Source of the DNA: Polyangiaceae bacterium | GTDB taxonomy: Bacteria; Myxococcota_A; Polyangia; Polyangiales; Polyangiaceae | Assembly: GCA_013214025.1 (NCBI GenBank) | Contig: JABSRN010000014.1 | Span: forward strand, 1-64,000 | Direction of reading: 5' to 3' | DNA length: 64,000 nt | Shown here: piece by piece, positions 1 through 64,000 of the stretch | How the letters are laid out: every line of letters begins with the position of its first letter | How positions within the stretch are numbered: the stretch's first letter is position 1 | Made by a program: the position numbers and the translations under genes | Notes under the pieces: generated by a model | Databases searched by the model: none | What the model was told of the DNA's origin: nothing | Seen by the model: only the letters and a program-made list of their open reading frames with translations

Positions 1-1098
1 GCGGCGCCTGCCGAAGAGTGCGAGCCGCCCAATACAGGCGTGTGTGATGCCAGCTGCCAAGACATCGTCGCCGCGGTTTGCGGAGACGGCATTGTCAACG
101 GCGTCGAGGATTGTGACGACGACAACGACGTCAACTTGGACGGCTGCGACACCAATTGCCGCTACGAACTGCTTACCCGATTCGACACGGTGGCGCTCGT
201 CAGGGGTGATGCTCCGGCCTGGTGCGACCAAACGGAGAACCGGCTGCCGAATGGCGTCAGGAACGTCGCATTGGGCGACGTCAACGACGGTATCCAAGAC
301 AACATCGATGACGGGATCACCAACGTGCTCTTCCAGTTCTTGCCAACCACCCAGCAGACTTGGGACCCGACCGGAACCGCGGGTAGCGTCAACGTCGGCA
401 TACTCGATGCGGCACCGGACCCGATCTGGAACCCGGTACCGAACGCGAGCTTGGACACCAGCTTCGGCATCAGTAGCGGGGATGTGGATGGGAGCAACAT
501 TCCCACGAGCCTCGTTCCGGGAACGTTTGCCGGAAAAGACCTGGCGATGACGGGTACAGGCACCGCGAGCATTCCGTTGATGATCGGCGGGAGTCTCGCG
601 GTCTTCGACTTTTTGGAGTTGAGAGTCCAGGCAGGCGTAGGGGCAGACACCGCGCCCGCTCCGCCATTTGCCATGACTTACGCGGCTGCTTTCACCGCTT
701 TAGAGACCCTTGACGGCACTGGCACTGACGGCCTCTGCGGAAATATCACAGTGCATTCGCTCGCCAACGCACCCGTGCCGACATTGTTGGCTGAGGGCGG
801 GGACCGCGCTTGTAGCCAGGACTACATCCCTTGCGCAGGCGACGTTGTGACTCCTAGCTGCAACTCTTTGTTGGACGTATTCGTCGGCGGCTGCAATTAC
901 TTCATCACCCTGATCGACCCCACTCTGCCCGACGTACCCCGTCCGGGAGGCTCGATATTGGCTCTGGTTCGGGATGAGGATCTCCAGGGCGCGACGGGTT
1001 CGAAGGTGCCGCTGGCGGACACGGACGGCAACCTGGACTCGTACTCGACTTACATGCGATTCACTGCCGAGCGCGTTCACCCTGTGGGCACGTACTAG
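1..1098 (+). CDS. Secreted protein with DUF4215-type Cys-rich repeat, 5' end missing
   Basis: The reading frame is already open at the left edge, so only the last 365 residues are visible and the true start and export signal lie outside. The first 60 or so residues hold one myxobacterial Cys-rich repeat (CGDGIVNGVEDCDDD followed by DGCDTNC), the DUF4215 type found in tandem in surface proteins of Myxococcota. The remaining 300 residues match no domain I recognise; they are rich in Asp, Gly and Thr with scattered Cys near residues 245-310, as expected of an exported disulfide-bonded protein. The stop is followed by a perfect inverted repeat that probably ends the transcript. Function unknown; a surface or matrix role is inference. 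Confidence 0.75.
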   Translation, partial: AAPAEECEPPNTGVCDASCQDIVAAVCGDGIVNGVEDCDDDNDVNLDGCDTNCRYELLTRFDTVALVRGDAPAWCDQTENRLPNGVRNVALGDVNDGIQDNIDDGITNVLFQFLPTTQQTWDPTGTAGSVNVGILDAAPDPIWNPVPNASLDTSFGISSGDVDGSNIPTSLVPGTFAGKDLAMTGTGTASIPLMIGGSLAVFDFLELRVQAGVGADTAPAPPFAMTYAAAFTALETLDGTGTDGLCGNITVHSLANAPVPTLLAEGGDRACSQDYIPCAGDVVTPSCNSLLDVFVGGCNYFITLIDPTLPDVPRPGGSILALVRDEDLQGATGSKVPLADTDGNLDSYSTYMRFTAERVHPVGTY

Positions 1099-1125
1099 AG
1101 GCGCCAGTCCTCAGCACCGGTATAG

Positions 1126-1155
1126 GGTGTTAGCGTCCCCAGTGGCGCTAACACC
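1126..1155. terminator. Inverted repeat between convergent genes, possible terminator
   Basis: Two perfect 10-base arms (ggtgttagcg at 1126-1135 and cgctaacacc at 1146-1155) enclose a 10-base loop. It lies 28 bases after one gene's stop and 60 bases from the stop of convergent coaE. No T-tract follows on either strand, so it is not a classical intrinsic terminator; it may end transcription with Rho or protect mRNA ends. Confidence 0.5.
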
Positions 1156-1185
1156 GGCGGGCTTGCCCGTCTGGCCGCTGGGTGT

Positions 1186-1221
1186 CGCCTGGTCGCTCAG
1201 CTCCGCCTGGTCGCTCAGCTC
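1186..1221. repeat. Two tandem 18-bp repeats covering the coaE stop codon
   Basis: The unit cgcctggtcgctcagctc occurs twice without change, at 1186-1203 and 1204-1221. The coaE stop codon (1215-1217, minus strand) lies in the copy nearest the gene, so the other copy is a second, untranslated version of the gene's end. Confidence 0.85.
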
Positions 1222-1865
1222 CGCAAGCTGACGCCCTGGGGCATGGGATATCTCGCGGGATCGACGTCCATTTTCTTACAAATGGCGTCCAGGACGGCAT
1301 CGGCGCGCGCCAAGGTCACGCTCATCGCGACGCTGTTATCGATGACAAAGTCGGCGACCTTCGCTTTCTCCGCCATGGGCAGCTGGGCCTTCACCCGGGC
1401 ACTGATCTCGTCCACCGTGGCGCCGTCCCGTTTTGACGCACGTTCGATCTGCATGGCTTCCGGCAGGGTCACCACCACCAAGGGGCGGAGCCCACTGGCA
1501 CTGCCCGTTTCCACCAGCAAGGCGGCCTCGTAACAGACAAGGGGCTCTCCTGCCTCCTCTAGGGCGGCGGAGCGCTCTTGGGACAGCATGCCGATGCGGG
1601 GGTGGGTGATGCCATTGAGCGTCTCTCGCGCCCCCTCACGCTTGAACACGATGTCAGCCACAGCCTTGCGGTTCAGCTCGCCGTTGGGCTGCAACACCTC
1701 GGCCCCAAACGCGTCCACGATGGCCGCCAGTCCCGAGCTGCCTTTCTCGACAACCTCCCGAGCTAGTGCGTCCGCATCCAAGATGGGCAATCCGCGGGCC
1801 CTGAAGCGCCCTCCGACGGTACTTTTGCCCGAGCCTATGCCCCCGGTAAGACCGAACATGTGCAT
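1215..1865 (-). CDS. coaE: Dephospho-CoA kinase
   Basis: Cytosolic enzyme of the last step of coenzyme A synthesis: ATP-dependent phosphorylation of the 3'-hydroxyl of dephospho-CoA. The protein (216 residues, normal for the family) opens with the P-loop GLTGGIGSGKSTV at residues 5-17, followed by the conserved region LPILDADALAREVV and the lid region with GELNRKAVADIVF and THPRIG. The start at 1865 puts the P-loop at its usual distance from the N-terminus. The gene is divergent from the PQQ lipoprotein and convergent with the Cys-rich protein. Its leader contains a strong hairpin (1946-1986). Confidence 0.95.
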   Translation of the reverse strand: MHMFGLTGGIGSGKSTVGGRFRARGLPILDADALAREVVEKGSSGLAAIVDAFGAEVLQPNGELNRKAVADIVFKREGARETLNGITHPRIGMLSQERSAALEEAGEPLVCYEAALLVETGSASGLRPLVVVTLPEAMQIERASKRDGATVDEISARVKAQLPMAEKAKVADFVIDNSVAMSVTLARADAVLDAICKKMDVDPARYPMPQGVSLRS

Positions 1866-1945
1866 GACCCAGAGCGTAGTGGGTGTTTCGACTAGCGGGG
1901 GGGCCGTTCTGCCGTAATGCGGGATTCAGAAACACGGAGGGGGTT

Positions 1946-1986
1946 TCGAGAGAACTGCTCACTTGGGGTGAGAGCAGTTCTCTCGA
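1946..1986. promoter_or_regulatory. 15-bp perfect hairpin in a divergent promoter region
   Basis: Arms at 1946-1960 (tcgagagaactgctc) and 1972-1986 are perfect reverse complements around an 11-base loop. The element lies between coaE (start 1865, minus) and the PQQ lipoprotein (start 2120, plus), so it could be an operator or an mRNA leader stem for either. No T-run follows. A second, weaker inverted repeat (cgcgattc at 2029-2036 with gaatcgcg at 2051-2058) lies nearer the plus-strand gene. Confidence 0.55.
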
Positions 1987-2119
1987 CGAAATAGAGCCAA
2001 TTCTGTTTCTGCTGCAGGATCTCATGGTCGCGATTCCCTTCAAGGGAAGTGAATCGCGCACTTTAGCCCTCGGAACGGACTTGCGAAGCTCCCGACCCTC
2101 GGGCAGGCTGCCTGAACCG

Positions 2120-3262
2120 ATGTTTCGTTGTTTCCTCGTCGCGCCAAGGCAGAGATGCCTGCCGATCTGCTGGGCCTTGGGGCTTTTTGCCTGTTCGGCG
2201 TCTACAACGAAACTTCAGTATGCGCAGCCCGCGACGGAGGCCCCCCAGATCTCGTCAGCTGCCGTCACCGTCCCCGCCGCGAGGCCAAGCGACACGGGGC
2301 TGCTCAGCGACAACGACCGTATGCGAGGCATCCTGTGGCGATTTCGCGCGGCGAGTCCGGTGGTGGCTCGGCCCGTCATCGCCGCCGACGGCACGACCTT
2401 CGTGGTCACCCGAGAGAACGCCGTGCACAGCATCGGGCCTGACGGAGCCTATCGCTGGAGCTACACCCTCGACGGGCCCATCGCTGGCGTGCCCGCTGTC
2501 GATAAATTCGGAAACGTTTATGTCCCGACTCGTTGGCATCTGATCAGTCTCGTTCCGGCTGGGACTCAACGCTGGTTGTTCCGAGCGCCTGATCGCGTAC
2601 GCGGCGGGCTGGCGGTGCACCCGCGGGGCTCGGCCCATTTCATTGGCGGCGACCATCAGTTGTGGACGGTGTCGACCCGGGCTGGCGTGTTGTGGCGCGC
2701 GGCCTTCCGCGCGAAACCGACGACGGATCCGGTGGTGTTGCAGGACGGTCGCGTGGCGGTGGGTCTCGAAGACGGCGCTGTCGCTCTGGTGCGGGGAACC
2801 TATCAGCGTGAGTACGTCGAGCTCAGCGGAGCGGTGCGACAGCTGGTGCGACAGGGCAGCACCCTGTACGCAGTGACCGAGCAAGGGCTGACCGCCGTCT
2901 CCGGTGAAGGCTCCCGTCGGTGGAGAGTAAAAAACGTAGTGGCGGTGGCTGCCAACGCGGACTCCGTGGTGGCGGTCTCTCGGGACTCACGGCTCTTACG
3001 ATTCGATTTACGCGGGGAGCCCGTAGGCTCCGCCGAGCCGCTGCCGGCAGAGCTGAGCGCGCCGCTGGCCATTACGCCGGCAGGCACGGTGCTGTTGCCG
3101 GGCCAAGACGGCGCGCTTTGGTACCGCCGGCCCGGTGAGGCGTGGCAATCCGTCAGCATCGGTAGCGCGAGTCTTTGGCAGCCGGTGGTCACGGCAAACC
3201 GCCTGGTGGTGGCGAGTGGCGACGGCAATGTGGCCGCGCTGCAATTGGACGGAGACGTTTAA
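2120..3262 (+). CDS. PQQ/WD40-type beta-propeller lipoprotein (BamB-like)
   Basis: Exported lipoprotein of 380 residues. The ATG at 2120 is chosen because it is followed at once by a basic and hydrophobic signal sequence and a lipobox (ALGLFACS), whereas the open frame further upstream runs through the hairpin region. The mature part consists of repeated blades with the PQQ-repeat pattern (GAYRWSYTLDGPIAGVPAV, GNVYV, GTQRWLF, DGRVAVGLEDGAVALV), as in BamB of the outer-membrane assembly machine and in quinoprotein-like propellers. A scaffolding or protein-interaction role is inferred from the fold; I see no catalytic signature. The stop is one base from the GTG of the next gene, so the two are probably translationally coupled. 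Confidence 0.8.
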   Translation: MFRCFLVAPRQRCLPICWALGLFACSASTTKLQYAQPATEAPQISSAAVTVPAARPSDTGLLSDNDRMRGILWRFRAASPVVARPVIAADGTTFVVTRENAVHSIGPDGAYRWSYTLDGPIAGVPAVDKFGNVYVPTRWHLISLVPAGTQRWLFRAPDRVRGGLAVHPRGSAHFIGGDHQLWTVSTRAGVLWRAAFRAKPTTDPVVLQDGRVAVGLEDGAVALVRGTYQREYVELSGAVRQLVRQGSTLYAVTEQGLTAVSGEGSRRWRVKNVVAVAANADSVVAVSRDSRLLRFDLRGEPVGSAEPLPAELSAPLAITPAGTVLLPGQDGALWYRRPGEAWQSVSIGSASLWQPVVTANRLVVASGDGNVAALQLDGDV

Positions 3263-3263
3263 G

Positions 3264-4715
3264 GTGGCGAGCCTGAAGAGCAAGCTCGCCCGGCTGCGGC
3301 CGCCTATTTCTCGGTCAGTCGCGGCGTCGTCGGGTTCGGCGTCGTCAGTCGCGGTGTCGTCGGGTTCGTTAGCGACGCCTGGCCCGCCCGGCGCGCCTAA
3401 TTCTGGCGGACCCAGTGGGGGCCCGCCCAATGCTGACCCGCCGGCATCGAGCGAGAAGCCTCCCGTTCTATTGTCGTCTGCCGCAGCGTCGTCTGCCGCA
3501 CTCACGGACTCTGACGGCACGGGTGGGGTGACACCGCTGGATGAACTGCGGGCTCGTATGGCGCAGATCATGGGTCGTGCTGATGGGAAACCAACCCAAA
3601 AAACGAATGGCGAGAATACGCTGCCGTTTGTGCGCGTGGAGTGTGAGGGCGGACCCCTGTGGCAGAGGCGTATGGCTATGGAGCGGTCGCATCATGTGGG
3701 GCGTGTTCCCGTGGCACCTGGGGCAGACGCTCGGGGAGAAATACTGAGTTTGCTCGCCTTGGACGGGGCGTTGGCTAGCGTGGATTTTTCGGATGCTCTG
3801 TACTTCGACACCGAGACAACGGGACTGGGCGGCGCGGGTGTCGTGGCCTTCCTGGTGGGGCTCGGCAGCTATGACGACGCGGGCTGTTTCGAGTTGGAGC
3901 AGTTGTTGCTGCGCAGTCCGGGGGAGGAGCGAGCTTTGTTGGTGCGGCTTCGCGACGCGATGAACGCCGCCAGCGTGTGGATCAGCTTCAACGGAAAGTC
4001 CTTCGACTGGCCGCTGATTCGAGGGCGCTACGTGATGCAGCGAATGAAGCCGCCCGAGCAGCGGCCGCAGTTGGACTTGCTGCATGTCTCTCGGCGATTG
4101 CACAAGGCTCGCATCGGCCGCTGTAACCTAAAATCCGTGGAGAGCGAGATATTGGGTTTCGATCGGGTGGGCGATATTGAAGGGGCGGACGTCGCGGCTT
4201 GCTACACGCAATTTTTGCGCACAGGCAACGACGAGCCGCTGCGGGCGGTGGTGGACCACAACTTGTGGGACGTGGTCAGTATGGGCGCTCTTGTGGGGCT
4301 CTATGCGGAGCCGCTGGAGCGCCTGCACGACGGAGATTTACTCGGTTTGGCGCAGACCTTACGGCGGGCTGGGGCTTTGGGACGCGCTCAGATGGCGGCT
4401 ACTGTCGCGCTGACTCGAGGGGGCGGAGGGGAGGCCCTGCGGGTCCGTGGGCAAATCGCCAAAGCCCGCGGTGACCGAGCGGCGGCCCTGGCGGATTTTG
4501 AGTCCTCCAGCCGGCAAATTGACGACCCGAGCGTGCGGCTGGAGCTCTGCAAGCTCTACGAGCACTACGTGAAACAACCGGACAAGGCTCTGGCGCTCAT
4601 GGACGCGGGGACTGGCGAGGATGCTCTGGCGTTGCAAAAGCGTCGGGACAGGCTCCGGCGCAAATCCGAACAACAGAAAAACCCCGGACCAGTGCTCCGC
4701 CGCACTCGGGGTTGA
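3264..4715 (+). CDS. YprB-like RNase H-fold exonuclease with TPR-like C-terminus
   Basis: Cytosolic DEDD-type 3'-5' exonuclease of the YprB (RNase_H_2) family. The GTG at 3264 directly follows the preceding stop and gives 483 residues. Residues 1-110 are low-complexity (Ala, Ser, Pro, Gly) with a 25-base imperfect repeat at 3314-3338 and 3344-3368. The nuclease domain (about 165-355) shows the acidic residues of the family: DTETTG, FNGKSFDWPLI, and a final motif HNLWDVVSM. The last 120 residues resemble a TPR helical repeat (RGDRAAALADFESSSRQ). Family members act on single-stranded DNA or RNA; the substrate is unknown here. It forms a pair with the upstream propeller lipoprotein, although one is exported and one cytosolic. 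Confidence 0.8.
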   Translation: MASLKSKLARLRPPISRSVAASSGSASSVAVSSGSLATPGPPGAPNSGGPSGGPPNADPPASSEKPPVLLSSAAASSAALTDSDGTGGVTPLDELRARMAQIMGRADGKPTQKTNGENTLPFVRVECEGGPLWQRRMAMERSHHVGRVPVAPGADARGEILSLLALDGALASVDFSDALYFDTETTGLGGAGVVAFLVGLGSYDDAGCFELEQLLLRSPGEERALLVRLRDAMNAASVWISFNGKSFDWPLIRGRYVMQRMKPPEQRPQLDLLHVSRRLHKARIGRCNLKSVESEILGFDRVGDIEGADVAACYTQFLRTGNDEPLRAVVDHNLWDVVSMGALVGLYAEPLERLHDGDLLGLAQTLRRAGALGRAQMAATVALTRGGGGEALRVRGQIAKARGDRAAALADFESSSRQIDDPSVRLELCKLYEHYVKQPDKALALMDAGTGEDALALQKRRDRLRRKSEQQKNPGPVLRRTRG

Positions 4716-4848
4716 TCGGCCGACGGGGTTGAGCGGCCGGGAGTGCGGAGAGCGGCCGGATCCCTGAAGGTTTGCTGGCCGGCGGGGGGACCCGCGATTT
4801 GTTGGCACAGCTTTTCCGAGCCGCGCCGAGATCTGGTACACGCGCCGT

Positions 4849-7503
4849 ATGGCCTACGACCACCTGAGCGTTGAACCTCGCTGGCAAAAGTACTGGGAAG
4901 ACAACGAATGTTTTGTTGCCAAGCGTCGCGAGGGACACCCCAAGTACTACGTGCTCGATATGTTTCCGTACCCCTCGGGTAGCGGGCTGCACGTGGGCCA
5001 CCCCGAGGGATACACGGCGACCGACATCGTGGCGCGCCACAAACGCATGCAAGGTTACGATGTCTTGCACCCCATGGGCTGGGACGCCTTTGGTTTGCCC
5101 GCCGAGCAGCACGCCATCAACACCGGAACCCACCCCCGGGAGACGACGGCCAACAACGTCAAGACCTTCCGCACTCAGCTCAAGAGCTTAGGCTTTTCCT
5201 ACGACTGGTCTCGGGAAGTCGATACGACAGAGCCGAAGTACGTGCGCTGGACCCAGTGGATTTTCCTCAAACTGTTCAACAGCGGTTTGGCGTTCCAAAG
5301 TGAGATCCCCGTCAACTGGTGCCCGGTGCTCGGCACGGTGCTGGCCAACGAAGAAGTCATCGATGGGCTCAGCGAGCGGGGAGGGCACCCGGTGGTGCGC
5401 CAGCCCGTTCGCCAGTGGCAGCTCAAAATTACCGAGTACGCCGACCAGCTGGCGGCAGATCTCGAGCCGCTCAACTGGCCCGACACCAAACAAAAACAAC
5501 GCGAATGGATCGGCCGCAGCGAAGGCGCTGAGGTGGAGTTCCCCGTCGTCGGCGGTGATAAAAAGCTGAAGGTCTACACGACCCGACCCGACACGCTGTT
5601 TGGTGCGACCTACATGGTCATCGCGCCCGATCACAAGATGACGCTGGATATCTGCTCTAGCGAACAGCGCGAAGAAGTAAAAACCTACGCTGAGGCGGCC
5701 GCCCGAAAGAGCGATCTTGAGCGCACCAGTCTCGGCAAAGAGAAGTCCGGCATCTTTACCGGAGCCCACGCCACCAACCCGCTGACTGGCAAAGAGGTCC
5801 CGATCTACACCGCGGACTACGTGCTGGGCGCCTACGGAACGGGCGCCATCATGGCGGTGCCCGCCCACGACACTCGCGACTTCGAGTTCGCCCAAGCCTT
5901 CGATCTTGCCATCGTGCCGGTGGTCAGTGCCGACGGCAAAGCTCCCGATGAGCCCTTGACCGAAGCTTTCGCTGATCACGGCATCGCGCTCAATTCCGGC
6001 AAGTTCGACGGTCTCAAGACCGCGGACTTCAAGAGCCAAATCATCGACTACTTAGAGGCCGAAGGCATCGGCTGCCGCAAGGTCAACTACAAGCTACGGG
6101 ACTGGCTGTTCAGTCGCCAGCGTTACTGGGGCGAGCCAATTCCGGTGTACTTCCCGGTCGAGTGTGACGGCGATCCGCGCACCGGGGCCGAGGCTAAGAT
6201 CGACTATCAGACGCCAATCGCGGTCGACGAGAGCGAGCTGCCGCTGCTGTTGCCGGAGCTGGAGGATTACCACCCCGGCGATCCTCAGGGGCCGCTATCC
6301 CGCGCGTTGGAGTGGCGCTACTTTCAGAAGGACGGCAAGTGGTTCGCCCGAGAGACGAACACCATGCCCCAGTGGGCGGGCTCGTGCTGGTACTACCTGC
6401 GTTATCTCGATCCCCAGAACGAGACGGAGATATTTTCCGAAGAGGCTTACGACGCCTGGATGCCGGTCGATCTCTACATGGGCGGCGCCGAGCACGCCGT
6501 CCTGCACCTCTTGTACGCCCGCTTCTGGCACAAGGTGTTGTTCGACGCGGGAGTCGTCAAACACGCGGAGCCGTTCACTCAGTTAGTGCATCAGGGCATG
6601 ATTCTCGGGCAGTCGCACCGCTACTACGCGGTGGTGGACGACGACGGCAAAGAGCTGGAGCGTCTCGACGGCGATCACGAGGACGTCGTTCCCGACAAAG
6701 AGCAGGGCGGCTTCGTGCGTCCCAGCACTGGCCACAAGGTCGAAGCTCGCTGGCTCAACGACAACATCGACTGGAAGGGCGGGGAAGCCCACGAGCCTGA
6801 GAGCGGCGTCAAGCTGGCCATCATCAGCGAGAAGATGAGCAAGGCCCGCGGCAATGTCGTGAACCCCGACGACGTGGTGGCCGAGTATGGCGCGGACAGC
6901 CTGCGGGTCTACGAAATGTTCATGGGCCCGCTGGAGCAGGTCAAACCTTGGCAGACCAATGGACTCGCCGGCGTGCGGCGCTTTTTAGATAAGGTCGACA
7001 AGGTCGCTCGCAAAGAACTGGGCGCAGACAGCGACGACGAGACGAACAAGCTCCTGCACCGAACGGTCAAGAAGGTGGGGGAGGACATTGAGCAGATGCG
7101 CTTCAACACCGCCGTCAGCACGATGATGATTTTCACGAACCACCTGATCGGGCTGAAGACGCCGCCGCCCAAAGAAGCGGTGGAGAAACTACTGCTTCTC
7201 GTTTCGCCGTTCGCGCCTCACCTCGCCGAAGAGCTGTGGGAGCTACTGGGTCACCCTCCGAGCATCTCCGCTGAGAGCTGGCCGAGCTTCGACGCTGCCT
7301 TGTGTGTGGACGACGTGGTGGAAATCCCGCTGCAGGTGAACGGTAAGGTCCGCGGGCGGGTGAGTCTGGCAAAGACCGCCGATGAGGCGACAGCCAAGGC
7401 CGCAGCGATGGACATCGAGAAAGTGCGTGCGTTGGTGGAGGGCAAGACCCTGCGCAAGATCGTGTACGTGCCGGGTCGCATCCTGAATTTCATCGTTAGC
7501 TAG
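4849..7503 (+). CDS. leuS: Leucyl-tRNA synthetase
   Basis: Class I aminoacyl-tRNA synthetase charging tRNA-Leu in the cytosol. The 884 residues cover the whole bacterial enzyme: N-terminal MFPYPSGSGLHVGHPEGY with the HIGH-type motif, the CP1 editing domain (TTRPDTLFGATYMVIAP; GTGAIMAVPAHDTRDFEF), the second half of the catalytic core with CWYYLRYLDP, the KMSKS loop in the form EKMSKARGN, and an anticodon-binding C-terminal domain ending with IPLQVNGKVRGRVSL. The loop has Ala where many enzymes have the second Ser, as in KMSKS. The gene is flanked by 130-170 bases of intergenic DNA and is probably its own unit. Confidence 0.97.
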   Translation: MAYDHLSVEPRWQKYWEDNECFVAKRREGHPKYYVLDMFPYPSGSGLHVGHPEGYTATDIVARHKRMQGYDVLHPMGWDAFGLPAEQHAINTGTHPRETTANNVKTFRTQLKSLGFSYDWSREVDTTEPKYVRWTQWIFLKLFNSGLAFQSEIPVNWCPVLGTVLANEEVIDGLSERGGHPVVRQPVRQWQLKITEYADQLAADLEPLNWPDTKQKQREWIGRSEGAEVEFPVVGGDKKLKVYTTRPDTLFGATYMVIAPDHKMTLDICSSEQREEVKTYAEAAARKSDLERTSLGKEKSGIFTGAHATNPLTGKEVPIYTADYVLGAYGTGAIMAVPAHDTRDFEFAQAFDLAIVPVVSADGKAPDEPLTEAFADHGIALNSGKFDGLKTADFKSQIIDYLEAEGIGCRKVNYKLRDWLFSRQRYWGEPIPVYFPVECDGDPRTGAEAKIDYQTPIAVDESELPLLLPELEDYHPGDPQGPLSRALEWRYFQKDGKWFARETNTMPQWAGSCWYYLRYLDPQNETEIFSEEAYDAWMPVDLYMGGAEHAVLHLLYARFWHKVLFDAGVVKHAEPFTQLVHQGMILGQSHRYYAVVDDDGKELERLDGDHEDVVPDKEQGGFVRPSTGHKVEARWLNDNIDWKGGEAHEPESGVKLAIISEKMSKARGNVVNPDDVVAEYGADSLRVYEMFMGPLEQVKPWQTNGLAGVRRFLDKVDKVARKELGADSDDETNKLLHRTVKKVGEDIEQMRFNTAVSTMMIFTNHLIGLKTPPPKEAVEKLLLLVSPFAPHLAEELWELLGHPPSISAESWPSFDAALCVDDVVEIPLQVNGKVRGRVSLAKTADEATAKAAAMDIEKVRALVEGKTLRKIVYVPGRILNFIVS

Positions 7504-7670
7504 CCTGGCGGCCCGTAGCGGGGCTCCAGTCGATCGAGCGGCCGACCGGGGCGTTCTTCCTGCTTTGGGTTGGTCCGGCGTCCGAAACGGTATGACGCGC
7601 AGCCCATGGCCGGAGGTGGCATGCGCTATGGGTCCACAACCGCACGATTTAGCGATCGATGTAGGAATTG

Positions 7671-8384
7671 ATGAGCACTGAATCCAAATATGCGTCGCTT
7701 AGTGCTTCGAGCGTGGTACGGTCCCGCCCGAAAATGGTCACTGTCGGATGCGCTGGTTTCTCCGTTCCCGCTACGCGGTATTTCAAGGAGTATAAATTCG
7801 TGGAAGTTCAGGAAACGCATCGCGCGATTCCTGGCCCCGGGACGATTCGTCGTTGGCGAAGGGAGGCCCCGGAGGGCTTCGAGTTCGCCATGATTGGTCC
7901 CCGGGAAATCGGGCAGGAGACGTTTCGAGGCGGAAAAGTCATCGAAACTGCGCTCAATACCCTCGGAGAGGTAGCTGAAAAGCTCGATTCCCGAGCTGCT
8001 GTATTTCTGGCACCACCTGAATTTGCCCCGAACCGGGCGAACAAAGCGGCGCTTCGCGAGTTCCTGATCGGCGTCAAAGAGCACTTCGAGATCGTCGTTT
8101 TCGAGCCCGGTCCCAGCTGGAAGCCGGACGACGCGGACAACTTGGCCGAGGAATCCGACACTCTCGCCTCTCGCGATCCGTTGCAGCACGGCCCGAGCAA
8201 GCGCGACGTGGCCTATTACCGGCTGCCGGGTCCTGCAGGGCACAAGTCCCGCTATGAGGATCCGGCGATCGAGAAACTGGCGGAGCTCCACGAGACGGCC
8301 GGTCACACGGACTCCACCTACGTGTTCACCAACGTCGACATGTTCGCCGACGGCAAGCGCTTCAAGAAGCTCATCGGGCAGTAG
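7671..8384 (+). CDS. DUF72 (YecE-like) family protein
   Basis: Uncharacterised TIM-barrel-like family of about 240 residues. The protein contains the hallmark start VGCAGFSVP, the region EVQETHRAIPGPGTIRRWRREAPEGFEFAM, and a C-terminal stretch YVFTNVDMFADGKRF that corresponds to the conserved YVYFNN segment. ATG 7671 has a plausible ribosome site (tagga) just upstream; ATG 7734 would start directly before the conserved core and is the alternative. The stop lies in the first of a set of tandem 15-base repeats. No function is established for the family; older suggestions of nuclease-like or sugar-isomerase-like activity are unproven. Confidence 0.85.
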   Translation: MSTESKYASLSASSVVRSRPKMVTVGCAGFSVPATRYFKEYKFVEVQETHRAIPGPGTIRRWRREAPEGFEFAMIGPREIGQETFRGGKVIETALNTLGEVAEKLDSRAAVFLAPPEFAPNRANKAALREFLIGVKEHFEIVVFEPGPSWKPDDADNLAEESDTLASRDPLQHGPSKRDVAYYRLPGPAGHKSRYEDPAIEKLAELHETAGHTDSTYVFTNVDMFADGKRFKKLIGQ

Positions 8385-8409
8385 CTCATCGGGCAGTAGC
8401 TCATCGGGC
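8370..8409 (+). repeat. Tandem 15-bp repeats containing the DUF72 stop codon
   Basis: The unit ctcatcgggcagtag is present at 8370-8384 and 8385-8399 and partially at 8400-8409. The first copy ends with the gene's TAG and the second repeats the same codons and stop, so the gene end has been duplicated in tandem. Confidence 0.9.
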
Positions 8410-8550
8410 GCGCTATTTGCGCGGCAGCTCGTTCTAGGCGTCCACCGACGCGTGGCTGAGCGCGGACATGGCCGTGGGCGGACGTGGCGCCCCACGACTT
8501 CCTGGTCGCTATCTAGCCGGCAGCACGGTGGCGATGCTGTCCCACAAAAC

Positions 8551-8581
8551 GAAAACGGCCCGAGTTTCCTCGGACCGTTTC
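8551..8581 (-). terminator. Rho-independent terminator of the small Cys-rich lipoprotein gene
   Basis: Read on the minus strand, the stem aaacggtccgag/ctcgggccgttt (plus positions 8569-8580 and 8553-8564, one mismatch, GAAA tetraloop) is followed by a T-rich run, ttttcgttttg. It begins 25 bases after the stop at 8605. On the plus strand, after the DUF72 gene, the stem is not followed by a good T-tract. Confidence 0.85.
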
Positions 8582-8604
8582 GATTTGGGTTGCTGGTCTA
8601 TGAC

Positions 8605-9234
8605 TCAGCCGCCGTCGCCGCTGTCTGCGCCGCCGTCGAACACCTCACCGTCGTCGAGGAAACACTCGAACTCGCAGCGAGCTTCCGTACCGCCGTCCGC
8701 GGCGAAGCGGATGCAGGTGAGCAGATCACTTGCAGACTCTCCGATGTAGCCCTCGTCGGTGAGTGCGCCGCAGGTGTCGACAGCATCATCGACATCCTCG
8801 CTGCTGCCGAAGCCTCCGTTGGCGTCCGCGATCTTGCTAAACTCAGCCATGACGCAGGCGAAGTCGCCTCCGTTGGGCTTTGCTTCTACGCAAGCTGCGG
8901 TGTACTCGACACATGCGTTGTCGTCGTAGCAAGCGGTTAACTCGGTCGCACATTTGTCGACCAGACACTCGAAACAGCCGTCGACTTTGCGGGTATCAAC
9001 CAGATCGATTGAGTCGCACTCGTTGCTGTTGCCGGCGTCGGTGGTGCCGGTGTTAGTGCCGCCCGTGCCGCTGTCTGTGCCCGTGCTGCTGTCTGTGCCC
9101 GTGCCGCCGGTGCCCGTGCTGGTTCCGCTGTCTTCGTCGCCGCCATCTACACCGTCGTTTACGGTGACTTCGCAGCCCATGGAGAGTGCGGATGCCACCA
9201 GGCCGAAGCCAATCAAGTTACGCCAAGCTTTCAT
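8605..9234 (-). CDS. Cys-rich lipoprotein with Gly/Thr/Asp linker, unknown function
   Basis: Exported lipoprotein of 209 residues. A signal peptide with lipobox ALSMGC ends at Cys21. Residues 30-65 form a low-complexity linker of Gly, Thr, Ser and Asp (repeats such as GTGTDSST). The C-terminal 130 residues contain about a dozen Cys in a spaced pattern (CFECLVDKCATELTACYDDNACVEYTAAC) like other small myxobacterial surface lipoproteins. A strong GGAGG ribosome site precedes the ATG. The mRNA leader has a hairpin just 5' of that site, and the gene ends with a clear terminator, so it is monocistronic. No enzymatic motif is visible. Confidence 0.75.
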   Translation of the reverse strand: MKAWRNLIGFGLVASALSMGCEVTVNDGVDGGDEDSGTSTGTGGTGTDSSTGTDSGTGGTNTGTTDAGNSNECDSIDLVDTRKVDGCFECLVDKCATELTACYDDNACVEYTAACVEAKPNGGDFACVMAEFSKIADANGGFGSSEDVDDAVDTCGALTDEGYIGESASDLLTCIRFAADGGTEARCEFECFLDDGEVFDGGADSGDGG

Positions 9235-9248
9235 AATTTTCCTCCAAG

Positions 9249-9265
9249 CCCCGTTTGATACGGGG
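9249..9265 (-). promoter_or_regulatory. Leader hairpin next to the Shine-Dalgarno sequence
   Basis: ccccgt (9249-9254) and acgggg (9260-9265) form a 6-bp GC-rich stem with a 5-base loop, four bases from the cctcc that is the GGAGG ribosome site of the lipoprotein gene starting at 9234. A translational or stability role is possible; the rest of the 277-base intergenic region shows nothing else I can name. Confidence 0.3.
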
Positions 9266-9511
9266 GGTTTTAGGGGCGGTCCGATTCCCGCAAGTCACAT
9301 AGACCTACGCAAATGAGGCCGAATGCCCTCCTAAGAATTTGTTGTTCTACGCGATTTCTCGTTGTGGCGGCACCGATTGGTTTCAAATAGGGCCAGCGGT
9401 CCGTCACGAGCAGCGGAATTGTCCGAGTAATTGTTTAGAGTGCCCAAGTTTTCGACATAGACCGACGAGGGAGAAGCCTTCGATATTCTCCGCGTCTGGA
9501 GACTTCCGCGT

Positions 9512-11179
9512 CTAGGTATCGGGTTTCTCCGGGTTCTCTGAGTCCTGAGGAGCGGGGGTCTCAGGGGGTGCCGCTGAGACGGGAACTGGGCGCCGGCGGC
9601 TCCGGAAGGCCATATATATCGAAGCTACGGTGCCCAACCACCACGGGCTATCGCCGTAGAGTTCATAGGGAGTGCGGGGCCCCCGGAGGAACGCGATCTC
9701 TTCCACGAGTGCCGCTTCTACGAAGGTGCCGGTGTTGGCCACGACCCGTCCGGCCGGATCGATGATGGCGCTGACGCCACTGTTGGTGGACCGCACCATG
9801 TATTTGCGGTGCTCGATGGAGCGGAAACTCGCCAGTGCCACGTGGATCCACGGCTCGGTGGTGTCCCCGTACCAAGCGTCATTGGTCATATTGACCAGGA
9901 GGTCGACGGGCTCGTCCTGGAGCATGCTGTTCACGAAGCTCGGAATGATGTCCTCGTAGCAAATATGGACGTTGATATTGAATTCCCCGAGGGGTAGCGG
10001 CGCCAGGGATTTGCCAGGGGTGAATCGCCCGGTGTGGGGCGACAACTTGTACAAGCTGGGGAACTGCTCACCGAATGGGAGGTACTCTCCGAAGGCCAGC
10101 AGGAACTGCTTGTCGTAGCGCCCTTGGACTGTGCCCGCCCGGTCGCTAATTAACGACGAGTTGTACAGGACGTAACCACGAGCATCCTCGACCCGTCGGG
10201 TGAGCAAGGCGCCAAAGATTGCGGGAACACCGAGACGCCGGCTGAAGAGGCGCTCGTAGTACTCGTTGGCGTATTTTTCGGGGACCGCTCCGGCCACTGA
10301 CGTCTCGCTCCACACGACCAAGTCCAGGGGGCCCTGTTCTCGGAGGGAGTTGGTCAGTCGCAGATGTCGGGCGAGGCCTTCGGCGCGGTTGGTGCGTTTT
10401 GCCATCAGCCCCATGTTGGCTTGCACCAAGCCCACATGCTTTTTCGGCGCGTCCTCCAGCATGGCGTCCACCTGGGCCAAACGAACCACGCCGTAGATCG
10501 CCGCACTGGCGGTTATCATGAGCAGCCCAGCGGTCGCCTTCCACTGAGGCACGGCGCCCTCCAGCCGCGCTATGATGAGCTCGGCTATGGCGACGTTGGT
10601 GGCCAGGAGGGCCAGGCCGACGGCGATGGGGTTGCCCAGCTCGGCTACCTGAGTGAGCACCGGCACCTGATGCACGGTGGCACCGAAGTACCAGTGGAAC
10701 AGCACCGGGTAGATCAGCTCGCTAGCGATGAAGGCAGGAAATATCGTCAGCCGCGGGTGCCAGCCCAGCTCATTGGCGCGGGCGTACAGCCAGCCCATGA
10801 GGGCGGTGCGCCCGGCCAGGAACATGCACAAGAGCAGCATGATCAGCGCACAGGCGGCAGTGGGGAAGCCGCTGAAGGTCTCGAGCATGCCCAGCAGCCA
10901 GTGGAAGCCGAGCAGGATCATCACCACCCCGGCGGCCCAAGAAGTAGCGGCGGCGCGGCGCGGGGTTTGTCGATGCAATGCCACCAACAGCGGCACCCAC
11001 GCGATGAAGGCCACGGGCCACACGTCGCAGCCGGGGAAAGCAGCGAAGTACAGCAGTCCGCAAAGCACCGCGAGGGCGAGGCTCGGTTGGGGCGCGAGGG
11101 GAAACATCGGGCTCGCCTTGGGAGCGAGGGGAAACGTCGTGCTCTCGTCTGACGTCGGGACGGGGGCGCTCTCGCTCAT
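9512..11179 (-). CDS. lnt: Apolipoprotein N-acyltransferase
   Basis: Inner-membrane enzyme that N-acylates the diacylglyceryl-Cys of lipoproteins, the last maturation step. The 555-residue protein has the usual architecture: an N-terminal half of about six to eight membrane spans and a periplasmic nitrilase-like domain with the catalytic Glu (VWSETSVAGA), Lys (RYDKQFLLAFGEYLPFGEQ) and Cys (VHICYEDIIPSF), followed by a last span near LGTVASIYMAF and a charged Pro-rich tail. It overlaps the stop of the upstream CheY-like gene by four bases (ATGA), so it is the last gene of a three-gene unit. The many lipoproteins in this window are presumably its substrates. Confidence 0.95.
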   Translation of the reverse strand: MSESAPVPTSDESTTFPLAPKASPMFPLAPQPSLALAVLCGLLYFAAFPGCDVWPVAFIAWVPLLVALHRQTPRRAAATSWAAGVVMILLGFHWLLGMLETFSGFPTAACALIMLLLCMFLAGRTALMGWLYARANELGWHPRLTIFPAFIASELIYPVLFHWYFGATVHQVPVLTQVAELGNPIAVGLALLATNVAIAELIIARLEGAVPQWKATAGLLMITASAAIYGVVRLAQVDAMLEDAPKKHVGLVQANMGLMAKRTNRAEGLARHLRLTNSLREQGPLDLVVWSETSVAGAVPEKYANEYYERLFSRRLGVPAIFGALLTRRVEDARGYVLYNSSLISDRAGTVQGRYDKQFLLAFGEYLPFGEQFPSLYKLSPHTGRFTPGKSLAPLPLGEFNINVHICYEDIIPSFVNSMLQDEPVDLLVNMTNDAWYGDTTEPWIHVALASFRSIEHRKYMVRSTNSGVSAIIDPAGRVVANTGTFVEAALVEEIAFLRGPRTPYELYGDSPWWLGTVASIYMAFRSRRRPVPVSAAPPETPAPQDSENPEKPDT

Positions 11180-11583
11180 ACGCCGAGGACGTCCCGTACG
11201 ATCTCAAGTGCCTCGGTCACGCGGAACGGCTTGATGAGATAACGTCTCGCGCCACTCTGGATTCCTCGCACGATATCTCGCGGCCCGTCGAGGGCCGTTG
11301 TGAATACGATCGGCACGGTGCTTCGGTCCGGCAAGAGGTGGGTTTGCTCGGCGACCTGAAAGCCGTCGATACCCGGCATCATCGCGTCGAGCAAAAGCAG
11401 ATCAGGTGGCGGATCGTGGCTGGCCATGGCGACGGCTTCGTGTCCGTCCACCGCCCGATGGACGTCATCGCGCCCCTGGAGTGCGCCGGTCAGAAACTGG
11501 GCGATGTTGTCATCGTCTTCGGCGATCAGGATCTGTTTGCGCGCGCTACTTACTCGAGCTTTAGGTGGCGCGCCGCCGGACAT
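11176..11583 (-). CDS. CheY-like single-domain response regulator
   Basis: A 135-residue receiver domain with no output domain. The acidic pocket (LIAEDDDN), phospho-acceptor Asp (LLLLDAMMPGIDG), the switch Thr (VFTTALDG) and the conserved Lys (RYLIKPF) are all present, so it should be phosphorylatable. It overlaps lnt by ATGA and the parvulin gene by one base (TAATG), which makes it the middle gene of a tight operon. A soluble REC-histidine kinase is encoded divergently 670 bases away and could be its partner; that is inference. The output is unknown, possibly protein-protein contacts as for CheY and Spo0F. Confidence 0.9.
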   Translation of the reverse strand: MSGGAPPKARVSSARKQILIAEDDDNIAQFLTGALQGRDDVHRAVDGHEAVAMASHDPPPDLLLLDAMMPGIDGFQVAEQTHLLPDRSTVPIVFTTALDGPRDIVRGIQSGARRYLIKPFRVTEALEIVRDVLGV

Positions 11584-12122
11584 TACTTCACGCGTTTGAT
11601 GACGTGGAAGCCGAACCCGGTTTCAACGGGGCCAGCGACGCCGCCCGGCTTGAGCGCGAATACCGCGTCGTTAAAAGCCGGAACCATTTGGCCTTTGCGA
11701 AAGGTGCCCAGATCGCCACCGCGAGGACCTGAGGGGCCGTCGGAATTCTTCTTGGCGAGCGCCGCGAAGTCTTTTCCGCCCTTGGCCTCTTTGGTGAGGC
11801 GGGTGGCCAGGGTCTTGGCCTCTTCCTTGGTGCGGGTGACGTTGGGTTTGGCACGAGAGCCGCCCTTGTAGGCGATAAGGATATGCGAGGCGGTGACCGT
11901 GGCCACGTCACCCTTGGCGGGCGCAACGCTCGGCCGCGGCGGGGGGGTCGGTCGAGCGGGCTTGGGTGCAATCGCCGTTGGCTTGAGCGGCTCCACCGTG
12001 ACCGTTTTCTTGGCCGGAGCAGCGGCGTGCAGGTCGCTGGGCTGCGTCAAATCAATACAGCCGCCGAGAAAAGTCGACAGGCTGATGGCCGGGAGGATGA
12101 ATTTCGCCGTTCGTGTAGTCAT
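11583..12122 (-). CDS. Parvulin-type peptidyl-prolyl isomerase lipoprotein
   Basis: Exported PpiC/PrsA-like foldase of 179 residues. ATG 12122 is preferred; GTG 12131 would add three residues. The signal sequence ends in lipobox FLGGC, followed by a Pro/Ala/Lys linker to about residue 70. The parvulin domain has the expected order: ASHILIAYKGG, DFAALAKKNSDGPSGPRGGD, LGTFRKGQMVPAF, and the end GFGFHVIKRVK. It should act on proline bonds of exported proteins in the periplasm or outer membrane. First gene of the unit with the CheY-like regulator and lnt; its stop overlaps the next ATG by one base. Confidence 0.9.
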   Translation of the reverse strand: MTTRTAKFILPAISLSTFLGGCIDLTQPSDLHAAAPAKKTVTVEPLKPTAIAPKPARPTPPPRPSVAPAKGDVATVTASHILIAYKGGSRAKPNVTRTKEEAKTLATRLTKEAKGGKDFAALAKKNSDGPSGPRGGDLGTFRKGQMVPAFNDAVFALKPGGVAGPVETGFGFHVIKRVK

Positions 12123-12254
12123 CGGAAACACTGGTACGGCGCTTCGGGGCGGGCTGGCAAGTCGTATGTTCCGGCCCGCGGCTTTTCTAGCTGGAAATCG
12201 AGGTGATTCGTCCTTGCTGGTAGCCCGGCCGCTGACGCAAGATAGCGTTCAGAA

Positions 12255-13463
12255 ATGCCGAGAATTCTCTATATCGAGGACGACGATGCCAACCGCCTAT
12301 TGGTCCGCAAGCTGTTGGAGCGCTCGGGCTTTGAGGTCACGGAAGCCCCGGATGGCGTCGAGGGAGTGCGATTGGCCTGCGCCGATCCACCGGATCTGAT
12401 CCTCGTCGACATCGCCATCCCTGGCTTGGACGGTTACGAGGTCACTCTCCGATTGAAGAACGAGAAGAATTTGGCGGGAGTCCCCATCGTCGCCCTCACC
12501 GCTGAAGGCAACCGAGAGACCAGCCTAGCGGTGGGTTGCGATGGCTTCCTGCAAAAGCCCATCGACGCCAAGACCTTTCCGAAGACCGTACGCAGCTATC
12601 TCAAAGGGCAGCGCGAAGAATCGCCAGCAGATCTCAGCCGGGAACATCTACGGACCCAAAGCGGGAAGATCGTCGAACATCTAGAGCAAAAAATTGAGCA
12701 GCTGAGTCGCGCTAACGCCCGGCTGCTCGATTTGGATCAGGCTCGTAAAGAGTTTTATCGGAACGTGTCCCATGAGCTCGCGACGCCCATGACTCCGATC
12801 ATCGGTTACATGCGGCTTCTAGCCGACGGCGAGCTCGGCGCTCTCACGGATCGGCAAGCCAAGGTCATTAATTCGGTCGACGAATGTGCGCAGCGCCTGC
12901 GGGGACTGATCGACAATCTGCTCGACGTAACCGGCATCGAGACCGGGCGATTGCGATTCAATGCCGGGCCCTACGACCTGCTGGATGTGGTGCGACGAGC
13001 TGTCCAGCAGACAGAAGATACCTTGGGGGCCAAAGGCATCCGTCTATATAGAGAAGGGCCGGACGATCAGACCGGCTTGGGGGATCTGGACCGCTTGACG
13101 CGTGCAGTTTCCCAGCTCTTGGACAATGCTGGGAAATTCACTCCCGAAAACGGTCGAGTGGGCGTGCTAGTTTCGTCTCCCAGCGAGGGGCGCTTCGAAG
13201 TCCTCGTCGCTGATACAGGCCCCGGTGTTCCCGAGGAGGCCCAGAAAAAAATCTTCGATCCCTTCTTCCAGGCTGACGGATCGGTGACCCGGGCGCATGG
13301 TGGCGCGGGCATTGGACTGGCTATTGTTCGCGGCATCGCCAAGGGCCACGCCGGCGACGTGGAAGTGGAGTCGCCTTGCGATGTCACCATCGCCGGGAAG
13401 ACGTTTCATGGTGCCGCCTTCCGGCTGAGTATTTCCGCAGCTGGCAATACCCACTTGGACTGA
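12255..13463 (+). CDS. Soluble hybrid protein: receiver domain plus histidine kinase
   Basis: A 402-residue cytosolic signalling protein without membrane segments. Residues 1-115 are a receiver domain (ILYIEDDDAN; phospho-acceptor Asp in LILVDIAIPGLDGYE; KPI), 140-220 a HisKA dimerisation domain with the phospho-His in FYRNVSHELATPMTPI, and 270-395 an HATPase domain with N box QLLDNAGKF, G1 VADTGPGVP and G2 GGAGIGLAIVRGI. The receiver stands before the kinase, an arrangement common in myxobacteria where the receiver takes up the upstream signal. It is divergent from the parvulin-REC-lnt unit and its stop is four bases before the GTG of the cysteine desulfurase gene. Input and target unknown. 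Confidence 0.92.
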   Translation: MPRILYIEDDDANRLLVRKLLERSGFEVTEAPDGVEGVRLACADPPDLILVDIAIPGLDGYEVTLRLKNEKNLAGVPIVALTAEGNRETSLAVGCDGFLQKPIDAKTFPKTVRSYLKGQREESPADLSREHLRTQSGKIVEHLEQKIEQLSRANARLLDLDQARKEFYRNVSHELATPMTPIIGYMRLLADGELGALTDRQAKVINSVDECAQRLRGLIDNLLDVTGIETGRLRFNAGPYDLLDVVRRAVQQTEDTLGAKGIRLYREGPDDQTGLGDLDRLTRAVSQLLDNAGKFTPENGRVGVLVSSPSEGRFEVLVADTGPGVPEEAQKKIFDPFFQADGSVTRAHGGAGIGLAIVRGIAKGHAGDVEVESPCDVTIAGKTFHGAAFRLSISAAGNTHLD

Positions 13464-13466
13464 GTA

Positions 13467-14591
13467 GTGCCCGCCGAGCTCATCTATCTGGACTGGAACG
13501 CCACCAGTCCACTGCACCCGACCGTGGTCGCGGCCATGCAAAGGGCCGCCGAAAAGCATTGGGGCAATCCGTCGAGCGTGCACGCAGCCGGTCGGGGTGC
13601 GGCGTCCGTCGTAGAGGGCGTGCGCGAGCAGCTGGCCGCCCTACTGGGCACTCATCACCGGGACGTGTTGTTCACGGCCGGGGGCACCGAAGCGAACAAT
13701 CTGGCGCTGCACGATACTGCCGCCTTGGTTCTCGCTCGCATCGAGCACCCGAGCGTGACTCAGATGGGCGAGACCGCTGCCAGCCGTGGTGCCCCGGTGG
13801 TGTGGGTCCCCGTGGGAGCTTCGGGCTGTGTCGAGCCGGAAGCCGTTCAGGAAGCCTTGGAGAGTCTCCCCAGCGAGATGCAAGTGACGGTGTGCGTCAC
13901 GGCGGTCAATCACGAGACCGGCATCATTCAGGATGTGACCGGCATATCCGAGGTGAGCCGACGCTTCGGCGCGCGGCTTCATGTGGACGCGGTTCAGGCC
14001 CTGGGCAAGGTGTCGCTCGATTTTCTGGCCGGGGTGGACTCGCTGGCAGTATCGGCCCACAAGATCCGGGGTCCCAAGGGAGTAGGAGCATTGTTGTGGC
14101 GGGACTCCTCGTCGGCGCCGCGCCCGCTGTTGATCGGCGGGGCTCAGCAACGAGGCCTGAGGGCCGGGACTTTGGATCCCGTGACCATCGCGGGATTCGG
14201 CGCCGCACTGGAGCGCAGCCCCGACGGCCCCGAACGATACTCAGCATTGGCCAGTCTGCGCGACCGACTCCAGCACTCGTTGGGCGACCGAGTGCGGAAC
14301 AATGGCGATGCTACCCGGCGGGTGCCCCACGTACTCAATGTGAGCGTCAATGGTTGGCGTGGTGACGAGATGGTCGCAGCCCTGGATCTGTTGGGGATTT
14401 GTGTTTCTAGCGGCAGCGCCTGTTCGGCCGGCACTCCGGAACCCTCACCGGTAATAACCGAGATGTTGGGGGTTGAGCGCGCCAAAGAAGCCGTACGCAT
14501 CAGTCTCGGCGACGAGATCACCGATGAAATCATGTCGACCGTGATTCCCAAGTTTGTTCAAGTGCTTGGGGCCGAGCCTTCGAGTACTTGA
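13467..14591 (+). CDS. Cysteine desulfurase (NifS/IscS family)
   Basis: PLP enzyme that removes sulfur from cysteine for Fe-S clusters or thiolation. The 374 residues contain the conserved start IYLDWNATSPLHP, FTAGGTEANNLAL, VTAVNHETGIIQ, the PLP Lys in SAHKIRGPKGVG, and the mobile Cys in SSGSACSAGTPEPS; the insertion near that Cys fits the NifS/IscS class. Start is GTG 13467, four bases after the kinase stop, and the match to the family begins within four residues. No Fe-S scaffold gene (iscU, nifU) or thiouridylase gene is adjacent, so I cannot say which pathway it serves. Confidence 0.93.
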   Translation: MPAELIYLDWNATSPLHPTVVAAMQRAAEKHWGNPSSVHAAGRGAASVVEGVREQLAALLGTHHRDVLFTAGGTEANNLALHDTAALVLARIEHPSVTQMGETAASRGAPVVWVPVGASGCVEPEAVQEALESLPSEMQVTVCVTAVNHETGIIQDVTGISEVSRRFGARLHVDAVQALGKVSLDFLAGVDSLAVSAHKIRGPKGVGALLWRDSSSAPRPLLIGGAQQRGLRAGTLDPVTIAGFGAALERSPDGPERYSALASLRDRLQHSLGDRVRNNGDATRRVPHVLNVSVNGWRGDEMVAALDLLGICVSSGSACSAGTPEPSPVITEMLGVERAKEAVRISLGDEITDEIMSTVIPKFVQVLGAEPSST

Positions 14592-14697
14592 AGGGTTACT
14601 GGAGGTGTTGATCGGATGGCGTGAAGGCACTTCATCTCACGGCTCTAAGTGCCGGATAAGCGAACGCTAATCACCGTGTTGATGACGCACCAAAAGC

Positions 14698-14714
14698 ATT
14701 CCATTGAATGGAAT
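14698..14714. promoter_or_regulatory. 17-bp palindrome, possible operator
   Basis: attccattgaatggaat is a perfect 8+1+8 palindrome in the 193-base gap between the convergent cysteine desulfurase and rlmB genes. It is AT-rich in a GC-rich genome. The short arms with a single central base suit a dimeric repressor better than an RNA stem, but a position between two gene ends is odd for an operator. Confidence 0.35.
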
Positions 14715-14784
14715 CAGAGGGGGGACTACACGACCCGTGTTCAGCACTATCGTCCGCCTCCGGGGGGAACTTGAAGGGTCGAGT

Positions 14785-15540
14785 CTAAGTGTCTGAAGAT
14801 GATTGCTGAATCTGGCATTCGTAGATGGCAAGGGCAGCCGCAACGGACGCATTCAGCGAATCGATGGTCTTGGCTGTGGTGAGGCGAGCCAGGTGGCTGC
14901 AGGCTCGTCGAACGGCTCGCTCGAGGCCCGTGTGTTCGCTTCCTACGACGACCACGACTCGGTCTCCGAGGGGGGCGTCGCGCAGGCTGCCGCTGGCCGA
15001 GGCGTCCAGGCCGACCGTCACGAAGCCGCGACCTTGGGCGTCCTGCAGGGCTCCGCGAAGAGAGTTCACGCGGCACAACGTTGCGTGTTCGATGGCTCCC
15101 GCGGAGGCACGGAATGTCGCCGTGGATAGCGGGGCGCTGTTGTTCTCCGCCCACAACACGCCGTCGGCCCCAAGACCGACGCAACTCCGGATAATCGCCC
15201 CGAAGTTTTGGGGGTCCTGGATATTGTCGATGGCGACGATGACGCGCGACTTGCTTAGCAATTCCTCGACATCGGTGAGGGCAAGGGGAGGGGCGATGGC
15301 TGCGCAGCCTTGGTGGCTCGTGCCCTTCGATAAGGACTCCAGCTCGCTTCTGGGAACTCGCCGGACCGTGGCCCCATGGTCGGTGGCGAAACGGGCGACG
15401 CCGTCCAGGCGCTCTCGATTGGCGCCAGTGGAGGTCTGGACGAGCACGGCATGTAACTGGTCTCCGCGCACGCGGATCGCTTCGCGTACGGGTTGTAGGC
15501 CGACGATGAGGCGTTCTTCTGGAGGGGTGTCTGTGGCCAC
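14785..15540 (-). CDS. rlmB: 23S rRNA 2'-O-methyltransferase (RlmB/TrmH family)
   Basis: SPOUT-fold methyltransferase, most likely the RlmB type that methylates the ribose of G2251 of 23S rRNA with S-adenosylmethionine. The 251 residues have an N-terminal substrate-binding domain (LIVGLQPVREAIRVR) and all three SpoU motifs: AIDNIQDPQNFGAIIRS, VVVVGSEHTGLERAVRRAC and IDSLNASVAAALAIYE. The exact rRNA position is inferred from best resemblance; another TrmH-family specificity is possible. The gene follows pyrF by 57 bases on the same strand and is probably cotranscribed with it. Confidence 0.88.
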   Translation of the reverse strand: MATDTPPEERLIVGLQPVREAIRVRGDQLHAVLVQTSTGANRERLDGVARFATDHGATVRRVPRSELESLSKGTSHQGCAAIAPPLALTDVEELLSKSRVIVAIDNIQDPQNFGAIIRSCVGLGADGVLWAENNSAPLSTATFRASAGAIEHATLCRVNSLRGALQDAQGRGFVTVGLDASASGSLRDAPLGDRVVVVVGSEHTGLERAVRRACSHLARLTTAKTIDSLNASVAAALAIYECQIQQSSSDT

Positions 15541-15597
15541 GATGTCCTGAGAGTTGGCGCGGGGGATTGCCGGCGCCGAAGGCTGTCGTAAAAAATT

Positions 15598-16317
15598 CTA
15601 GAGCGCCAGTTCGATCTCAGCGCAGATAGCACGGGCGGCGGCTACCGGATCGTCCGCATCTCGGATGGGGCGACCGACGACTAGCAAACTGGAGCCGCTC
15701 TCGATGGCACCGCGGGGCGTACCCGTGCGTTTTTGGTCCCCGACATCGGCCCCGGCGGGACGAATACCCGGCGTTACTAGAACCGGGTTGGGTCCCAGCG
15801 ATTCACGCAGCTGACCCACTTCTTGGACGGAGCAGACCAAACCACCGACGCCGTTGTCGGTTGCCAGGGTGGCCAGACGCAAGACCTGCTCTGCCGGGGA
15901 ATCGCTGACTCCTGTGGCCGCCAGATCTTCCTGTCCCATGGAGGTCAGAACTGTCACGGCCAAAATCGTCAGGCCGGTATTTTCCGCTACCGCAGCCTTG
16001 GCTGCTCCCTCAAGCATGGCGGGTCCGCCGCAGCCGTGCACCGTCAGATAGCGGGCGCCGAGCTGGCAGGCCGAGCGCACGGCGCGCTCTACGGTTGCTG
16101 GGATGTCGTGAAGTTTGAGATCGAGAAATACATCGGTCCCGCTGTCGATCCCGAGGCGCACCGCTGCGGGACCCTCTCTGAGAAAGAGTTCCAGGCCGAC
16201 TTTGGTGACTCCCACTTCGGGGCCAACGCGAGCCAGGGCGTCTTTCGCCGCGCCTAGACTTGGAAAATCCAAGGCGAAGGCGAGGCGCTCACGGGAGCGA
16301 GCAGTACTGTCAGTCAC
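15598..16317 (-). CDS. pyrF: Orotidine 5'-phosphate decarboxylase
   Basis: Cytosolic enzyme of the last step of UMP synthesis, decarboxylating OMP. The 239-residue TIM barrel has the catalytic motif DVFLDLKLHDIPATV (the Lys-Asp pair), the substrate loop LLVVGRPIRDADDP near the C-terminus, and VTPGIRP before it, all typical of the bacterial type I enzyme. The gene starts three bases after the stop of the coiled-coil membrane protein and 57 bases before rlmB, so the three form an operon. Confidence 0.95.
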   Translation of the reverse strand: MTDSTARSRERLAFALDFPSLGAAKDALARVGPEVGVTKVGLELFLREGPAAVRLGIDSGTDVFLDLKLHDIPATVERAVRSACQLGARYLTVHGCGGPAMLEGAAKAAVAENTGLTILAVTVLTSMGQEDLAATGVSDSPAEQVLRLATLATDNGVGGLVCSVQEVGQLRESLGPNPVLVTPGIRPAGADVGDQKRTGTPRGAIESGSSLLVVGRPIRDADDPVAAARAICAEIELAL

Positions 16318-16320
16318 GAG

Positions 16321-17073
16321 CTAGAAGCAGGAACACAACGGATCGCCGGGCGGGCAATTGCACGCGGGCTTCGAGGGCGCAGAGTTTTTGCCGCCGCCAC
16401 TTGCCGGGCGGGCACGGCGACCACCGCTTGTACGACGGCGGTTCTTGGCAAGCTCGGCTTTGATCTGTGCGCGGGTGGCGTCGTCCTTGGCGGATGCAAG
16501 GGCTCGCTTGAGCTTCTTCTCGGTGGCCAAGGCCATGGCCTTCTCTTCTTCGAACTTTCGCTTCTCTTCCTGAAAGGCGGCGTGTTCAGCAGCTGCAGCT
16601 GCTGTGGCCGCCGCCTTATCGTCTAGCTGACGCTTGATAATGACGCCGCCGCCGATGGCACCGGAGATCAACAGGAACCCCACCAAACCGATCATGACTT
16701 GGAGGTTCTTCTTTTTCTTGTCTTCGCCGATACTGGCAAGTTGCTGCTCGTGAGCTTGCTGGCTAGCCATGGTTTGGAGATTGGCGTGGGCGGCCGCTTC
16801 CGCTTCCGCTTTGGCGAGTTCGCCAGCCTTGATAGCTTCGAGGCGAGCGGACTCTTCGCGCTTGCGGGTCTCCTCGTCGGTGCGGCGTTGCTCTTCGTCG
16901 GCTACCCGGGCCTCTTCCGCAGCCTTGGCAGCAGCAGCGTCTGCGGCTTGCGCGTCCGCGGCAGCTTGGACGTCTGCGGCTTTCGTCGCTTCTTCTTCAG
17001 CGATACGATCTTCCTCAATGTTCATCAGCTCCTTGAGGGAGAAGAGAACTGAGCTTTCCTTTTCATCGGCCAT
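16321..17073 (-). CDS. Single-TM protein with Ala/Glu coiled coils and a Cys-rich tail
   Basis: A 250-residue protein of unknown function. ATG 17073 is chosen because GGAGA stands upstream; ATG 17154 would add 27 residues of unconvincing sequence. Residues 10-120 are an Ala/Glu/Arg-rich helix predicted as coiled coil, one membrane span lies near VMIGLVGFLLISGAIGGGVII, and a second charged helix follows. The C-terminus is basic and ends CNCPPGDPLCSCF, a Cys/Pro tail of the kind seen on several myxobacterial membrane proteins. The architecture resembles TolA or gliding-motility scaffolds, but no homology is claimed. It is the first gene of the operon with pyrF and rlmB. Confidence 0.7.
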   Translation of the reverse strand: MADEKESSVLFSLKELMNIEEDRIAEEEATKAADVQAAADAQAADAAAAKAAEEARVADEEQRRTDEETRKREESARLEAIKAGELAKAEAEAAAHANLQTMASQQAHEQQLASIGEDKKKKNLQVMIGLVGFLLISGAIGGGVIIKRQLDDKAAATAAAAAEHAAFQEEKRKFEEEKAMALATEKKLKRALASAKDDATRAQIKAELAKNRRRTSGGRRARPASGGGKNSAPSKPACNCPPGDPLCSCF

Positions 17074-17327
17074 CGGCGGGCTGTCTCCAGGGGGGGGTAA
17101 CGTGCGGGGCAAATTCTGCCCTAAAATCGACCCCTTGCGCATAGCAATCGACATCCTTTTTGTCGATATCGCCGGACACAGATTTTGTGGGGTTGTTTCG
17201 AGTTCTGTCTGGTGCAGGCCGCTGGGCGTCGGATTTGGGGCCGGAAAATCGGCACAATTTCAGGCTCACTACCCATACACCTGAATTGCGGAAATTCAGC
17301 GCTGTCGCTGATGGTACAGTCCCGCGG

Positions 17328-17543
17328 ATGCCGACCGACGTGGAAGCCCATATTACCGGCACAGTCTGGAAGATCGAGGTGTCCGCTGGCCAATCAGTGG
17401 CTCCCGAGGACACGCTGGTAATCATTGAATCCATGAAGATGGAGATGCCGGTAGAGGCTCCCCGCGCCGGTGTGGTGGGGGAGATCCGGGCCAAAGAGGG
17501 ACAGGCAGTAGCAGAAGGCGACGTGCTGCTTGTCCTCGAATGA
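17328..17543 (+). CDS. Biotin carboxyl carrier protein, single biotinyl domain
   Basis: A 71-residue protein consisting only of a biotinyl/lipoyl domain. The biotin attachment site is ESMKMEMPV with Lys37; the second half (GEIRAKEGQAVAEGDVLLVLE) completes the symmetric hammerhead fold. ATG 17328 is the start because the domain begins within eight residues; an upstream open frame has no coding look. Stand-alone carriers of this size serve acyl-CoA carboxylases or decarboxylases. The partner carboxylase is not in the window. The gene is 38 bases upstream of a lipoprotein gene. Confidence 0.9.
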   Translation: MPTDVEAHITGTVWKIEVSAGQSVAPEDTLVIIESMKMEMPVEAPRAGVVGEIRAKEGQAVAEGDVLLVLE

Positions 17544-17580
17544 TACGTTTCGCGATTGAAACAGTGCTGGGAGTGAACCA

Positions 17581-18123
17581 TTGCGACTACTGAGCTCCAC
17601 AATTTTTCACGGTTTGTGCCTAGCGGCCATGATCGGTGCGTGCGGAGGACCCGCGTCCCAGGGCGCCAGCGGAGCCGTCTGTTTTCGTGACGATGAGTGC
17701 GAGCCGGGTCTTGTGTGTGTAGAGCTGGCTTGCTCAAGCGACCTGGGGGCGCTGGTGAGCTTCGGCGTAGGGCCCGAAGACGAGCCCATGGATGCCGGGG
17801 GCGACGCCAGCGCGGAGGCAGCCGTGCCGACGGAATCCGGCGTCCCGCCGTCCGGAGGTAGTTCGGCAGGCGGTAGTTCGGCAGGCGGCAGTTCGGCAGG
17901 CGGCAGTTCGGCAGGCGGCAGTTCGGCAGGCGGCACGGGCACGGCGGGGTCGACAACCGGTGGCAGCTCAGCCGGCGGTAGCGGCGGTTCGAGCTCGGGC
18001 GGCAGCGGCGACGCCAGCAGCGGTGGCTCAGGTGGCAGCGGTGGCTCAAGCTCGGGAGGTAGCGGTGGCACGTCCGCAACCGGCGGCACCGGTGTGGACG
18101 CCGGTTCGGCTGACGGCGGCTAA
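17581..18123 (+). CDS. Lipoprotein with long Gly/Ser repeat tail
   Basis: Exported lipoprotein of 180 residues, starting at TTG 17581 with a GGGAG sequence upstream. The signal peptide ends at IGACGG; a short Cys-containing segment follows (VCFRDDECEPGLVCVELAC), like the Cys clusters of other surface proteins here. From about residue 90 to the end the chain is almost only Gly, Ser, Ala and Thr, built from tandem 15-base units (ggcggcagttcggca) encoding GGSSA and variants. The tail is probably an unstructured spacer. No domain recognised; the repeat number may vary between strains. Confidence 0.65.
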   Translation: MRLLSSTIFHGLCLAAMIGACGGPASQGASGAVCFRDDECEPGLVCVELACSSDLGALVSFGVGPEDEPMDAGGDASAEAAVPTESGVPPSGGSSAGGSSAGGSSAGGSSAGGSSAGGTGTAGSTTGGSSAGGSGGSSSGGSGDASSGGSGGSGGSSSGGSGGTSATGGTGVDAGSADGG

Positions 18124-18162
18124 TTGGCGTTCGACCGGCGGATGTAGCCTGAAGTCAGGGAT

Positions 18163-19182
18163 TCATTCCCGCCAGAAAAACTTCCAGGGGTTGTGCTTCA
18201 GATCCCGCAGCATCTCTTGCACGTCGTCATAGAGCGCTTCGTCCATGACGATGGCGCCTAAGGTCCCACGACCCTCCTTGACGTGATTCACGAGGCCTTC
18301 GGCCTCTTTGGTGAAGCGCTTCGTCGTTGCGGTGATCTCACTCAGATCCGTCGTAATTTGCGCCAGACGCTGCCCCTGCTCCTCGGTGGCGACGACCGCC
18401 GTGAATCGGCGAATTTCTCCGACCATTTCGCGACTGTCCGTCAGCAATGGAGACAACTTGGTGTCGAGGGTAGCCGTGGTGCGTTCCACGTTGCCCATGA
18501 TTCGGTCGATTTGCGGGTTGTCGACGTATTTTTGCCGGGCGGCCACCAGGGTTTCGTCTGCGGTGACGGTGATTTTCTCAACGTTGGTGATGATGCGTTC
18601 GAGCTGTTCGCCGTTCTTGCCGAACAGCTTGCCGGTGCCGGTCAACGTGGCGTGCAGCCCGTCGAAGGTCTCGCCGATCTTCTCTTGATTGTTCGCAATG
18701 GCGACGTGTGTCCGATGCAACAAGTCGCTCATTTCGCTTAGCAACACGTCGATTCGCGGCGGGCTGATTCCGTGCACGATGGCGCCGTCTTCTAACAAGT
18801 CGCCGGGAGGGCCTGGCTCAACCGCAAGATACGCTTCACCGAGTACGCCCTGGGTGGTGACTAGGAATCGTGATTTTTTCGCGATGGAAGGCTGATAGCG
18901 TTTTTCGATTTTTGCGGCGACCCGAATGGGGGGCACGTGGTCGGTGCCGGACTGGGCTAATTCGCCGCCGCGAAACTCCATTTGGTCGACCTTGCCGATC
19001 TTCATTCCCGCCAATCGAACGGGCGCACCGTTCTGAAGGCCTCCGGGATTTTCGAAGTCCACGTACACCGTATAGGTGGACTCGAAGGTCATGCCGCCCA
19101 TGACGACGACGAAGCCCATCAGGATCGCGAGCGCGAACAAGATGAGGGTGCCGACCTTTACTTCAATAGCTCGCTGACTCAT
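18163..19182 (-). CDS. mlaD: MlaD-family (MCE) phospholipid-transport protein
   Basis: Substrate-binding component of an MCE lipid transporter, anchored in the inner membrane and facing the periplasm. The protein has one N-terminal span (VGTLILFALAILMGFVVVMGG), then the MCE domain at about residues 38-120 (YTVYVDFENPGGLQNGAPVRLAGMKIGKV, split by pattern), and a long helical tail of 200 residues that resembles the needle-forming extension of longer MCE proteins more than the short E. coli MlaD. It is the last gene of mlaE-mlaF-mlaD, 18 bases after mlaF. mlaB and mlaC are not in the run. Direction of transport cannot be told from the sequence. Confidence 0.9.
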   Translation of the reverse strand: MSQRAIEVKVGTLILFALAILMGFVVVMGGMTFESTYTVYVDFENPGGLQNGAPVRLAGMKIGKVDQMEFRGGELAQSGTDHVPPIRVAAKIEKRYQPSIAKKSRFLVTTQGVLGEAYLAVEPGPPGDLLEDGAIVHGISPPRIDVLLSEMSDLLHRTHVAIANNQEKIGETFDGLHATLTGTGKLFGKNGEQLERIITNVEKITVTADETLVAARQKYVDNPQIDRIMGNVERTTATLDTKLSPLLTDSREMVGEIRRFTAVVATEEQGQRLAQITTDLSEITATTKRFTKEAEGLVNHVKEGRGTLGAIVMDEALYDDVQEMLRDLKHNPWKFFWRE

Positions 19183-19200
19183 GGGGATTCTACATTATAG

Positions 19201-19956
19201 CTACGGCCCGCCGTCGAACACCATCGGTCCTTCAGCTTCTCCGTTAATGAACTGCTGCACGATGCCGTCATTTGAGGCTCGAAACTCGGCTGGCGTGCCC
19301 GATAGCCTCACTTGACCGCCATAAAGCATGACCACATGGTCGGCGATGCCCATGATCGACGCCAGATCGTGGGACACGACGATGCTGGTGACCCCCATGG
19401 AATCGCTCAGCTCGCGAATCAAACTGTCTACACGCCGGGCGCTCACGGGATCCAGGCTGGTGGTCGGTTCGTCGAACAGCACATATTTAGGTTCCAGCGT
19501 AAGTGCCCGGGCGATCGCGACGCGTTTGCGCATGCCGTCGCCGAGTTCGCTCGGGAAGCGAGTTGCGAACTCGCGGATATGCAGCCGTTCGAGCAGCTCT
19601 CCCGCCTTGAGCAGCACCTGTTTTTGAGTCATTTTTGTGTGTTTGCGCAGGGGCAGTGCGACGTTGTCCACGCAGGTCATGGAGTCGAAGAGCGTTGCGT
19701 GCTGAAACACCATGGCGCACTTTTTTCGGACCGGGGCCATCGCGATCTCGCTGAGCTGAGATACGTCCTCGCCGTCTAACAAGATCTCCCCGCTATCAGG
19801 CCGAATCAGGCCGATGAGGTGCTTGATCAGCACGCTCTTGCCGACCCCGGAGGCGCCGATAATGAAGAAAACCTTGCCGTCCGGAACGTCGAAACTAACG
19901 CCCTTGAGCACATGTTTTGTCCCGAAAGACTTCTGTACATTGCGGAATGAAATCAT
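19201..19956 (-). CDS. mlaF: MlaF-family ABC transporter ATPase
   Basis: Cytosolic ATPase of the MCE lipid transporter, 251 residues. Walker A is GASGVGKSVLIKHL, the signature is LGDGMRKRVAIARAL (the modified form of Mla/Ttg2 ATPases, with DGM in place of SGGQ), Walker B is YVLFDEPTTSLDP, and the switch His follows in VVSHD. It lies 13 bases after mlaE and 18 before mlaD, so the three are one transcript. Confidence 0.95.
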   Translation of the reverse strand: MISFRNVQKSFGTKHVLKGVSFDVPDGKVFFIIGASGVGKSVLIKHLIGLIRPDSGEILLDGEDVSQLSEIAMAPVRKKCAMVFQHATLFDSMTCVDNVALPLRKHTKMTQKQVLLKAGELLERLHIREFATRFPSELGDGMRKRVAIARALTLEPKYVLFDEPTTSLDPVSARRVDSLIRELSDSMGVTSIVVSHDLASIMGIADHVVMLYGGQVRLSGTPAEFRASNDGIVQQFINGEAEGPMVFDGGP

Positions 19957-19969
19957 CGGCAGCGCGGGG

Positions 19970-20809
19970 TCAGTCGATGAGCCAAAAGCCCACCATGCTG
20001 AGCAAGAGATCTAGGACGATAACAGTGAGCGACGAGTTGACGATAGCGCGGGTCGTGGCCCAACCGACGCCTTCGGATCCGCCGCGGGTGGTCAATCCAC
20101 AATGGCTGCTGGCCATGGGAATCGCTGTGCCGTACGCCAGGCACTTGGTGAGACCCAGCAAGACGTCGCCCCCGGAAACTCGGGAGAAATTCAAAAAAGT
20201 CCGCGGCGAGACCCCGAAGAACACTTGGGCTGTGAGGGCGCCGGTAGCGATGGCGACACATCCTGCGACCACGGTCAGCGCAGGTGTCATGATCATCGAC
20301 GCCAGTAGCCGCGGTTTGATGAGGTAATCCACGGGATCGGCAGCACACATGGTGAGCGCGTCCACCTGCTCGGTCACGACCATGCTGCCGATTTCGGCCG
20401 CGATGCCCGCACCCACTCGAGTGGCGAGCATGAACGCGCAGATCGTAGGCGCTAAGTCTTTTACGAGTAATTCGATAAACGTCGGTCCGAGAGAGGCCTG
20501 ATCAGCGACCACACGTTTCATCTGCTCGCCCGCTTGGTAAGCGAAGATCATGCCCATGAAGGCCATGACGACACACAAGAACAGCAACGAGCGATTGCCC
20601 ACTTGATACAGCTGGGAGCTGAGGAGACCGGGCTCCCTTCGACCGCGCAGTACATAGGTGAAGGTTCGTTGATACAGGCTCCAGAGCTCGCGCGCCGATC
20701 TCAACAGGTCCAGGCCGACGCCGCCGACCGAGACCAGTAGGTCCCGGAGCATATTCGGAGAATCCCGAGCCGGTGAGGAATCGGCGATGGTCATGACTAA
20801 CCGGAGCAT
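19970..20809 (-). CDS. mlaE: MlaE-family ABC transporter permease
   Basis: Inner-membrane permease of the MCE lipid transporter, 279 residues from ATG 20809, which has GAGGT upstream; ATG 20794 would remove five residues and an upstream ATG at 20857 would add sixteen basic residues. The MlaE core is recognisable from the amphipathic entry helix (VGNRSLLFLCVVMAFMGMIF) through the conserved RVGAGIAAEIGSMVVTEQVDAL to the last spans. It precedes mlaF and follows the SctJ-like gene by about 130 bases. Confidence 0.93.
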   Translation of the reverse strand: MLRLVMTIADSSPARDSPNMLRDLLVSVGGVGLDLLRSARELWSLYQRTFTYVLRGRREPGLLSSQLYQVGNRSLLFLCVVMAFMGMIFAYQAGEQMKRVVADQASLGPTFIELLVKDLAPTICAFMLATRVGAGIAAEIGSMVVTEQVDALTMCAADPVDYLIKPRLLASMIMTPALTVVAGCVAIATGALTAQVFFGVSPRTFLNFSRVSGGDVLLGLTKCLAYGTAIPMASSHCGLTTRGGSEGVGWATTRAIVNSSLTVIVLDLLLSMVGFWLID

Positions 20810-20943
20810 AACTCGACCTCGGCCGCTGCGAATGCGGAATCGCGCTGGCGGAGCCATGACAGTTGGAGATATGGCGGTCGCACGCCGGTAGCGCTCGCGG
20901 CGGGCAGGGGGTCTGGGGGTGGGGGCCCGTCGTCCTGGTCTAG

Positions 20944-21681
20944 TTATGCCTTATGTAGCTGCGGGGAATTATGTGGCCGGCGCCGAAATCTTATCCATAT
21001 TCCCAACCAAACCAGCAATTGGAGGAGATTCGCGGCAATGGCGGCGAGCGCTATCCATTTGAGCGACGGTCGAGATGTAGTCGGCGTCGGAGCCGGGCGT
21101 GGCCGGTGAAGGTGGCTGATGACCCGCACCGCCTCCGGGGACAGACCGGATACACCTTGGCTGACGAGGGATTGGATTTCGGAAGTCGTGATGGCAGCAG
21201 CGGCGTTTTTGGTCACCACGACTACGGCTTTTGGCGCGGGGGAAGGCGGGCCCAGTAGGGATTTCGAGGGCGGTGCGAGAGCGATGTGAACTCGGGCGCT
21301 GACGATGCCGTCTATGGCTTGCAAGGTCCGCTCAAGATCTCCTGACAATCCCGCGACGAGTCGGGCCTGTTCGACTACCCGACTCGGCACCAGAGCATCG
21401 TCAGGCAGCAGCTCCAGCGTGCCCGGTCCGTGGCGCTTGGGTAAAGCTTGGCGGGCGAGGAGAGTTGCGGCACGGGACAATTCCAGGGAGTCGACCATGA
21501 CTCGGTACTGCTTCGGAGAATCAGGATCCGCTTGCCGTGTTGCGGCAATATGGCCGTCTGCTAGGGCGCCGATCACTTCGGCGGCGGAGGTCTCGTCCAA
21601 AGCAACCGCCGCCGGTTGCTGACAGGCGGAGGTCAGCAGGGCCCACAACAGAAGTGAGCCTGTTCTCCGACTGCTCGCCAT
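20944..21681 (-). CDS. SctJ/FliF-like ring lipoprotein (T3SS-type), isolated
   Basis: A 245-residue lipoprotein (lipobox ALLTSAC) with the fold signature of YscJ/SctJ, which builds the inner ring of injectisomes and is related to FliF. Recognisable are the first ring domain (YRVMVDSLELSRAATLLARQALPKR split around DSLELSRA), the conserved LPDDALVPSRVVEQARLVAGL, then DLERTLQAIDGIVSARVHIAL, VVVTKNA and VSGLSPEAVRVI, followed by a C-terminal membrane span (AAIAANLLQLLVWLGIWI) and a basic tail, as in true SctJ. ATG 21681 is chosen, giving a compact signal peptide. No other secretion gene is visible in the window; it lies between the pseudokinase gene and mlaE. Confidence 0.78.
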   Translation of the reverse strand: MASSRRTGSLLLWALLTSACQQPAAVALDETSAAEVIGALADGHIAATRQADPDSPKQYRVMVDSLELSRAATLLARQALPKRHGPGTLELLPDDALVPSRVVEQARLVAGLSGDLERTLQAIDGIVSARVHIALAPPSKSLLGPPSPAPKAVVVVTKNAAAAITTSEIQSLVSQGVSGLSPEAVRVISHLHRPRPAPTPTTSRPSLKWIALAAIAANLLQLLVWLGIWIRFRRRPHNSPQLHKA

Positions 21682-21719
21682 GTCCCAGCTCATGCCCGAT
21701 GCTGGCCCGACCCAGGTGG

Positions 21720-23252
21720 CTACTGCGCCGCGAATCCGGTGCGGGTGACGTCCAGCTTCGGGTGGCTGGGGAAGCTCAGCTTGCGAACCGAGCCGGAGAT
21801 ACAGCGAGATACTCCCGCGTTGCGGGGCTTCGTCGTTACCGTGACGCCGACCGCTCGCCCATTTTGCACTGCTGCGCAGATGTTGATGGACATGCTGCTC
21901 GGGGCGCCGCAGTGACCGAAGTAGCTGCCGCTATTTAGCACGGCGCCGTACTGCGCACGGGTCAGATCCGCCTTGCCTTTGCCTCCGCCGATGGTGATTT
22001 CCTCATTGTAGGCGTTGATCGCGGCTTCGCAGCTGATGCCACCCGCGAGCTGGGGGATGCCCCCCCGGCTGCCGAGAATTCGTCTGCCGCCGCCGGCCTT
22101 TTTCTTGCCGCCTTTCAGCTCGCCTTCCATCTCCACACTGGTAACGGTTTCGCCCTGGACTTTCACGTCGTCGTTGCGGCTGCCGACTTGGGTGAACAAC
22201 CATGTGCCACCCAGGGCCAAAATGGCGCCGACGATGGCCACACCACCGAGCGCTTTTCCGCGAGTGCTCTTGGATTCGTTGGCGACCACCTGCTCGACGG
22301 CTACTTTTTCTGCGACGATCACCCGGTTGCGGCGGGCGTGTTCGGCGAATGGAGCGAATTCATTCCAGTCGGCGATCGAGCGTTCCAGTTGACTGAAGCT
22401 GTCGTGAAGAATGTCTTCTTCGACGAATGTGTTGGAGCCAATTTGCATCAGCAGCTCGACGGCGTTGAACGGGCCGTGGTCCATCCCGTCCTTTTTGACG
22501 ACGTATCGTGGGCGGGGATCGCTTTCGAGGCGGGCTTTGAGGGCGGTGAGTTCGTTGGTGGCGGCGTCCCCGCTCACCTGCACTTGGATGTTTTTGACTC
22601 GGATATTGTAGGGGGTACTCGGCTCGGGCGGCAGCATAGACATGGAAATATCCACATCGAAGTCGGATCCGTGATCGAGATCGCCGGAGGCCGGCGGCGG
22701 CGCCGGGACGCTTCCCCGCGGGGCCAGTCCGTGGATAGCTTGAGCTAGGGCGCGGAGGTCCGCCGGGCGATGAGCGGGGTCTGCGACTAAGGCTTTGCCG
22801 AGAACGCTTTCCAGGTCCTCCGGAATTTCCGGCACGAGTTCGCGAGGCCGGCGCATGCCGGGTCCGACGGTCTCTCCGGTCAGTAGCTCGTACATCATCG
22901 CGCCGATGGCAAACACGCTGGCTCGCGCGTTGCCTGGTTCACCTGAGCGCTCTTCTGGCGCCATACACGCTTGGTCCTTCGGCAAGGATGGAGCGTGTAT
23001 GGCCAGCTCCTCGGACATCATGTAGTTGCCGTTGACGTCCACTACGACGCTCGACGGGTGAACAAACAGGCTTTGCCCGTTGTCGTGTCGCTGGCCGAGT
23101 TCGACGCAAAGCGAAACGAGGATGGCTACGGTTTGTTGAACGTCGGCGCGCATGCCGCTGACGGCCGCTTCTTCAAGCTGTGCCCGCAGGGTGCCCGGAA
23201 TGATTGATGAGTCCACACTGTTGGAAATACCAACTCGGCGCTCGCCCGTCAC
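21720..23252 (-). CDS. Pseudokinase C-lobe / GYF-like / single-TM protein
   Basis: A 510-residue protein from GTG 23252. Residues 38-178 match the C-lobe of a Ser/Thr kinase (APE motif CMAPEE at 96-101, VFAIGAMMYELLTG, and ADPAHRPADLRAL), but there is no N-lobe, the catalytic loop reads FVHPSSVVVD instead of HRDLKPEN, and DFG is absent, so it cannot be an active kinase. Residues 248-305 resemble a GYF_2 domain (YVVKKDGMDHGPFNAVELL). A span at 334-352 and a periplasmic C-terminal domain with four Cys (408, 448, 459, 484) follow; this last domain is common in myxobacterial TonB-like or motility proteins. Its stop is 38 bases before the SctJ-like start. Confidence 0.75.
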   Translation of the reverse strand: MTGERRVGISNSVDSSIIPGTLRAQLEEAAVSGMRADVQQTVAILVSLCVELGQRHDNGQSLFVHPSSVVVDVNGNYMMSEELAIHAPSLPKDQACMAPEERSGEPGNARASVFAIGAMMYELLTGETVGPGMRRPRELVPEIPEDLESVLGKALVADPAHRPADLRALAQAIHGLAPRGSVPAPPPASGDLDHGSDFDVDISMSMLPPEPSTPYNIRVKNIQVQVSGDAATNELTALKARLESDPRPRYVVKKDGMDHGPFNAVELLMQIGSNTFVEEDILHDSFSQLERSIADWNEFAPFAEHARRNRVIVAEKVAVEQVVANESKSTRGKALGGVAIVGAILALGGTWLFTQVGSRNDDVKVQGETVTSVEMEGELKGGKKKAGGGRRILGSRGGIPQLAGGISCEAAINAYNEEITIGGGKGKADLTRAQYGAVLNSGSYFGHCGAPSSMSINICAAVQNGRAVGVTVTTKPRNAGVSRCISGSVRKLSFPSHPKLDVTRTGFAAQ

Positions 23253-23345
23253 TCACGCAGTCGAGATTTCCGTGGACGACGAGCTCAAGACCATGGGTCG
23301 AAGTGGGACCGGCCGCCGGTTTGGTACAGCCCCAATGTAGGTGCG

Positions 23346-24221
23346 CTAGATCGCGGTCTCGTCTTCGCGCTCGCCGCCGCGCCAAGGGTGCCGACGCTTC
23401 CGGTATTTGCCCTCAGCGAAACTTTGCAGGACGAACGCCAAGCGGGCCGACCCGCCGGCAGTCCATTCCTCCCGATGGAGGAAGTCGACCACTCGGCCCC
23501 CCACGCCGATGCGGCCAAATCCGCCGATGCAGTCGGTAGGAACATGTAGGTGCCGGAGCTCGAAGGCGAACTCTTCTGCGTTGACTCGAATCAGCCGGGT
23601 TTTGCGAAAAGCACGCTGCAGCAAGGGCTGATTGAGGCCGGTTTGGATTCGGTCACACTCGGGGCATTCGTCGGAGACCACCCAGAGGAGCGCCTGTTCG
23701 TTCGCCAGCAGAGCCACTGTTTGTTGGCGCCGAAGCTCTTGGTCGAGGGATTCGATCCCCCTGCCAATCTCCACCAGGTTTACCCGGCCGATTGCTTTCT
23801 CGGTCACGCCTGCGTCCATGTCGGCGTTCTGCGTCTGAGTATGGTGGTGGCTCGAAGCGCTCCGGAGGCTCGCCGGGGTGGCGCGGCTGGGCGCGGGTTC
23901 TAGGTTCGGGGTTTCCAGACTTCCCAACCACATTCCGAGCGCCGTTGCGGTGGACAGCAGACTGAAGGAGCCGACCGTGAGTGCTGCGCTGGCGATGGAG
24001 GACCCGCGGAGGTTCTGCGCGGTGCTGAGTTGAGTTCGGGCGACGAAGCCGAGCAGGATGGCCAGCCCGCCGAGGGGAGGAAAGACCAAGCTCCAAGAAG
24101 CGAGCACCAGGGCGAGCACAGCGGGTCGACTTAGATAGGTAGGCTGAGCGTTCTCCGCGACTCGCGCGCCGACCAACACCTGCGGGGTGTGGGACGGGAG
24201 GGGCTGCGCTTTCTGCGTCAC
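23346..24221 (-). CDS. Membrane protein with thioredoxin-like CPEC domain
   Basis: A 291-residue protein with two hydrophobic segments near the N-terminus (AVLALVLASWSLVFPPLGGLAILLGFVA; SIASAALTVGSFSLL) in DUF4190 style. A Pro/Ser/His-rich linker leads to a C-terminal thioredoxin-like part: ALLWVVSDECPECDRIQ has a CxxC motif in the expected place after a beta strand, followed by LIRVNAEEF and, further on, PTDCIGGFGRIGVGGRVVDFL, which takes the place of the cis-Pro strand. Thiol redox activity is an inference. It is 93 bases upstream of the pseudokinase gene on the same strand. I found no better family match. Confidence 0.6.
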   Translation of the reverse strand: MTQKAQPLPSHTPQVLVGARVAENAQPTYLSRPAVLALVLASWSLVFPPLGGLAILLGFVARTQLSTAQNLRGSSIASAALTVGSFSLLSTATALGMWLGSLETPNLEPAPSRATPASLRSASSHHHTQTQNADMDAGVTEKAIGRVNLVEIGRGIESLDQELRRQQTVALLANEQALLWVVSDECPECDRIQTGLNQPLLQRAFRKTRLIRVNAEEFAFELRHLHVPTDCIGGFGRIGVGGRVVDFLHREEWTAGGSARLAFVLQSFAEGKYRKRRHPWRGGEREDETAI

Positions 24222-24438
24222 TCTAAAAGTATAGTGTGGATGTTGCCGTGGCGCCCGTCGGAGGAATTTTGATGCCGGCGAAACAAAACTTTAGGGGCGT
24301 CGGTACGAAAGCTCCGAACTCTTTCCGGGGTCGCATTGAGAGCGTCTTCTCTGCAATCGCCAAGCGCATGACGCAGTGCTCGCAGAGCCGTAAACGCGCG
24401 TTGCGGCAGCGTGTTTGCCCTGGTAGCTTTGCCGGCCA

Positions 24439-27400
24439 ATGGATGCCAAAGCTATCGATTCACTTGTTCGGCGCCTCATCGCAGATCCTCACGACGAGGC
24501 GGCTATTCAGGAAGCCCACCGGGGAGGTCAGCAAGACCCTCGTGGTTACGCGGGCTTGCTCGAAAAAGTGGGAGCCGCCACTGCCGATCCCGCCCTCGCA
24601 AGCCACTGGTTAAACGAAGCCGCGAGCGTGTGGCAAACGACGTTAAATGACGCACATCGCGCGGCACGCGCGCTCATGATGGCTATCGATCGCGAGCCCA
24701 CGCGGCCGGAAGCTGCAGATCGTTTGGCGGAGCTCTATCGTGAGAAGGGCGACGCAAAAGGTCTGGTCGCGTTGTTGGAGCGTCGGGCAAAAGCCTTGGC
24801 TAGCGATGCCGGCGGTAATCCTGAAATTCTCGCTCAACTTGCGGGCCTGCACGAAGAGTTAGGTCAGCTGTGGTCCGGCGAGCAATTGGATAATGTCGAC
24901 AAGGCGATCGAGAACTATCAGCGCGCGTTGGGTCATGATCCTCGGAGCCAATTCTCGATCTATTCGCTCCGAGAAATTTACAAAGCCAAAGGCAACTACC
25001 TAGAGGCGATCCCGTATTTCGCTCAGGAGCAGGCCCTGGTCGAGGACCCCGATCGGCGGCACGCGTTGTGGCAAGACGAGGCCGAGGTCCGAAAGACTGC
25101 GGGCGATCTGCTCGGTTGTGCTCAAGTCTTTGAGTTGCTCCTGTCCGAGCGAGCCGAAGATCCCGAAGTGCAGCAGCAGTTGGCCGCTGCGATTCTCGAT
25201 GTGGTTCGCATGCGTGAGCCTATCGACGAGAGCATGAAGGCGGCCGGGGCGCAGCTGTTCGTGGCCCTGGCAGAGCTCTACCCCGGCGAGCACGCACTGG
25301 CGTATTCGACCTGTGCGTTGGAGGTGGTGCCCGGCCATGACCGAGCTGTGCAGCTTGCTATCCATTATGGCAACGAGCTCGGACGCATCGAAGAGGTCGC
25401 CACGTTTGCAGCCGCCTACGTCCAGTGCAACCCCAACGGGGTGCTCGCCGACGAGGCGAAAGCCGTAGCCGGGGCAGCGGCGCCGTTTGTTCACGTCGAC
25501 CCCGCCGACCAAACGGAAATCGATTTGTCTCCCGCTCATGAGGCTGCAGCGCAGTCAGCTTCGGCGCAGCAATCAGAGCCCGAAGCGGTGGCGATGCCTG
25601 AGCCGGCTCCTGAGGGGGCGCCGGAGACCGTAGCGCCCCCCGAAGAAGCGGGCCCAACGGTGGAAGCGGCGGCGAAGGTGCCCGCAGTATTTGACGAAGA
25701 GACTGCCGCCGGAGAGTTCGACGCCAGCGAGTTGCTCGAAGGCGAGATCGTCGACGAAGAACCGGCACCCGAGCCGGGCTCGATGGCGGTGCTGTTGGAA
25801 GAGGCTGCGCAGTTTCTCTCCAAGCGTCGAAAGAACGAAGCTGCTGGTCGCTACCGGGAAGTGCTCGCGCTCGACCCCACTCAGGCGGCCGCGCTGGCAT
25901 TTTTGCAAACCCATTTGCGACAGACCCGGAAGTACGCGGAGCTGCGAGACATGTTGCTAGTCGCCACCCGCGCTCCGGATGTGAGCGCAGAGGCGCGGGC
26001 GACTTGGTTTCGAGAGGTGGCGAGTCTCTGCGAAGCTCAGCTCCGTGATTTTGCAAGCGCTATCAGTGCTTGGCAACAGTTGCTCGCCTTAGAGCCTGGC
26101 GATGAGGAAACCGTCAAACGACTGAAACGATTGCTGGAGCGCGGAGGCAAATGGGACGAGCTCGCGGTCATGTTCGAGCAGCAGGCGGCCCAGGCTACCG
26201 ACAAAGAGGAACGCATCGCGCTAGAGAAGGATCTGGCGAAGCTGCACGAAGGTCGTCGCAAGGATCCCGCCGCGGCAGGTGAAGCTTGGGCGCGCATCGC
26301 CAACATCACTCCTGATGACGATACCGCGCTGAATACGGCCATTCGTCTCTTCGAAAGAGGCAAACGGCCGGACCTGGCGGAGGCCGCTATTTCCGACAAC
26401 GTAACGTTGGTCGAAGACGCGGCTATCAAGCTGGTGCTGTACACGAAACTCGGGGCCCTGAGGGAGGGCGCTGGCGCCCTAGACCGCGCCGCTGAGGCTT
26501 ACGCGGAAGGCGCTGCGGCGACCTCCGACCTCGGTCTATGGGAGGCGGCGGAGCGCTGTTATGCCGCGGGCGAAGATTGGGCGAACGCCGCCAGCGCGAT
26601 CGACGAACGCGCTCAGGTCGCAAGCGAAGATCTCGAAAAGGCGAATCTGTTCACTGTCGAGGCGGACTACTTGGTGCGGGCCGGCGACGAGAACGGAGCG
26701 ACGGATCGCCTCCAACAGGCATCGGCACTGGACCCACTGAACGACGCGACGGCGGCGTCCCTGGAGCAACGCTTGCTTGAGGCGGGACGCTTTGAAGATT
26801 TGGTGGTGCGCTTGCTCGAGCGGGCATCGAAGCTCGAAGACCCAGGTGCGCGGGTGTCCTACCGCCGCCGAGCGGCTAGTATTCAACGGGAGCAACTCGA
26901 AGATCCCTCCGCAGCTAGGGAGAGCCTCGAGCTGGTCCTGGCGGATGGGGAAGACCCAGGCGCGCTCAGCGAATTGGCGGAAGATTCGGAGGCTAACGGA
27001 GACTTCGCGGCGGCAGTGGAGCTGCTCGCCCGGCTGGGACGGGCGACGTCACACCCCGTCGAGGCGGTCGATATTTGCATCCGCGAGGCGCGGCTTCGGG
27101 TCGAGAGCTTGAGCGATCTAGCCGGGGCGATCGCTTGTTACGAGAGAGTTCTCGCTGAATACGATCCGAAGAACACGGATTGTTTTGTTGCCCTCGCCGA
27201 GTTGGAAGAGCAGCAGGGGGATCAAGCCGCTCTCGCGGCCTTGCTCGAACGACACCTGCAAATTGTGGACGACGCCGAGGGCAAGATCGAACTCTGTCAG
27301 CGACTCGCCACTTTGTACGAGACCGAATTGGATCTGCCGGGCAATGCCCTCCGCGCGTTGCGCATCGTTCATGAGCTCGATCCCGATGACTTCGATGCCG

Positions 27401-29910
27401 TACAGAGATTGTTGAATCTCGCCGAAGTGGCTGAGGAATGGGATTCCGTTGTTCTTCACACCAAAGAGCTCATCGAGGTCGAGGGGGATGAGGAAGAAAT
27501 TAGCGGCATGACCCGACGTTGTGCTGAAATCCTCCACGAAAAGCTCGAAAAGCACGAGGAAGCATTGAATCTACTCGCAGCTGTAGGCACCCAGGGCGAT
27601 CAAGCTTGTCGAGACTATTTCGTAGAGATGGGAGATGAGGTGGATGAAAAGATCCGCGTCGCGACCCAGCTCGTCGAATGGTTCCGGGAGTTCCCCTCCG
27701 GTAAGCGTCGGACCACTGCGCTGCATGGCGCCTTTGAGCGATTCGCCGAAGCGGGCAAACTGGAGGAAGCGGCGTCCGTAGCCAAAGATCTCGCTCACAC
27801 GCGTACCTTGGAAGCCAACGTTGCCGAGACGCTGGAAGGTATTGCTGTAGAGCTGAAAGATTTGGACGCTCTGGCGGTCGCCCAGCGCTTGCTCGTCAAG
27901 GAGTTGGGCGGTCCGGCTCGCTCGGAGGAGTTAGTTCGCCAGGCAGAGGTGATGATCTCAGCGGGCGTTGAACCGGTCGAAGCTGTCGAGCACGCTGAGC
28001 AAGGCATCAGCAGCACGCCACCGGAAGAAGTCGAGCCGCTCTTGGTCCGACTCGCCGCCCTCGTGAAGGCCCCCGGGCACGTTATTGACGTATACGAACG
28101 TCAGGTGACGCGGTGTAAAGCGCCTGAGGATCGGCTCAATGCTCTGGGGCGCGCCGCCCAAATTGCTGCCGACAAAGACGCTCTGGATCGCGCCAGGGAG
28201 TTCTTCGATCTGGCCATCCAGGGTGGGGTCCAAGAAGAGACTCTTGCTGTACTCGAGGCCATCGCCAAAGAGACGGACCAACTCTCAGACAACAAGAAGC
28301 TTCGCACCACACTAGCCGAAGCCTTGGCCGGCGGCGGACAAGGATCGCGCGACGGCGGCCGGACGAGAAGCGCGCTGCTGTTGCGTGCCGCGACCATCGC
28401 TCACGTTGAGCTCGCGGATGTACAGAAGGCTTTCGAATGGGTGGGTGACGCTCTGGTTACCCATGTGGACGATGAAGGGCTTCAGGCCTTGGATGCCCTG
28501 GGTGCGGACGCCGATGACTACGGCAAGGTCGAGGCGGTGCTCGCTCGCGCGCTCGAAGAAGTGTTCGATGGTCCCTTGGTAAGAAAATTGTTGGCGGCTC
28601 GCGCTGACGTTCGGCTCCAACATCTGGATGACATGAAGGGGGCGGCGGTTGACCTGAAACGCCTGCACGATCTGACTCCAGGCGACGCCGAAGTCATGGG
28701 ACAGCTATCCAGTCTCTACACGGAGTTGAAAGATTTCCGAGGCATGGTCGCCCTGTTCGAAGACCAGATCCTGCGTGGCCGCGATCAGGGAGCCCGGGCG
28801 GAGCTCGCTCGCCAGGTAGCGCTGTTGTGGGAGAACGAACTCGATGACCCGCGGGAAGCGGCGGATGCGTGGAGGCGCGTGCTACGGATGAAGTCCGGGG
28901 ACGAGCAAGCGAAGGCCGGTCTCGATAAGGCGAAGGCTGACATGTTGGCGCGAAAATCCGAGCTGGCCGAGCGCGCGGCAAAAGAAGAGGCCGAGCGAAT
29001 TGCGGCCAAGGAAGCTGAGGAAAAGGAAGCGGCTGACCAACAGGCGGCTGCCGAGCAAGCCGAGGCGGACGGACTCGCAGAGGCGGAGCACGCAGCAGCC
29101 GACGCGGTTGACGATGACGCAGACCCAGCCGACGACGCGCCGGATGAAGCCGAGACAACTGATGACGAAGGCGCGTCTGACGCGGACGCAACAGACGCAG
29201 ACGCAACAGACGCAGTGTCAGCGGATGGCGACGAAGATTCGCAGGACGGTGGCGAGCTGCCGGAAGGGGACGTTGACGCCGAGAGCACCGAGGTGCGGGA
29301 AGAGAGCGGGCCTGTAGAGGTAGTCGGGTCGGCCGACGCCAGCCATGAATTAGACGTGGCTACGAATCCGCCGCCGCCCGAGGAGTCAGCTGTGGAGGGT
29401 GTCGGAACGGCGTTTGAGACGGCGTTGAGCGCCGACGATTCGACGGAGCCCGAAGAAGTCGTCCCAGAGCCAACGGACGACGTGGTGGCTGAAGATGACG
29501 CAGACGATGACGGCGATGACGATGACCTGGGCGCCGACGTAGACGACGTGATGGGCTCGGTGCCACCGCCGCCCGCGAGCGGCGGCTCCCGAAGTACGCC
29601 GCCCCCTCCGCCACCGCCGCCACCGGCTTCCGGCATGGGCGCGCTCCCGCCCCCCGCGGTGCCCGGTTCGGTCCGCCCGCCCCCCCCGCCGCCGCCAACC
29701 TCAAGTCGAGGGGGCTTGCCGCCGTCGACTTCGAGTCGTGGGGCCTTGCCGCCGCCACCACCGCCGACTTCGAGTCGTGGGGCCTTGCCGCCACCACCAC
29801 CGCCGACTTCGAGTCGTGGGGCCTTGCCGCCCCCCCCGCCGCCCCCGCCCCCGGAGGCGGCCGAAGACGAACTCGTGGATGACTCCGAGCTCATGCTCGA
29901 AGACGACTGA
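24439..29910 (+). CDS. Giant TPR-repeat protein with acidic and Pro-rich tail
   Basis: An 1823-residue protein built almost wholly of TPR-like helical pairs (examples: AIENYQRALGHDPRSQFSIY, AGRYREVLALDPTQAAALAF, AIACYERVLAEYDPKNTDC). An acidic low-complexity insert lies at about 370-445. From about 1500 the chain is Ala/Glu/Lys helix, then strongly acidic, then Pro-rich (1700-1810) with a 13-residue repeat of the form TSSRGALPPPPPP, and it ends acidic. No signal peptide is seen, so it is probably cytosolic, a scaffold for large assemblies; large TPR proteins are needed for gliding motility in Myxococcus, but I cannot assign this one. The ATG at 24439 starts directly with repeat-like sequence. 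Confidence 0.85.
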   Translation: MDAKAIDSLVRRLIADPHDEAAIQEAHRGGQQDPRGYAGLLEKVGAATADPALASHWLNEAASVWQTTLNDAHRAARALMMAIDREPTRPEAADRLAELYREKGDAKGLVALLERRAKALASDAGGNPEILAQLAGLHEELGQLWSGEQLDNVDKAIENYQRALGHDPRSQFSIYSLREIYKAKGNYLEAIPYFAQEQALVEDPDRRHALWQDEAEVRKTAGDLLGCAQVFELLLSERAEDPEVQQQLAAAILDVVRMREPIDESMKAAGAQLFVALAELYPGEHALAYSTCALEVVPGHDRAVQLAIHYGNELGRIEEVATFAAAYVQCNPNGVLADEAKAVAGAAAPFVHVDPADQTEIDLSPAHEAAAQSASAQQSEPEAVAMPEPAPEGAPETVAPPEEAGPTVEAAAKVPAVFDEETAAGEFDASELLEGEIVDEEPAPEPGSMAVLLEEAAQFLSKRRKNEAAGRYREVLALDPTQAAALAFLQTHLRQTRKYAELRDMLLVATRAPDVSAEARATWFREVASLCEAQLRDFASAISAWQQLLALEPGDEETVKRLKRLLERGGKWDELAVMFEQQAAQATDKEERIALEKDLAKLHEGRRKDPAAAGEAWARIANITPDDDTALNTAIRLFERGKRPDLAEAAISDNVTLVEDAAIKLVLYTKLGALREGAGALDRAAEAYAEGAAATSDLGLWEAAERCYAAGEDWANAASAIDERAQVASEDLEKANLFTVEADYLVRAGDENGATDRLQQASALDPLNDATAASLEQRLLEAGRFEDLVVRLLERASKLEDPGARVSYRRRAASIQREQLEDPSAARESLELVLADGEDPGALSELAEDSEANGDFAAAVELLARLGRATSHPVEAVDICIREARLRVESLSDLAGAIACYERVLAEYDPKNTDCFVALAELEEQQGDQAALAALLERHLQIVDDAEGKIELCQRLATLYETELDLPGNALRALRIVHELDPDDFDAVQRLLNLAEVAEEWDSVVLHTKELIEVEGDEEEISGMTRRCAEILHEKLEKHEEALNLLAAVGTQGDQACRDYFVEMGDEVDEKIRVATQLVEWFREFPSGKRRTTALHGAFERFAEAGKLEEAASVAKDLAHTRTLEANVAETLEGIAVELKDLDALAVAQRLLVKELGGPARSEELVRQAEVMISAGVEPVEAVEHAEQGISSTPPEEVEPLLVRLAALVKAPGHVIDVYERQVTRCKAPEDRLNALGRAAQIAADKDALDRAREFFDLAIQGGVQEETLAVLEAIAKETDQLSDNKKLRTTLAEALAGGGQGSRDGGRTRSALLLRAATIAHVELADVQKAFEWVGDALVTHVDDEGLQALDALGADADDYGKVEAVLARALEEVFDGPLVRKLLAARADVRLQHLDDMKGAAVDLKRLHDLTPGDAEVMGQLSSLYTELKDFRGMVALFEDQILRGRDQGARAELARQVALLWENELDDPREAADAWRRVLRMKSGDEQAKAGLDKAKADMLARKSELAERAAKEEAERIAAKEAEEKEAADQQAAAEQAEADGLAEAEHAAADAVDDDADPADDAPDEAETTDDEGASDADATDADATDAVSADGDEDSQDGGELPEGDVDAESTEVREESGPVEVVGSADASHELDVATNPPPPEESAVEGVGTAFETALSADDSTEPEEVVPEPTDDVVAEDDADDDGDDDDLGADVDDVMGSVPPPPASGGSRSTPPPPPPPPPASGMGALPPPAVPGSVRPPPPPPPTSSRGGLPPSTSSRGALPPPPPPTSSRGALPPPPPPTSSRGALPPPPPPPPPEAAEDELVDDSELMLEDD
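29728..29844 (+). repeat. 39-bp tandem repeats in the TPR protein's tail
   Basis: Copies start at 29728, 29767 and 29806, each beginning acttcgagtcgtggggcctt and encoding TSSRGALPPPPPP; a diverged copy precedes the first. Copy number is likely to vary and to keep the frame (39 is a multiple of three). Confidence 0.85.
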
Positions 29911-29998
29911 GCCGACTCCGCTTGGTGGGGCTCCGCTACTGGGACCGTTGGGTTGCTGTGCTGTTGGGCGCTTGGCTGCCTGCCGACCAGGACGCTTG

Positions 29999-30910
29999 CT
30001 AGCTGCCCATAGTGAAGCGCCCGGTGTCGGCGTCTACCGTGCACCTTTGTCCTAGGACGAGCGGCACGTTGGGTAAGCTGTGACCCGCCTGCAAGCCAGC
30101 CAGGATGGGGACGTGGAGGTGACCCAAGCGTTCCCGCAACACGGATTCGACACTGACGCCGTGGCTACCGGGGGGACAGTCCGTCATGGTGCCGACTATG
30201 AAGGCACAGCACCGGGCTAGCGTTCCGCTGGTTTCCAGCGAACTGAGCATGCGATCGATGCGGTAGGGCGCCTCCGCGACATCTTCGATAAACAGGACGC
30301 TACCCTGGGGGATCTGCAGTCGCCCCGCGGCGCTACAGGTACTCAACATGGTCAGATTGCCGCCGAGAAGTGGGCCGGTGGCGACGCCGGCGCCCCAGCA
30401 TTGTAGCTTCGAGTAGCTGGCGGCTGTCGTTCGACCTTCCAGAGTGTCTACCCAAAGTTGTCGTCCGCGGGCGTCGCCGCGTCCGAGGCCGGCGACATTC
30501 GCACCGTGGATGCTTTGCACCCCTGCGCGCGCCAACTCGACGTGAAGGGCGGTGATGTCCGAAAATCCGACCACCCACTTGGGAGCTTTTCGCAATCCGG
30601 AGAGATCGACGTCGTGAATGAAGCGCGTGAGTCCGTAGCCGCCGCGGGCCGTCAGGATCGCTCGTGTGTCAGGATCCGCGATGGCGGTTTCTAGCTCGGC
30701 GCGTCGTCTGGCATCCGAACCAGCCAAAAATCCTTGGGACGAAAAAAGGCCCGGTTCAAAACGAACTCGGTAGCGTTCACTCAGAAATCCCATGCCTCGC
30801 CACACCAGAGTGCGATCGAAGGGCCCAGATGGCGCGATGATCCGGACAATGTCACCCGGGCGCAGGGGGGGTGGCTGCACGGCCAGGGGAGTCGCTGAGG
30901 AAGAGGTCAT
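29999..30910 (-). CDS. LD-carboxypeptidase, MEROPS S66 family
   Basis: Peptidoglycan recycling enzyme that removes the terminal D-alanine from L,D-linked murein tetrapeptides in the cytosol; some S66 members instead cleave microcin-type substrates. The 303 residues contain the catalytic Ser in VGFSDITALH, the Glu in LFIEDVAEAPYRIDRML and the His in LQAGHSLPNVPL, in family order, and begin with the conserved LRPGDIVRIIAPSGP. No signal peptide. It converges with the TPR gene and its start region is close to the plus-strand acyltransferase gene. Confidence 0.93.
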   Translation of the reverse strand: MTSSSATPLAVQPPPLRPGDIVRIIAPSGPFDRTLVWRGMGFLSERYRVRFEPGLFSSQGFLAGSDARRRAELETAIADPDTRAILTARGGYGLTRFIHDVDLSGLRKAPKWVVGFSDITALHVELARAGVQSIHGANVAGLGRGDARGRQLWVDTLEGRTTAASYSKLQCWGAGVATGPLLGGNLTMLSTCSAAGRLQIPQGSVLFIEDVAEAPYRIDRMLSSLETSGTLARCCAFIVGTMTDCPPGSHGVSVESVLRERLGHLHVPILAGLQAGHSLPNVPLVLGQRCTVDADTGRFTMGS

Positions 30911-31185
30911 CGGGCGAGTTTCAACGCTGGCCCCAGTGTACTCGTGACGCAGCTCGCGAGGCTATCACGACCTCCATCGGCCGTTCGGCGCGGTCAGAGA
31001 CCGATCGGGCCGGCGTTCGGGCAAGCTTGTCCCTGCCCGGAGGGCCTTGCCTCGGGGTCTCCGGTGGCCCCGAAGCGTCGCCGCGGGATGATTGCACCAG
31101 GATTAAAATCGCCGCTTCCGTCTTGAGCTGGAATCTCCAGCGACCCCAGAAGGCTTTGTCGTTGCCAGCGCCGCCGAGCCCAGCA

Positions 31186-32139
31186 ATGCTTTGGGGCGGG
31201 GATGAGATCGTGGCCTTGAATCGACGCACTGCACTGGCACGGCTTACGGAAGTAGCCGCAAGGGATCTGATCCCCTTTGCAGGCCGCGCGGTTCGCCGGG
31301 CGAAACGCGCGGCGGACCAACTGGCGTATCGCACCCTCGGCCCAGATTTTGAAGAGCGCAACCTCGCCTTAAAAGCCCATTACCAGGACAAGGGCGGGGA
31401 TCCATTCGGGCTCGACACAGAATTTACGAAGTACATGGCGATGGTGACATCCGTCGCCCACCGCTTGTGGTTTCGCACATCGGTTTACGGAATCGAGAAC
31501 GTGCCCTCCGGTGGGGCCTTGTTGGTGTCAAACCATTCAGGTCAGTTCCCCTTGGACGGAATGATGATCGCCGCGTCAATGTTCATGGATGCCCAGCCGC
31601 CTCGTTTGGTGCGAGCGATGGTAGAAAAATGGGCTCAGACGATGCCGTACATCTCCTTACTATTTTCCCGGACAGGGCAGGTGGTAGGCGTACCGGATAA
31701 CTGTCGTCGCTTGTTGGAACGGGATGAATTAATTCTCGTGTTTCCGGAAGGCGCGCGCGGGGTGTCCAAACCGTTCTCTAAGCGCTATCAGCTTCAGGAT
31801 TTCGGTCCCGGTTTCATGCGCATGGCGATGGAGATGGGGGTTCCCATCATTCCTGTCGCGGTGGTGGGCGCGGAGGAGCAGTACGTCAACGTTGGCAATC
31901 TAGAGTGGGCCGCCAAATTTTTGGGCGCTCCCGCATTGCCATTGCTGCCACAGCTACTCATCCCGGGTGGGCAGTTACCGCTGCCGACCAAATATCACAT
32001 CTACTTTGGAGAACCGATGAGCTTCGAAGGAGATCCCGATGACGACGAACTGGTCGAAGAGCAGGCGTGGCTGGTGAAGCAGAATATTCAAAACATGCTG
32101 GGGCAGGGCCTCCGGTCCCGTCAGAACATTTTCTTTTAG
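31186..32139 (+). CDS. Lysophospholipid acyltransferase family protein
   Basis: Membrane-associated acyltransferase of the PlsC/DGAT-like group, 317 residues. ATG 31186 is the best available start; an open frame upstream to 30871 overlaps the divergent LD-carboxypeptidase gene and looks non-coding. Motif I is SNHSGQFPLDG (catalytic His and Asp spaced as in the NHSG subgroup), motif III is LVFPEGARGVSKPF, and VPIIPVAVVGAEE follows as motif IV. The likely reaction is acyl transfer to a glycerol-based or other lipid acceptor; the acceptor is unknown. It is followed after 42 bases by an SDR-type gene and a small lipoprotein gene, likely one operon. Confidence 0.85.
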   Translation: MLWGGDEIVALNRRTALARLTEVAARDLIPFAGRAVRRAKRAADQLAYRTLGPDFEERNLALKAHYQDKGGDPFGLDTEFTKYMAMVTSVAHRLWFRTSVYGIENVPSGGALLVSNHSGQFPLDGMMIAASMFMDAQPPRLVRAMVEKWAQTMPYISLLFSRTGQVVGVPDNCRRLLERDELILVFPEGARGVSKPFSKRYQLQDFGPGFMRMAMEMGVPIIPVAVVGAEEQYVNVGNLEWAAKFLGAPALPLLPQLLIPGGQLPLPTKYHIYFGEPMSFEGDPDDDELVEEQAWLVKQNIQNMLGQGLRSRQNIFF

Positions 32140-32181
32140 GGACATGATGCTGTCCGCCCCTGTGTGTAGCTGAGCACCGCC

Positions 32182-33282
32182 ATGTCTGAACCGCTAGACG
32201 ACGATGACAGCCGCGACGAACTCGACGAGTACGGCGACACCGACGAGTACGGCGACACCGATGAGGCGCTGAGTGACGACTTGCGACGGGGTCGTGTTCG
32301 ACGCGAAGAAGATCGCGAGGGCGCGAGTCGAGATGACCGCATCGATAGCGGCGCGGTGGTGGTTACGGGCATTTGCGGACGGCTCGGTCGCCGCTTGGCT
32401 CGAGTTCTCCATCGGGAGCGACAAGTTGTCGGTTTGGACCGGCGGCCCTTCCCGCAAAAGCCGAAGGATATCGAGCATCACACCATCGATATTCGGCGCA
32501 AGAAAGCGCAGGATATATTTCGCAACCAAAACATCGGCGCCTTGGTTCATCTAGGCGTGATGCACAATCCGCGTGGCAACAGCGAAGAGCATCACAGCTG
32601 GAATCTCGCCGGGTTCCAGAAGTTACTGGAGTACGTGCAGCGGCATCGCGTGCCCAAACTCGTGGTGCTCTCCAGCGCGAATGTGTACGGTCCCCGCCCG
32701 GACAATGCCCAATTTCTGCGGGAGGACGCGCCGCTGCTAGGCGCCGGGGCTTTCAGCGACATTCGTGATCTGGTTGAGCTCGATATGCTGACTCAGTCGT
32801 TCTTCTGGAAGCACGCGCGCACTGAAACCGTCATCCTCCGTCCAACCCACATACTGGGTAGCGTCCGAAACGCTCCGAGCAACTACTTGAGGCTGAACAC
32901 GGTGCCCACACTGGCGGGCTTCGACCCGATGATTCAGACGGTGCACGAGGATGACGTGGTGCGGGCGATTCGACTCGCCCTTCAGCCAGGAGTTCGCGGC
33001 ATTTACAACATCGCTGGCCCGGCGCCGGTGCCTCTGTCGAAGATGCTGCGCAAGCTTGGTAGAGCGCAGGCGGCGTTTCCGCATAGTCTCGCCAAGATGG
33101 CCTTGGACCGGATGTGGAAAATGCACGTCTCGTCCTTCCCTGCGCCCGAGCTCGATTTTATTCGCTACGTTTGCATGGTGGACGACTCGCGAGCCCGGTC
33201 GGCTATGGGCTATGAGCACCAGCACGATTTGGACTCGACGCTGCACGCAATAGATGCTGGCCGATGGGTGGGCAGCACCTGA
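32182..33282 (+). CDS. SDR/epimerase-like NAD-binding protein without the YxxxK pair
   Basis: An extended short-chain dehydrogenase-like protein of 366 residues. Residues 1-55 are an acidic low-complexity leader with an 18-base duplication (32224-32259, DEYGDT twice). The Rossmann start is VVVTGICGRLGRRLARVL, followed by VVGLDRRP, ALVHLGVMHNP, LVVLSSANVYGPRP and LRPTHILG, all in SDR order. Where YxxxK should follow the SSA strand there is FSDIR, so both the catalytic Tyr and Lys appear replaced. It may bind a nucleotide cofactor without the usual redox chemistry. It sits between the acyltransferase and a lipoprotein gene with which it overlaps by one base. Confidence 0.8.
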   Translation: MSEPLDDDDSRDELDEYGDTDEYGDTDEALSDDLRRGRVRREEDREGASRDDRIDSGAVVVTGICGRLGRRLARVLHRERQVVGLDRRPFPQKPKDIEHHTIDIRRKKAQDIFRNQNIGALVHLGVMHNPRGNSEEHHSWNLAGFQKLLEYVQRHRVPKLVVLSSANVYGPRPDNAQFLREDAPLLGAGAFSDIRDLVELDMLTQSFFWKHARTETVILRPTHILGSVRNAPSNYLRLNTVPTLAGFDPMIQTVHEDDVVRAIRLALQPGVRGIYNIAGPAPVPLSKMLRKLGRAQAAFPHSLAKMALDRMWKMHVSSFPAPELDFIRYVCMVDDSRARSAMGYEHQHDLDSTLHAIDAGRWVGST

Positions 33283-33539
33283 TGAGGTGGCTCCGAAGCC
33301 GACTAGCGGTAGCCGGAACGCTCGGGTTGCTGCTTGTCGGATGCTCGGGTCGGCAGCCGATTCCGTCTGGTCCGGCTCCCGAATACGAGCTCTCTGAGCG
33401 GTCTGGGGCAGGGGCGAGCCCGCCCGCCGACCCGGGTTCTTTGTCACTCGCCGGCCAGGAGACCGAAACTGATCTTGACGAAAGCCCAGAAGAGCGTAAA
33501 GAACAGCCCGACGCGGCTGCGGACGCTGGACCCCAGTAG
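33282..33539 (+). CDS. Small lipoprotein, Pro/Glu-rich
   Basis: An 85-residue lipoprotein. ATG 33282 shares its A with the upstream TGA (TGATG), so translation is coupled to the SDR gene. The signal peptide is RLAVAGTLGLLLVGCSG with lipobox LLVGC; the rest is short, acidic and probably unstructured. No domain recognised. It lies between the SDR gene and proA and may belong to the acyltransferase-SDR unit. Confidence 0.65.
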   Translation: MRWLRSRLAVAGTLGLLLVGCSGRQPIPSGPAPEYELSERSGAGASPPADPGSLSLAGQETETDLDESPEERKEQPDAAADAGPQ

Positions 33540-33596
33540 GCCATCAGTTCCGCGATTAGCGTCAGCTCGATTCAATGTGGAGCGCTGGAGATCTAA

Positions 33597-34844
33597 GTGA
33601 CATCAGTCCGAGAACTAGCAGAACGTGCAAAAATGGCCTCCAGACCGCTGGCAGCGCTGAGCCGTGCCCAAAAAGACGCGGCGCTCCAGGGGATCGCGAA
33701 CGCCCTGCGTCGCCGGGTCGATGAAATCGGCGTCGCTAACTCCCAGGATCTCGACAAGGCCCGAGAGAGCGAACTGAGCGCTCCCATGGTCAGCCGGCTC
33801 GACATGGGTCCGAAGCAGGTGGACGCGACAGCAGCGGGCGTTGAGTTTATCATGGGACTGCAGGATCCCGTCGGCAGTCGCGGCCCCATGCAGCGATTAG
33901 GCAACGGATTGTTGGTGGGCCAACAGCGCTTGCCCCTAGGAGTCATCGGCATGATCTACGAGTCGCGCCCGAATGTGACCGTGGATGCCGCTGCCCTCTG
34001 TCTGAAGGCCGGTAACTCCGTGGTACTGCGCGGTGGCAAGGAGGCGGCCCACACCAATGCGTTATTGGGTCAGATCATCGGCGATGCACTGCACGCGGAT
34101 GGGCTACCCAGGGACGCCGTGCAAATTGTGCCTCCGCATGATCGAGAAGGCACCAAAGAGATGATTACACTCACGGGGCTGATCGATCTGATCATTCCTC
34201 GTGGCGGCGAAGGCCTGATTCGGTACGTATCGGAGAACGCTCGCATCCCCGTGGTGGCGCACTACAAGGGTGTCTGTCATTTGTACTTGGACACCGGCTG
34301 TGCTCACCCCATGGCGGTGGATCTGGCGGTGAACAGCAAGGCTCAAAAACCCGGTGTGTGCAACGCCCTTGAATGCCTGCTCGTTCACGAAGACGAGGCG
34401 GCGGTGCTACTCCCGAAGCTCGCCGAAGCCCTCCAGGGAGCGGGCGTGGAACTCCGCGGATGCGATAAGACCTGTGCTGTGCTGCCGAAGGTGAAGGCGG
34501 CGACGGAGGACGACTGGGGTGAGGAATTTCTGGCGATGGTACTCGCGGTGAAGGTGGTCTCAGACATCGATGCGGCGATGGCGCACATCGTCGAGTTCGG
34601 CTCCAACCACACGGAGGTCATTTGCACCGAGAGTCAATCGAGGGCTCAGAGATGGCTACGCGAGGTGGATGCCAGCGCTGTGATGGTGAACGCATCGACC
34701 CGATTCAACGACGGCGGTGAATTGGGGCTGGGCGCAGAAATGGGTATTTCCACCAGCAAGACTCACGTCTATGGCCCCATGGGACTGCTGGGGCTAACCA
34801 GTGAAAAATGGGTCGTCTTGGGCGACGGACAGGTAAGGAATTGA
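33597..34844 (+). CDS. proA: Gamma-glutamyl phosphate reductase
   Basis: Second enzyme of proline synthesis, reducing gamma-glutamyl phosphate to glutamate-5-semialdehyde with NADPH. The 415 residues start at GTG 33597 with GGAG upstream. The ALDH-like motifs are complete: GLLVGQQRLPLGVIGMIYESRPNVT (split), LRGGKEAAHTN, IPRGGEGLIR, the catalytic Cys in KPGVCNALECLLVH and the end GGELGLGAEMGISTSKTHVYGP (split). Followed directly by rsfS with a one-base overlap. proB is not in the window. Confidence 0.97.
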   Translation: MTSVRELAERAKMASRPLAALSRAQKDAALQGIANALRRRVDEIGVANSQDLDKARESELSAPMVSRLDMGPKQVDATAAGVEFIMGLQDPVGSRGPMQRLGNGLLVGQQRLPLGVIGMIYESRPNVTVDAAALCLKAGNSVVLRGGKEAAHTNALLGQIIGDALHADGLPRDAVQIVPPHDREGTKEMITLTGLIDLIIPRGGEGLIRYVSENARIPVVAHYKGVCHLYLDTGCAHPMAVDLAVNSKAQKPGVCNALECLLVHEDEAAVLLPKLAEALQGAGVELRGCDKTCAVLPKVKAATEDDWGEEFLAMVLAVKVVSDIDAAMAHIVEFGSNHTEVICTESQSRAQRWLREVDASAVMVNASTRFNDGGELGLGAEMGISTSKTHVYGPMGLLGLTSEKWVVLGDGQVRN

Positions 34845-35305
34845 TGACGGACTCCAGCGATAATAGTGGCGAACAACGCCCGCTGCCGAAGCCCACGCGC
34901 GCAACGCCACTGGATATGCTTCGCCCCACGCCGACTGCGGAAAGCCAGCGCATCGCGTTGCTGGCAGCCCAGGCCGGTCTCAACAAGAAGGCGGGCGCGG
35001 TGGATATCATCGATGTTACCGGCAAGGTGGACTACGCGGATTTTCTCGTCTTGATGACGGGGCAAAACAGTCGGCATGCGGCTGCCATCGCCAACGAGGT
35101 GGACGGGGTGCTCGCTAAGAACGGCATCAATGCGGTGTCCGTCGAAGGCTTGCCTGCCGCGAACTGGGTCTTGCTCGACTTCGTCGACGTCGTGGTTCAT
35201 GTATTTCAAGAGGACGATCGCGTTCTGTACGACCTAGACGGGCTCTGGCTGGATGCGCGTCGGGTACCGGTGGAGGACTCCTCCCCCGGCGGTTCTTCGG
35301 ACTGA
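34844..35305 (+). CDS. rsfS: Ribosomal silencing factor RsfS
   Basis: RsfS binds ribosomal protein L14 and blocks subunit joining under starvation. The 153-residue protein has the family core from residue 35 on: KKAGAVDIIDVTGKVDYADF, TGQNSRHAAAIANEV and NWVLLDFVDVVVHVFQED (each inside the limit of the family alignment). The N-terminal 35 residues are an extension. ATG 34844 overlaps the proA stop by one base. It lies before rlmH, as in many bacteria, but nadD, the usual neighbour, is absent between proA and rsfS. Confidence 0.93.
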   Translation: MTDSSDNSGEQRPLPKPTRATPLDMLRPTPTAESQRIALLAAQAGLNKKAGAVDIIDVTGKVDYADFLVLMTGQNSRHAAAIANEVDGVLAKNGINAVSVEGLPAANWVLLDFVDVVVHVFQEDDRVLYDLDGLWLDARRVPVEDSSPGGSSD

Positions 35306-35314
35306 GTCACGGCG

Positions 35315-35743
35315 ATGAAAATCGCGGTCATCGCCGTCGGTAAAATGAAGCCGACATACTACCGGGAGGCGATGGACGACTATTTAGGTCGACTGAACCA
35401 CTACGCTTCTGTTAGCGAAATTGAAGTTCGCCAGGATGCCGCCCTGGCGCGAGCGATTCCGAAGGGCATGACCACTGTCGCACTGGAAGTGAACGGGAAA
35501 GCGTTCGATAGCCGCGGACTGGCACGTAGCCTCGAAGAGTGGGGCAGCAATTGCAAGAGCGGGATTGCGTTCTTGATCGGTGGTGCCGAAGGGATCCCGG
35601 CGGACTTGTCCCAGCGTGCAGATTTCCGCCTGAGCGTTTCTTCGCTGACCTTGCCCCATCGAATGGCGCGGGTGCTGCTCGCCGAGCAGCTGTATCGCAG
35701 CATGACGATACTTCGTGGCGAACCCTACGCGCGCGAAGATTGA
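35315..35743 (+). CDS. rlmH: 23S rRNA pseudouridine-1915 N3-methyltransferase
   Basis: SPOUT methyltransferase acting on the decoding-region helix 69 of assembled ribosomes. The protein (142 residues; E. coli has 155) shows the trefoil-knot SAM motifs IAFLIGGAEGIP and LSVSSLTLPHRMARVLLAEQLYR, and the start MKIAVIAVGKMK. It is nine bases after rsfS, and the next gene, tatC, faces it. Confidence 0.95.
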   Translation: MKIAVIAVGKMKPTYYREAMDDYLGRLNHYASVSEIEVRQDAALARAIPKGMTTVALEVNGKAFDSRGLARSLEEWGSNCKSGIAFLIGGAEGIPADLSQRADFRLSVSSLTLPHRMARVLLAEQLYRSMTILRGEPYARED

Positions 35744-35771
35744 GCCGCGGCGGTGGGCCGTGGCTGTTCGG

Positions 35772-36602
35772 TCAGTCCGAGGACGCTTGGGCTCTTTTTT
35801 TGCGTATGCCGATGAGCCACGCGATGCCAATCGAGAAAAAGTAGAGCAGACAGAGCGGCCCCGCCATTAGCAATTGGCTCAGAATGTCCGGCGGAGTGAT
35901 GACGGCGCTCAGCGCGAAGGCGGCGACGATGAAGTAGCGGCTGAAGGCCAGTAGCTTGTGATGATCGACAACACCGGCAAGCGTCAGAAAGAATATGATA
36001 ACGGGCAACTCGAATATGGCACCGAACGCCAGCAACATGCGGGATACAAATTCGATGTAGTCCCCGATCATTACTGTCGGTTCTACCTTGAAACCTCCGG
36101 CTACCTCACCGCTGAGACTCAGCAGATATTGGAAGGCGATGGGGAACGCGATTCGCCAACCGAAGTAGGCTCCGGCTCCGAACAGCCCCGTCGACGCGAT
36201 CACGAAGGGGATGGTCAATCGCTTCTCGTGGGCGTAGAGGCCGGGCGCGATGAAGGACCAGCCCTGATAGAATATGACGGGTGCCGATAGGACAGCGCCT
36301 GTGAGCATGCTCAGCTTGACGTAGGAAAGAAACAGAGAAGCGGGGGCGGGAAAATGGAGAGCGGCTTCACCAGCGACACCGCTCGCTTTCCATGCGGTGA
36401 TGAACGGCGTGGTAAGCCACAACAGTACGCTTTCGCGAAAGTACCAACCGACCGCGCAGCCCAGGACGAAAAAGAGCAGCGTCTTGAAGACACGGGAGCG
36501 CAACTCGCCCAAGTGCTCCCAGAAGGTCATGGAGCTCTCTTCTTCGGGCTCCTCAGCTGTGTCGTCGACGTCTCCGGAGTCGAGCGTTGGAGTTTCAGTC
36601 AC
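35772..36602 (-). CDS. tatC: Sec-independent protein translocase TatC
   Basis: Central receptor of the twin-arginine pathway in the inner membrane. The 276 residues contain the six-span TatC fold with MTFWEHLGELRSRVF near the N-terminus (the Glu-Leu-Arg signal-binding region), GLYAHEKRL in the periplasmic part, and IAFPIAFQYLL and the ending spans. An acidic N-terminal extension of about 20 residues precedes the core. It overlaps tatB by four bases (ATGA). The ccm genes upstream on the same strand suggest shared expression with cytochrome maturation. Confidence 0.96.
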   Translation of the reverse strand: MTETPTLDSGDVDDTAEEPEEESSMTFWEHLGELRSRVFKTLLFFVLGCAVGWYFRESVLLWLTTPFITAWKASGVAGEAALHFPAPASLFLSYVKLSMLTGAVLSAPVIFYQGWSFIAPGLYAHEKRLTIPFVIASTGLFGAGAYFGWRIAFPIAFQYLLSLSGEVAGGFKVEPTVMIGDYIEFVSRMLLAFGAIFELPVIIFFLTLAGVVDHHKLLAFSRYFIVAAFALSAVITPPDILSQLLMAGPLCLLYFFSIGIAWLIGIRKKRAQASSD

Positions 36603-37015
36603 GTAGGCTGGCTCAGGGGGGGAGGGGGTTCCGAATCTTCCATCGCCTGATCGAACAAGTCGTCGGGCAGGGCGTCATAGGCGTCCGGACCTTCCGGCGG
36701 ATACTCCCGGGTACGGTCAATTTCGATGTCTTCTTGATAGGGATCGACACCGCGCCCGGTGGTCGTGACCGTGCGCCCCACTTGGCTCAAATCGCCTCTG
36801 AGAATGGATCGTAGCTCGTTGATGCCGCCGCCCAGGCCCTCGTCTCTGAGGATTTCGTCGATGCCGGTTTGCTCCCGGACCTGGTTCGTCAGGTTTCTGG
36901 CTTTGGAAACCCACTCCCCGAGGGAGCGCAGCATGCCAGGTAGCTTTTGCGGCCCCACTACCAGCAATGCCACCAGCGAGATGAGGACCAGTTCTGTGAA
37001 CGAGATTCCGAACAC
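36599..37015 (-). CDS. tatB: Sec-independent protein translocase TatA/TatB
   Basis: Single-span component of the Tat translocase. Residues 1-25 are FGISFTELVLISLVALLVVGP with the typical Glu, followed by the PGMLRSLGEWVSKAR amphipathic helix and an acidic tail of 90 residues. The Phe-Gly-Ile-Ser start and the FTEL motif favour TatB over TatA, but a single protein may serve both roles here because no second copy is visible. ATGA overlap with tatC. Confidence 0.9.
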   Translation of the reverse strand: MFGISFTELVLISLVALLVVGPQKLPGMLRSLGEWVSKARNLTNQVREQTGIDEILRDEGLGGGINELRSILRGDLSQVGRTVTTTGRGVDPYQEDIEIDRTREYPPEGPDAYDALPDDLFDQAMEDSEPPPPLSQPT

Positions 37016-37057
37016 GGTGGCGGGACGGTAGCTGTCAGCGCCGATGAGGGCAATGCC

Positions 37058-37183
37058 CTATCGTTTGGCGCGCTTCTTCGCTGCCTGGACTTCGGCTCGA
37101 ACGGCTTTAGCCCCCATACCGTAGCCGAAGGTGAAGCCCAGCAGGATGACTACCGGAATAAATAAGAAATGCTCGACGGTCAC
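37058..37183 (-). CDS. 41-residue single-span basic membrane protein
   Basis: A short frame from GTG 37183 to the stop at 37058: VTVEHFLFIPVVILLGFTFG followed by YGMGAKAVRAEVQAAKKRAKR. It has one membrane helix with a short outside-facing or cytosolic N-terminus and a basic amphipathic tail, which suggests that the tail is cytosolic. It starts 12 bases after the ccmD-like stop (37195) and ends 42 bases before tatB starts. Its ribosome site is weak. Unknown; the position in a ccm-tat operon and the clean membrane topology make it likely to be real. Confidence 0.6.
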   Translation of the reverse strand: MTVEHFLFIPVVILLGFTFGYGMGAKAVRAEVQAAKKRAKR

Positions 37184-37194
37184 CGGCGGTCGTT

Positions 37195-37434
37195 TCAGTC
37201 CTTGTCAGGGACGCCCTCGCTGATGGCACGGTCTAGGCGGCTGAGCTTCTCGAGAGTCGATTGCTGTTTGCGCCAGGTGCTCACCACAAAGGCGAACAGC
37301 ACTGCCCAGGCGACGAGGTAGGCCGTGACGAGCAAAGCTCCAGCGCTGGTGTCGTCGTTGCCCCCTTCGACGGGAACAAATTCAGCTGAACGGTCAGCGG
37401 GGGAAAGGGTTTTAGCTTCGGTGGGGTCGCTCAC
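37195..37434 (-). CDS. CcmD-like small membrane protein
   Basis: A 79-residue protein with one span (ALLVTAYLVAWAVLFAFVVSTW) and a charged coiled C-terminal stretch (LEKLSRLDRAISEG), the shape of CcmD/CcsD-like accessory proteins of the CcmABC heme exporter. The N-terminal 35 residues are hydrophilic. It is 21 bases after the ccmC-like stop. Sequence identity in this family is too low to name it with certainty; context is the main evidence. Confidence 0.75.
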   Translation of the reverse strand: MSDPTEAKTLSPADRSAEFVPVEGGNDDTSAGALLVTAYLVAWAVLFAFVVSTWRKQQSTLEKLSRLDRAISEGVPDKD

Positions 37435-37455
37435 GGGAATGCCTTCTGACGATGA

Positions 37456-38160
37456 TCAGTCTTCGAGGAGTTCTTCGGCAATCGCTCGCTCTTCGAGCAG
37501 GGATGCCTGGGTGGCCAGACTCACGGCGCGGGTGCGCAGCCAGAGCAGCAAGATAGCCAAAAGGGTGAAGTAGAAAAAACCGATGAACAAGGCCTGGGTC
37601 ATGGCGGGATCTTTGAGGCCGCCGCCGGTATTGGTGATCACGGTCGGATGATTGCCGCCCCAAAGTCGCACGGCGTAGTGGATGATGGGCAGGTTGACTG
37701 TACCCAGAACGCCGATAGCGGCGGCGGCTCGGCGTTCTGCGGCGCCATCCCCCACGAAGCTTCGGAACACCACGATGGAGGCATACACGAGCACGCTGAG
37801 TAGGGTGGTGGTGAGCCGGGGGTCCCACGTCCAGTAAACGCCCCAGGCTTTCTTCGCCCACAGAGGGCCCGTGGTGAGCATGAGCAATCCGAACACCACC
37901 GCACACTCGGCGCCGGACTGGGCGACGGAGTTGCGCGAGTCGCTCTCGCCGGAGAGGTGGGCCACGCTGCCGGCGAAACACACGGCGCCGCAGAGGTACA
38001 TCGCGTAGGCGCTCGGGACGTGGATATAGAAAATCTTTTGCGCCAAGCCGCCCGCTGCCATCTGCGCGGTGGGCGTTTCAAAGGCGACGAAACAAATCAG
38101 TCCGACGAGGGACAGAGCCGTGATGCTGACGAGTGCGTAGAAAGCGGTGGACTTGCTCAT
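37456..38160 (-). CDS. ccmC: Heme transporter CcmC / cytochrome c assembly protein
   Basis: Inner-membrane protein of cytochrome c maturation that presents heme to CcmE. The 234 residues with about six spans include the tryptophan-rich WWD-type motif AWGVYWTWDPRLT and the conserved His-containing loops QKIFYIHVPSAY and LPIIHYAVRLWGG. The length and the WGVYWTWD form match CcmC rather than the larger CcsA or CcmF. No ccmA, ccmB or ccmE is present in the window. First gene of a run that continues to tatC. Confidence 0.92.
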   Translation of the reverse strand: MSKSTAFYALVSITALSLVGLICFVAFETPTAQMAAGGLAQKIFYIHVPSAYAMYLCGAVCFAGSVAHLSGESDSRNSVAQSGAECAVVFGLLMLTTGPLWAKKAWGVYWTWDPRLTTTLLSVLVYASIVVFRSFVGDGAAERRAAAAIGVLGTVNLPIIHYAVRLWGGNHPTVITNTGGGLKDPAMTQALFIGFFYFTLLAILLLWLRTRAVSLATQASLLEERAIAEELLED

Positions 38161-38228
38161 GAGAGAAAATAGAGGGGGGCTGTCGCCCCAGATGGGGGGC
38201 CTGTCACGGTATTAGCAGCGCTGTGGTC

Positions 38229-39698
38229 CTACGTCGCGCAGTTTGCCTGGGCCAGGAAGGCGGTAATTTTCGCCCGAACGAGATCGAATTCTTTGAGAGC
38301 CAAATCCAGCTCTGACTCCCGGGCACGGCGGGCAGCATCCACAAGATCGAAGCTCGTTCCCGTGCCGCTGGCGAAGGTGAGTCGGGCCAGTCTGGCGCTT
38401 TCCCGGGCGAAAGTTCGCCTATCGCGGCTAAGTTTCAGGTGCAGGGTCGCGACCTGGATCCCCCGCTGAGTACGTTGAACCTCTGCTCGGGCCAGGCGCC
38501 GGGCCTCGGTGAGCTGCTCCCGAGCTACGCTCTCATCCGCGCTGCGTGCGGTGTGTTCGCCATAGCGGCTGCCGCCGTCGAAAAACGGCACCGTCAGGAG
38601 CGCGGAGATCGACCACTGGAAGGGGCGATTGTTGAGGGTGCCTCGCGAGTTGGAGCGCGTGAAATCGCTTTGTAGATCGAGAGTGGGAGCGTAGCGCCAT
38701 TTCACGCCATCCGTGTTGCGCTGGGCAATATCCGCGTTCAGTTTTGCGGCGCGGATGTCGCCCCGTTCGTCGATCCCGCGAAACGACCGGCAGACACCCT
38801 TAGCGTCACGTGCGAGCTCATCCATGCTCACGCTCGGATCGACCGACCACGGGTGGTCGCTGCCGAGAGCGATCCCGAGGGCCTCGCGAGCGAGTCGAAC
38901 GCTCTCGGCGCTTCCGACCACTTGGGTTCGTGAGAGGGTGACCTCCTGTTCGGCGCGCAGTATGTCCAGGGCGGTGGCGGCACCCAGGCGCGCCCTACGT
39001 CGGGTCAGATCCAGGGTGGAGAGAGCGGCTCGGAGCGAGACACGGCTCAGCTCAGCCAGGTGCTCGGTGGTCACGGCTGTCACCAGCGCGTCGGCAACCC
39101 CAGCGAGGATGACTCGTTCTGTTTCTTCCGCGTTGAGCTCCGCCAATTCAGTTCGCCGTTTGGCCGTCCCGTGGGCATGCCAGGTGGAAAGGGCTAACAA
39201 CGGCTGGCGCAGAGTGAGCGCTCCGCGATAGGCGGGGTTGGGGTTGGGCACCCCGGTTGCCTCCAGCCCGTTGCCTGTGAATATCTGCCCCTCGCCGGTG
39301 ATCAGGTGTTGTGTCATGCGACCGGTCCCGGTCAAGCTGGGTAGGGCCGCCGCCAGGGCCATGCGGGCGGCGCCCCGCGCACTCTTGATTTGCGCCAACG
39401 CCATTTTCCGCGATGTGGAGCCCGAACGAACTTGGCTCAGAGCGCTGCGCCAAGAGGTGACGACGTGCTCGGGAGGCGGCAGCGGGATCAACATCGCGTC
39501 CTCGATAGCCGACACGCTAGGGGGGCTAGAGGCTGTCCCGGGAGTGGCTGACGTCGTTGGAGGCGGCGTGGTCGCGGCAGGGGAGGCGGCGGGCCCATGG
39601 GGTGTGGCTGGGGGAGGCGCTGCCGTTTGGGCGAGCGCGTGAGAGCTGACCAGCGCTAGGCCGGGGTAGATGAGAAGGCGGAGGGGCGTCATCGACAT
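38229..39698 (-). CDS. TolC-family outer-membrane efflux protein
   Basis: Outer-membrane channel-type protein of 489 residues with a signal peptide ending at ALAQTAAPP and a Pro/Ala/Thr-rich linker. Two TolC repeats of long helices are visible: ARLGAATALDILRAEQEV and ASGTGTSFDLVDAARRARE are the typical turn motifs in the two halves; SFDLVDA marks the last helix hairpin. Inner-membrane partners are not adjacent. It lies downstream of a TPR gene and a helicase gene on the same strand, with gaps under 50 bases. Confidence 0.9.
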   Translation of the reverse strand: MSMTPLRLLIYPGLALVSSHALAQTAAPPPATPHGPAASPAATTPPPTTSATPGTASSPPSVSAIEDAMLIPLPPPEHVVTSWRSALSQVRSGSTSRKMALAQIKSARGAARMALAAALPSLTGTGRMTQHLITGEGQIFTGNGLEATGVPNPNPAYRGALTLRQPLLALSTWHAHGTAKRRTELAELNAEETERVILAGVADALVTAVTTEHLAELSRVSLRAALSTLDLTRRRARLGAATALDILRAEQEVTLSRTQVVGSAESVRLAREALGIALGSDHPWSVDPSVSMDELARDAKGVCRSFRGIDERGDIRAAKLNADIAQRNTDGVKWRYAPTLDLQSDFTRSNSRGTLNNRPFQWSISALLTVPFFDGGSRYGEHTARSADESVAREQLTEARRLARAEVQRTQRGIQVATLHLKLSRDRRTFARESARLARLTFASGTGTSFDLVDAARRARESELDLALKEFDLVRAKITAFLAQANCAT

Positions 39699-39745
39699 TC
39701 ACCGGGTGAGGGCCAGCGATTCCGGCGTATTCGGGTGATGTCGAT

Positions 39746-40369
39746 CTAGCTCTGCTCTGGGTTCAGCGCCAGGGGCGCCGCTGCCGATGGTCGGGCCGGT
39801 GCAGCCTCCCACTCATTCAGCAGCTTTTCTGCCCTGACAGGGTTGTCGATAGCGGCAGCGAGGGTGCTCAGTGCTTCTGGACGGTAGCCGGAGCGAAGCA
39901 AGGCATGGGCCAGAGAGGCGGCTATCTCCGGTTCGGCCGGGGCCAAACGATGAGCTCGCCGGAGGTGCTCGATGGCCAGGGCCGGTTCACCGAACATGAC
40001 GTCGAGCAGATGCCCGAGGTTGTGCGAGTAGCTCGGGCAGTCCGGAGCGAGTCGTAGCGCTTCCGTGTAGGCACGGCGCGCGGACTTGTAGCTCTTGAGC
40101 AGGGAGTGCGCCAAGCCCAGTACCGCCCACGCATGTTCGTCGTCGCGGTCCTTGAGCACGGACTTGGCATGTAGCGCGGCCTTCCACGGCTCGGTCTCGA
40201 CACGAAGCTCGGCCAGCTGAAGATGCATATCGACAGCTAGCTCAGAGCCGGGGGCGGCCTGATCCAGCAGTTCAGCCAACACGGGGATCAGCTCCTGGGC
40301 GCTAACCCGGCTAGCCACCGCGTTGGCAACCTGATTTTCTAGCCTCTCGGCATCTCCGGCATTCGGCAT
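39746..40369 (-). CDS. TPR protein
   Basis: A 207-residue soluble protein with at least three TPR units (EPWKAALHAKSVLKDRDDEH, SYKSARRAYTEALRLAPDCP, PALAIEHLRRAHRLAPAEPE) followed by a less regular helix. No signal peptide. It lies between the DEAD-family helicase (stop 43 bases upstream) and the TolC-family gene (48 bases downstream); any shared role is unproven. Confidence 0.8.
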   Translation of the reverse strand: MPNAGDAERLENQVANAVASRVSAQELIPVLAELLDQAAPGSELAVDMHLQLAELRVETEPWKAALHAKSVLKDRDDEHAWAVLGLAHSLLKSYKSARRAYTEALRLAPDCPSYSHNLGHLLDVMFGEPALAIEHLRRAHRLAPAEPEIAASLAHALLRSGYRPEALSTLAAAIDNPVRAEKLLNEWEAAPARPSAAAPLALNPEQS

Positions 40370-40411
40370 GCGTTCTGTATGAACTAGCTCTTCGAGATGC
40401 TCCGTGCAAAT

Positions 40412-42520
40412 CTATGTAGAAGCGTTCTCCGAAACTTCGTCCTTGTCGGCGCCTCCCGCGTCCTCGTTGTCGCTGCTTTTGTCGGCAACTTGGCTTCTTG
40501 CGGGTTCGGCCTTGACATCGCGTCCGCCGATGTCGGCGCCATTCAGCGCTGCGACGGCCTCGTCAAGAATACTCGGGTTGACAGCAACAAAAGTGTGCCC
40601 ATGGCGAACGTGAACGTTCCCGAGCTTGTCTTTGGGCACGCCGGCGTTGGACAGTACCTCCAGGAAGTCTTCGGCGGATGCGCCGTCGCGCTTCCCAGCG
40701 CTGACGAAGACTTCGGCCATGTCGCTGTCGATCTGACGTTCTTTTCGTCCGCGGGAACGCTCCCGGCGGGCGGGACGCTCTCCGTCTCCGTGCTCCTTGC
40801 GGCGGCGAGGCGCGCGCCCCTCGGAGTTCTCATTGGCGAGACGGGGCGTCGGCACGCCGTCGCTCTCTTCTTCGCGACGCCGATTTTGGTCGGTGGCGCG
40901 CTCGCTCTTGCCGCGAGAAGCATCCGTGCCTTCGTCAACGTCGCTGACTTCGTAACGAATACCGTCTTCTTCGTGCTGTCGTGAGTCGCGACCTGAGTTG
41001 CGGCTTCGGGGGCGGTCCTCGCGTTCCCGCTGGGGGCGGTCCTCGCGTTCCCGCTGGGGGCGGTCCTCGCGTTCCCGCCGGGGGCGGTCCTCAGAAGACC
41101 GAGCGTTCCGATTCGAGGAGGTCTTCGCTTTGGGGGCCGCCTTGGGGGCGGGTTGGCGCCTCTCGGTCTCGGCCTTCTTCACGGTGTCCTCACCGAGATA
41201 TTCGCTGAGTAGACCGGCCACGATTTTTTCGGCGTCATAGTGGGTGAGTACCCGAGCTGCCAGCTCTTGGGCGCGGGTGCCGATGGCGAAGGTGCCGGCC
41301 TTGCGAAGAATCAGCTCGATGACGTCGAGTTCTGCGCGCGTCTTGAGTTCCCGCTGGGACGGCAGATGTCGTTCGACCGGGCTGATCTTGTAGCGCAGGC
41401 GAAGGTAATAAAGATCGCCGATAGAGCCCGGGCTCACCAGGGAGATAGCGGTACCGGTCTTGCCTGCGCGTCCCGTGCGTCCTGTGCGGTGCACGTAATA
41501 ATCGGCGGATTCGGGCAGGTCATAGTTGAAGACGTGAGTCAGATGCGAAATGTCGATGCCCCGGGCCGCGACGTCCGTCGCAACTAGGAAGCGCAACCGC
41601 CCTTCCCGCGTGCGTTTCATGAGGTTTTCGCGCTCGCTCTGGGAGAGCTCCGCGTTCAGCCAGTCGGCGTCGAAGCCTGCCTTTTTCAGGGCTGCCGCGG
41701 CCTTTTTCGTATCGTCACGGGTATTGCAGAAGACGATGGCACTCTCGGGGTTCTCCACCTCGACAATTTGTACGAGCTCTTGGGTCTTGTGACCCTGGCT
41801 CATGTACATGAAGTGATCGATCTCCAACGCGCCGACGTGGTCGCCGCTGAGAGTTACGAATTCTGGATCCGTCAGACGGCTCTCGGCGATGCGCATCACG
41901 TCCCGAGGAACCGTGGCGCTGAACAACATGACCTGATGGCCCTTGGGCAAATCGTCCCAGACCTTGATGATCTGAGGCAGGAAGCCCATGCTCAGCATCT
42001 CGTCGCATTCGTCCAGCACGAAGGCGGTGACCGCGTCTAGCTTGAGGCTACCGCGTTCGATGTGGTCCAGCACGCGGCCGGGGGTTCCACAGAGAATTTG
42101 CGCGCCGCCTTCGAGGGCGTCGATCTGTTTGCCGATGGGGGCGCCGCCGTAGACGGCGACCGTCTTGAGGCCGACATATTTATTTAGATTGTCCAGTTCG
42201 CGACAGACCTGGAGAGCGAGCTCTCGAGTCGGACAGAGCACGATGGCCTGGATCTTCGGCACGTCCTTCTTGACCAAACCGCTGATGAGAGGGAGGCCGA
42301 AGGCCGCGGTCTTGCCGGTGCCTGTCCGGGCCTGCGCCACGACGTCGCGTTTGGCCATCGCCGGGCCGAAACAGGCGACCTGCACCGGGCTGGGGGTGGT
42401 GTAGCCGAGATCGTCGACTGCCTTTCGGACCTCTGCGGGGAGTGGAATATCGTCGAAAGTGCGTTCAGGTTCGTCCGGGGAGCCGGTTTCAGAATCGTCT
42501 GTGCTTGCTTTGGATGCCAT
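40412..42520 (-). CDS. deaD: ATP-dependent RNA helicase of the DeaD/CsdA group (DECD variant)
   Basis: A 702-residue RNA helicase. Motifs: Q motif near FDDIPLPAEV, I AQARTGTGKT, Ia PTRELALQ, Ib GTPGRVLDHI, II VLDECDEML, III SATVP, IV IVFCNTR, V TDVAARGIDI, VI HRTGRTGRAG. Motif II reads DECD where DEAD is expected. After the core (about 385) comes a highly charged Arg/Glu-rich region with an 8-residue repeat (REREDRPQ), then a DbpA/CsdA RNA-binding-like domain (DMAEVFVSAGKRDGASAEDFLEVL, then HVRHGHTFVAV). DeaD-type enzymes assist 50S assembly and mRNA decay in the cold. The start is close to a divergent intergenic gap. Confidence 0.93.
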   Translation of the reverse strand: MASKASTDDSETGSPDEPERTFDDIPLPAEVRKAVDDLGYTTPSPVQVACFGPAMAKRDVVAQARTGTGKTAAFGLPLISGLVKKDVPKIQAIVLCPTRELALQVCRELDNLNKYVGLKTVAVYGGAPIGKQIDALEGGAQILCGTPGRVLDHIERGSLKLDAVTAFVLDECDEMLSMGFLPQIIKVWDDLPKGHQVMLFSATVPRDVMRIAESRLTDPEFVTLSGDHVGALEIDHFMYMSQGHKTQELVQIVEVENPESAIVFCNTRDDTKKAAAALKKAGFDADWLNAELSQSERENLMKRTREGRLRFLVATDVAARGIDISHLTHVFNYDLPESADYYVHRTGRTGRAGKTGTAISLVSPGSIGDLYYLRLRYKISPVERHLPSQRELKTRAELDVIELILRKAGTFAIGTRAQELAARVLTHYDAEKIVAGLLSEYLGEDTVKKAETERRQPAPKAAPKAKTSSNRNARSSEDRPRREREDRPQREREDRPQREREDRPRSRNSGRDSRQHEEDGIRYEVSDVDEGTDASRGKSERATDQNRRREEESDGVPTPRLANENSEGRAPRRRKEHGDGERPARRERSRGRKERQIDSDMAEVFVSAGKRDGASAEDFLEVLSNAGVPKDKLGNVHVRHGHTFVAVNPSILDEAVAALNGADIGGRDVKAEPARSQVADKSSDNEDAGGADKDEVSENAST
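41008..41092. repeat. 24-bp tandem repeats in the helicase gene
   Basis: Three full units starting at 41008, 41032 and 41056 and a partial one at 41080 (gggggcggtcctcgcgttcc read on the plus strand) encode the Arg-Glu-rich octapeptide repeat. The unit length keeps the frame. Confidence 0.9.
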
Positions 42521-42535
42521 GAATTTGCGCGGAGC

Positions 42536-43030
42536 CTAGTGGGACTCGACGCTCGTGGCTACCAGGGGTTCCAGTTGATCTACAGTTCTCCGAAGAGAGG
42601 CCACGTCTCCGGCCTCGTATCGAACCGCGTGCTCCTCGGCGTAGCGGAGGCGATCCACGAGTTTCAGTGCTTTCAGAGCGGCTGGATCACCCGCGCAGAC
42701 CTCTTCCAAAGAACCGCGGATGGCCCATTCCGGGGCGATCGTGCTGCGAAACTGCTGAAGGGCGGCTCGTTCTCCGTCGCTACTGGCGGCGGCGGCGGCC
42801 CGCGCGCGCTTGACGGCGGTCAGCAGCCCCTTGAGGGCCGGCCGACAACTGGCGCCAGCCGGCACATCGAATGCTATGGGAGGCCAAACCTGCAAAATCA
42901 CCTGGATCGACGCCACAGCGGTGAAAACCACGACGACCAGCGAATACACGGCGATTCCTCCGCGTCTCCCCATGGCACGGCGTCGAAGTTCTTCGTTTTT
43001 TTCTGATTCTGTCGGTTCGTCGTTGGTCAC
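42536..43030 (-). CDS. Membrane-anchored protein of unknown function
   Basis: A 164-residue protein with a hydrophilic N-terminus, one span (IAVYSLVVVVFTAVASIQVILQVW) and a helical extracytoplasmic or cytosolic domain with two Cys (CRPALKGLLTAVKRA and EEVCAGDPAALKALK), a pattern seen in several myxobacterial proteins but with no assigned role. It ends 15 bases before the helicase start and is probably cotranscribed with it. Confidence 0.65.
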   Translation of the reverse strand: MTNDEPTESEKNEELRRRAMGRRGGIAVYSLVVVVFTAVASIQVILQVWPPIAFDVPAGASCRPALKGLLTAVKRARAAAAASSDGERAALQQFRSTIAPEWAIRGSLEEVCAGDPAALKALKLVDRLRYAEEHAVRYEAGDVASLRRTVDQLEPLVATSVESH

Positions 43031-43185
43031 GGACCTCTTCGGACGGGAGTTGACGCCCCGTTGCCCGCAGCTAGCCCTGCACAGGGCTGGGCGTCAAACC
43101 CTTGCCCCTCGGGTCGTCCCGCACTACTTGGCAGGCCCCAATCCCCCGTGGGAACGGTCCCGTGGCCGAAACTGTGCCTGAATAG

Positions 43186-44217
43186 ATGACGCTACAAGTC
43201 GACGCTGCCGTAGATAGCCTCGCCCGCACGGCGAAAAAGGAGGCCCAGGATGCGCGCCTGGAATCCCGCTTGAGTGACGCTCATTCGCTGCTCGCGGACG
43301 ACCTAGCGTGGGTGGAAGATTCCTTGCGGAAGGCAGGCGCCGAGGGCCCTCATCCCGGCACCACTGCCGCGCAGCATTTGATTGAACGCGGCGGCAAACG
43401 CTTGCGCCCGATGACCGTGCTGCTCTCAGCGCGCTGTTTTGGTGACGTCCCGGACTCTGCCCGGCATGTGGCTACGGCACTGGAGCTGGTGCATTCGGCC
43501 ACGTTGCTGCACGACGACGTTATCGACGACGGCATGGAACGACGCGGCGTCCCGACATCACGTCGCCTGTGGGGAAACGCGGTCAGCATTCTGGCCGGAG
43601 ACTTACTGCTCGTGCGCGCTCTGAGCATCACTCAGACGCACGCGCCCGCAGCCCAGAGTCAACTCATCTCCACCCTGGAGCAACTCGTCAACGGAGAGAT
43701 TGTGCAGCTCCGGGGGCGATCTGAGCTGGATGTCTCTGAGGCCACTTACGATCATATCCTGGAGCAAAAGACCGCCTCGTTGTTTCGCTTTGCGACCCGC
43801 GTAGGCTCCATGTTGGCTGGCGCAAGCGAGCACGAGCAGTCTCTGATGGAGGAGTTTGGCGAAGCGGTGGGCGTATCGTTCCAGCTGGTGGACGATGTGC
43901 TCGACTACGTTGGCGAAAATACCGGAAAATCGCTGTTCGCGGACTTGCGTGAGGGCAAGATGACCTTGCCCTTAGTGTTGGCATTGCGACATCGCCCCGA
44001 GGGATTGCAGTGGATCCAGGCGATTCACGAGGGGGATGAAACCCACCTCGATAGCCTACAGGCCTTGGTCCTGGATTCTGGCGCGTGCGAGATCGTCCGT
44101 CAGAAGGCCAACGAGCAGACCGAGCGTGCCGTAGCGGCGCTACAGAAACTGCCTCAGACCCCCGCGCGGGATCTGCTGACCGGGGTCGCCCGCGAGCTCA
44201 CCGCCCGCACCCGCTGA
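43186..44217 (+). CDS. Polyprenyl diphosphate synthase
   Basis: All-trans prenyltransferase, 343 residues, that condenses isopentenyl diphosphate with allylic substrates, probably for the quinone side chain (octaprenyl or similar, IspB-like). Conserved features: GGKRLRP (IPP binding), the first Asp-rich motif LLHDDVIDDGMERRG, GDLLLVRAL and the second Asp-rich motif FQLVDDVLDYVG. Chain length cannot be set from the sequence; the residues before the first Asp-rich motif (TALELVHSATL) have small side chains, as in long-chain enzymes. Faces the TPR/zincin-like gene. Confidence 0.92.
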   Translation: MTLQVDAAVDSLARTAKKEAQDARLESRLSDAHSLLADDLAWVEDSLRKAGAEGPHPGTTAAQHLIERGGKRLRPMTVLLSARCFGDVPDSARHVATALELVHSATLLHDDVIDDGMERRGVPTSRRLWGNAVSILAGDLLLVRALSITQTHAPAAQSQLISTLEQLVNGEIVQLRGRSELDVSEATYDHILEQKTASLFRFATRVGSMLAGASEHEQSLMEEFGEAVGVSFQLVDDVLDYVGENTGKSLFADLREGKMTLPLVLALRHRPEGLQWIQAIHEGDETHLDSLQALVLDSGACEIVRQKANEQTERAVAALQKLPQTPARDLLTGVARELTARTR

Positions 44218-44270
44218 TCCCGACGTCGCGGACTCACAGCGTAGCTGCCGCGGGTTGTTTGAATCTGCTC

Positions 44271-45290
44271 TTAGTTGAGAACGCGCCGATTGCGGGTGCT
44301 GCGAGCGGTTTCCTCGGATTCGTTGCCCGCGTCGAGAAAGCCAGCGGCTAGTTCGCGCTCGAGGGCGTCTTTGAATTCACCTGTGAGCAATTCGAGGGCA
44401 CCGGCTAAGCGTTCCACATTTCGTTGGTAGACAAACAGCCGCGCCTTCGAGGGTTTGCCCTCCGTTTCTGCGATGGCGTCCAACAGCAATAACGAGCGAG
44501 GATCGACGCCATCACTGATGACTTCAACGCCGGGCAAGTCCGCGATGAATACCTCGGAGGGGGAGATGAAAGACTGCAGGTCCTCGCGCACACGACTGAC
44601 GATGTTTTGGATCGTCGACTGGAATGTTTCTCGCGTAAGGGACCATGGTGGCGCCGGCACGCCGAGATCCAGATCTCTGGATCGCAAAAATGCCTGGGTG
44701 GCGCCAGCGGAGTCCCCACGTTCGTCCAATAACAAGCCCATGTAGTATTGAGCTTCGGGGTTATCGGGGTGGGCTTTGATGGACCTCTCGATGAGCGGAT
44801 AGGCGTCCTCCACCATCCCGGCTTCGTAGAGTGCCCGGCCAACCAAAAATGTATGGCCTTCGTTCTCGAAGGGTCCATCGGGAAACGCTCGGCACACGGC
44901 CCTGGCGGCGTCGATGTCGTTGCCGCCGAGTAGCGCGTCAAACTTGAGCAACAAGGCGTCGACTCGCTCCTCGCTGTTTTCCGCGAGCTCCAAGGCTTGG
45001 TCACAGAGCGATTCGGCCTGGTCGTAGTGAGCCAGGGGATGAATGCAGATCTCGGCTGCGTTGAGCATGGCTTCCAAGTAGCCGTCGTCTAGATGAAGCG
45101 CTTGCTCGTAGTGCTCCAGGGCTTCCTCGAAGTCGCCTTCGAGAGCCGCAGCATAACCGAGCAGATTGTAGGCTTCAGGGGATTCTTCGTCGATTTGCAG
45201 AGCGCTTCGTGCGGATCCTTCCGCGCCTCGGGTGTCGCCCTTCTGAACGAGATCCCAACCGCGATCGAGGTGTGCAGAAAACTGATCCAT
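44271..45290 (-). CDS. TPR protein with degenerate zincin-like C-terminal domain
   Basis: A 339-residue protein. Residues 1-215 are TPR units (EAYNLLGYAAALEGDFEEALEHYEQAL as the clearest pair, GMVEDAYPLIERSIKAHPDNPEAQ). Residues 230-325 match the layout of the zincin-like metallopeptidase-like family (IVSRVREDLQSFISPSEVFIADLPG, RLFVYQRNVERLAG) but at the place of the active helix HExxH there is LERELAAGFL, so metal binding and peptidase activity are unlikely. No signal peptide. Unknown function; a protein-binding role in place of proteolysis is inference. Confidence 0.7.
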   Translation of the reverse strand: MDQFSAHLDRGWDLVQKGDTRGAEGSARSALQIDEESPEAYNLLGYAAALEGDFEEALEHYEQALHLDDGYLEAMLNAAEICIHPLAHYDQAESLCDQALELAENSEERVDALLLKFDALLGGNDIDAARAVCRAFPDGPFENEGHTFLVGRALYEAGMVEDAYPLIERSIKAHPDNPEAQYYMGLLLDERGDSAGATQAFLRSRDLDLGVPAPPWSLTRETFQSTIQNIVSRVREDLQSFISPSEVFIADLPGVEVISDGVDPRSLLLLDAIAETEGKPSKARLFVYQRNVERLAGALELLTGEFKDALERELAAGFLDAGNESEETARSTRNRRVLN

Positions 45291-45428
45291 AGGCGGCTAC
45301 GGTGATGCCTCGCTCGCTCGGGCGAAGCAAGCATCCCGGCTTCAGCCTAGCATCTTAGGGCGTTATCGGCAGCTCCATAGGGAGATGACGGCGTCGGGTG
45401 CCGACGAGAATACCCTTGCGGGTTTGGC

Positions 45429-47213
45429 TCAATCGTGAACGACGATGCGACTGCCGGGACGCTCTTCCTTCGACCAGGAGCCGTGCCAACCGTCCGGGAC
45501 GTGAGGACCCGTAAAGCGGAACAGATATTTGGCGTCCAACGGCGATAAGTTGATACATCCGTGACTCATTCGGACGCCGTAGTTTCGGTGCCAGAAGGCC
45601 GCGTGCAGCGCGTAGGCGCGATAGAAATACTGGACGTAGGGCACGTCCTCTATGCTGTAGGGCATGTCACCGGCGAGGCTGCCGTTGCCGTCCATGGTGG
45701 TGGTGACGTGTTTGGTACGCACGCGCCACTCGCCTCGCGGCGTACGATGGTCCTTTTCTTTGATTTTCGACTCTTTACCGCTGGAGATCAGACTGGCCCA
45801 AACTGGTTTCGTGCCCACGAAGGCGACGATGGTTTGGGTGGAGAGATTGACGTCGATCCAGCGTTCGCCGGGCAGCAGATCCGCCGGAACGGGACCGGGG
45901 CCGGTCACCCGAAGATGCAGGGAGCGAACCCAGCCGCCTTCGGTGGTCTCGACGTATTTTTTCTTACCAATCTCGATGGTCTTGCCCGTCAGCGGAACCG
46001 AATCAAAGTGAGCGAGTTTGCCGAGGGGCTTGATCTGTTTCGTCTCTTCGTCGATGTCGTAGGTGGGGCGGTGTTTCTTCCAACCGTAAACCCAGGCTAG
46101 CGGCAGTTGGGTCTGCTCGCTGAGAACGACGCCATGAAATTCGGAGGCGTTGGTGACCCAGAATCGGTTCGACGGGGCCACTAAACCCTTGGTGGACTTG
46201 TACCACGTGCGCTTGTTCCAATTAAACGTCTTGTCGATGGCAATGTAGAAACCCTTGACCATGCGTTTGGCGAGCACGTCATCCGCACCTGCGGCCAGAT
46301 CCCTCATCGTGAGCATGTTGATTTCGGCGTCGGGATCGTTCCACCATTTCACAGTGCCCGCGTCAGGCGCGTCGGGGGCGGTGCTGCCCGCGGGCAAGGG
46401 CGTTGGAGTGTCACTGGCAGCCGCGGGCTCGGCAGTGTTTTCGCTCTTTTCTGGGGAGCCCACGGGGGCTTTGTCCTTCGACGAGCCCTCGCGGGCGGTC
46501 GCGCTCCGTGCTGCGGCCTTCTTGTCGTCGGCACCTGCGCTCTTGCTAGGCTGCGTCTTGTCGCTCTCGGCCTTCTTTTTCTTGTCGCTCTCGGCCTTCT
46601 TCTTTTCGGCCTCTTTCTTCGGGTCGGATTCGTAGTGTTTCATCTGTGCCGGGGTGGGCACTGACTTGTAGAGAGGCGTTCCGTTCTTTGAATTGCGCGC
46701 GTACTTGTAGGGTAGCGTCTCGTCCCAGTTCGGTTGCTTGACGGTGAACCGTGCCTTGGCGCTATCGAGTTTGGTGGTGCCGTAGTTGCTGCAGACGAAG
46801 CCGCCGCCCACGATCTCGAACCATCCCTTAGAGCAACCCTTGCCTTCCACTGTCTCGGCCTTGACCGGCACCTTGCCGCCGCTGCGCATGTAGCCGACTT
46901 TGGTTTTTTTGCTTTTGCCGGCTTCTGAATACACTCCTGCCGAACTCCGTGTAGCGATGAAGTACGGACCGGGCCAGGGCGGAGGGGGCGGCGCGTCCAC
47001 TGCCGCGTCGATTGCTCCGCCATCAGTGGAAGTGAGACCCTCGGGCAGCTTGGCTGAACCCGGCTGGCCCATCGCGGCAGAAACTCCCGGTGCGGGTTGC
47101 TCGTCGCCGGGGGGCGCCGTGCGAGAGCAGGCGAGCAGACCGAGCCCGCCAAGGCATCCGGCGAACAAGATATTCGCCGGTGGTCGGAAAACGGCTGGCA
47201 GTTTTGTGCTCAT
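45429..47213 (-). CDS. L,D-transpeptidase (YkuD) lipoprotein with SH3-like domain
   Basis: Envelope enzyme that makes or remodels 3-3 cross-links in peptidoglycan or attaches proteins to it. ATG 47213 (594 residues) is chosen since it begins a lipoprotein signal (LGGLGLLACSR); an open frame runs further upstream. Order: Pro/Ala linker, an SH3b-like domain at about 90-150 (VYSEAGKSKKTKVGYMRSGGK), a Lys/Glu/Ser-rich low-complexity stretch (190-270), a large middle domain, and the YkuD domain at about 470-585 with HRNYGVRMSHGCINLSP containing the catalytic Cys and His. The middle part may be a second, non-catalytic domain of the Erf/YbiS-like class. Confidence 0.88.
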   Translation of the reverse strand: MSTKLPAVFRPPANILFAGCLGGLGLLACSRTAPPGDEQPAPGVSAAMGQPGSAKLPEGLTSTDGGAIDAAVDAPPPPPWPGPYFIATRSSAGVYSEAGKSKKTKVGYMRSGGKVPVKAETVEGKGCSKGWFEIVGGGFVCSNYGTTKLDSAKARFTVKQPNWDETLPYKYARNSKNGTPLYKSVPTPAQMKHYESDPKKEAEKKKAESDKKKKAESDKTQPSKSAGADDKKAAARSATAREGSSKDKAPVGSPEKSENTAEPAAASDTPTPLPAGSTAPDAPDAGTVKWWNDPDAEINMLTMRDLAAGADDVLAKRMVKGFYIAIDKTFNWNKRTWYKSTKGLVAPSNRFWVTNASEFHGVVLSEQTQLPLAWVYGWKKHRPTYDIDEETKQIKPLGKLAHFDSVPLTGKTIEIGKKKYVETTEGGWVRSLHLRVTGPGPVPADLLPGERWIDVNLSTQTIVAFVGTKPVWASLISSGKESKIKEKDHRTPRGEWRVRTKHVTTTMDGNGSLAGDMPYSIEDVPYVQYFYRAYALHAAFWHRNYGVRMSHGCINLSPLDAKYLFRFTGPHVPDGWHGSWSKEERPGSRIVVHD

Positions 47214-47476
47214 TGTCGCGGGGTGGGGGGCTGTGATCAGGTCCCTAAGCGCACTTACTACCTGTTTGGGGCCGGGTCGATCCAGTTCTGCGGGCGCCAT
47301 GGACCGTCGGGAAGCATCCCGGAACGGGAAGGCGGAGTGGGCGTCTAGGCGTTTTCGTCGTAGCTTCTGCATGGTTCTCCGGGTTGGCGGCGTCTCAGGG
47401 GGGAGGACTCTCCGTTCATTGCGAAAGCCATGCCCAGCTCGAAATTCTATAAAAGCAAGGGATATCAAAGGTTTAT

Positions 47477-48949
47477 ATGAACCCCGGGTTGGCCCAAATT
47501 CCACAATGGCGTGGCAGCGCAGACACAAATCGGGTGTTTCGCTGGCTCTGCGCGTTGAGCCTGCTCGTGCACCTCCCGTTTACGCCCTTGGCCGGACTGC
47601 TCGGACTGCTTGGATTGATGGCGAATGTGGACGAAATTCCCGTCGACGTGAGCCCGCTGAACGCCATTCCGCTGTCCATCATCGCCGACGAGAGGCCGCC
47701 GGCCCCAGAAGAGACCGAGCCCGTTGCCGTCCCGGACACCGCCGACGACGATTTGATGGAGGATCTGCTCGACGAGATGGACGAGCCAGCCCCGGTTGAG
47801 CCGGAACCTGTGCCCGTGGTGCCGCCGGAGCCGGAACCGGAGCCCGAAGCTGAGGTGGGGGATGCGGGGGCGCCCATCGCAGATCCTGTGGCGCTCAGCG
47901 GCGAGGCGGGAAAGCTGGCGGAAGACAACGCGAACGTTCGACTCCTTCTGCATACGGATCGCATTCGGGACCACTGGCTAGGACCCCGGATGGGCGCATT
48001 GCTTGGGGCGACCCCGCAGTGGAAGTCGTTTTTCGCCCCCACTGGGCTCGATCCGATCGCGGACATCGACAAGATCTTGATCACTGGGCCGCAGTTTCGC
48101 GATTCGTCCCAGGTCGCGGTCGTCGTAAAATACAATGTGTCGCCCGAGGTGCTGCGGGGCGCGATCGACAAGCTCTTGAGGGCGCGACCTGAACGAGGGG
48201 GCTGGGTCGATGCGGGGGCCGTGCAGATGGCGCAAACCTTCGCCGATCGCGCATCGCGACTCATCATCTTGCCGGCCCCGGGCATCGCCCTGGTGGTGCC
48301 GCCGAGCGCTCGCGAGCATGCTCTCTCCTTGGGCTCCAAGCTGTCGTTTCCGCAGACCTCCGGCCCGGAAGCGATGGTGGCGCATCTAGTCACGCCATGG
48401 CGAGCGCTGATGGGCTTGCGTTCGCCCGTTCAGATTCCGAAATCGATCCAATGGGCTCGCTTCCGCATTCTACCTGTCGGCGAAGGCGCTCGCATCATCG
48501 TGGAAGCCGAGGACGAGACGCCGGAGCTTGCTGAGACCCATGCCGCCGCCCTGACTCGTCAAATCAACGCAGTCACCCAGGTGAAGCTAGGGGTTCTCGG
48601 AGCACTGCTCGGGGTAGGGCAACTCAACCTGCTCGGCGCCATCGACATGCGGTCCGATGGCGTGATGCTTCAGGGCACCATTGATGTCACTCGGCGGCAG
48701 TTGATGCGGATTTTTGGCGTGCTCACAGCTCAGGTGGAGCAGATGACGGGGCGGCGCCTGGTCATCCCGAACCCCAGCGCTTCCGGTGTCTCTCCCGTGC
48801 CGGCAGCGTCCGCGTCGGGCGCTGCCGGTGGGGCTTCCGCGGCTCCCACGAGTCGCGGTCCGAGGTCGGTTCTTGAGCCCGAGCCTAGAAGAGGGCTTGA
48901 GAAGCCGGGTGCTCCCCAGCCGTCGGGCGCGGCTACGGAGTCGCCGTGA
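47477..48949 (+). CDS. Membrane protein with TonB-like Pro/Glu-rich region, unknown function
   Basis: A 490-residue protein. An N-terminal span (WLCALSLLVHLPFTPLAGLL) resembles the start of TonB/TolA-like proteins; residues 70-135 are Pro/Glu-rich (EPVPVVPPEPEPEPEAE), as expected of a periplasm-spanning segment. The domain after it (150-420, with PIADIDKILITGPQFRD-like strands) matches nothing I know. The tail is Ala/Ser/Pro-rich and unstructured. It is divergent from the L,D-transpeptidase gene, with a 263-base shared upstream region that shows no clear site. A role in envelope energy transfer is inference only. Confidence 0.65.
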   Translation: MNPGLAQIPQWRGSADTNRVFRWLCALSLLVHLPFTPLAGLLGLLGLMANVDEIPVDVSPLNAIPLSIIADERPPAPEETEPVAVPDTADDDLMEDLLDEMDEPAPVEPEPVPVVPPEPEPEPEAEVGDAGAPIADPVALSGEAGKLAEDNANVRLLLHTDRIRDHWLGPRMGALLGATPQWKSFFAPTGLDPIADIDKILITGPQFRDSSQVAVVVKYNVSPEVLRGAIDKLLRARPERGGWVDAGAVQMAQTFADRASRLIILPAPGIALVVPPSAREHALSLGSKLSFPQTSGPEAMVAHLVTPWRALMGLRSPVQIPKSIQWARFRILPVGEGARIIVEAEDETPELAETHAAALTRQINAVTQVKLGVLGALLGVGQLNLLGAIDMRSDGVMLQGTIDVTRRQLMRIFGVLTAQVEQMTGRRLVIPNPSASGVSPVPAASASGAAGGASAAPTSRGPRSVLEPEPRRGLEKPGAPQPSGAATESP

Positions 48950-48974
48950 CCGCTTCGCTAGGAAAAGCTGGAAC

Positions 48975-49691
48975 TTATTCGGAGCTTTCAGTCGGATCAG
49001 GTTCTGCGGACCCTTCGGTGGGTACAGATTTCTCACCTGGGTCCGGCGCCGGCGCTTCGATTGACGAAGCCGGCGCGGTACTGCTTCTGCTGTAACCAGC
49101 TTGGTCGGCTAGGGACGCCAGCAATTGGTCGGCTGAGGTCGGGTCGAGATCGCCTAGACACCACGGTTTGCCGACCCGGGGACGTACCAGCACGCGTACC
49201 TTGCGACTGGCGGCGGGCAACAGGTTGATTCCGAAGTCCAACGCTAGACCGAAGGCCACCAACAGGGCGCCGCTGGCGATCAATGACGGTGACATGCCGG
49301 GGACTCGGATGCCGTCGATGAACATGCCGACCCCGGCGTAGGTACCGAAAGCGAGGGTGAGCAAGCCGGCGTAGAGACCGAGTCGGGGGAATCGGTCCTC
49401 CCGGGTGATCTCGGCGAGGTTCTCGATCGGCACGAGGGTCATTTTTTCGCTCAGTATGCGGCCGAGCATGGTGCGGCTTGTCTTGATGTGTAGCCCGGCA
49501 GTTGATAGCTCGAAGGTGGCGGGCTGCCGGATCCCCAGGGCGAGCTTACCGATGATGCGGGAGGTGGCGGAAAGAACCAGAAAGCCGGAGAGTCCGAGGA
49601 CCGTGGTGAGCAGCGCGCTACGTGGGCTTGGTTCCAGCTGACCGCTCAAGGAGACTGCACTGGGTGCCGAGGAGACCGCGCCGTCGCTCAT
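48975..49691 (-). CDS. Membrane protein of unknown function
   Basis: A 238-residue protein with two N-terminal and two central hydrophobic stretches (ALLTTVLGLSGFLVLSATSRI; LYAGLLTLAFGTYAGVGMFI; SLIASGALLVAFGLALDFGI), a PH-like or DUF-like segment between them (FELSTAGLHIKTSRTMLG; VPIENLAEITREDRF), and an acidic Ser/Pro tail. The middle part resembles bacterial PH domains of membrane proteins, low confidence. It converges with the TonB-like gene (stops 25 bases apart). Confidence 0.6.
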   Translation of the reverse strand: MSDGAVSSAPSAVSLSGQLEPSPRSALLTTVLGLSGFLVLSATSRIIGKLALGIRQPATFELSTAGLHIKTSRTMLGRILSEKMTLVPIENLAEITREDRFPRLGLYAGLLTLAFGTYAGVGMFIDGIRVPGMSPSLIASGALLVAFGLALDFGINLLPAASRKVRVLVRPRVGKPWCLGDLDPTSADQLLASLADQAGYSRSSTAPASSIEAPAPDPGEKSVPTEGSAEPDPTESSE

Positions 49692-50010
49692 GGTGTGATT
49701 CCGCGCAAGAATGAACCGGGTTCCGGAGGGATGCAGGGGAGACGATAGGAGAAGGCCACGGAATATCCAGTTGGGCGCAGGGCCCGCCCTGCGAAGCGGA
49801 AGCTAACGCTTCAAGCCGGACGGGGTCGACGCAATTTGTCGTTTTTTGCCGAAATGCACTGGCGCCAGGGCGCAATCGTGCGGTCCCAGCGGTCGAGGGA
49901 GAGGTCAGAATCGAGCCGGGGCCGTGATGGCCGAAGCGTTCTAGATCGTGTTGATGACGTCCAATTCCCAATGCCGAGGACAGCCCCAATGCCGAGGATG
50001 CCCCAAATAC
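49692..50010. other. Intergenic region with two small inverted repeats
   Basis: 319 bases between the panD stop and the start of the membrane protein gene, both on the minus strand. It holds cgcaggg (49776-49782) paired with ccctgcg (49787-49793), overlapping gaagcg/cgcttc arms near 49792-49815, and a direct repeat ccaatgccgagga near 49970-49998. The stems have no T-tract in the minus direction. No convincing gene. Confidence 0.5.
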
Positions 50011-50418
50011 TTAGGAGAGCATCGGAGTGATGGAGTTGAGGAGCGGGCCGGGAAGCTCCGGGCCTGCATCTGCCAACATTCTGTTTTCGGCATCGACGCG
50101 CACCACGGTGGGTTTGTACGTACGTGCTTCTTCTCGGTCCATGTCCGCGAAGGTCGCCAGGATTACGAGATCGCCTGGTTCGTTGTGGTGCGCAGCGGCA
50201 CCGTTAACGCAGATCGCGCGTGATCCGCGAGGACCGGCGAGGGCGTAGGTCTGTAGTCGGCTGCCCCGAGTTACATTCCAGATGTGGACGGTCTCGTTGG
50301 GGAGAATGTCCGAGGCTTCGAGTAGGTCGATGTCGATAGTTACGCTGCCTTCGTATTCCAGGTCAGCGTGCGTTATCGTGGCTCGATGGATCTTGCTCTT
50401 AAAAACGTTGAGCTTCAT
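50011..50418 (-). CDS. panD: Aspartate 1-decarboxylase precursor
   Basis: Pyruvoyl enzyme that makes beta-alanine for pantothenate and CoA. ATG 50418 (135 residues) has AAAGGA upstream and gives the family start [18 protein letters not shown]. Self-cleavage occurs at the Gly24-Ser25 bond in EYEGSVTI, which becomes the pyruvoyl group; catalytic Lys9, Arg in WNVTRGSRL and Tyr in LQTYAL follow, with [15 protein letters not shown] as core. Slightly longer than E. coli PanD (126). coaE, in the same pathway, is far away at 1215. Confidence 0.96.
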
Positions 50419-50727
50419 TGTTGCGTCCTTTGAGTCGCGCCATGGCATCCCGAATTTCGGGTTTGCCTGTCGGACCCGTGGAGCCTAGGACCAGAGACGG
50501 GTGATTTCAACTTTGTCCGTTCGGACAATAATGAGTCTTTGTTAGCAATTACGCGTGCCTACCCGTTCATTCTTCCAGAACTGAACGGGCTGGAGCCGAC
50601 ATATTTCGTGACGGGGCTCGATGTCGGCACGGCTCGGCGCCTATTGCGCTGGTTTACGGAAACTTGGCCGTTCCCAATGCAGTTCAGTAGCGCTTGAATC
50701 AGGACTTTTGAAAGAACGGCTCGGCTG
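50419..50727. other. Divergent intergenic region with 16-bp palindrome
   Basis: Region between panD (minus) and a small plus-strand gene. ttgtccg (50513-50519) and cggacaa (50522-50528) form a 7+2+7 palindrome 95 bases upstream of the panD start, a reasonable operator position. A 52-codon frame from TTG 50539 to the stop at 50697 has no ribosome site and is not annotated as a gene. Confidence 0.4.
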
Positions 50728-50985
50728 ATGAACACACCCCACGACCTGACGGATGCAGACGCGATGATGAGCGAACTACGGAGCCGTCTCCGGCGTGCGC
50801 TGAAGCTCCAGCACGAAGGTGTCTCGGGTGCCAAACTGGCGCGGGAGCACGGCTACATTGATGGCTTCATGCGGGTGCTGCTCGATACGCGAGCTGTGAC
50901 GAAGAGTGAATTGTTGGCAGTAGTCGCTGACGAACGAGCCCGAGCATCCGGTCCCGCTACCACCGCGCTAGACGCTGCCGCGTAG
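50728..50985 (+). CDS. Small hypothetical protein
   Basis: An 85-residue soluble helical protein with Arg-rich and Ala-rich stretches (ELRSRLRRALKLQHEGVSGAK, then HGYIDGFMRVLLDTRAVTK). The middle reads like a small DNA-binding or regulatory helix pair but no family is recognised. It converges with mtnP, whose stop is 10 bases away. Confidence 0.55.
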   Translation: MNTPHDLTDADAMMSELRSRLRRALKLQHEGVSGAKLAREHGYIDGFMRVLLDTRAVTKSELLAVVADERARASGPATTALDAAA

Positions 50986-50994
50986 ACGCTAATT

Positions 50995-51858
50995 CTAGGC
51001 CATGAGCCGCTCGGACTGCAGAAGCCAGGACAATCGCTGCCGCGATTCATCGCTGATGGCGCTCTGGTCCGTGAGCATCGCGTACTTCAGTGCCCCAGTC
51101 GCGATGCTCGACTTAGGATCGGGAAGTGCTGTGCACAGTTCCACAACGGTGCGTTTGGCGAGCGTGGCGTTGCCCTTGAGTACCGCGAGTATCGCCTCCA
51201 CGCTGACGTCGTCTTCCGACTCGTGCCAGCAGTCGTAGTCCGTTGCTAGCGCCAGGGTCGCATAGGGCAGCTCGGCTTCTCGCGCCAACTTGGCTTCGGG
51301 CATGGCCGTCATGCCGATCACGCTGACTCCCCAGGAACGATAGAGTTGGCTTTCGGCTCGGGTCGAAAACTGCGGACCCTCCATGCACACGTAGGTTCCC
51401 CCGCGATGCACGGTCGCGCCCGAACGCTCCGCGGCATCTCCCAGAGCGGCGGCTAGCTGCCCGCAGACGGGATCGGCCAGACTGACATGTCCCACCATGC
51501 CTTCCTCAAAGTACGTCGAGACTCGGCGTTTGCTGAGATCGATAAACTGATCCACCGCCACGAAGTGACCGGGCACGATCTCCTCTTTCATGGATCCCAC
51601 GGCGGATAGGCTGATGACGTGGGTCGCGCCGAGCATCTTCAGGGCACATATGTTTGCGCGGAAGTTGAGCTCGTGGGGGGCGATGCGGTGACCGCGGCCG
51701 TGGCGCGGCAAGAAGAGGAGTTCGGTATCCCGTAGGGTTCCGCACAGAATCGCGTCGCTAGGATCGCCGTAGGGGGTGACCACGCGTTCCTCGCGCCGCG
51801 AACTCAGCCCGTCGATGTCGTAAATGCCGCTACCGCCGATGACCCCTAGCTTGTACAT
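50995..51858 (-). CDS. mtnP: S-methyl-5'-thioadenosine phosphorylase
   Basis: Purine-nucleoside phosphorylase family enzyme that splits methylthioadenosine in methionine salvage. ATG 51858 begins LGVIGGSGIYDIDG directly, a family start; 12 residues of an upstream frame are dropped. Core: GHRIAPHELNFRANI, LSAVGSMKEEIVPG, TYVCMEGPQFSTRAES, MTAMPEAKLAREAEL, ALATDYDCWH; the Asp in TDYD marks adenine specificity. It follows gmk by 120 bases on the same strand. 287 residues, normal length. Confidence 0.95.
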   Translation of the reverse strand: MYKLGVIGGSGIYDIDGLSSRREERVVTPYGDPSDAILCGTLRDTELLFLPRHGRGHRIAPHELNFRANICALKMLGATHVISLSAVGSMKEEIVPGHFVAVDQFIDLSKRRVSTYFEEGMVGHVSLADPVCGQLAAALGDAAERSGATVHRGGTYVCMEGPQFSTRAESQLYRSWGVSVIGMTAMPEAKLAREAELPYATLALATDYDCWHESEDDVSVEAILAVLKGNATLAKRTVVELCTALPDPKSSIATGALKYAMLTDQSAISDESRQRLSWLLQSERLMA

Positions 51859-51978
51859 GGCCGCTCTATAGCGCTTTTGCGGGGGAAACCCCACAGGGAA
51901 GGGTGGGCCCGGCTGGGTTCTGTGGTGCCCGAATGCTAGGAGGTCGGCGACTAGACGTGGGTGACCAGGAGGTGGCGA

Positions 51979-52620
51979 CTAGGAAGTGGGCGGCACGTCG
52001 CCGTCGAGCACACGGCCCTCGCGCAGCAGTTGCTCGGCTAGATTCGCGCTGCGCAGTCGTCGGCATTCTTCGGCTTTGAAGATAGAGCCGAGCTGATCGA
52101 TAGCGGTCTCCAGATCGTCATTCATGAGCACGTAGTCGAAGAGTCCATAGTGGGCGATCTCTTCCTGGGCGACCTCGAAGCGGCGATTGACCGTTGCGGC
52201 GTCTTCGCTCGCGCGGCCCTTCAGGCGTTGGTAGAGCGTTTTGAGGCTGGGGGGCAGGATGAAGATGGCGACCGCATCCGGACGCTGGCTCTTTATTTGC
52301 CGCGCTCCTTGATGGTCGACGTCGAAGATCAGCCCGCGGGCATCTCCCGCACGTTCGATTTCCGCTTGGCTGGTGCCGTATAGATTTCCGTGAACCTCTG
52401 CCCACTCCAAGAAGGCATCGGACGCGACCTCTTTTTGGAAATCAGCTTTAGACACGAAATGATACTCGCGGCCGTCTTGCTCGGACGCCCGGGGAGACCG
52501 AGTCGTATGAGATACCGAGAACTCCAAGCGGTCGACTCGCTCGCGGAGCGCGTTGGTGAGCGTGGTCTTGCCGGCTCCAGAGGGGGAGGAGACGATGAGA
52601 AGGAGAGGGCCGTGGGACAT
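51979..52620 (-). CDS. gmk: Guanylate kinase
   Basis: Cytosolic kinase converting GMP to GDP with ATP. The 213 residues show the P-loop VSSPSGAGKTTL, the GMP-binding segment SVSHTTRSPRASEQDGREYHF, FLEWAEVHGNLYGTS, LIFDVDHQGARQI and IFILPPSL, all in order. It follows yicC by 60 bases, a common neighbour pair. The product of this enzyme is the substrate of (p)ppGpp synthetases, and Gmk is inhibited by ppGpp in several bacteria, which adds interest to the RelA-like gene upstream. Confidence 0.97.
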   Translation of the reverse strand: MSHGPLLLIVSSPSGAGKTTLTNALRERVDRLEFSVSHTTRSPRASEQDGREYHFVSKADFQKEVASDAFLEWAEVHGNLYGTSQAEIERAGDARGLIFDVDHQGARQIKSQRPDAVAIFILPPSLKTLYQRLKGRASEDAATVNRRFEVAQEEIAHYGLFDYVLMNDDLETAIDQLGSIFKAEECRRLRSANLAEQLLREGRVLDGDVPPTS

Positions 52621-52680
52621 TCTGAACTATGAGTATGGCACAGGGGCCCTCAAGGGCTCCCATTGGGGGAGGCCGCCGTT

Positions 52681-53553
52681 CTATTCGACGTTTTGGACCT
52701 GTTCACGGAGACGTTCGAGCTCACTCTTGAGGCCCACAACTGCCTGGGCGAGGGAGGCGTCCTGACATTTGGCGCCTACCGTATTGGCTTCGCGACCGAT
52801 CTCTTGCAGCAGAAAGTCGAACCTTCGACCCACTGGCTCTGAGCTGTCCAGTAGCGATTCAAACTGGTCGAAGTGGCTGTTCAGGCGAACTAGCTCCTCT
52901 GTGATGTCACTGCGATCCGCCAGCACGGCGACCTCCGCTTCTAGTCGGTTCTCATCTACAGGAACGCCGTGGTCGCCGGTGAGCCGGTCGAGTCTCTCCC
53001 GGAGACGCCGGTGCGTCGCTTCGACGATCTCGGGTCCCTTCAGGGCGATCTGTTCACGCAAGCTGCGGGCGGTGTTCAGTCGGGACAGCAGTTCACCCTG
53101 CAGCGTTCGCCCTTCGGTGGTGCGCATCTCGTCTAGCGTCTTGATGGCTTGGGCTAGGGAGTTGGCCAGTGCGACCTGTACGGGGCCGTAATCGATATGG
53201 CTCCGCCCGGTAAACAGATCCGGCACCTGCGCCAATACCGTCACGGGAAGCTCGGTGTTGGGAGTGAGTTCGTCTCGCAAGGCGCAGAGGTTCTGATAGA
53301 CCGCGCGGGCTCGGTCCATGTCGAGCTCGGGCGGTGGCAACGCGGCGCCTTCTAGACGAACGAGCACGTCGTAGCGACCGCGAGTGAGCTGCTTGCGGCA
53401 GCTTTGTTCGAGGAAGAATACGGATTCGCTCAACTCCGGCGGCGCCTTGACCCGGACCTCAAGAAAGCGGTGGTTCAGACTACGCAGCTCGATGCGTACT
53501 TTGCCGTTGCCGAGGGGTGCCTCTCCGCTCCCGAATCCCGTCATACTGCGCAT
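52681..53553 (-). CDS. YicC/YloC family endoribonuclease
   Basis: A 290-residue protein with the family start MRSMTGFGSGEAPLGNGKV and the end EVAVLADRSDITEELVRL, RFDFLLQEIGREANTVGAK (split), which is the conserved DUF1732 part. YicC is known as an RNase that degrades small RNA and affects RyhB in E. coli. It lies between DUF507 and gmk, as it does next to gmk in many bacteria. Confidence 0.93.
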   Translation of the reverse strand: MRSMTGFGSGEAPLGNGKVRIELRSLNHRFLEVRVKAPPELSESVFFLEQSCRKQLTRGRYDVLVRLEGAALPPPELDMDRARAVYQNLCALRDELTPNTELPVTVLAQVPDLFTGRSHIDYGPVQVALANSLAQAIKTLDEMRTTEGRTLQGELLSRLNTARSLREQIALKGPEIVEATHRRLRERLDRLTGDHGVPVDENRLEAEVAVLADRSDITEELVRLNSHFDQFESLLDSSEPVGRRFDFLLQEIGREANTVGAKCQDASLAQAVVGLKSELERLREQVQNVE

Positions 53554-53615
53554 GTCGCTGTCCTATTCGGGGAGGGCCAGGGGTGGTGGGTGCGTGGTGG
53601 GTGACGGGCTGCGGG

Positions 53616-54125
53616 CTACAGCCCCTTGCGGCTGCGAATGTCGTCGAGCACCCGGTGGTATTCGATTTCCCAAGTCGAGGAGCCCTCTTTCATGTGCTTC
53701 ATGCGGCCGCGGACTTCGGTGTCCAGCGAGTTGTCCGTTTGCTCCGCTTGACGGAGGGGCACCCGCATCTTCCGTCGCATGTCGACGTCTTCGGCGTACA
53801 CCTCTTCGACGTTGCCGGAGTGCATCAGCATTTCGAGCAATTGATCGAGCAGGTAGTCGATGGCGTCTTCGCCGAACTTGAAGCCGCGTTCGTCGGCCAC
53901 CAGCTTCTTCATCTTGCCGAGATGACTCTGGGGAAGCTGGCGGTTCTGAATCATGTCCTTCGCCTTTTCCATCACTTCCGATTCGTCTCGGAGGTACTGG
54001 TTCAGGATCGACTCAAGATCTGCTGCCACTTCGGCCTGGCTGGTGCACTCGATGTCACCGGCCTTGACGATCGCACTGACCATTTCACGCGCGATTTGAG
54101 GGATTTTCGACTTCGGGAGCCACAT
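53616..54125 (-). CDS. DUF507 family protein
   Basis: A 169-residue protein with the DUF507 layout: PKSKIPQIAREMVSAIVKAG at the start, a helical middle (DLESILNQYLRDESEVMEKA), and GFKFGEDAIDYLLDQLLEML, followed by an acidic/basic C-terminal half of VRGRMKHMKEG. Function unknown in the family, found widely in deltaproteobacteria and Aquificae. Gap of 62 bases to yicC and 165 bases to the RelA-like gene. Confidence 0.88.
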   Translation of the reverse strand: MWLPKSKIPQIAREMVSAIVKAGDIECTSQAEVAADLESILNQYLRDESEVMEKAKDMIQNRQLPQSHLGKMKKLVADERGFKFGEDAIDYLLDQLLEMLMHSGNVEEVYAEDVDMRRKMRVPLRQAEQTDNSLDTEVRGRMKHMKEGSSTWEIEYHRVLDDIRSRKGL

Positions 54126-54290
54126 GGTTCAGTTGATAGCGCCTCAGTTCGGCCTTAGCAAACTGAACTTAACGGAAAGTGGCTGGTTTTCGCCGGATCG
54201 GGGCCGGAAAGGGGACCGGGGTCTCGACCGGGACAATTCCAGTGGTTCGCTTCCCCGCGCTTTTGCGCCCAGTGGCTCGGGCCTTCGGGC

Positions 54291-55361
54291 CTAACGGGTG
54301 CCGGTCTTCGGATCGCTGGGTTCTCGTGCCCCAAGACGGAGACGGCGAAATACGGCTTCTCGCTGGCGGAGCTTGTAGGCCTCGTGATTCGCCTCGCCGC
54401 TCTCATTCGCCTCTTCGGAATCAGAATCCATCAGCTGGATTTCGCAGAGCATGTAGACGATGGAACCCAAGGACTCCGAGCCGGAAGGAGCCGAATCCAT
54501 AATGTGCGCTGGGACCCGCACGGGTACCTCGGTTACGAACTGAATGGTCTGGTAGTCGGGGGCGCTAAAGACGTTGTCGCCAGGGATCAGCGTATCCTCT
54601 AGCCGGCCCTGGAATTCCTCCACCATATTTTTTAGGTGAGGGTGCTCCTCACACAAGGTTCGGAAGTGGAAGATGGTGTTCGTGCTCTCGTTCGGCAGGA
54701 CGTAGTTGAACGGAAAGAGACGCTCGGACAGATACAGCAGCACAGGAAGCAGATCGTCGCGGGATTTGGTGACAATGCGAAAGCGGAGCTTGTCGTAGAG
54801 AGCTACGGTGGAAGCATCCGGCTTGCTCAACAGTTTGGTGTACATGGAGTCGAGGTTCTTCCGACCCCCCACGAACTGAGCGATCGGCATGCCCGCGTTG
54901 AGCATCTTCCCCACAATTCGGTAAACCTTCTCCTCCACCAGGTGGAACAGATCTCTGTCGCTGAGCGGCAGCTGAAACAGCAGCTCCCGCCCGTTCATGT
55001 GGTTGATGATCTGCGTTGCTTTAAGAACGGTGCAGGCACATTGCTGTCGGTGACCGCTACCGGAAGCCACCATCAGCAGCTCTTCGAAGCTCGCGTTCTG
55101 GATTGGCTTCGGAATCGCGAAACTGAAGTTCCGCTTGAGATACTCAATCGCTTGGGCCTGGATGCGTTGCAGGTAGGCGATGTCGCTCGGAGAGTCGGGA
55201 TCCAGCTCGTGATTGCGGATGAATGCTCGGACGTCTTCTTCCGTCTCAAAGTTGAGTCGGTGCCAGTCGATGACCGAGCCGCCTCGCAAGATCAGACGCA
55301 GTGCATCGACGTCCGCTAGGGTGACGTCGTCCAGAGACTTTAGGCGCTGCAGATCCCCCAT
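54291..55361 (-). CDS. RelA/SpoT-like nucleotidyltransferase-fold protein, no HD/TGS/ACT domains
   Basis: A 356-residue soluble protein of a family I cannot name with confidence. Read against the (p)ppGpp synthetase domain from memory, the key residues occur in the same order and sense: GRKNLDSMYTKLL at 166-178 (as RPKHIYSIYRKM; Lys168, Ser172, Tyr174, Lys176 for ATP), ALYDKLRFRIV at 188-197 (as FDLIAIR; Asp190 for metal), APDYQTIQFVTE at 267-278 (as NGYQSIH; Tyr270 to stack on guanine) and CEIQLMD at 306-312 (as EIQIRT; Glu307), followed by NHEAYK at 325-330 (as HWAYK). Residues 1-160 are a helical domain without HD motif. Activity is inference. The gene starts 17 bases after a two-TM protein and leads a run with DUF507, yicC and gmk. 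Confidence 0.6.
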   Translation of the reverse strand: MGDLQRLKSLDDVTLADVDALRLILRGGSVIDWHRLNFETEEDVRAFIRNHELDPDSPSDIAYLQRIQAQAIEYLKRNFSFAIPKPIQNASFEELLMVASGSGHRQQCACTVLKATQIINHMNGRELLFQLPLSDRDLFHLVEEKVYRIVGKMLNAGMPIAQFVGGRKNLDSMYTKLLSKPDASTVALYDKLRFRIVTKSRDDLLPVLLYLSERLFPFNYVLPNESTNTIFHFRTLCEEHPHLKNMVEEFQGRLEDTLIPGDNVFSAPDYQTIQFVTEVPVRVPAHIMDSAPSGSESLGSIVYMLCEIQLMDSDSEEANESGEANHEAYKLRQREAVFRRLRLGAREPSDPKTGTR

Positions 55362-55378
55362 GGTGGAGGAGCCTTATA

Positions 55379-55558
55379 TCAGCCGTGGCCAGGATTCGTA
55401 GTACTTGCTTCTGCGGCGGGCCGCCCGAGCGAGAGCGTGCCGAAGAAGATACCGAAGGTAAGTCCTAAAACCAGGAGCTGAGCTGCGTACTGGCTACTAG
55501 TGCCGACGATCGTGGCAACGGGAAGAACACCTGCGAGGTACCAAGGGTTTAACTTCAT
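55379..55558 (-). CDS. Small two-TM membrane protein
   Basis: A 59-residue protein from ATG 55558, which has TTGGAGA upstream; the frame start five codons earlier lacks a ribosome site. Two short hydrophobic stretches (YLAGVLPVATIVGTSS; AAQLLVLGLTFGIFFGTL) with a hydrophilic Pro/Thr tail. It ends 17 bases before the RelA/SpoT-like gene on the same strand. Function unknown; the close coupling suggests a linked role. Confidence 0.6.
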   Translation of the reverse strand: MKLNPWYLAGVLPVATIVGTSSQYAAQLLVLGLTFGIFFGTLSLGRPAAEASTTNPGHG

Positions 55559-56037
55559 TCGTATCTCCAACAATCCATTTTCCGTCTTGCCCCCGCCGCG
55601 GAATCCGAACTGTTCATCTTCTATATCTCGGTTGAGTTGCGCCAGGTTGAACCAGTGCGATTGTTTAAGTTAGATGATTAAGGTAAGTGGATGTAGGTCA
55701 ATGTCGCATAACGCGCTGCACCGGGCCAACTGTTAGTGCTTGGGGGGACCGCATTCAAGGGCGTCCCGAAATGATTAGCAAAATAGGTATGTGGGGGGCC
55801 GCCGTCGTCACACACGCCCAAGCAACTTTTCCTCGTGAAGACATAAGCTTATTCATATTTCTGCGAGTGATTTCTAGAGGCAGCGCGGCCCCTAGGCCGA
55901 CGGTGGGATTAGAAGTTGTGCACTCGCTCGGCGGTTCGGCGGCCGCCCCGTAGTGCACGTGCTGTTCGAGTAACGCTCGAAAGATGCAGGTGATTCTGAG
56001 GTTTGTTCGACCTCGCCTAGGCGCTACTTTCCCTGTC
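55559..56037. other. AT-richer intergenic region
   Basis: About 480 bases between the small two-TM gene (minus) and the Cys lipoprotein gene (plus). The stretch near 55660-55690 (tgattgtttaagttagatga) is unusually AT-rich for this genome and may hold promoters. The direct-repeat and palindrome content is low; ttcgag(taacg)ctcgaa at 55966-55982 is a small stem. No gene convincing on either strand. Confidence 0.5.
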
Positions 56038-56571
56038 GTGACGAACGCGAAGAAGGCGTGGGGACGCCGCACCGCCAGTACGCGCCTCCGTTGGCTGAAC
56101 TGGGGTCGGCAAAACTGGGCCCCTGCGGCGATGGCGATGCTCGGGAGCTTGCTCGGTTGTTCCAGCGTGGACCCCGGGGAGCACTTCCAATTCCCTGAAA
56201 TCGTATTCGACCAGGATTATTTCTACTGCGAGGTGGAGCCCATTTTGTTTCGCCAGAGCTGCGGAGCCGGGGATTCGTCCCAGGGCGATCGGGAAAACAA
56301 CTGTCACTACAACGTGACGACCTTCCGCTTGAGTAACTACGACCCGCTGGTTGCCGATAGCTGCGTCAACGGGGCGCCCACCGTGGCCCCGCCCGAATCA
56401 GCGCAGAACAACTACCAAACCGCCCAGGTCAAAATGACACGGGATCCGGAGCTGTCAGCCCTGCTACTGCGACCCACGGGCGCCGCAGCACATCCTCGAG
56501 ATATATTTTCGGAGAGCAGCGCGGAGGCCGCCATCATTCGGGCCTGGTCCGACAAGGTCGGGGGCCAATGA
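56038..56571 (+). CDS. Cys-containing lipoprotein, unknown function
   Basis: GTG 56038 gives a 177-residue protein; the signal sequence is long and Trp/Arg-rich (RWLNWGRQNWAPAAMAMLGSLLGCSS, given in parts here: RLRWLNWGRQNW, then MAMLGSLLGC), so ATG 56131 or 56137 are alternatives. The mature part has several Cys (FYCEVEPILF, SCGAGDSSQ, NNCHYNVTT, DSCVNGA); the NCHY part looks like a broken cytochrome-type Cys-His pair but no CxxCH is present. It overlaps the next gene by four bases (ATGA) and so belongs to the SH3/DUF4266/DUF3570 set. Confidence 0.6.
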   Translation: MTNAKKAWGRRTASTRLRWLNWGRQNWAPAAMAMLGSLLGCSSVDPGEHFQFPEIVFDQDYFYCEVEPILFRQSCGAGDSSQGDRENNCHYNVTTFRLSNYDPLVADSCVNGAPTVAPPESAQNNYQTAQVKMTRDPELSALLLRPTGAAAHPRDIFSESSAEAAIIRAWSDKVGGQ

Positions 56572-57341
56572 ACTGGCCCCATCGGTTCGTCGGGCTGGGT
56601 GCGTTTCTGCTCGCGTGTTTGCTGTCCGTTCCGGCGATCGCCGTCGACGAGGATGTGGAGACATTTGCGCGGGTAGTGGTGGGCGAAACGCAGTTGCGTT
56701 CAGGTCCCGGCGTTGCCCATCGAGTCGTGCATGTCGCCGAGCGGGGCGAGACTTTCGCGGTTCAGGGCAGGGAAGCCACCGGCTTTTGGTTCCGCGTGTA
56801 CCTCTCTGACGGGCGCACGGCCTATGTGCTCGGCGATGTCGTAGAGACCGTCGCAGTCGGTGAAGACGCGGAGAACGCGCCGTCCGCGCCGGGTTTTTTT
56901 GCCGCCCCGAATCTGGCTAGCGCATCTGGTGGAGTGGCGATGATGGGCGGGCTGACCGGCGGCATCGGTTACGCCGAAATCCGCCCGGCGCTTGTGTTGG
57001 CGCCGGCCATCGCGATCGAACCTTATGCTGGTTTGGCACTCACCCGAGCCGGTCGCCGTTTTCTATTTGGCGGTGGGCTGACGCTCAACCTGGCACCGGA
57101 TTGGGCTATCGCGCCTTATGTGCACCTCGGGGGTGGCGGGCTGACGCGCCATCGCCGCGAGGACCAGGCGGCGGATTCGGCAAGCGAGAGCGTGTTTCAC
57201 GCTCGCGCGGGCGGAGGCCTACTGATCAGTCTCCGCTGGGGTGTGTTGCTCCGGATGGAAGCGACGAACACCATTCTATTTACGGCGGACTCTTATGACC
57301 GTCAGCTAACCGCCATTGGCGGTCTCGGCTCGTACTTTTAA
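56568..57341 (+). CDS. Exported SH3b-domain protein with barrel-like C-terminus
   Basis: A 257-residue protein with a signal peptide ending at SVPAIAVDE. Residues 30-95 form an SH3b domain (ETQLRSGPGVAHRVVHVAERGE), which binds peptidoglycan or peptides. Residues 115-257 alternate in short hydrophobic strands with Gly (GLTLNLAPDWAIAPYVHLGGG) and end in Phe, as for outer-membrane beta-barrel proteins of 8 strands. No enzyme motif. Coupled by ATGA to the Cys lipoprotein and followed after 15 bases by the DUF4266 gene. Confidence 0.7.
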   Translation: MNWPHRFVGLGAFLLACLLSVPAIAVDEDVETFARVVVGETQLRSGPGVAHRVVHVAERGETFAVQGREATGFWFRVYLSDGRTAYVLGDVVETVAVGEDAENAPSAPGFFAAPNLASASGGVAMMGGLTGGIGYAEIRPALVLAPAIAIEPYAGLALTRAGRRFLFGGGLTLNLAPDWAIAPYVHLGGGGLTRHRREDQAADSASESVFHARAGGGLLISLRWGVLLRMEATNTILFTADSYDRQLTAIGGLGSYF

Positions 57342-57356
57342 CGGGAGGGAAGCTCT

Positions 57357-57581
57357 ATGGACGATTTGAAACGCGCACTCCGGCTCGCTCTTTATGGCGC
57401 GACATTTTTACTGGTGGGCTGCGCTACGGTTCGTCCGGAGGACCGCGCCATCTTGGCGGATCCGGTGATGCAATATCACTTGGATGCGCGCGCTCACGCC
57501 GCCTTAGACCACGTTCACGAAAACCGCGAGGGCTCCTTCGGGGGCGGTAGCGTCAAGGGAGGTGGTTGCGGCTGCAACTAG
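57357..57581 (+). CDS. DUF4266 lipoprotein with Cys-Gly-Cys tail
   Basis: A 74-residue lipoprotein (LLVGCATVRPEDRAILADP) with the DUF4266 pattern RAILADPVMQYHLDARAHAAL and a Gly-rich tail, GGGSVKGGGCGCN. In other bacteria DUF4266 genes stand next to DUF3570, thioredoxin and often ApbE genes; that pairing is kept here with DUF3570. The terminal CGC sequence is a typical feature, possibly a metal or thiol site, but its role is unknown. ATG has GGGAGG upstream. Confidence 0.9.
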   Translation: MDDLKRALRLALYGATFLLVGCATVRPEDRAILADPVMQYHLDARAHAALDHVHENREGSFGGGSVKGGGCGCN

Positions 57582-57586
57582 TTCTC

Positions 57587-58858
57587 ATGACTCGTTCATC
57601 TCGTCTCCAGTCGTCTCGCGCGGTCCTGTCATGGGTCAGCGCTGGGCTGGCCGTTCTGTTGCTGGGGTTGCCGCAGTTGGCGTCGGCGCAAATTGCCGAG
57701 GTCGATTTGCGGTCCGGTGTTTTTCACGAGCCGTCGGCTCAGAGCCATATGACGGTGCTGACACCTTCGGCGACGATCACGGCGGCACCTGCGAGCGCCG
57801 TTTCGGTGACGGGGTCGTACCAGGCGGACATTGTCAGCGGTGCCAGTGAGTCGGTCAAAGCCGGCCCTCAGCTATCGAGTTTTCCGGACATCGTGTCCGC
57901 CGCGTCCGTGACGGACTTCCGGCATGTCGCCTCCGGCGCCGTGGACATCCAACGACGCCATACCAAGTTAGGTTTGCAGTACGCCTACGGCACCGAGCTC
58001 GACTACAAGTCCCAGTCCTTCGTCGTGTCTGCCGGCACAGACTTTCTGCAGCGCAACACAGAGATGGAAATCTCCTATGCTAAGGGCTTCGATAAAGTCT
58101 GCAATATGGCCCACGCCGACGGAGCGCCGCCCATGTACCGAGCTCGTCTCGACAGCTCGGTGGGGTGTTTCACCGAAGCCGACGACCGTTCGGAAGACGA
58201 TATCGACATGGATACGTTCCAAGGCGTGTGGACACAGAGCTGGACGCCCATCTTGACGACGCAGCTGATCGCCAGTGCGTCGTTGCTTCATGGTTTCTTG
58301 GGCAATCCGTATCGCGGCGTAGTGGTTGGACCGAGTGGGATCGCCGCGCAGGAGCATCACCCCACGGATCGCAGCCGACTGGCGCTCTCGATGAAGACGA
58401 AGCTCTATATCCGCAGTCTGAAGACAGCGACGACCCTGAGCTTTCGTGGCTATCGTGATAGCTGGGAAATATTGAGCCATACGGTGGGCCTCGATATGGA
58501 CCGGCATTTGTCGAGCTGGCTGCGACTTAATGCGCATGCCCGTTATTACGCCCAGACGGGCGCGCACTTTTGGAGTGATGACTACACAGGCGGGGAGCCG
58601 CTGAACGGTCCGCGGGGGCAGTATTGGTCCGGCGATCGCGAACTGTCACCGCTCAAGACCTATTCCGGCGGTACCCGCTTTGTTGCCGAGTGGCGAGGGC
58701 GATCCGGTGGCCGATTGCTTGGCATGTTCTTGAATTTCTCCACCAGCCTGAGCGCCGATTTGGTGAAGACCGATCTGGAGAACTTTACCTGGGCCGGGAC
58801 CAAACCCGACGACACGCTGGCCGGGGTGGCGTCCTTCAGCCTCACGACCCTGTTCTAG
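57587..58858 (+). CDS. DUF3570 outer-membrane-like protein
   Basis: A 423-residue exported protein. ATG 57587 is taken; a TTG at 57566 lies too close to its GGAGG. The signal peptide ends at LPQLASAQ. The mature part has the DUF3570 look: strong beta-strand alternation, starts with AEVDLRSGVFHE and VSVTGSYQADIVSGAS, and ends FSLTTLF with a C-terminal Phe, as in outer-membrane barrels. Function unknown. It comes directly after DUF4266 with overlap of leader and stop regions. A thioredoxin or ApbE gene is not found here. Confidence 0.88.
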   Translation: MTRSSRLQSSRAVLSWVSAGLAVLLLGLPQLASAQIAEVDLRSGVFHEPSAQSHMTVLTPSATITAAPASAVSVTGSYQADIVSGASESVKAGPQLSSFPDIVSAASVTDFRHVASGAVDIQRRHTKLGLQYAYGTELDYKSQSFVVSAGTDFLQRNTEMEISYAKGFDKVCNMAHADGAPPMYRARLDSSVGCFTEADDRSEDDIDMDTFQGVWTQSWTPILTTQLIASASLLHGFLGNPYRGVVVGPSGIAAQEHHPTDRSRLALSMKTKLYIRSLKTATTLSFRGYRDSWEILSHTVGLDMDRHLSSWLRLNAHARYYAQTGAHFWSDDYTGGEPLNGPRGQYWSGDRELSPLKTYSGGTRFVAEWRGRSGGRLLGMFLNFSTSLSADLVKTDLENFTWAGTKPDDTLAGVASFSLTTLF

Positions 58859-59007
58859 AGGAGCGGCTCCGCCGCGCGATGGCCCTCTTCGGTCGGCAGA
58901 ATCGTGCTGGTGACGCCGCGACAAGCCTAAATCGCCACGTTTCCGTGGGCTATGACGGACAAACTTCTTGGACAAGCCCGCTGCCAGCCCCTATATTCCC
59001 GCCCCTT

Positions 59008-59081
59008 CGGGGTGTACCTCAACCTGGTAGAGGGCCTGCTTTGGGAGCAGGACGTTGAGCGTTCGAATCGCTCCATCCCGA
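59008..59081 (+). tRNA. tRNA-Pro(TGG)
   Basis: Full cloverleaf of 74 bases: acceptor cggggtg with catcccg (one G-T pair), D stem cctc/gagg, anticodon stem cctgc/gcagg with loop tttggga and anticodon TGG at 59042-59044, T stem gagcg/cgctc with loop ttcgaat, discriminator A at 59081. CCA is not encoded. It reads CCA and by wobble other proline codons. It lies between the DUF3570 gene and a decayed VWA-like gene. Confidence 0.95.
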
Positions 59082-59168
59082 CCGACACCGAACACCGCGC
59101 TCCCCAAGTTTTGATTGGGCAGGCGGCGTAGGAGCTCAGAGGGCGCGAGCCCGTCCGATGTGAGGCCG

Positions 59169-60524
59169 CTAGAACGCGTCAGGGCACGAGTACTGCAATT
59201 CCCAGCTGTACAGAATGGGTGCGTCCTGGGTCGGCGACGGCGTGAAATCCATTCTGAGCTCAAAGAAGCGGTAGCCATCCTATGGGAAGCCGAGTTGCGG
59301 CGCGAGTTCGATGGGGCAGGGGCTGGGGCCCGAGTAGGTACAGGTTTGTGTATCGATGGGCGACGCTTCGGAGGTGCCGAGTTCGATCCAGGGTTCCGAT
59401 TCAAGACCCGCTTCGCTGCTGGCGCTCCGGCCGAAAAAGGCGATTGAGCTGCCCCCGATGGCAGTGGACTCCCAGGTGAGAAAGCCCCATTGGGGCGGCT
59501 TGCCTTCGGGACACGTGCCTTCGTAAATCTCGCGTTCTACGGAGGGGTCGAACAGCTGGATGGGATCGCCGCCGGCATCGCTATTGGCGGGCGGCAGGCA
59601 ACCAACGTCAATGGAAATCCGCGCAGCAGGGTCGGCATTGATCAGATCGCAGGTTGTTGTGCACAGAATCAGCTCGGTCGGATTGCTGTTGTCATCGTAG
59701 TACCAGCCGCCGGTCACGTTACCGCAGTCGGCCGCGTCGATGGCTCGATTGAGCATGGTCGCCGGGGGGTCGCCCGCGGGAAGGTATTGCACCGTCGCGC
59801 CGTCGGGGTCGAAGTCGCCCTCGTTCGGAAGGGCGATCTCGCACGATACGCCGGAGCTCAGGATGACCTCCTCTGCGATGGCGTTGAAGATAACGTTGAA
59901 GTCGGAGTTTCGGCAGGTGGGGTAGCGCAGGCCACCGGTCTTGATGCTCAGCGCCTGGTAGCCCGTACCCGGCCCCTCGGAGCCAGGCGTGCAGGTACCG
60001 GTGTTGATCGGCTCGGTTGCGGGCCAAGCATCCTCGGGAGGGGAGTTCTCCGCCATGGCGACAATGCTGTGCCACGCGTAGTTTCGTTCTACCGCGGTGC
60101 CGAACTGGGTTGGCGACAAAGCCATCAGCCTGGCGTCGAAGAGGTCCGCCGCAGTCTGTCCGCCTGAAACGGTGCTTCTGTCCCGGAAGTTGTCTCCGTT
60201 GTAGCTACAGAACATGTCGTCATCGGTGATGACGACGAAGGACTTGAATGCCTCGGGGCGCAGGAAGTCTTGGTAGCCGTTGGGGGCGATGGGGCTCCAA
60301 CGGCGGCTGTCGTCGGCGAGTTCGTCAGAGGTACTGAAGCCCTCGAGCACGTCGCAGACGGCGTCAGTGCTTTCAACGTCAGTGCCGTAGTGGAAGAACG
60401 TGGGCGCATTGTGCTCGAGCTTTTGGTTTTCGGGATCGGAACAGCTGGCGGAGCTGAGGGCGGACCTAGCGTCTGCTTTTCGGGAGATTCGTTCGGGTTG
60501 GAGTTCTTCTGCCAAGAGCAACAT
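59169..60524 (-). pseudogene. Decayed VWA-like secreted protein gene (no N-terminus, internal TAG)
   Basis: The longest open part (59280-60524) codes 414 residues with the look of a myxobacterial VWA-type surface protein: FKSFVVITDDDMFC is the fourth strand, with SDFNVIFNAIAEEV and paired Cys (CTTTCDL) following. The signal peptide and the MIDAS strand DxSxS are missing; an in-frame TAA stands directly before the first ATG. At 59280-59282 a TAG interrupts the frame, after which the same frame continues for 36 codons (DGYRFFELRMDF ... ELQYSCPDAF) to a second stop at 59169. Both features speak for a decayed gene; a Trp codon changed to TAG would explain the stop. Confidence 0.7.
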
Positions 60525-60654
60525 TTACGATGATTGAAGTCGCTAGTGAGCCCGCCGTTTGGTATTCGCCCGCGGTGCCTCGGAGGGTGGAGAACCCCCT
60601 GGATAGAATTGCCGCGGAGCTGATGCCAGCGCTTGGGAATCGGAAGGCGAGTGC

Positions 60655-61198
60655 ATGACATCAGCATCCGGAAAAATATCTGAGAACCACGAGCCGAGTC
60701 GGGGAGGCAATTGCCGAAAGATAGTCGTCGGAGTGGGCGACGTCGCCGCGAGTGGCCACGTCGGGGACTTGTTCCGGACCTACGCGCTCGGCTCCTGCGT
60801 CGGTGTAGTCGCCATAGATCGGGAGAGCCACATAACGGGAATTTTACACTTCGTTTTGCCGGAGTCGGACGGAAGCGCCCGCGCTCCTGCCTATTTTGCT
60901 GATACGGGAGTTGCTACGCTTGTCGACGCGATGATTGCCGCTGGTGCGGCGAACCCAGGCGCTGCGTGGCGAGTAAAAATAGCTGGCGGGGAAAAAATGC
61001 TCAATAACTGCGATGGGGGGGGACTGCCTGGACATTGGGCGTCGAAACTTAATGGCGTGCAAGCGGTGCCTTTGGCAAAGAGGTATGGGCGCTATTGCAG
61101 AAGATGTGGGTGGCGAGCACGCCCGCAGTCTCGGCGTTGTCGTCGGCAGTTTAGACGTGAGCGTCACGAACCCGTCTCGCCCGGTCGTGATCTTGTGA
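60655..61198 (+). pseudogene. cheD: Chemoreceptor glutamine deamidase CheD, frameshifted at a G8 tract
   Basis: CheD deamidates glutamines of chemoreceptors and tunes CheC. The first part is a good match: YALGSCVGVV holds the catalytic Cys48, ILHFVLPESD the His65 and FADTGVAT the Thr84. ATG 60655 has GGAAGG upstream. At 61015-61022 a run of eight G breaks the frame; with seven G the protein would continue DIGRRNLMACKRCLWQRG, then IAEDVGGEHARSLGVVVGSL, to the stop at 61196-61198, a full CheD of 180 residues. As read, the chain runs into unrelated sequence and stops at 61215. Read error, decay or slippage control are possible. No other che genes are seen. Confidence 0.85.
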
Positions 61199-61432
61199 GC
61201 GGTTGCCCTTGGTGAATTCTATTGGTAGGTAAACGCGTTCTGCACGGCGACGCCAGAGAGACGATGTAGGTTTGTCGAAGCCTACGCGTCGAAGCGGGGC
61301 GCCGTCGCTATCGGCGTTGCGCGGACTGAGCGCTGTTGGCTTAGGCCGTGCCCGTCGTTCCTGACTTCGCCGCCGCCATCTCAAGCCCAAGACCAGCAGT
61401 CCGACGAGACTGACCACGCCGAGGAGACACAA
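61151..61432 (-). CDS. Possible small single-TM basic protein
   Basis: A 93-residue frame from TTG 61432 with one N-terminal span (MCLLGVVSLVGLLVLGLRW) followed by an Arg-rich tail of 70 residues. It overlaps the end of cheD on the other strand. The start codon is weak and no family match is seen; the region 61216-61551 holds nothing better. Could be chance. Confidence 0.25.
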   Translation of the reverse strand: MCLLGVVSLVGLLVLGLRWRRRSQERRARPKPTALSPRNADSDGAPLRRVGFDKPTSSLWRRRAERVYLPIEFTKGNRSQDHDRARRVRDAHV

Positions 61433-61551
61433 GAATTCGCCCGGCTGTTCGCCGCCAGTGCCGATCCAGCGAAATCAGAAAAATACTCGCCTGGAGGAGC
61501 GCTGGAAATGCGTTGGCAATTTGCCCGTGTTGGTGCCAATAGCTTGGTCGC

Positions 61552-63045
61552 ATGCGACCAATAAAGCTACGCTGTCTGATTGCTCTTCTCCTCGTGGGTG
61601 GCGGGCTGGTTGCCGCGTGCGCGGCTGAGGAGTCAAACAGCCGTGTGCTGGGCGGCGGAAGCGACTCTGGGTCTTCGGACGTCAGCGCGGGCGGCGCCGG
61701 TTCCGGTGGCGTCAGTTCCGGCGGCGTCAGTAATGGTGGTGTGACCTCGGGCGGCGCGAATGCGGGTGGTGTCAGCTCCGGCGGCTTGAGCGCTGGCGGA
61801 ACGGCTAGCGTGGACGGCGGCAATGTCGGCGACTCGGCCAGTGCGGGCGGAACTTTGGGGGGGGCCGACTCCGGACTAACTGGCAGCGTTTCCGGCCCTG
61901 GTGTGTACTGCGATTCCGAAATCTGCGGCGAGGGCGATAGCTGTTGCTGGGTTCAAAGCGGTGGACCCGCGGAGTGTTTCGATCCTGACGCGTATTCGTG
62001 CGATTCCACGGGTCAACATCTTGAGTTCCCCTGCGACGGACCGGAGGACTGCGGCAATGGCGAAGTGTGCTGCTTCGAGACCGAAAACGCCGACTCGGTG
62101 AGTTGTCGCGCCCCAAACAACTGCGGCAACGCCCGTGAGTGGGAGGTTTGCCATTCCGGTGAAGACTGCGCTGTTGGCGGCCGTCAGTGCATGCCCCTGC
62201 AACGGGTGGGCGGCAACTACGAGCCAGACGAAGCGCCTCCGGGGCTCTCTCTCTGTACTGACGACGTCCTGCCCGAATCGATTGAGTGCGGGAGCCAGAC
62301 GTGCGCCGCACCCAACCTGTGCTGTTGGGATCAGGACGGCGAATCCGGCAGCTGTAGTCTGAACTGCAGCAATGGTGACATCACCTTTCCCTGTGACGGT
62401 TCCGACGACTGTGCCGCGGGGGACGTGTGTTGCTTCGAGAATAACTTCGGCGACTCAACCGCTTGCCAACTCGCGGCGAACTGTGAGTCCAACGACGAGT
62501 GGGCGCTCTGCGATCCCAACGACGGCGAGCCGTGCTCGCTTCCCAATCGTGAGTGCGTGAGTGAGGACCGCGTAGCGGGCCAATTCGTCGCAGCCTCCGT
62601 GCCCAGCGGGACGTATTTGTGTACCGAGCAATCCTTCGCTCCTCCAGAGGAGCCCGCGGGCGGAGTGGTCCCCGGTACAGAAGGAGTCGTCTGCGGAGCC
62701 AGTGCATGCGAGGCGGGACCCTACCGTTGTTGTTTCGAACCGACGGGGCTGTCACTGAGTTGCTTCAACTCCGACGCCGTTTCGTGTTCGACGCTGACCT
62801 TGCTCTGCGACGGCCCGGAGGACTGCACCAACGGCGAAGTTTGCTGCTTCGACGAGTCCGACAACGACCAACGCTGCGAGAGTGCCAATTCCTGCGATGG
62901 CGATGACGAGTGGGAAGTCTGCAGTCCTGTAGACGGAGTAGATTGCGCCGACCGAATGAATTCATGCCAAGGCGTCGATGTGGCCGCCGACTTCCCAACG
63001 GCGTCTCTGCCTGCCGGTGTTTTCGTCTGTTCCCCCTGGCAGTGA
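61552..63045 (+). CDS. Lipoprotein with three Cys-rich repeat domains
   Basis: A 497-residue surface lipoprotein. Signal peptide and lipobox GLVAAC (Cys23) are followed by a Gly/Ser/Ala linker (35-105) of GG(V)SSGG type. Three homologous domains of about 120 residues follow (roughly 118-240, 245-365, 380-497), each with a CC pair followed by an aromatic residue (SCCWVQSGG, LCCWDQDG, RCCFEPTG), a middle (F/L)xCDG(P/S)xDCxxGxVCCF motif and an acidic EWxxC or DEWxxC segment with further Cys. About twelve Cys per domain suggest several disulfides. Function unknown; binding of a ligand or surface shield is inference. It lies alone on the plus strand. Confidence 0.78.
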   Translation: MRPIKLRCLIALLLVGGGLVAACAAEESNSRVLGGGSDSGSSDVSAGGAGSGGVSSGGVSNGGVTSGGANAGGVSSGGLSAGGTASVDGGNVGDSASAGGTLGGADSGLTGSVSGPGVYCDSEICGEGDSCCWVQSGGPAECFDPDAYSCDSTGQHLEFPCDGPEDCGNGEVCCFETENADSVSCRAPNNCGNAREWEVCHSGEDCAVGGRQCMPLQRVGGNYEPDEAPPGLSLCTDDVLPESIECGSQTCAAPNLCCWDQDGESGSCSLNCSNGDITFPCDGSDDCAAGDVCCFENNFGDSTACQLAANCESNDEWALCDPNDGEPCSLPNRECVSEDRVAGQFVAASVPSGTYLCTEQSFAPPEEPAGGVVPGTEGVVCGASACEAGPYRCCFEPTGLSLSCFNSDAVSCSTLTLLCDGPEDCTNGEVCCFDESDNDQRCESANSCDGDDEWEVCSPVDGVDCADRMNSCQGVDVAADFPTASLPAGVFVCSPWQ

Positions 63046-63083
63046 CGGGCAAGCCCCCAACGCGTCGGAATTGGTTGGCCCGC

Positions 63084-63404
63084 TCAGTCGGGGATTTTGA
63101 CCATTTTGACGTCGAGCTTGATGGCTTGGCGATCGGACGACACCAGTCGGTCCCACGGAAAGTAGCCATCGCGCTCGATGGTCACGCGGTGCTCGCCTTC
63201 GGGTAGCCGGATCCCGCGAGCGGCCACCATGCCGAGGGTGCCGACAAATTCTTCGTCGATGAACACCGCTGCGTCGTGCGGTGAGGTGCCGCGCGTCATG
63301 TTCAGGCTGACGGCAGACCGCGAGCTGGCCCAGCCGCCACAGGCTGTCAGCGATAAGGTCGCGCCCAGCAAGAGCGCAGTGCCCAAGGTGCGCGCTCGCG
63401 TCAT
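63084..63404 (-). CDS. PEGA-domain lipoprotein
   Basis: A 106-residue lipoprotein (LSLTACGG) with one PEGA domain: [18 protein letters not shown], then [22 protein letters not shown] domains are surface beta domains found in S-layer and envelope proteins. ATG 63404 overlaps the guaA stop by four bases (ATGA), so it is translated with guaA. No link to GMP synthesis is obvious. Confidence 0.85.
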
Positions 63405-64000
63405 TCCCACTCGATGGTCGCCGGCGGCTTGGAGCTAATGTCGTAGGCGACGCGGTTGATGCCCTTGACCTCGTTGATAATTCGCGAGCTCATGCGCTCG
63501 AGCACATCGTAGGGCAGGCGCGCGAAGTTCGCGGTCATCGCGTCGGTCGACTCGACGCAGCGGATGGCGCAGGCTTCCTCGTAGGTGCGGTCGTCGCCCA
63601 TCACGCCCACGCTACGCACGGGCAGCAGCACGGCAAACGCCTGCCAGATTTCGTCGTAAAGACCGGCGCGCCGGATCTCTTCGTCCACGATGGCCTCGGC
63701 GCCGCGCAAGGTAGCGAGACGCTCGGCGGTCACTTCGCCCAGGCATCGAATCGCCAGACCCGGGCCGGGGAAGGGTTGGCGCCAGATCACGTCGTGGGGC
63801 ATGCCCATGGATTCGCCCACTCGACGGACCTCGTCTTTGAACAGCTCGCGCAAGGGCTCGATGAGCTTGAGTTTCATGTGGTCGGGCAGGCCACCGACGT
63901 TGTGATGCGTCTTGATGACGGCGCTTTTGCCCTTGACGCTCACGCTTTCGATTACGTCCGGGTACAGAGTGCCTTGCAAGAGGTACTTGATGCCCTCAAG
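63401..64000 (-). CDS. guaA: GMP synthase (glutamine-hydrolysing), C-terminal part
   Basis: The frame is open at the right edge; 199 residues of the C-terminal part are seen. Conserved: [20 protein letters not shown] (pyrophosphatase domain end), [20 protein letters not shown] (dimerisation start), [34 protein letters not shown] and the universal end [11 protein letters not shown]. GuaA makes GMP from XMP and glutamine; the amidotransferase and the ATPase parts lie beyond the window. Coupled to the PEGA lipoprotein gene. Confidence 0.97.

Follow-up and report, generated by a model that had tools for sequence, protein, structure and literature searches.

The six-gene unit

The window, the whole stretch of DNA that was analysed, spans 64,000 nucleotides of contig C46; the assembly (G000) measures 5.77 Mb and is 97% complete. 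Between positions 18163 and 24221 it holds six genes on one strand:

18163-19182, minus strand: MlaD, with a single MCE domain, an N-terminal transmembrane (TM) segment and a long helical C-terminus (Pfam MlaD PF02470, 4.5e-17)
19201-19956, minus strand: MlaF2 ATPase, with Walker A/B intact (Pfam ABC_tran, 1.2e-32)
19970-20857, minus strand: MlaE2, a permease of a second MlaE type (Pfam MlaE PF02405, 2e-57)
20858-20943, no strand: intergenic gap between the SctJ and MlaE2 genes, 86 nt by the longest MlaE reading frame and ~134-150 nt if MlaE begins at its likely start
20944-21693, minus strand: SctJ-like lipoprotein, with a YscJ domain and a C-terminal TM (Pfam YscJ_FliF PF01514, 3.4e-21)
21720-23252, minus strand: pseudokinase/GYF protein (PK), a pseudokinase C-lobe followed by GYF, a TM helix and a periplasmic AgmX/PglI/TonB_C-like tail
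23346-24221, minus strand: Trx-like membrane protein, DUF4190-like hydrophobic helices followed by a thioredoxin-fold domain with CPEC, starting at GTG

The initial annotation had described six minus-strand genes encoding Trx-like, pseudokinase/GYF, SctJ-like, MlaE, MlaF and MlaD proteins. The positions of the open reading frames agree with it, and the identities are upheld by profile and fold matches. From Trx to MlaD, the genes are separated by 93, 26, 86-150, 13 and 18 nt. The third value is set by the MlaE start, since 19970-20857 is the longest frame and a start at 20794 or 20809 is probable. The gaps of 93, 13 and 18 nt are thus as first given and the reported ~130 bases fall within the range, whereas the second gap is 26 nt and not 38. 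The combination was also called unusual, and it is. The neighbourhood is found again in dozens of genera when relatives are compared, which is above chance.

The flanks of the unit are conserved as well. On the plus strand, a small biotin/lipoyl-carrier protein (17160-17543) adjoins MlaD and is the same neighbour in many relatives. A gene for an 1823-aa TPR-repeat protein with a proline-rich tail (24439-29910, plus strand) is divergent from the Trx gene and adjoins it across the family. Downstream of the unit, pyrF and a SpoU methylase gene are also conserved in relatives.

Conserved gene order and the gap

With genes placed by homology, the full order in relatives of the same family is Trx-PK-SctJ-MlaF1-MlaE1-MlaE2-MlaF2-MlaD, of which the window has only MlaE2, MlaF2 and MlaD as Mla genes. 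Most of its carriers go by the name of Polyangiaceae or Myxococcales MAGs. A 4-nt overlap joins SctJ and MlaF1 in 19 of 27 loci of the family, a count made after three of 30 rows, from family f5 and with a gene between the two, were left out. PK-SctJ-MlaF1 is present in families f8 and f9 too. It is looser in f5, where the one intervening gene appears from its sequence to encode a Glu/Leu dehydrogenase. In families f3 and f6, PK stays beside SctJ and the Mla genes lie elsewhere.

The site of the widest gap in the unit is occupied by MlaF1 and MlaE1 in relatives. In the MlaE tree, the window protein falls inside the MlaE2 clade (support 100/100), and the genome has its own MlaE1 (C80:38165-38957) and MlaF1 (C80:12613-13347) on another contig, 25 kb from one another. 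For these reasons, the ~130-nt gap marks the spot left by mlaF1 and mlaE1, both relocated to contig C80. The interval 20858-20943 has no room for a remnant of either gene of useful length. Other genera show comparable relocations; in G027, for instance, MlaE1-MlaE2 lies 0.33 Mb from SctJ-MlaF1.

One suggestion of the initial annotation was a chance junction of two operons at the 130-base gap. The gap is indeed the widest of the unit, and the window alone offers no homologous pair that spans it. However, relatives have MlaF1 and MlaE1 at that position, overlapped with SctJ, and both genes survive elsewhere in the genome of the window. A promoter and terminator in 20810-20943, together with separated genes in relatives, had been named as evidence against a joint unit; no terminator-like site was found in the gap, and promoter-like sites were not above shuffles (2 versus 1.4 +/- 1.1). 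Synteny and the relocated genes rule out a chance junction for practical purposes, leaving it a negligible probability. The six-gene unit is an inherited arrangement, most probably a rearranged version of an operon passed down within this order of Myxococcota.

The Mla proteins and their two ATPases

The assignment to the Mla/Mce lipid ABC transporters follows from an MlaE-fold permease (PF02405, 2e-57) and from an MCE protein encoded with the permease and an ATPase on one strand, with gaps of 13 and 18 nt. Scores lie under the E. coli-type equivalog cut-offs for MlaD (71 of 135 bits), MlaE (144.5 of 315) and MlaF (212.5 of 441). The window proteins belong to the same family as E. coli Mla and to another subtype.

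The two ATPase types differ in their catalytic motifs. MlaF1 has LSGGQ and a serine at the switch-histidine position in 30/30 sequences, and MlaF2 has the signature LGDG[M/L] with the switch histidine present in 23/23. The window MlaF2 has His196 as its switch residue and the atypical signature LGDGM at residues 138-142, and the MlaF1 of the same genome, on C80, keeps LSGGQ with a threonine at the switch position (VSTD). E. coli MlaF, for comparison, combines LSGGM with the switch histidine. Such complementary loss of motifs in two paralogues is that of heterodimeric ABC ATPases with one degenerate site. Because LSGGQ without the histidine is matched by the histidine with LGDG[M/L], the motifs are suggestive of an MlaF1/MlaF2 heterodimer, with one standard composite ATP site predicted.

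Most relatives without SctJ have MlaF2 in the opposite orientation between MlaE2 and MlaD, which means that their Mla genes no longer form a single operon.

The pseudokinase and thioredoxin-like proteins

The predicted structure of PK matches the C-lobe of PknB. The N-lobe of an active Ser/Thr kinase is absent and its HRD and DFG motifs are lost. Among 27 members, GYF_2 is matched in 5 and the AgmX/PglI tail (myxo_SS_tail) in 13, with weak scores, and TonB_C occurs as an alternative tail. The GltJ model matches 3 of the 27 weakly, and the PK of the window is not among them. PK was also considered as an analogue of SctD of the type III secretion system (T3SS), on the grounds of its cytoplasmic regulatory domain, TM and periplasmic domain and its SctJ neighbour. 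This candidate is disfavoured, as PK remains next to MlaF1 in genomes that lack SctJ and SctR, and no ring-building domain was seen in it.

The predicted structure of the Trx-like protein gives fold matches to thioredoxin and DsbD-gamma, and its CxxC is invariant in 16 relatives. Its N-terminal part matches DUF4190 under the cut-off (5e-7).

SctJ and the dispersed T3SS

The SctJ-like protein has the YscJ domain, lipobox and C-terminal TM of the T3SS inner-ring lipoprotein. It matches TIGR02544 at 7.7e-31 (107 of 162 bits, under the equivalog cut-off) and the PDB entries of PrgK/MxiJ down to 2e-12, and the cysteine of its lipobox LTSAC, Cys24, is invariant in 22 sequences. In the SctJ tree it groups with the T3SS SctJ of Anaeromyxobacter (100/100), in a myxobacterial clade apart from injectisomes. 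A genome search finds it to be the sole YscJ/FliF protein in the genome of the window.

Other T3SS export components of this genome are identified on separate contigs: SctV on C52, SctR on C62, where it adjoins a FliO-like gene and an aspartokinase gene, and SctU on C172. Wide spacing is also found in complete genomes, where sctR, sctU, sctV and sctJ are far apart; in the single-contig genome G019 they lie at 1.07, 4.24, 4.50 and 4.76 Mb, respectively. In Anaeromyxobacter and one Myxococcaceae genome, the T3SS genes form one cluster with SctJ. By homology, the SctJ of the window is most plausibly part of the needle-less myxobacterial T3SS, the genes of which are scattered singly here.

Several further observations concern this system. 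The dispersed genes keep steady neighbours, sctR with the fliO-like and aspartokinase genes and sctV with FIST and PP2C-like genes. The SctJ of the window has a long branch (1.93) and is missing the conserved LGPITVTRGS linker, and SctU (C172:39897-40811) has diverged too; the T3SS of this genome may be fast-evolving or decaying. On contig C108, a 438-aa frame matches FHIPEP (FlhA/SctV) over the C-terminal portion of the family alone, close to FlgK-like and sigma-factor-like genes. The genome yielded no FliF and a single FliP-family gene, and the fragment is either a flagellar remnant or an assembly loss.

Co-occurrence of the components

With E-value bands used to separate SctR from flagellar FliP, and match range to separate SctJ from FliF, a coarse division, SctJ and non-flagellar SctR occur together in 71 genomes of the order (at least 90% completeness), SctJ alone in 4, SctR alone in 7 and neither in 27 (p 4e-15), with p 1e-8 at genus level and, within the family, 38 genomes with both, 3 with SctJ only, 3 with SctR only and 24 with neither (p 5e-12), all Fisher values that overstate independence, since the relatives are mostly MAGs of common ancestry. 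The family count is corrected for G010, which was first scored as SctR-only and carries a divergent SctJ ahead of MlaF1. MlaE1 shows no association with SctJ (p 0.39): within the family, 36 genomes have both, 5 SctJ only, 26 MlaE1 only and 1 neither, so MlaE1 is present in 36/41 SctJ-bearing and 26/27 SctJ-less genomes.

MlaE1, MlaF1 and PK remain in genomes that have lost SctJ. Of the 15 genomes without SctJ that reach 90% completeness, 13 keep PK and 13 keep MlaF1; in 10 of the 13 with both genes, MlaF1 comes directly after PK (counting less complete genomes, the direct pair occurs in 11 without SctJ). The exceptions include two from one genus and one interrupted by contig ends. The MlaE1-MlaE2-MlaF2-MlaD block, with MlaF2 inverted, is usually kept beside the conserved pyrF neighbourhood.

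Since SctJ follows SctR and MlaE1 does not track SctJ, SctJ appears to be a separable T3SS component lodged between PK and MlaF1. PK would go with MlaF1 and the lipid transporter, because it usually stands directly before mlaF1 where SctJ is missing. The distribution is that expected of one conserved operon holding parts of two machines, each apparently losable separately.

Proposed organization and alternatives

The explanation that fits best, and is held with moderate confidence, is that the unit derives by rearrangement from an old operon encoding an asymmetric Mla transporter and PK, with sctJ of a scattered T3SS between PK and mlaF1 and a probable common transcript. The core of the operon would be an Mla/Mce-type lipid ABC transporter composed of MlaE1, MlaE2, MlaF1, MlaF2 and one MlaD. 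The bitopic PK is encoded beside mlaF1, with the gene for the inner-membrane ring lipoprotein, sctJ, between them, and in the genome of the window mlaF1 and mlaE1 have moved to another contig. In the predicted MlaF1/MlaF2 pair, Walker A/B and the histidine of MlaF2 would face LSGGQ of MlaF1 to form the hydrolysing site. This heterodimer would drive MlaE1/MlaE2, and lipid, the presumed substrate, would pass through the MlaD ring. On the cytoplasmic side, PK may act on MlaF1 as a regulator, as MlaB does in E. coli, and it may sense the envelope with its periplasmic tail. SctJ would be translated from the same message and work in the T3SS ring.

A single envelope machine was the other suggestion of the initial annotation. 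In such a machine, a periplasmic ring of SctJ recruited from secretion would dock on or scaffold MlaFED, with PK and Trx as subunits. In its favour, sctJ and mlaF1 are translationally coupled in 19/27 loci and the order is kept across several families, and both the MlaD and SctJ families form periplasmic rings. However, SctJ follows SctR and not Mla, MlaE1 is nearly as widespread with SctJ as without it, and MlaE1, MlaF1 and PK are kept intact where SctJ is gone. The genome of the window also has no second YscJ/FliF protein to serve its T3SS. A dedicated Mla subunit is thus disfavoured for SctJ by co-occurrence, and the obligate complex is improbable; the conserved operon within the same suggestion holds.

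A somewhat better case, though still an unlikely one, can be made for sctJ simply residing in a stable housekeeping neighbourhood, the overlap with mlaF1 having no meaning beyond shared transcription. Steady adjacency alone is no proof of shared function, because other dispersed T3SS genes hold equally stable neighbours of unrelated function, and the downstream pyrF and SpoU methylase genes are conserved here as well. Against this, the pairs PK-SctJ, SctJ-MlaF1 and PK-MlaF1 are repeatedly retained through different rearrangements, above background order. The favoured explanation, an inherited operon with parts of two machines, has its own difficulty in families f3 and f6, where PK with SctJ and Mla genes elsewhere cut against PK as a partner of Mla only.

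Implications

The lineage comprises (mostly uncultured) myxobacterial relatives in which a T3SS ring protein is encoded inside an old, apparently asymmetric lipid-pump operon. An Mla-type transporter that apparently needs two ATPases is a natural system for counting the ATP sites that lipid movement needs, and the pseudokinase is a candidate Mla regulator in bacteria where no MlaB is seen in the operon. The T3SS can persist long as scattered single genes, and the place of its ring gene is now located. As a tentative and rather doubtful extension, Polyangia-type Myxococcota might run an asymmetric Mla under a transmembrane pseudokinase, co-expressed with a dispersed needle-less T3SS, with lipid supply or envelope remodelling going along with secretion in prey attack.

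Comparison with known systems

GltJ presumably consists of a GYF domain, a single TM helix and an AgmX/PglI-type periplasmic tail. PK shares these elements with GltJ/AgmX-type myxobacterial transducers and differs by its N-terminal pseudokinase.

The needle-less T3SS of M. xanthus (T3SS*; PMC10433427, PMC3459982) is encoded in one gene cluster, MXAN_2434-2464, and its secretin and needle are absent (PMC10433427). The SctJ described here is in the same clade as that of the Anaeromyxobacter cluster and likewise accompanies SctR, SctU and SctV. Unlike T3SS*, the genes are scattered singly, with sctJ inside a lipid-transport operon.

MlaFEDB of E. coli (TIGR04430, NF008809, NF033619; PDB 6xbd) shares MlaE, MlaF and MlaD in one operon with clear homology, and has MlaF and MlaE in two copies each (PMC7790496). 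In contrast, the window-type operon has two MlaE and two MlaF types and the LGDG[M/L] signature of MlaF2; a scan of the six genes finds no MlaB STAS gene, and a pseudokinase-GYF protein is encoded instead. Mycobacterial Mce1 has a YrbE1A/YrbE1B permease heterodimer and a homodimer of one ATPase, MceG (PMC9882608). Two different MlaE-type permeases are thus common to both systems, whereas one MCE gene is found here and six in Mce1. No report of two ATPases in one Mce transporter was found in searches of open-access papers, and the pair of MlaF ATPases with complementary degenerate motifs appears to be a new feature. The heterodimer with one standard ATP site that it predicts would differ from both E. 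coli MlaF and mycobacterial MceG.

Follow-up and report, generated by a model that had tools for sequence, protein, structure and literature searches.

A single-copy cheD gene split between two reading frames at an eight-G tract in a draft Polyangiaceae genome

The window analysed here, 64,000 nucleotides in length, is C46:1-64000 of a draft Polyangiaceae genome (5.77 Mb in 184 contigs, estimated to be 97% complete). On its forward strand, an open frame of 186 codons (60655-61215) starts with an ATG at 60655 and begins as CheD: its first 120 codons (60655-61014) matched the Pfam CheD family (PF03975) over profile positions 2-54, with 27.2 bits against a cut-off of 25. A tract of eight G, GGGGGGGG, follows at 61015-61022. 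Behind it the domain resumes in the +1 frame, in a stretch of 61 codons (61013-61198) that opens with an ATG overlapping the tract, stays stop-free down to 61196-61198 and matched profile positions 59-106 (34.2 bits, same cut-off). PDB chain 2f9z_C, a 'chemotaxis methylation protein', aligned with the front over residues 4-96 (E 7.7e-11) and with the back over residues 100-135 (E 0.0037); because both pieces match this chain in order, they are consecutive parts of one protein. These matches bear out the preliminary description, in which cheD was interrupted at the tract and its conserved C-terminus lay in the +1 frame directly after it, with the refinement that the true end of the gene is the stop at 61196-61198. 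The stop at 61213-61215 terminates only the first frame, whose out-of-frame tail (61023-61215) runs for about 64 codons. No single reading frame thus carries a continuous CheD: the frame changes at the tract, and profile positions 59-106 fall outside the first frame, which removes part of the conserved domain from it, as in a pseudogene.

The front retains the catalytic residues. Alignments with relatives and with 2f9z_C identified T42, C48 and H65 of the first frame as the counterparts of the catalytic Thr, Cys and His, which we take to be Thr21, Cys27 and His44 in the T. maritima enzyme, so that the triad is intact in the first frame, as had been claimed. With these residues and the IGxRN...GG motifs kept, and matches over nearly the whole domain, the gene resembles known CheD proteins; it is unlike them in lying in two frames and in having no che genes adjoining. 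Codon-usage scoring gave each half its best score in its own frame (11.3 before the tract and 5.5 after), values below that of the average gene piece and within the range of such pieces, 20.6% and 17.6% of which score lower.

By Pfam, cheD is present in a single copy in the genome. Its neighbours are unrelated, namely genes for an SH3 protein, a DUF3570 protein and, on each side, a protein lacking any Pfam match, together with the end of guaA (GMP_synt_C); with no che gene adjoining it, cheD is an orphan. Scanning the surroundings of the gene for promoters and terminators gave nothing above shuffles. Elsewhere in the genome, three CheW-domain places fall within one cluster on C122, read as cheA-cheW-cheW-(HEAT repeats)-cheR-cheB, and the MCP genes comprise a complete one on C149 and a fragment on C141. 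The latter (L087:7896-8608 and beyond) is decayed, with short broken frames and a truncated signalling domain; read by eye, a 10-base unit is repeated near L087:8530-8570 and coding-like sequence resumes in another frame. FliO and FliP are both present, and a flagellum is therefore possible. The search for CheC (PF04509) gave no match in the genome, and that for CheX gave six, five of them over the cut-off. To our knowledge, CheC is not necessarily present in every organism that has CheD. The partner of CheD in B. subtilis is CheC, according to the available part of one study (PMC3513319).

Searching 59 genomes with PF03975 yielded matches in 13, and a front-half query against 108 genomes of the family yielded matches in 26, the present genome being counted in both cases; none of the matches listed in either search had an internal stop. 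Neither the 59 nor the 108 genomes included one of the same genus. The closest among the matches listed were G011 and G060 (another genus), with 49% identity over the matched part, and in both, by gene labels read from translations, cheD sits within a che cluster. From 42 loci, duplicates included, 17 intact relatives were picked by eye. The tract site proved to be a variable loop upstream of the conserved IGxRN motif; in the 16 of these 17 relatives that could be read there, the longest nearby G run was of 7 (L005) and most were of 2-6. As none of the 16 carries a G8, the run has so far been seen in this genome alone. A back-half scan of genome contigs returned zero relatives, and a scan with front-led alignment returned no close kin among the best 80 of 571 loci, which came from many phyla.

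The G8 run alone is ordinary and not above chance: the window holds five such runs, against a shuffle mean of 3.94, and a count over both strands of the genome gives 721 G8 positions, overlapping ones included. What goes beyond chance is a homologous domain split exactly at such a run. The back half otherwise appears undamaged. It keeps 11 of 20 conserved positions, compared with 12 of 23 in L011, a divergent intact relative, and the front keeps 25 of 38, compared with 24 of 41. The ratio of back to front identity, 0.75 as against 0.87-1.06 in the 17 intact relatives, was suggestive of relaxed selection on the back half but not significant (bootstrap interval 0.49-1.09), and does not set constraint there apart from ordinary divergence. 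Judged from the sequence, the break looks recent, because the back has no further stop and keeps the family positions as well as the divergent intact relative does. An undamaged back half is also what a sequence error or a switching gene would leave.

We propose, with a probability of roughly 0.6, that a slipped-strand indel at the G run inactivated this orphan cheD, a member of the chemoreceptor deamidase family. Strand slippage at the run would have changed the tract length and broken the frame. Translation from 60655 would then yield a protein made up of the first two thirds of CheD, catalytic residues included, and some 65 unrelated residues behind them, and the last third of the domain would be lost from the product. 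The first frame does lack that last third, and for this reason the product is probably inactive. The preliminary description had left phase variation, slippage and sequence error open as causes; its gene identity, triad and split at the tract hold, and the data now favour a real loss-of-function indel, given that cheD is an orphan, that the CheC search came up empty, that a chemoreceptor gene has decayed and that, as described below, a hybrid kinase is multiply broken. The locus compares well with frameshifted pseudogenes, the singleton frame transitions treated in the available portion of a survey (PMC3711429), in that one indel affects a single-copy and probably dispensable gene and similar cases occur elsewhere in the genome; it differs in that cheD has no second lesion and so would be young. 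A mutator state was considered as well and rejected, mutS (C13) and mutL (C129) both being full length.

How often long runs coincide with broken genes was surveyed in a sample of about 1.04 Mb, partly selected around long G/C runs. The frame test was crude, its flanks having been loosened and made variable after cheD had been seen, and in stricter earlier classifiers cheD came out as 'unclear' or was absent from the shifts. Among 143 distinct G/C runs of at least 8, the frame was the same on both sides in 39 and shifted in 9; 14 coincided with a change of strand, 50 had coding sequence on one side, 24 on neither, and 7 lay at edges. When the nine shifts were read by hand, four proved to be breaks, in three genes (cheD, a sulfatase and a hybrid histidine kinase), two were false and three undecided (L132, L093 and L164). 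With 39 of the 143 keeping frame and just four breaks accepted, the run lengths seem mostly right; the four breaks at long runs within genes also fit an assembler that mis-sized some runs. The same rule, applied across 56 sequences, called shifts at 82 of 2415 random places, at 25 of 527 G/C runs of 5 and 9 of 176 runs of 6, then at 4 of 36 runs of 7, 3 of 17 runs of 8 and 3 of 7 runs of at least 9, a rise with run length that is suggestive at most because gene boundaries and false cases are included.

Several further candidates were set aside. The two false shifts, at window position 29680 and at L171:1475, have a single frame running through; L187:1500 lies inside one open frame and L137:5910 is intergenic on reading. 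Window positions 36616 (the tatB/tatC boundary) and 17090, and L092:4946, turned out on reading to be boundaries, leaders or antisense signals. A frame HMM made 73 shift calls, those inspected being gene overlaps, and did not call cheD; it was discarded.

In the sulfatase (L122:13062-14301, on C122), the N-terminal part is in a different frame from the rest, with the change at a G/C run of 11 at L122:14133; we are less sure of this break, since no Pfam family matched the N-terminal part. The hybrid histidine kinase (L180:1091-3001, on C67) is spread over four frames. A C8 divides its first receiver domain, and a run of 11 precedes its second receiver, which lies in a third frame; the two runs are at L180:1497 and 1749. 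Read by eye, the frame changes once more between the H-box and ATPase parts, with no long run there, and the N-box segment is apparently missing. In all likelihood this gene is a genuine pseudogene, a sign that at least part of the G-run indels in the genome are real. The kinase lesion outside any long run, together with the decayed chemoreceptor gene, means that real pseudogenes do exist here.

The chief rival to an inactivating indel is a sequencing or assembly error, whereby the organism would have an intact cheD and the draft a mis-sized tract; we consider this possible, if unlikely. It is the expected origin of isolated frame transitions confirmed by homology, in the part of the survey available (PMC3711429). 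The draft is in 184 contigs, the back half of cheD is undamaged, and at least nine of the 100 listed runs of at least nine G sit no more than 60 bases from a contig end, from which it follows that such runs are hard to assemble and that part of the excess of long runs may be technical. Against an error stands the lack of any excess of shift calls at runs of 5 or 6 over random places, which is unlike what an error-prone long-read draft would presumably show. The ending of contigs at G runs points to short reads, from which runs of eight should be sized well, and the L180 kinase argues that at least some of the breaks at runs belong to a real pseudogene.

An in-frame run of eight G is the usual substrate of phase variation, and reversible slippage of the tract could switch CheD on and off between cells. 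The survey, in its available part, likewise treats a G8 within a coding frame in this way (PMC3711429). The frame break coincides exactly with a slip-prone G8, runs of 8 or 11 interrupt two further genes, and the genome is rich in long runs: its 122 runs of at least 9 in 5.77 Mb make it the third densest of 36 genomes compared. We nevertheless regard switching as very unlikely, because the tract is absent from the 16 relatives read at the site and most of the scored runs within genes keep frame. Two single-contig relatives, moreover, have few such runs, 8 in 12.2 Mb and 1 in 10.3 Mb, and the excess here may be technical in part. Comparison with the poly-G phase-variable loci of Campylobacter, as far as the available accounts describe them, points both ways: these too have an eight-G run within a coding frame and a break exactly at the run, whereas the run here is not conserved and cheD is not a surface-structure gene. 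A broader version, in which G-run slippage would slowly switch chemoreceptor adaptation on and off (through CheD and perhaps also the hybrid kinase and the sulfatase) and create heritable sensory diversity in a lineage rich in G runs, appears still less probable.

The least credible account is recoding, in which transcriptional slippage, a +1 ribosomal shift or a restart at the tract ATG would yield functional CheD or two complementing chains: the positive codon scores of both halves in their own frames and the ATG with which the second frame begins, right at the tract, agree with it, but a -1 ribosomal shift yields the wrong frame, the first frame stays open past the tract and so offers no stop codon to promote a shift, RNA downstream of the tract shows no more folding than shuffled sequence (z -0.23), the relatives read at the site do not share the tract, and transcriptional slippage occurs mostly at A or T runs according to the available part of the survey (PMC3711429).

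The preferred reading, inactivation by an indel, has a practical consequence: this cheD should be annotated as interrupted, and a working CheD should not be counted when chemotaxis is reconstructed for this organism. As an ordinary frameshift it would carry little weight beyond correct annotation. Mixed tract lengths would instead indicate phase variation of a chemotaxis adaptation enzyme and would make the many long G runs of the genome candidate switches. The available parts of the literature on homopolymer phase variation and chemotaxis, on broken cheD, on G-run frameshifts in metagenomes and on phase variation in Myxococcota held nothing on this case.

Some minor observations were made on repeats and contig ends. 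Within the window, proline-rich repeats of the PPPPPP-TSSRGAL-like kind (29526-29907) form the end of an open frame of 1827 codons and include two C8 runs. The draft relatives G017, G021 and G044 are likewise rich in long G runs. Some contigs of the present draft begin or end in G runs of up to 14, as at the ends of C12 and C16 and the start of C92. The end of C46 (L102, C46:71459) and the start of C86 (L116, C86:1) share a short reverse-complement stretch, as if both stopped at a repeat, and similar contig ends occur on C90 and C100.
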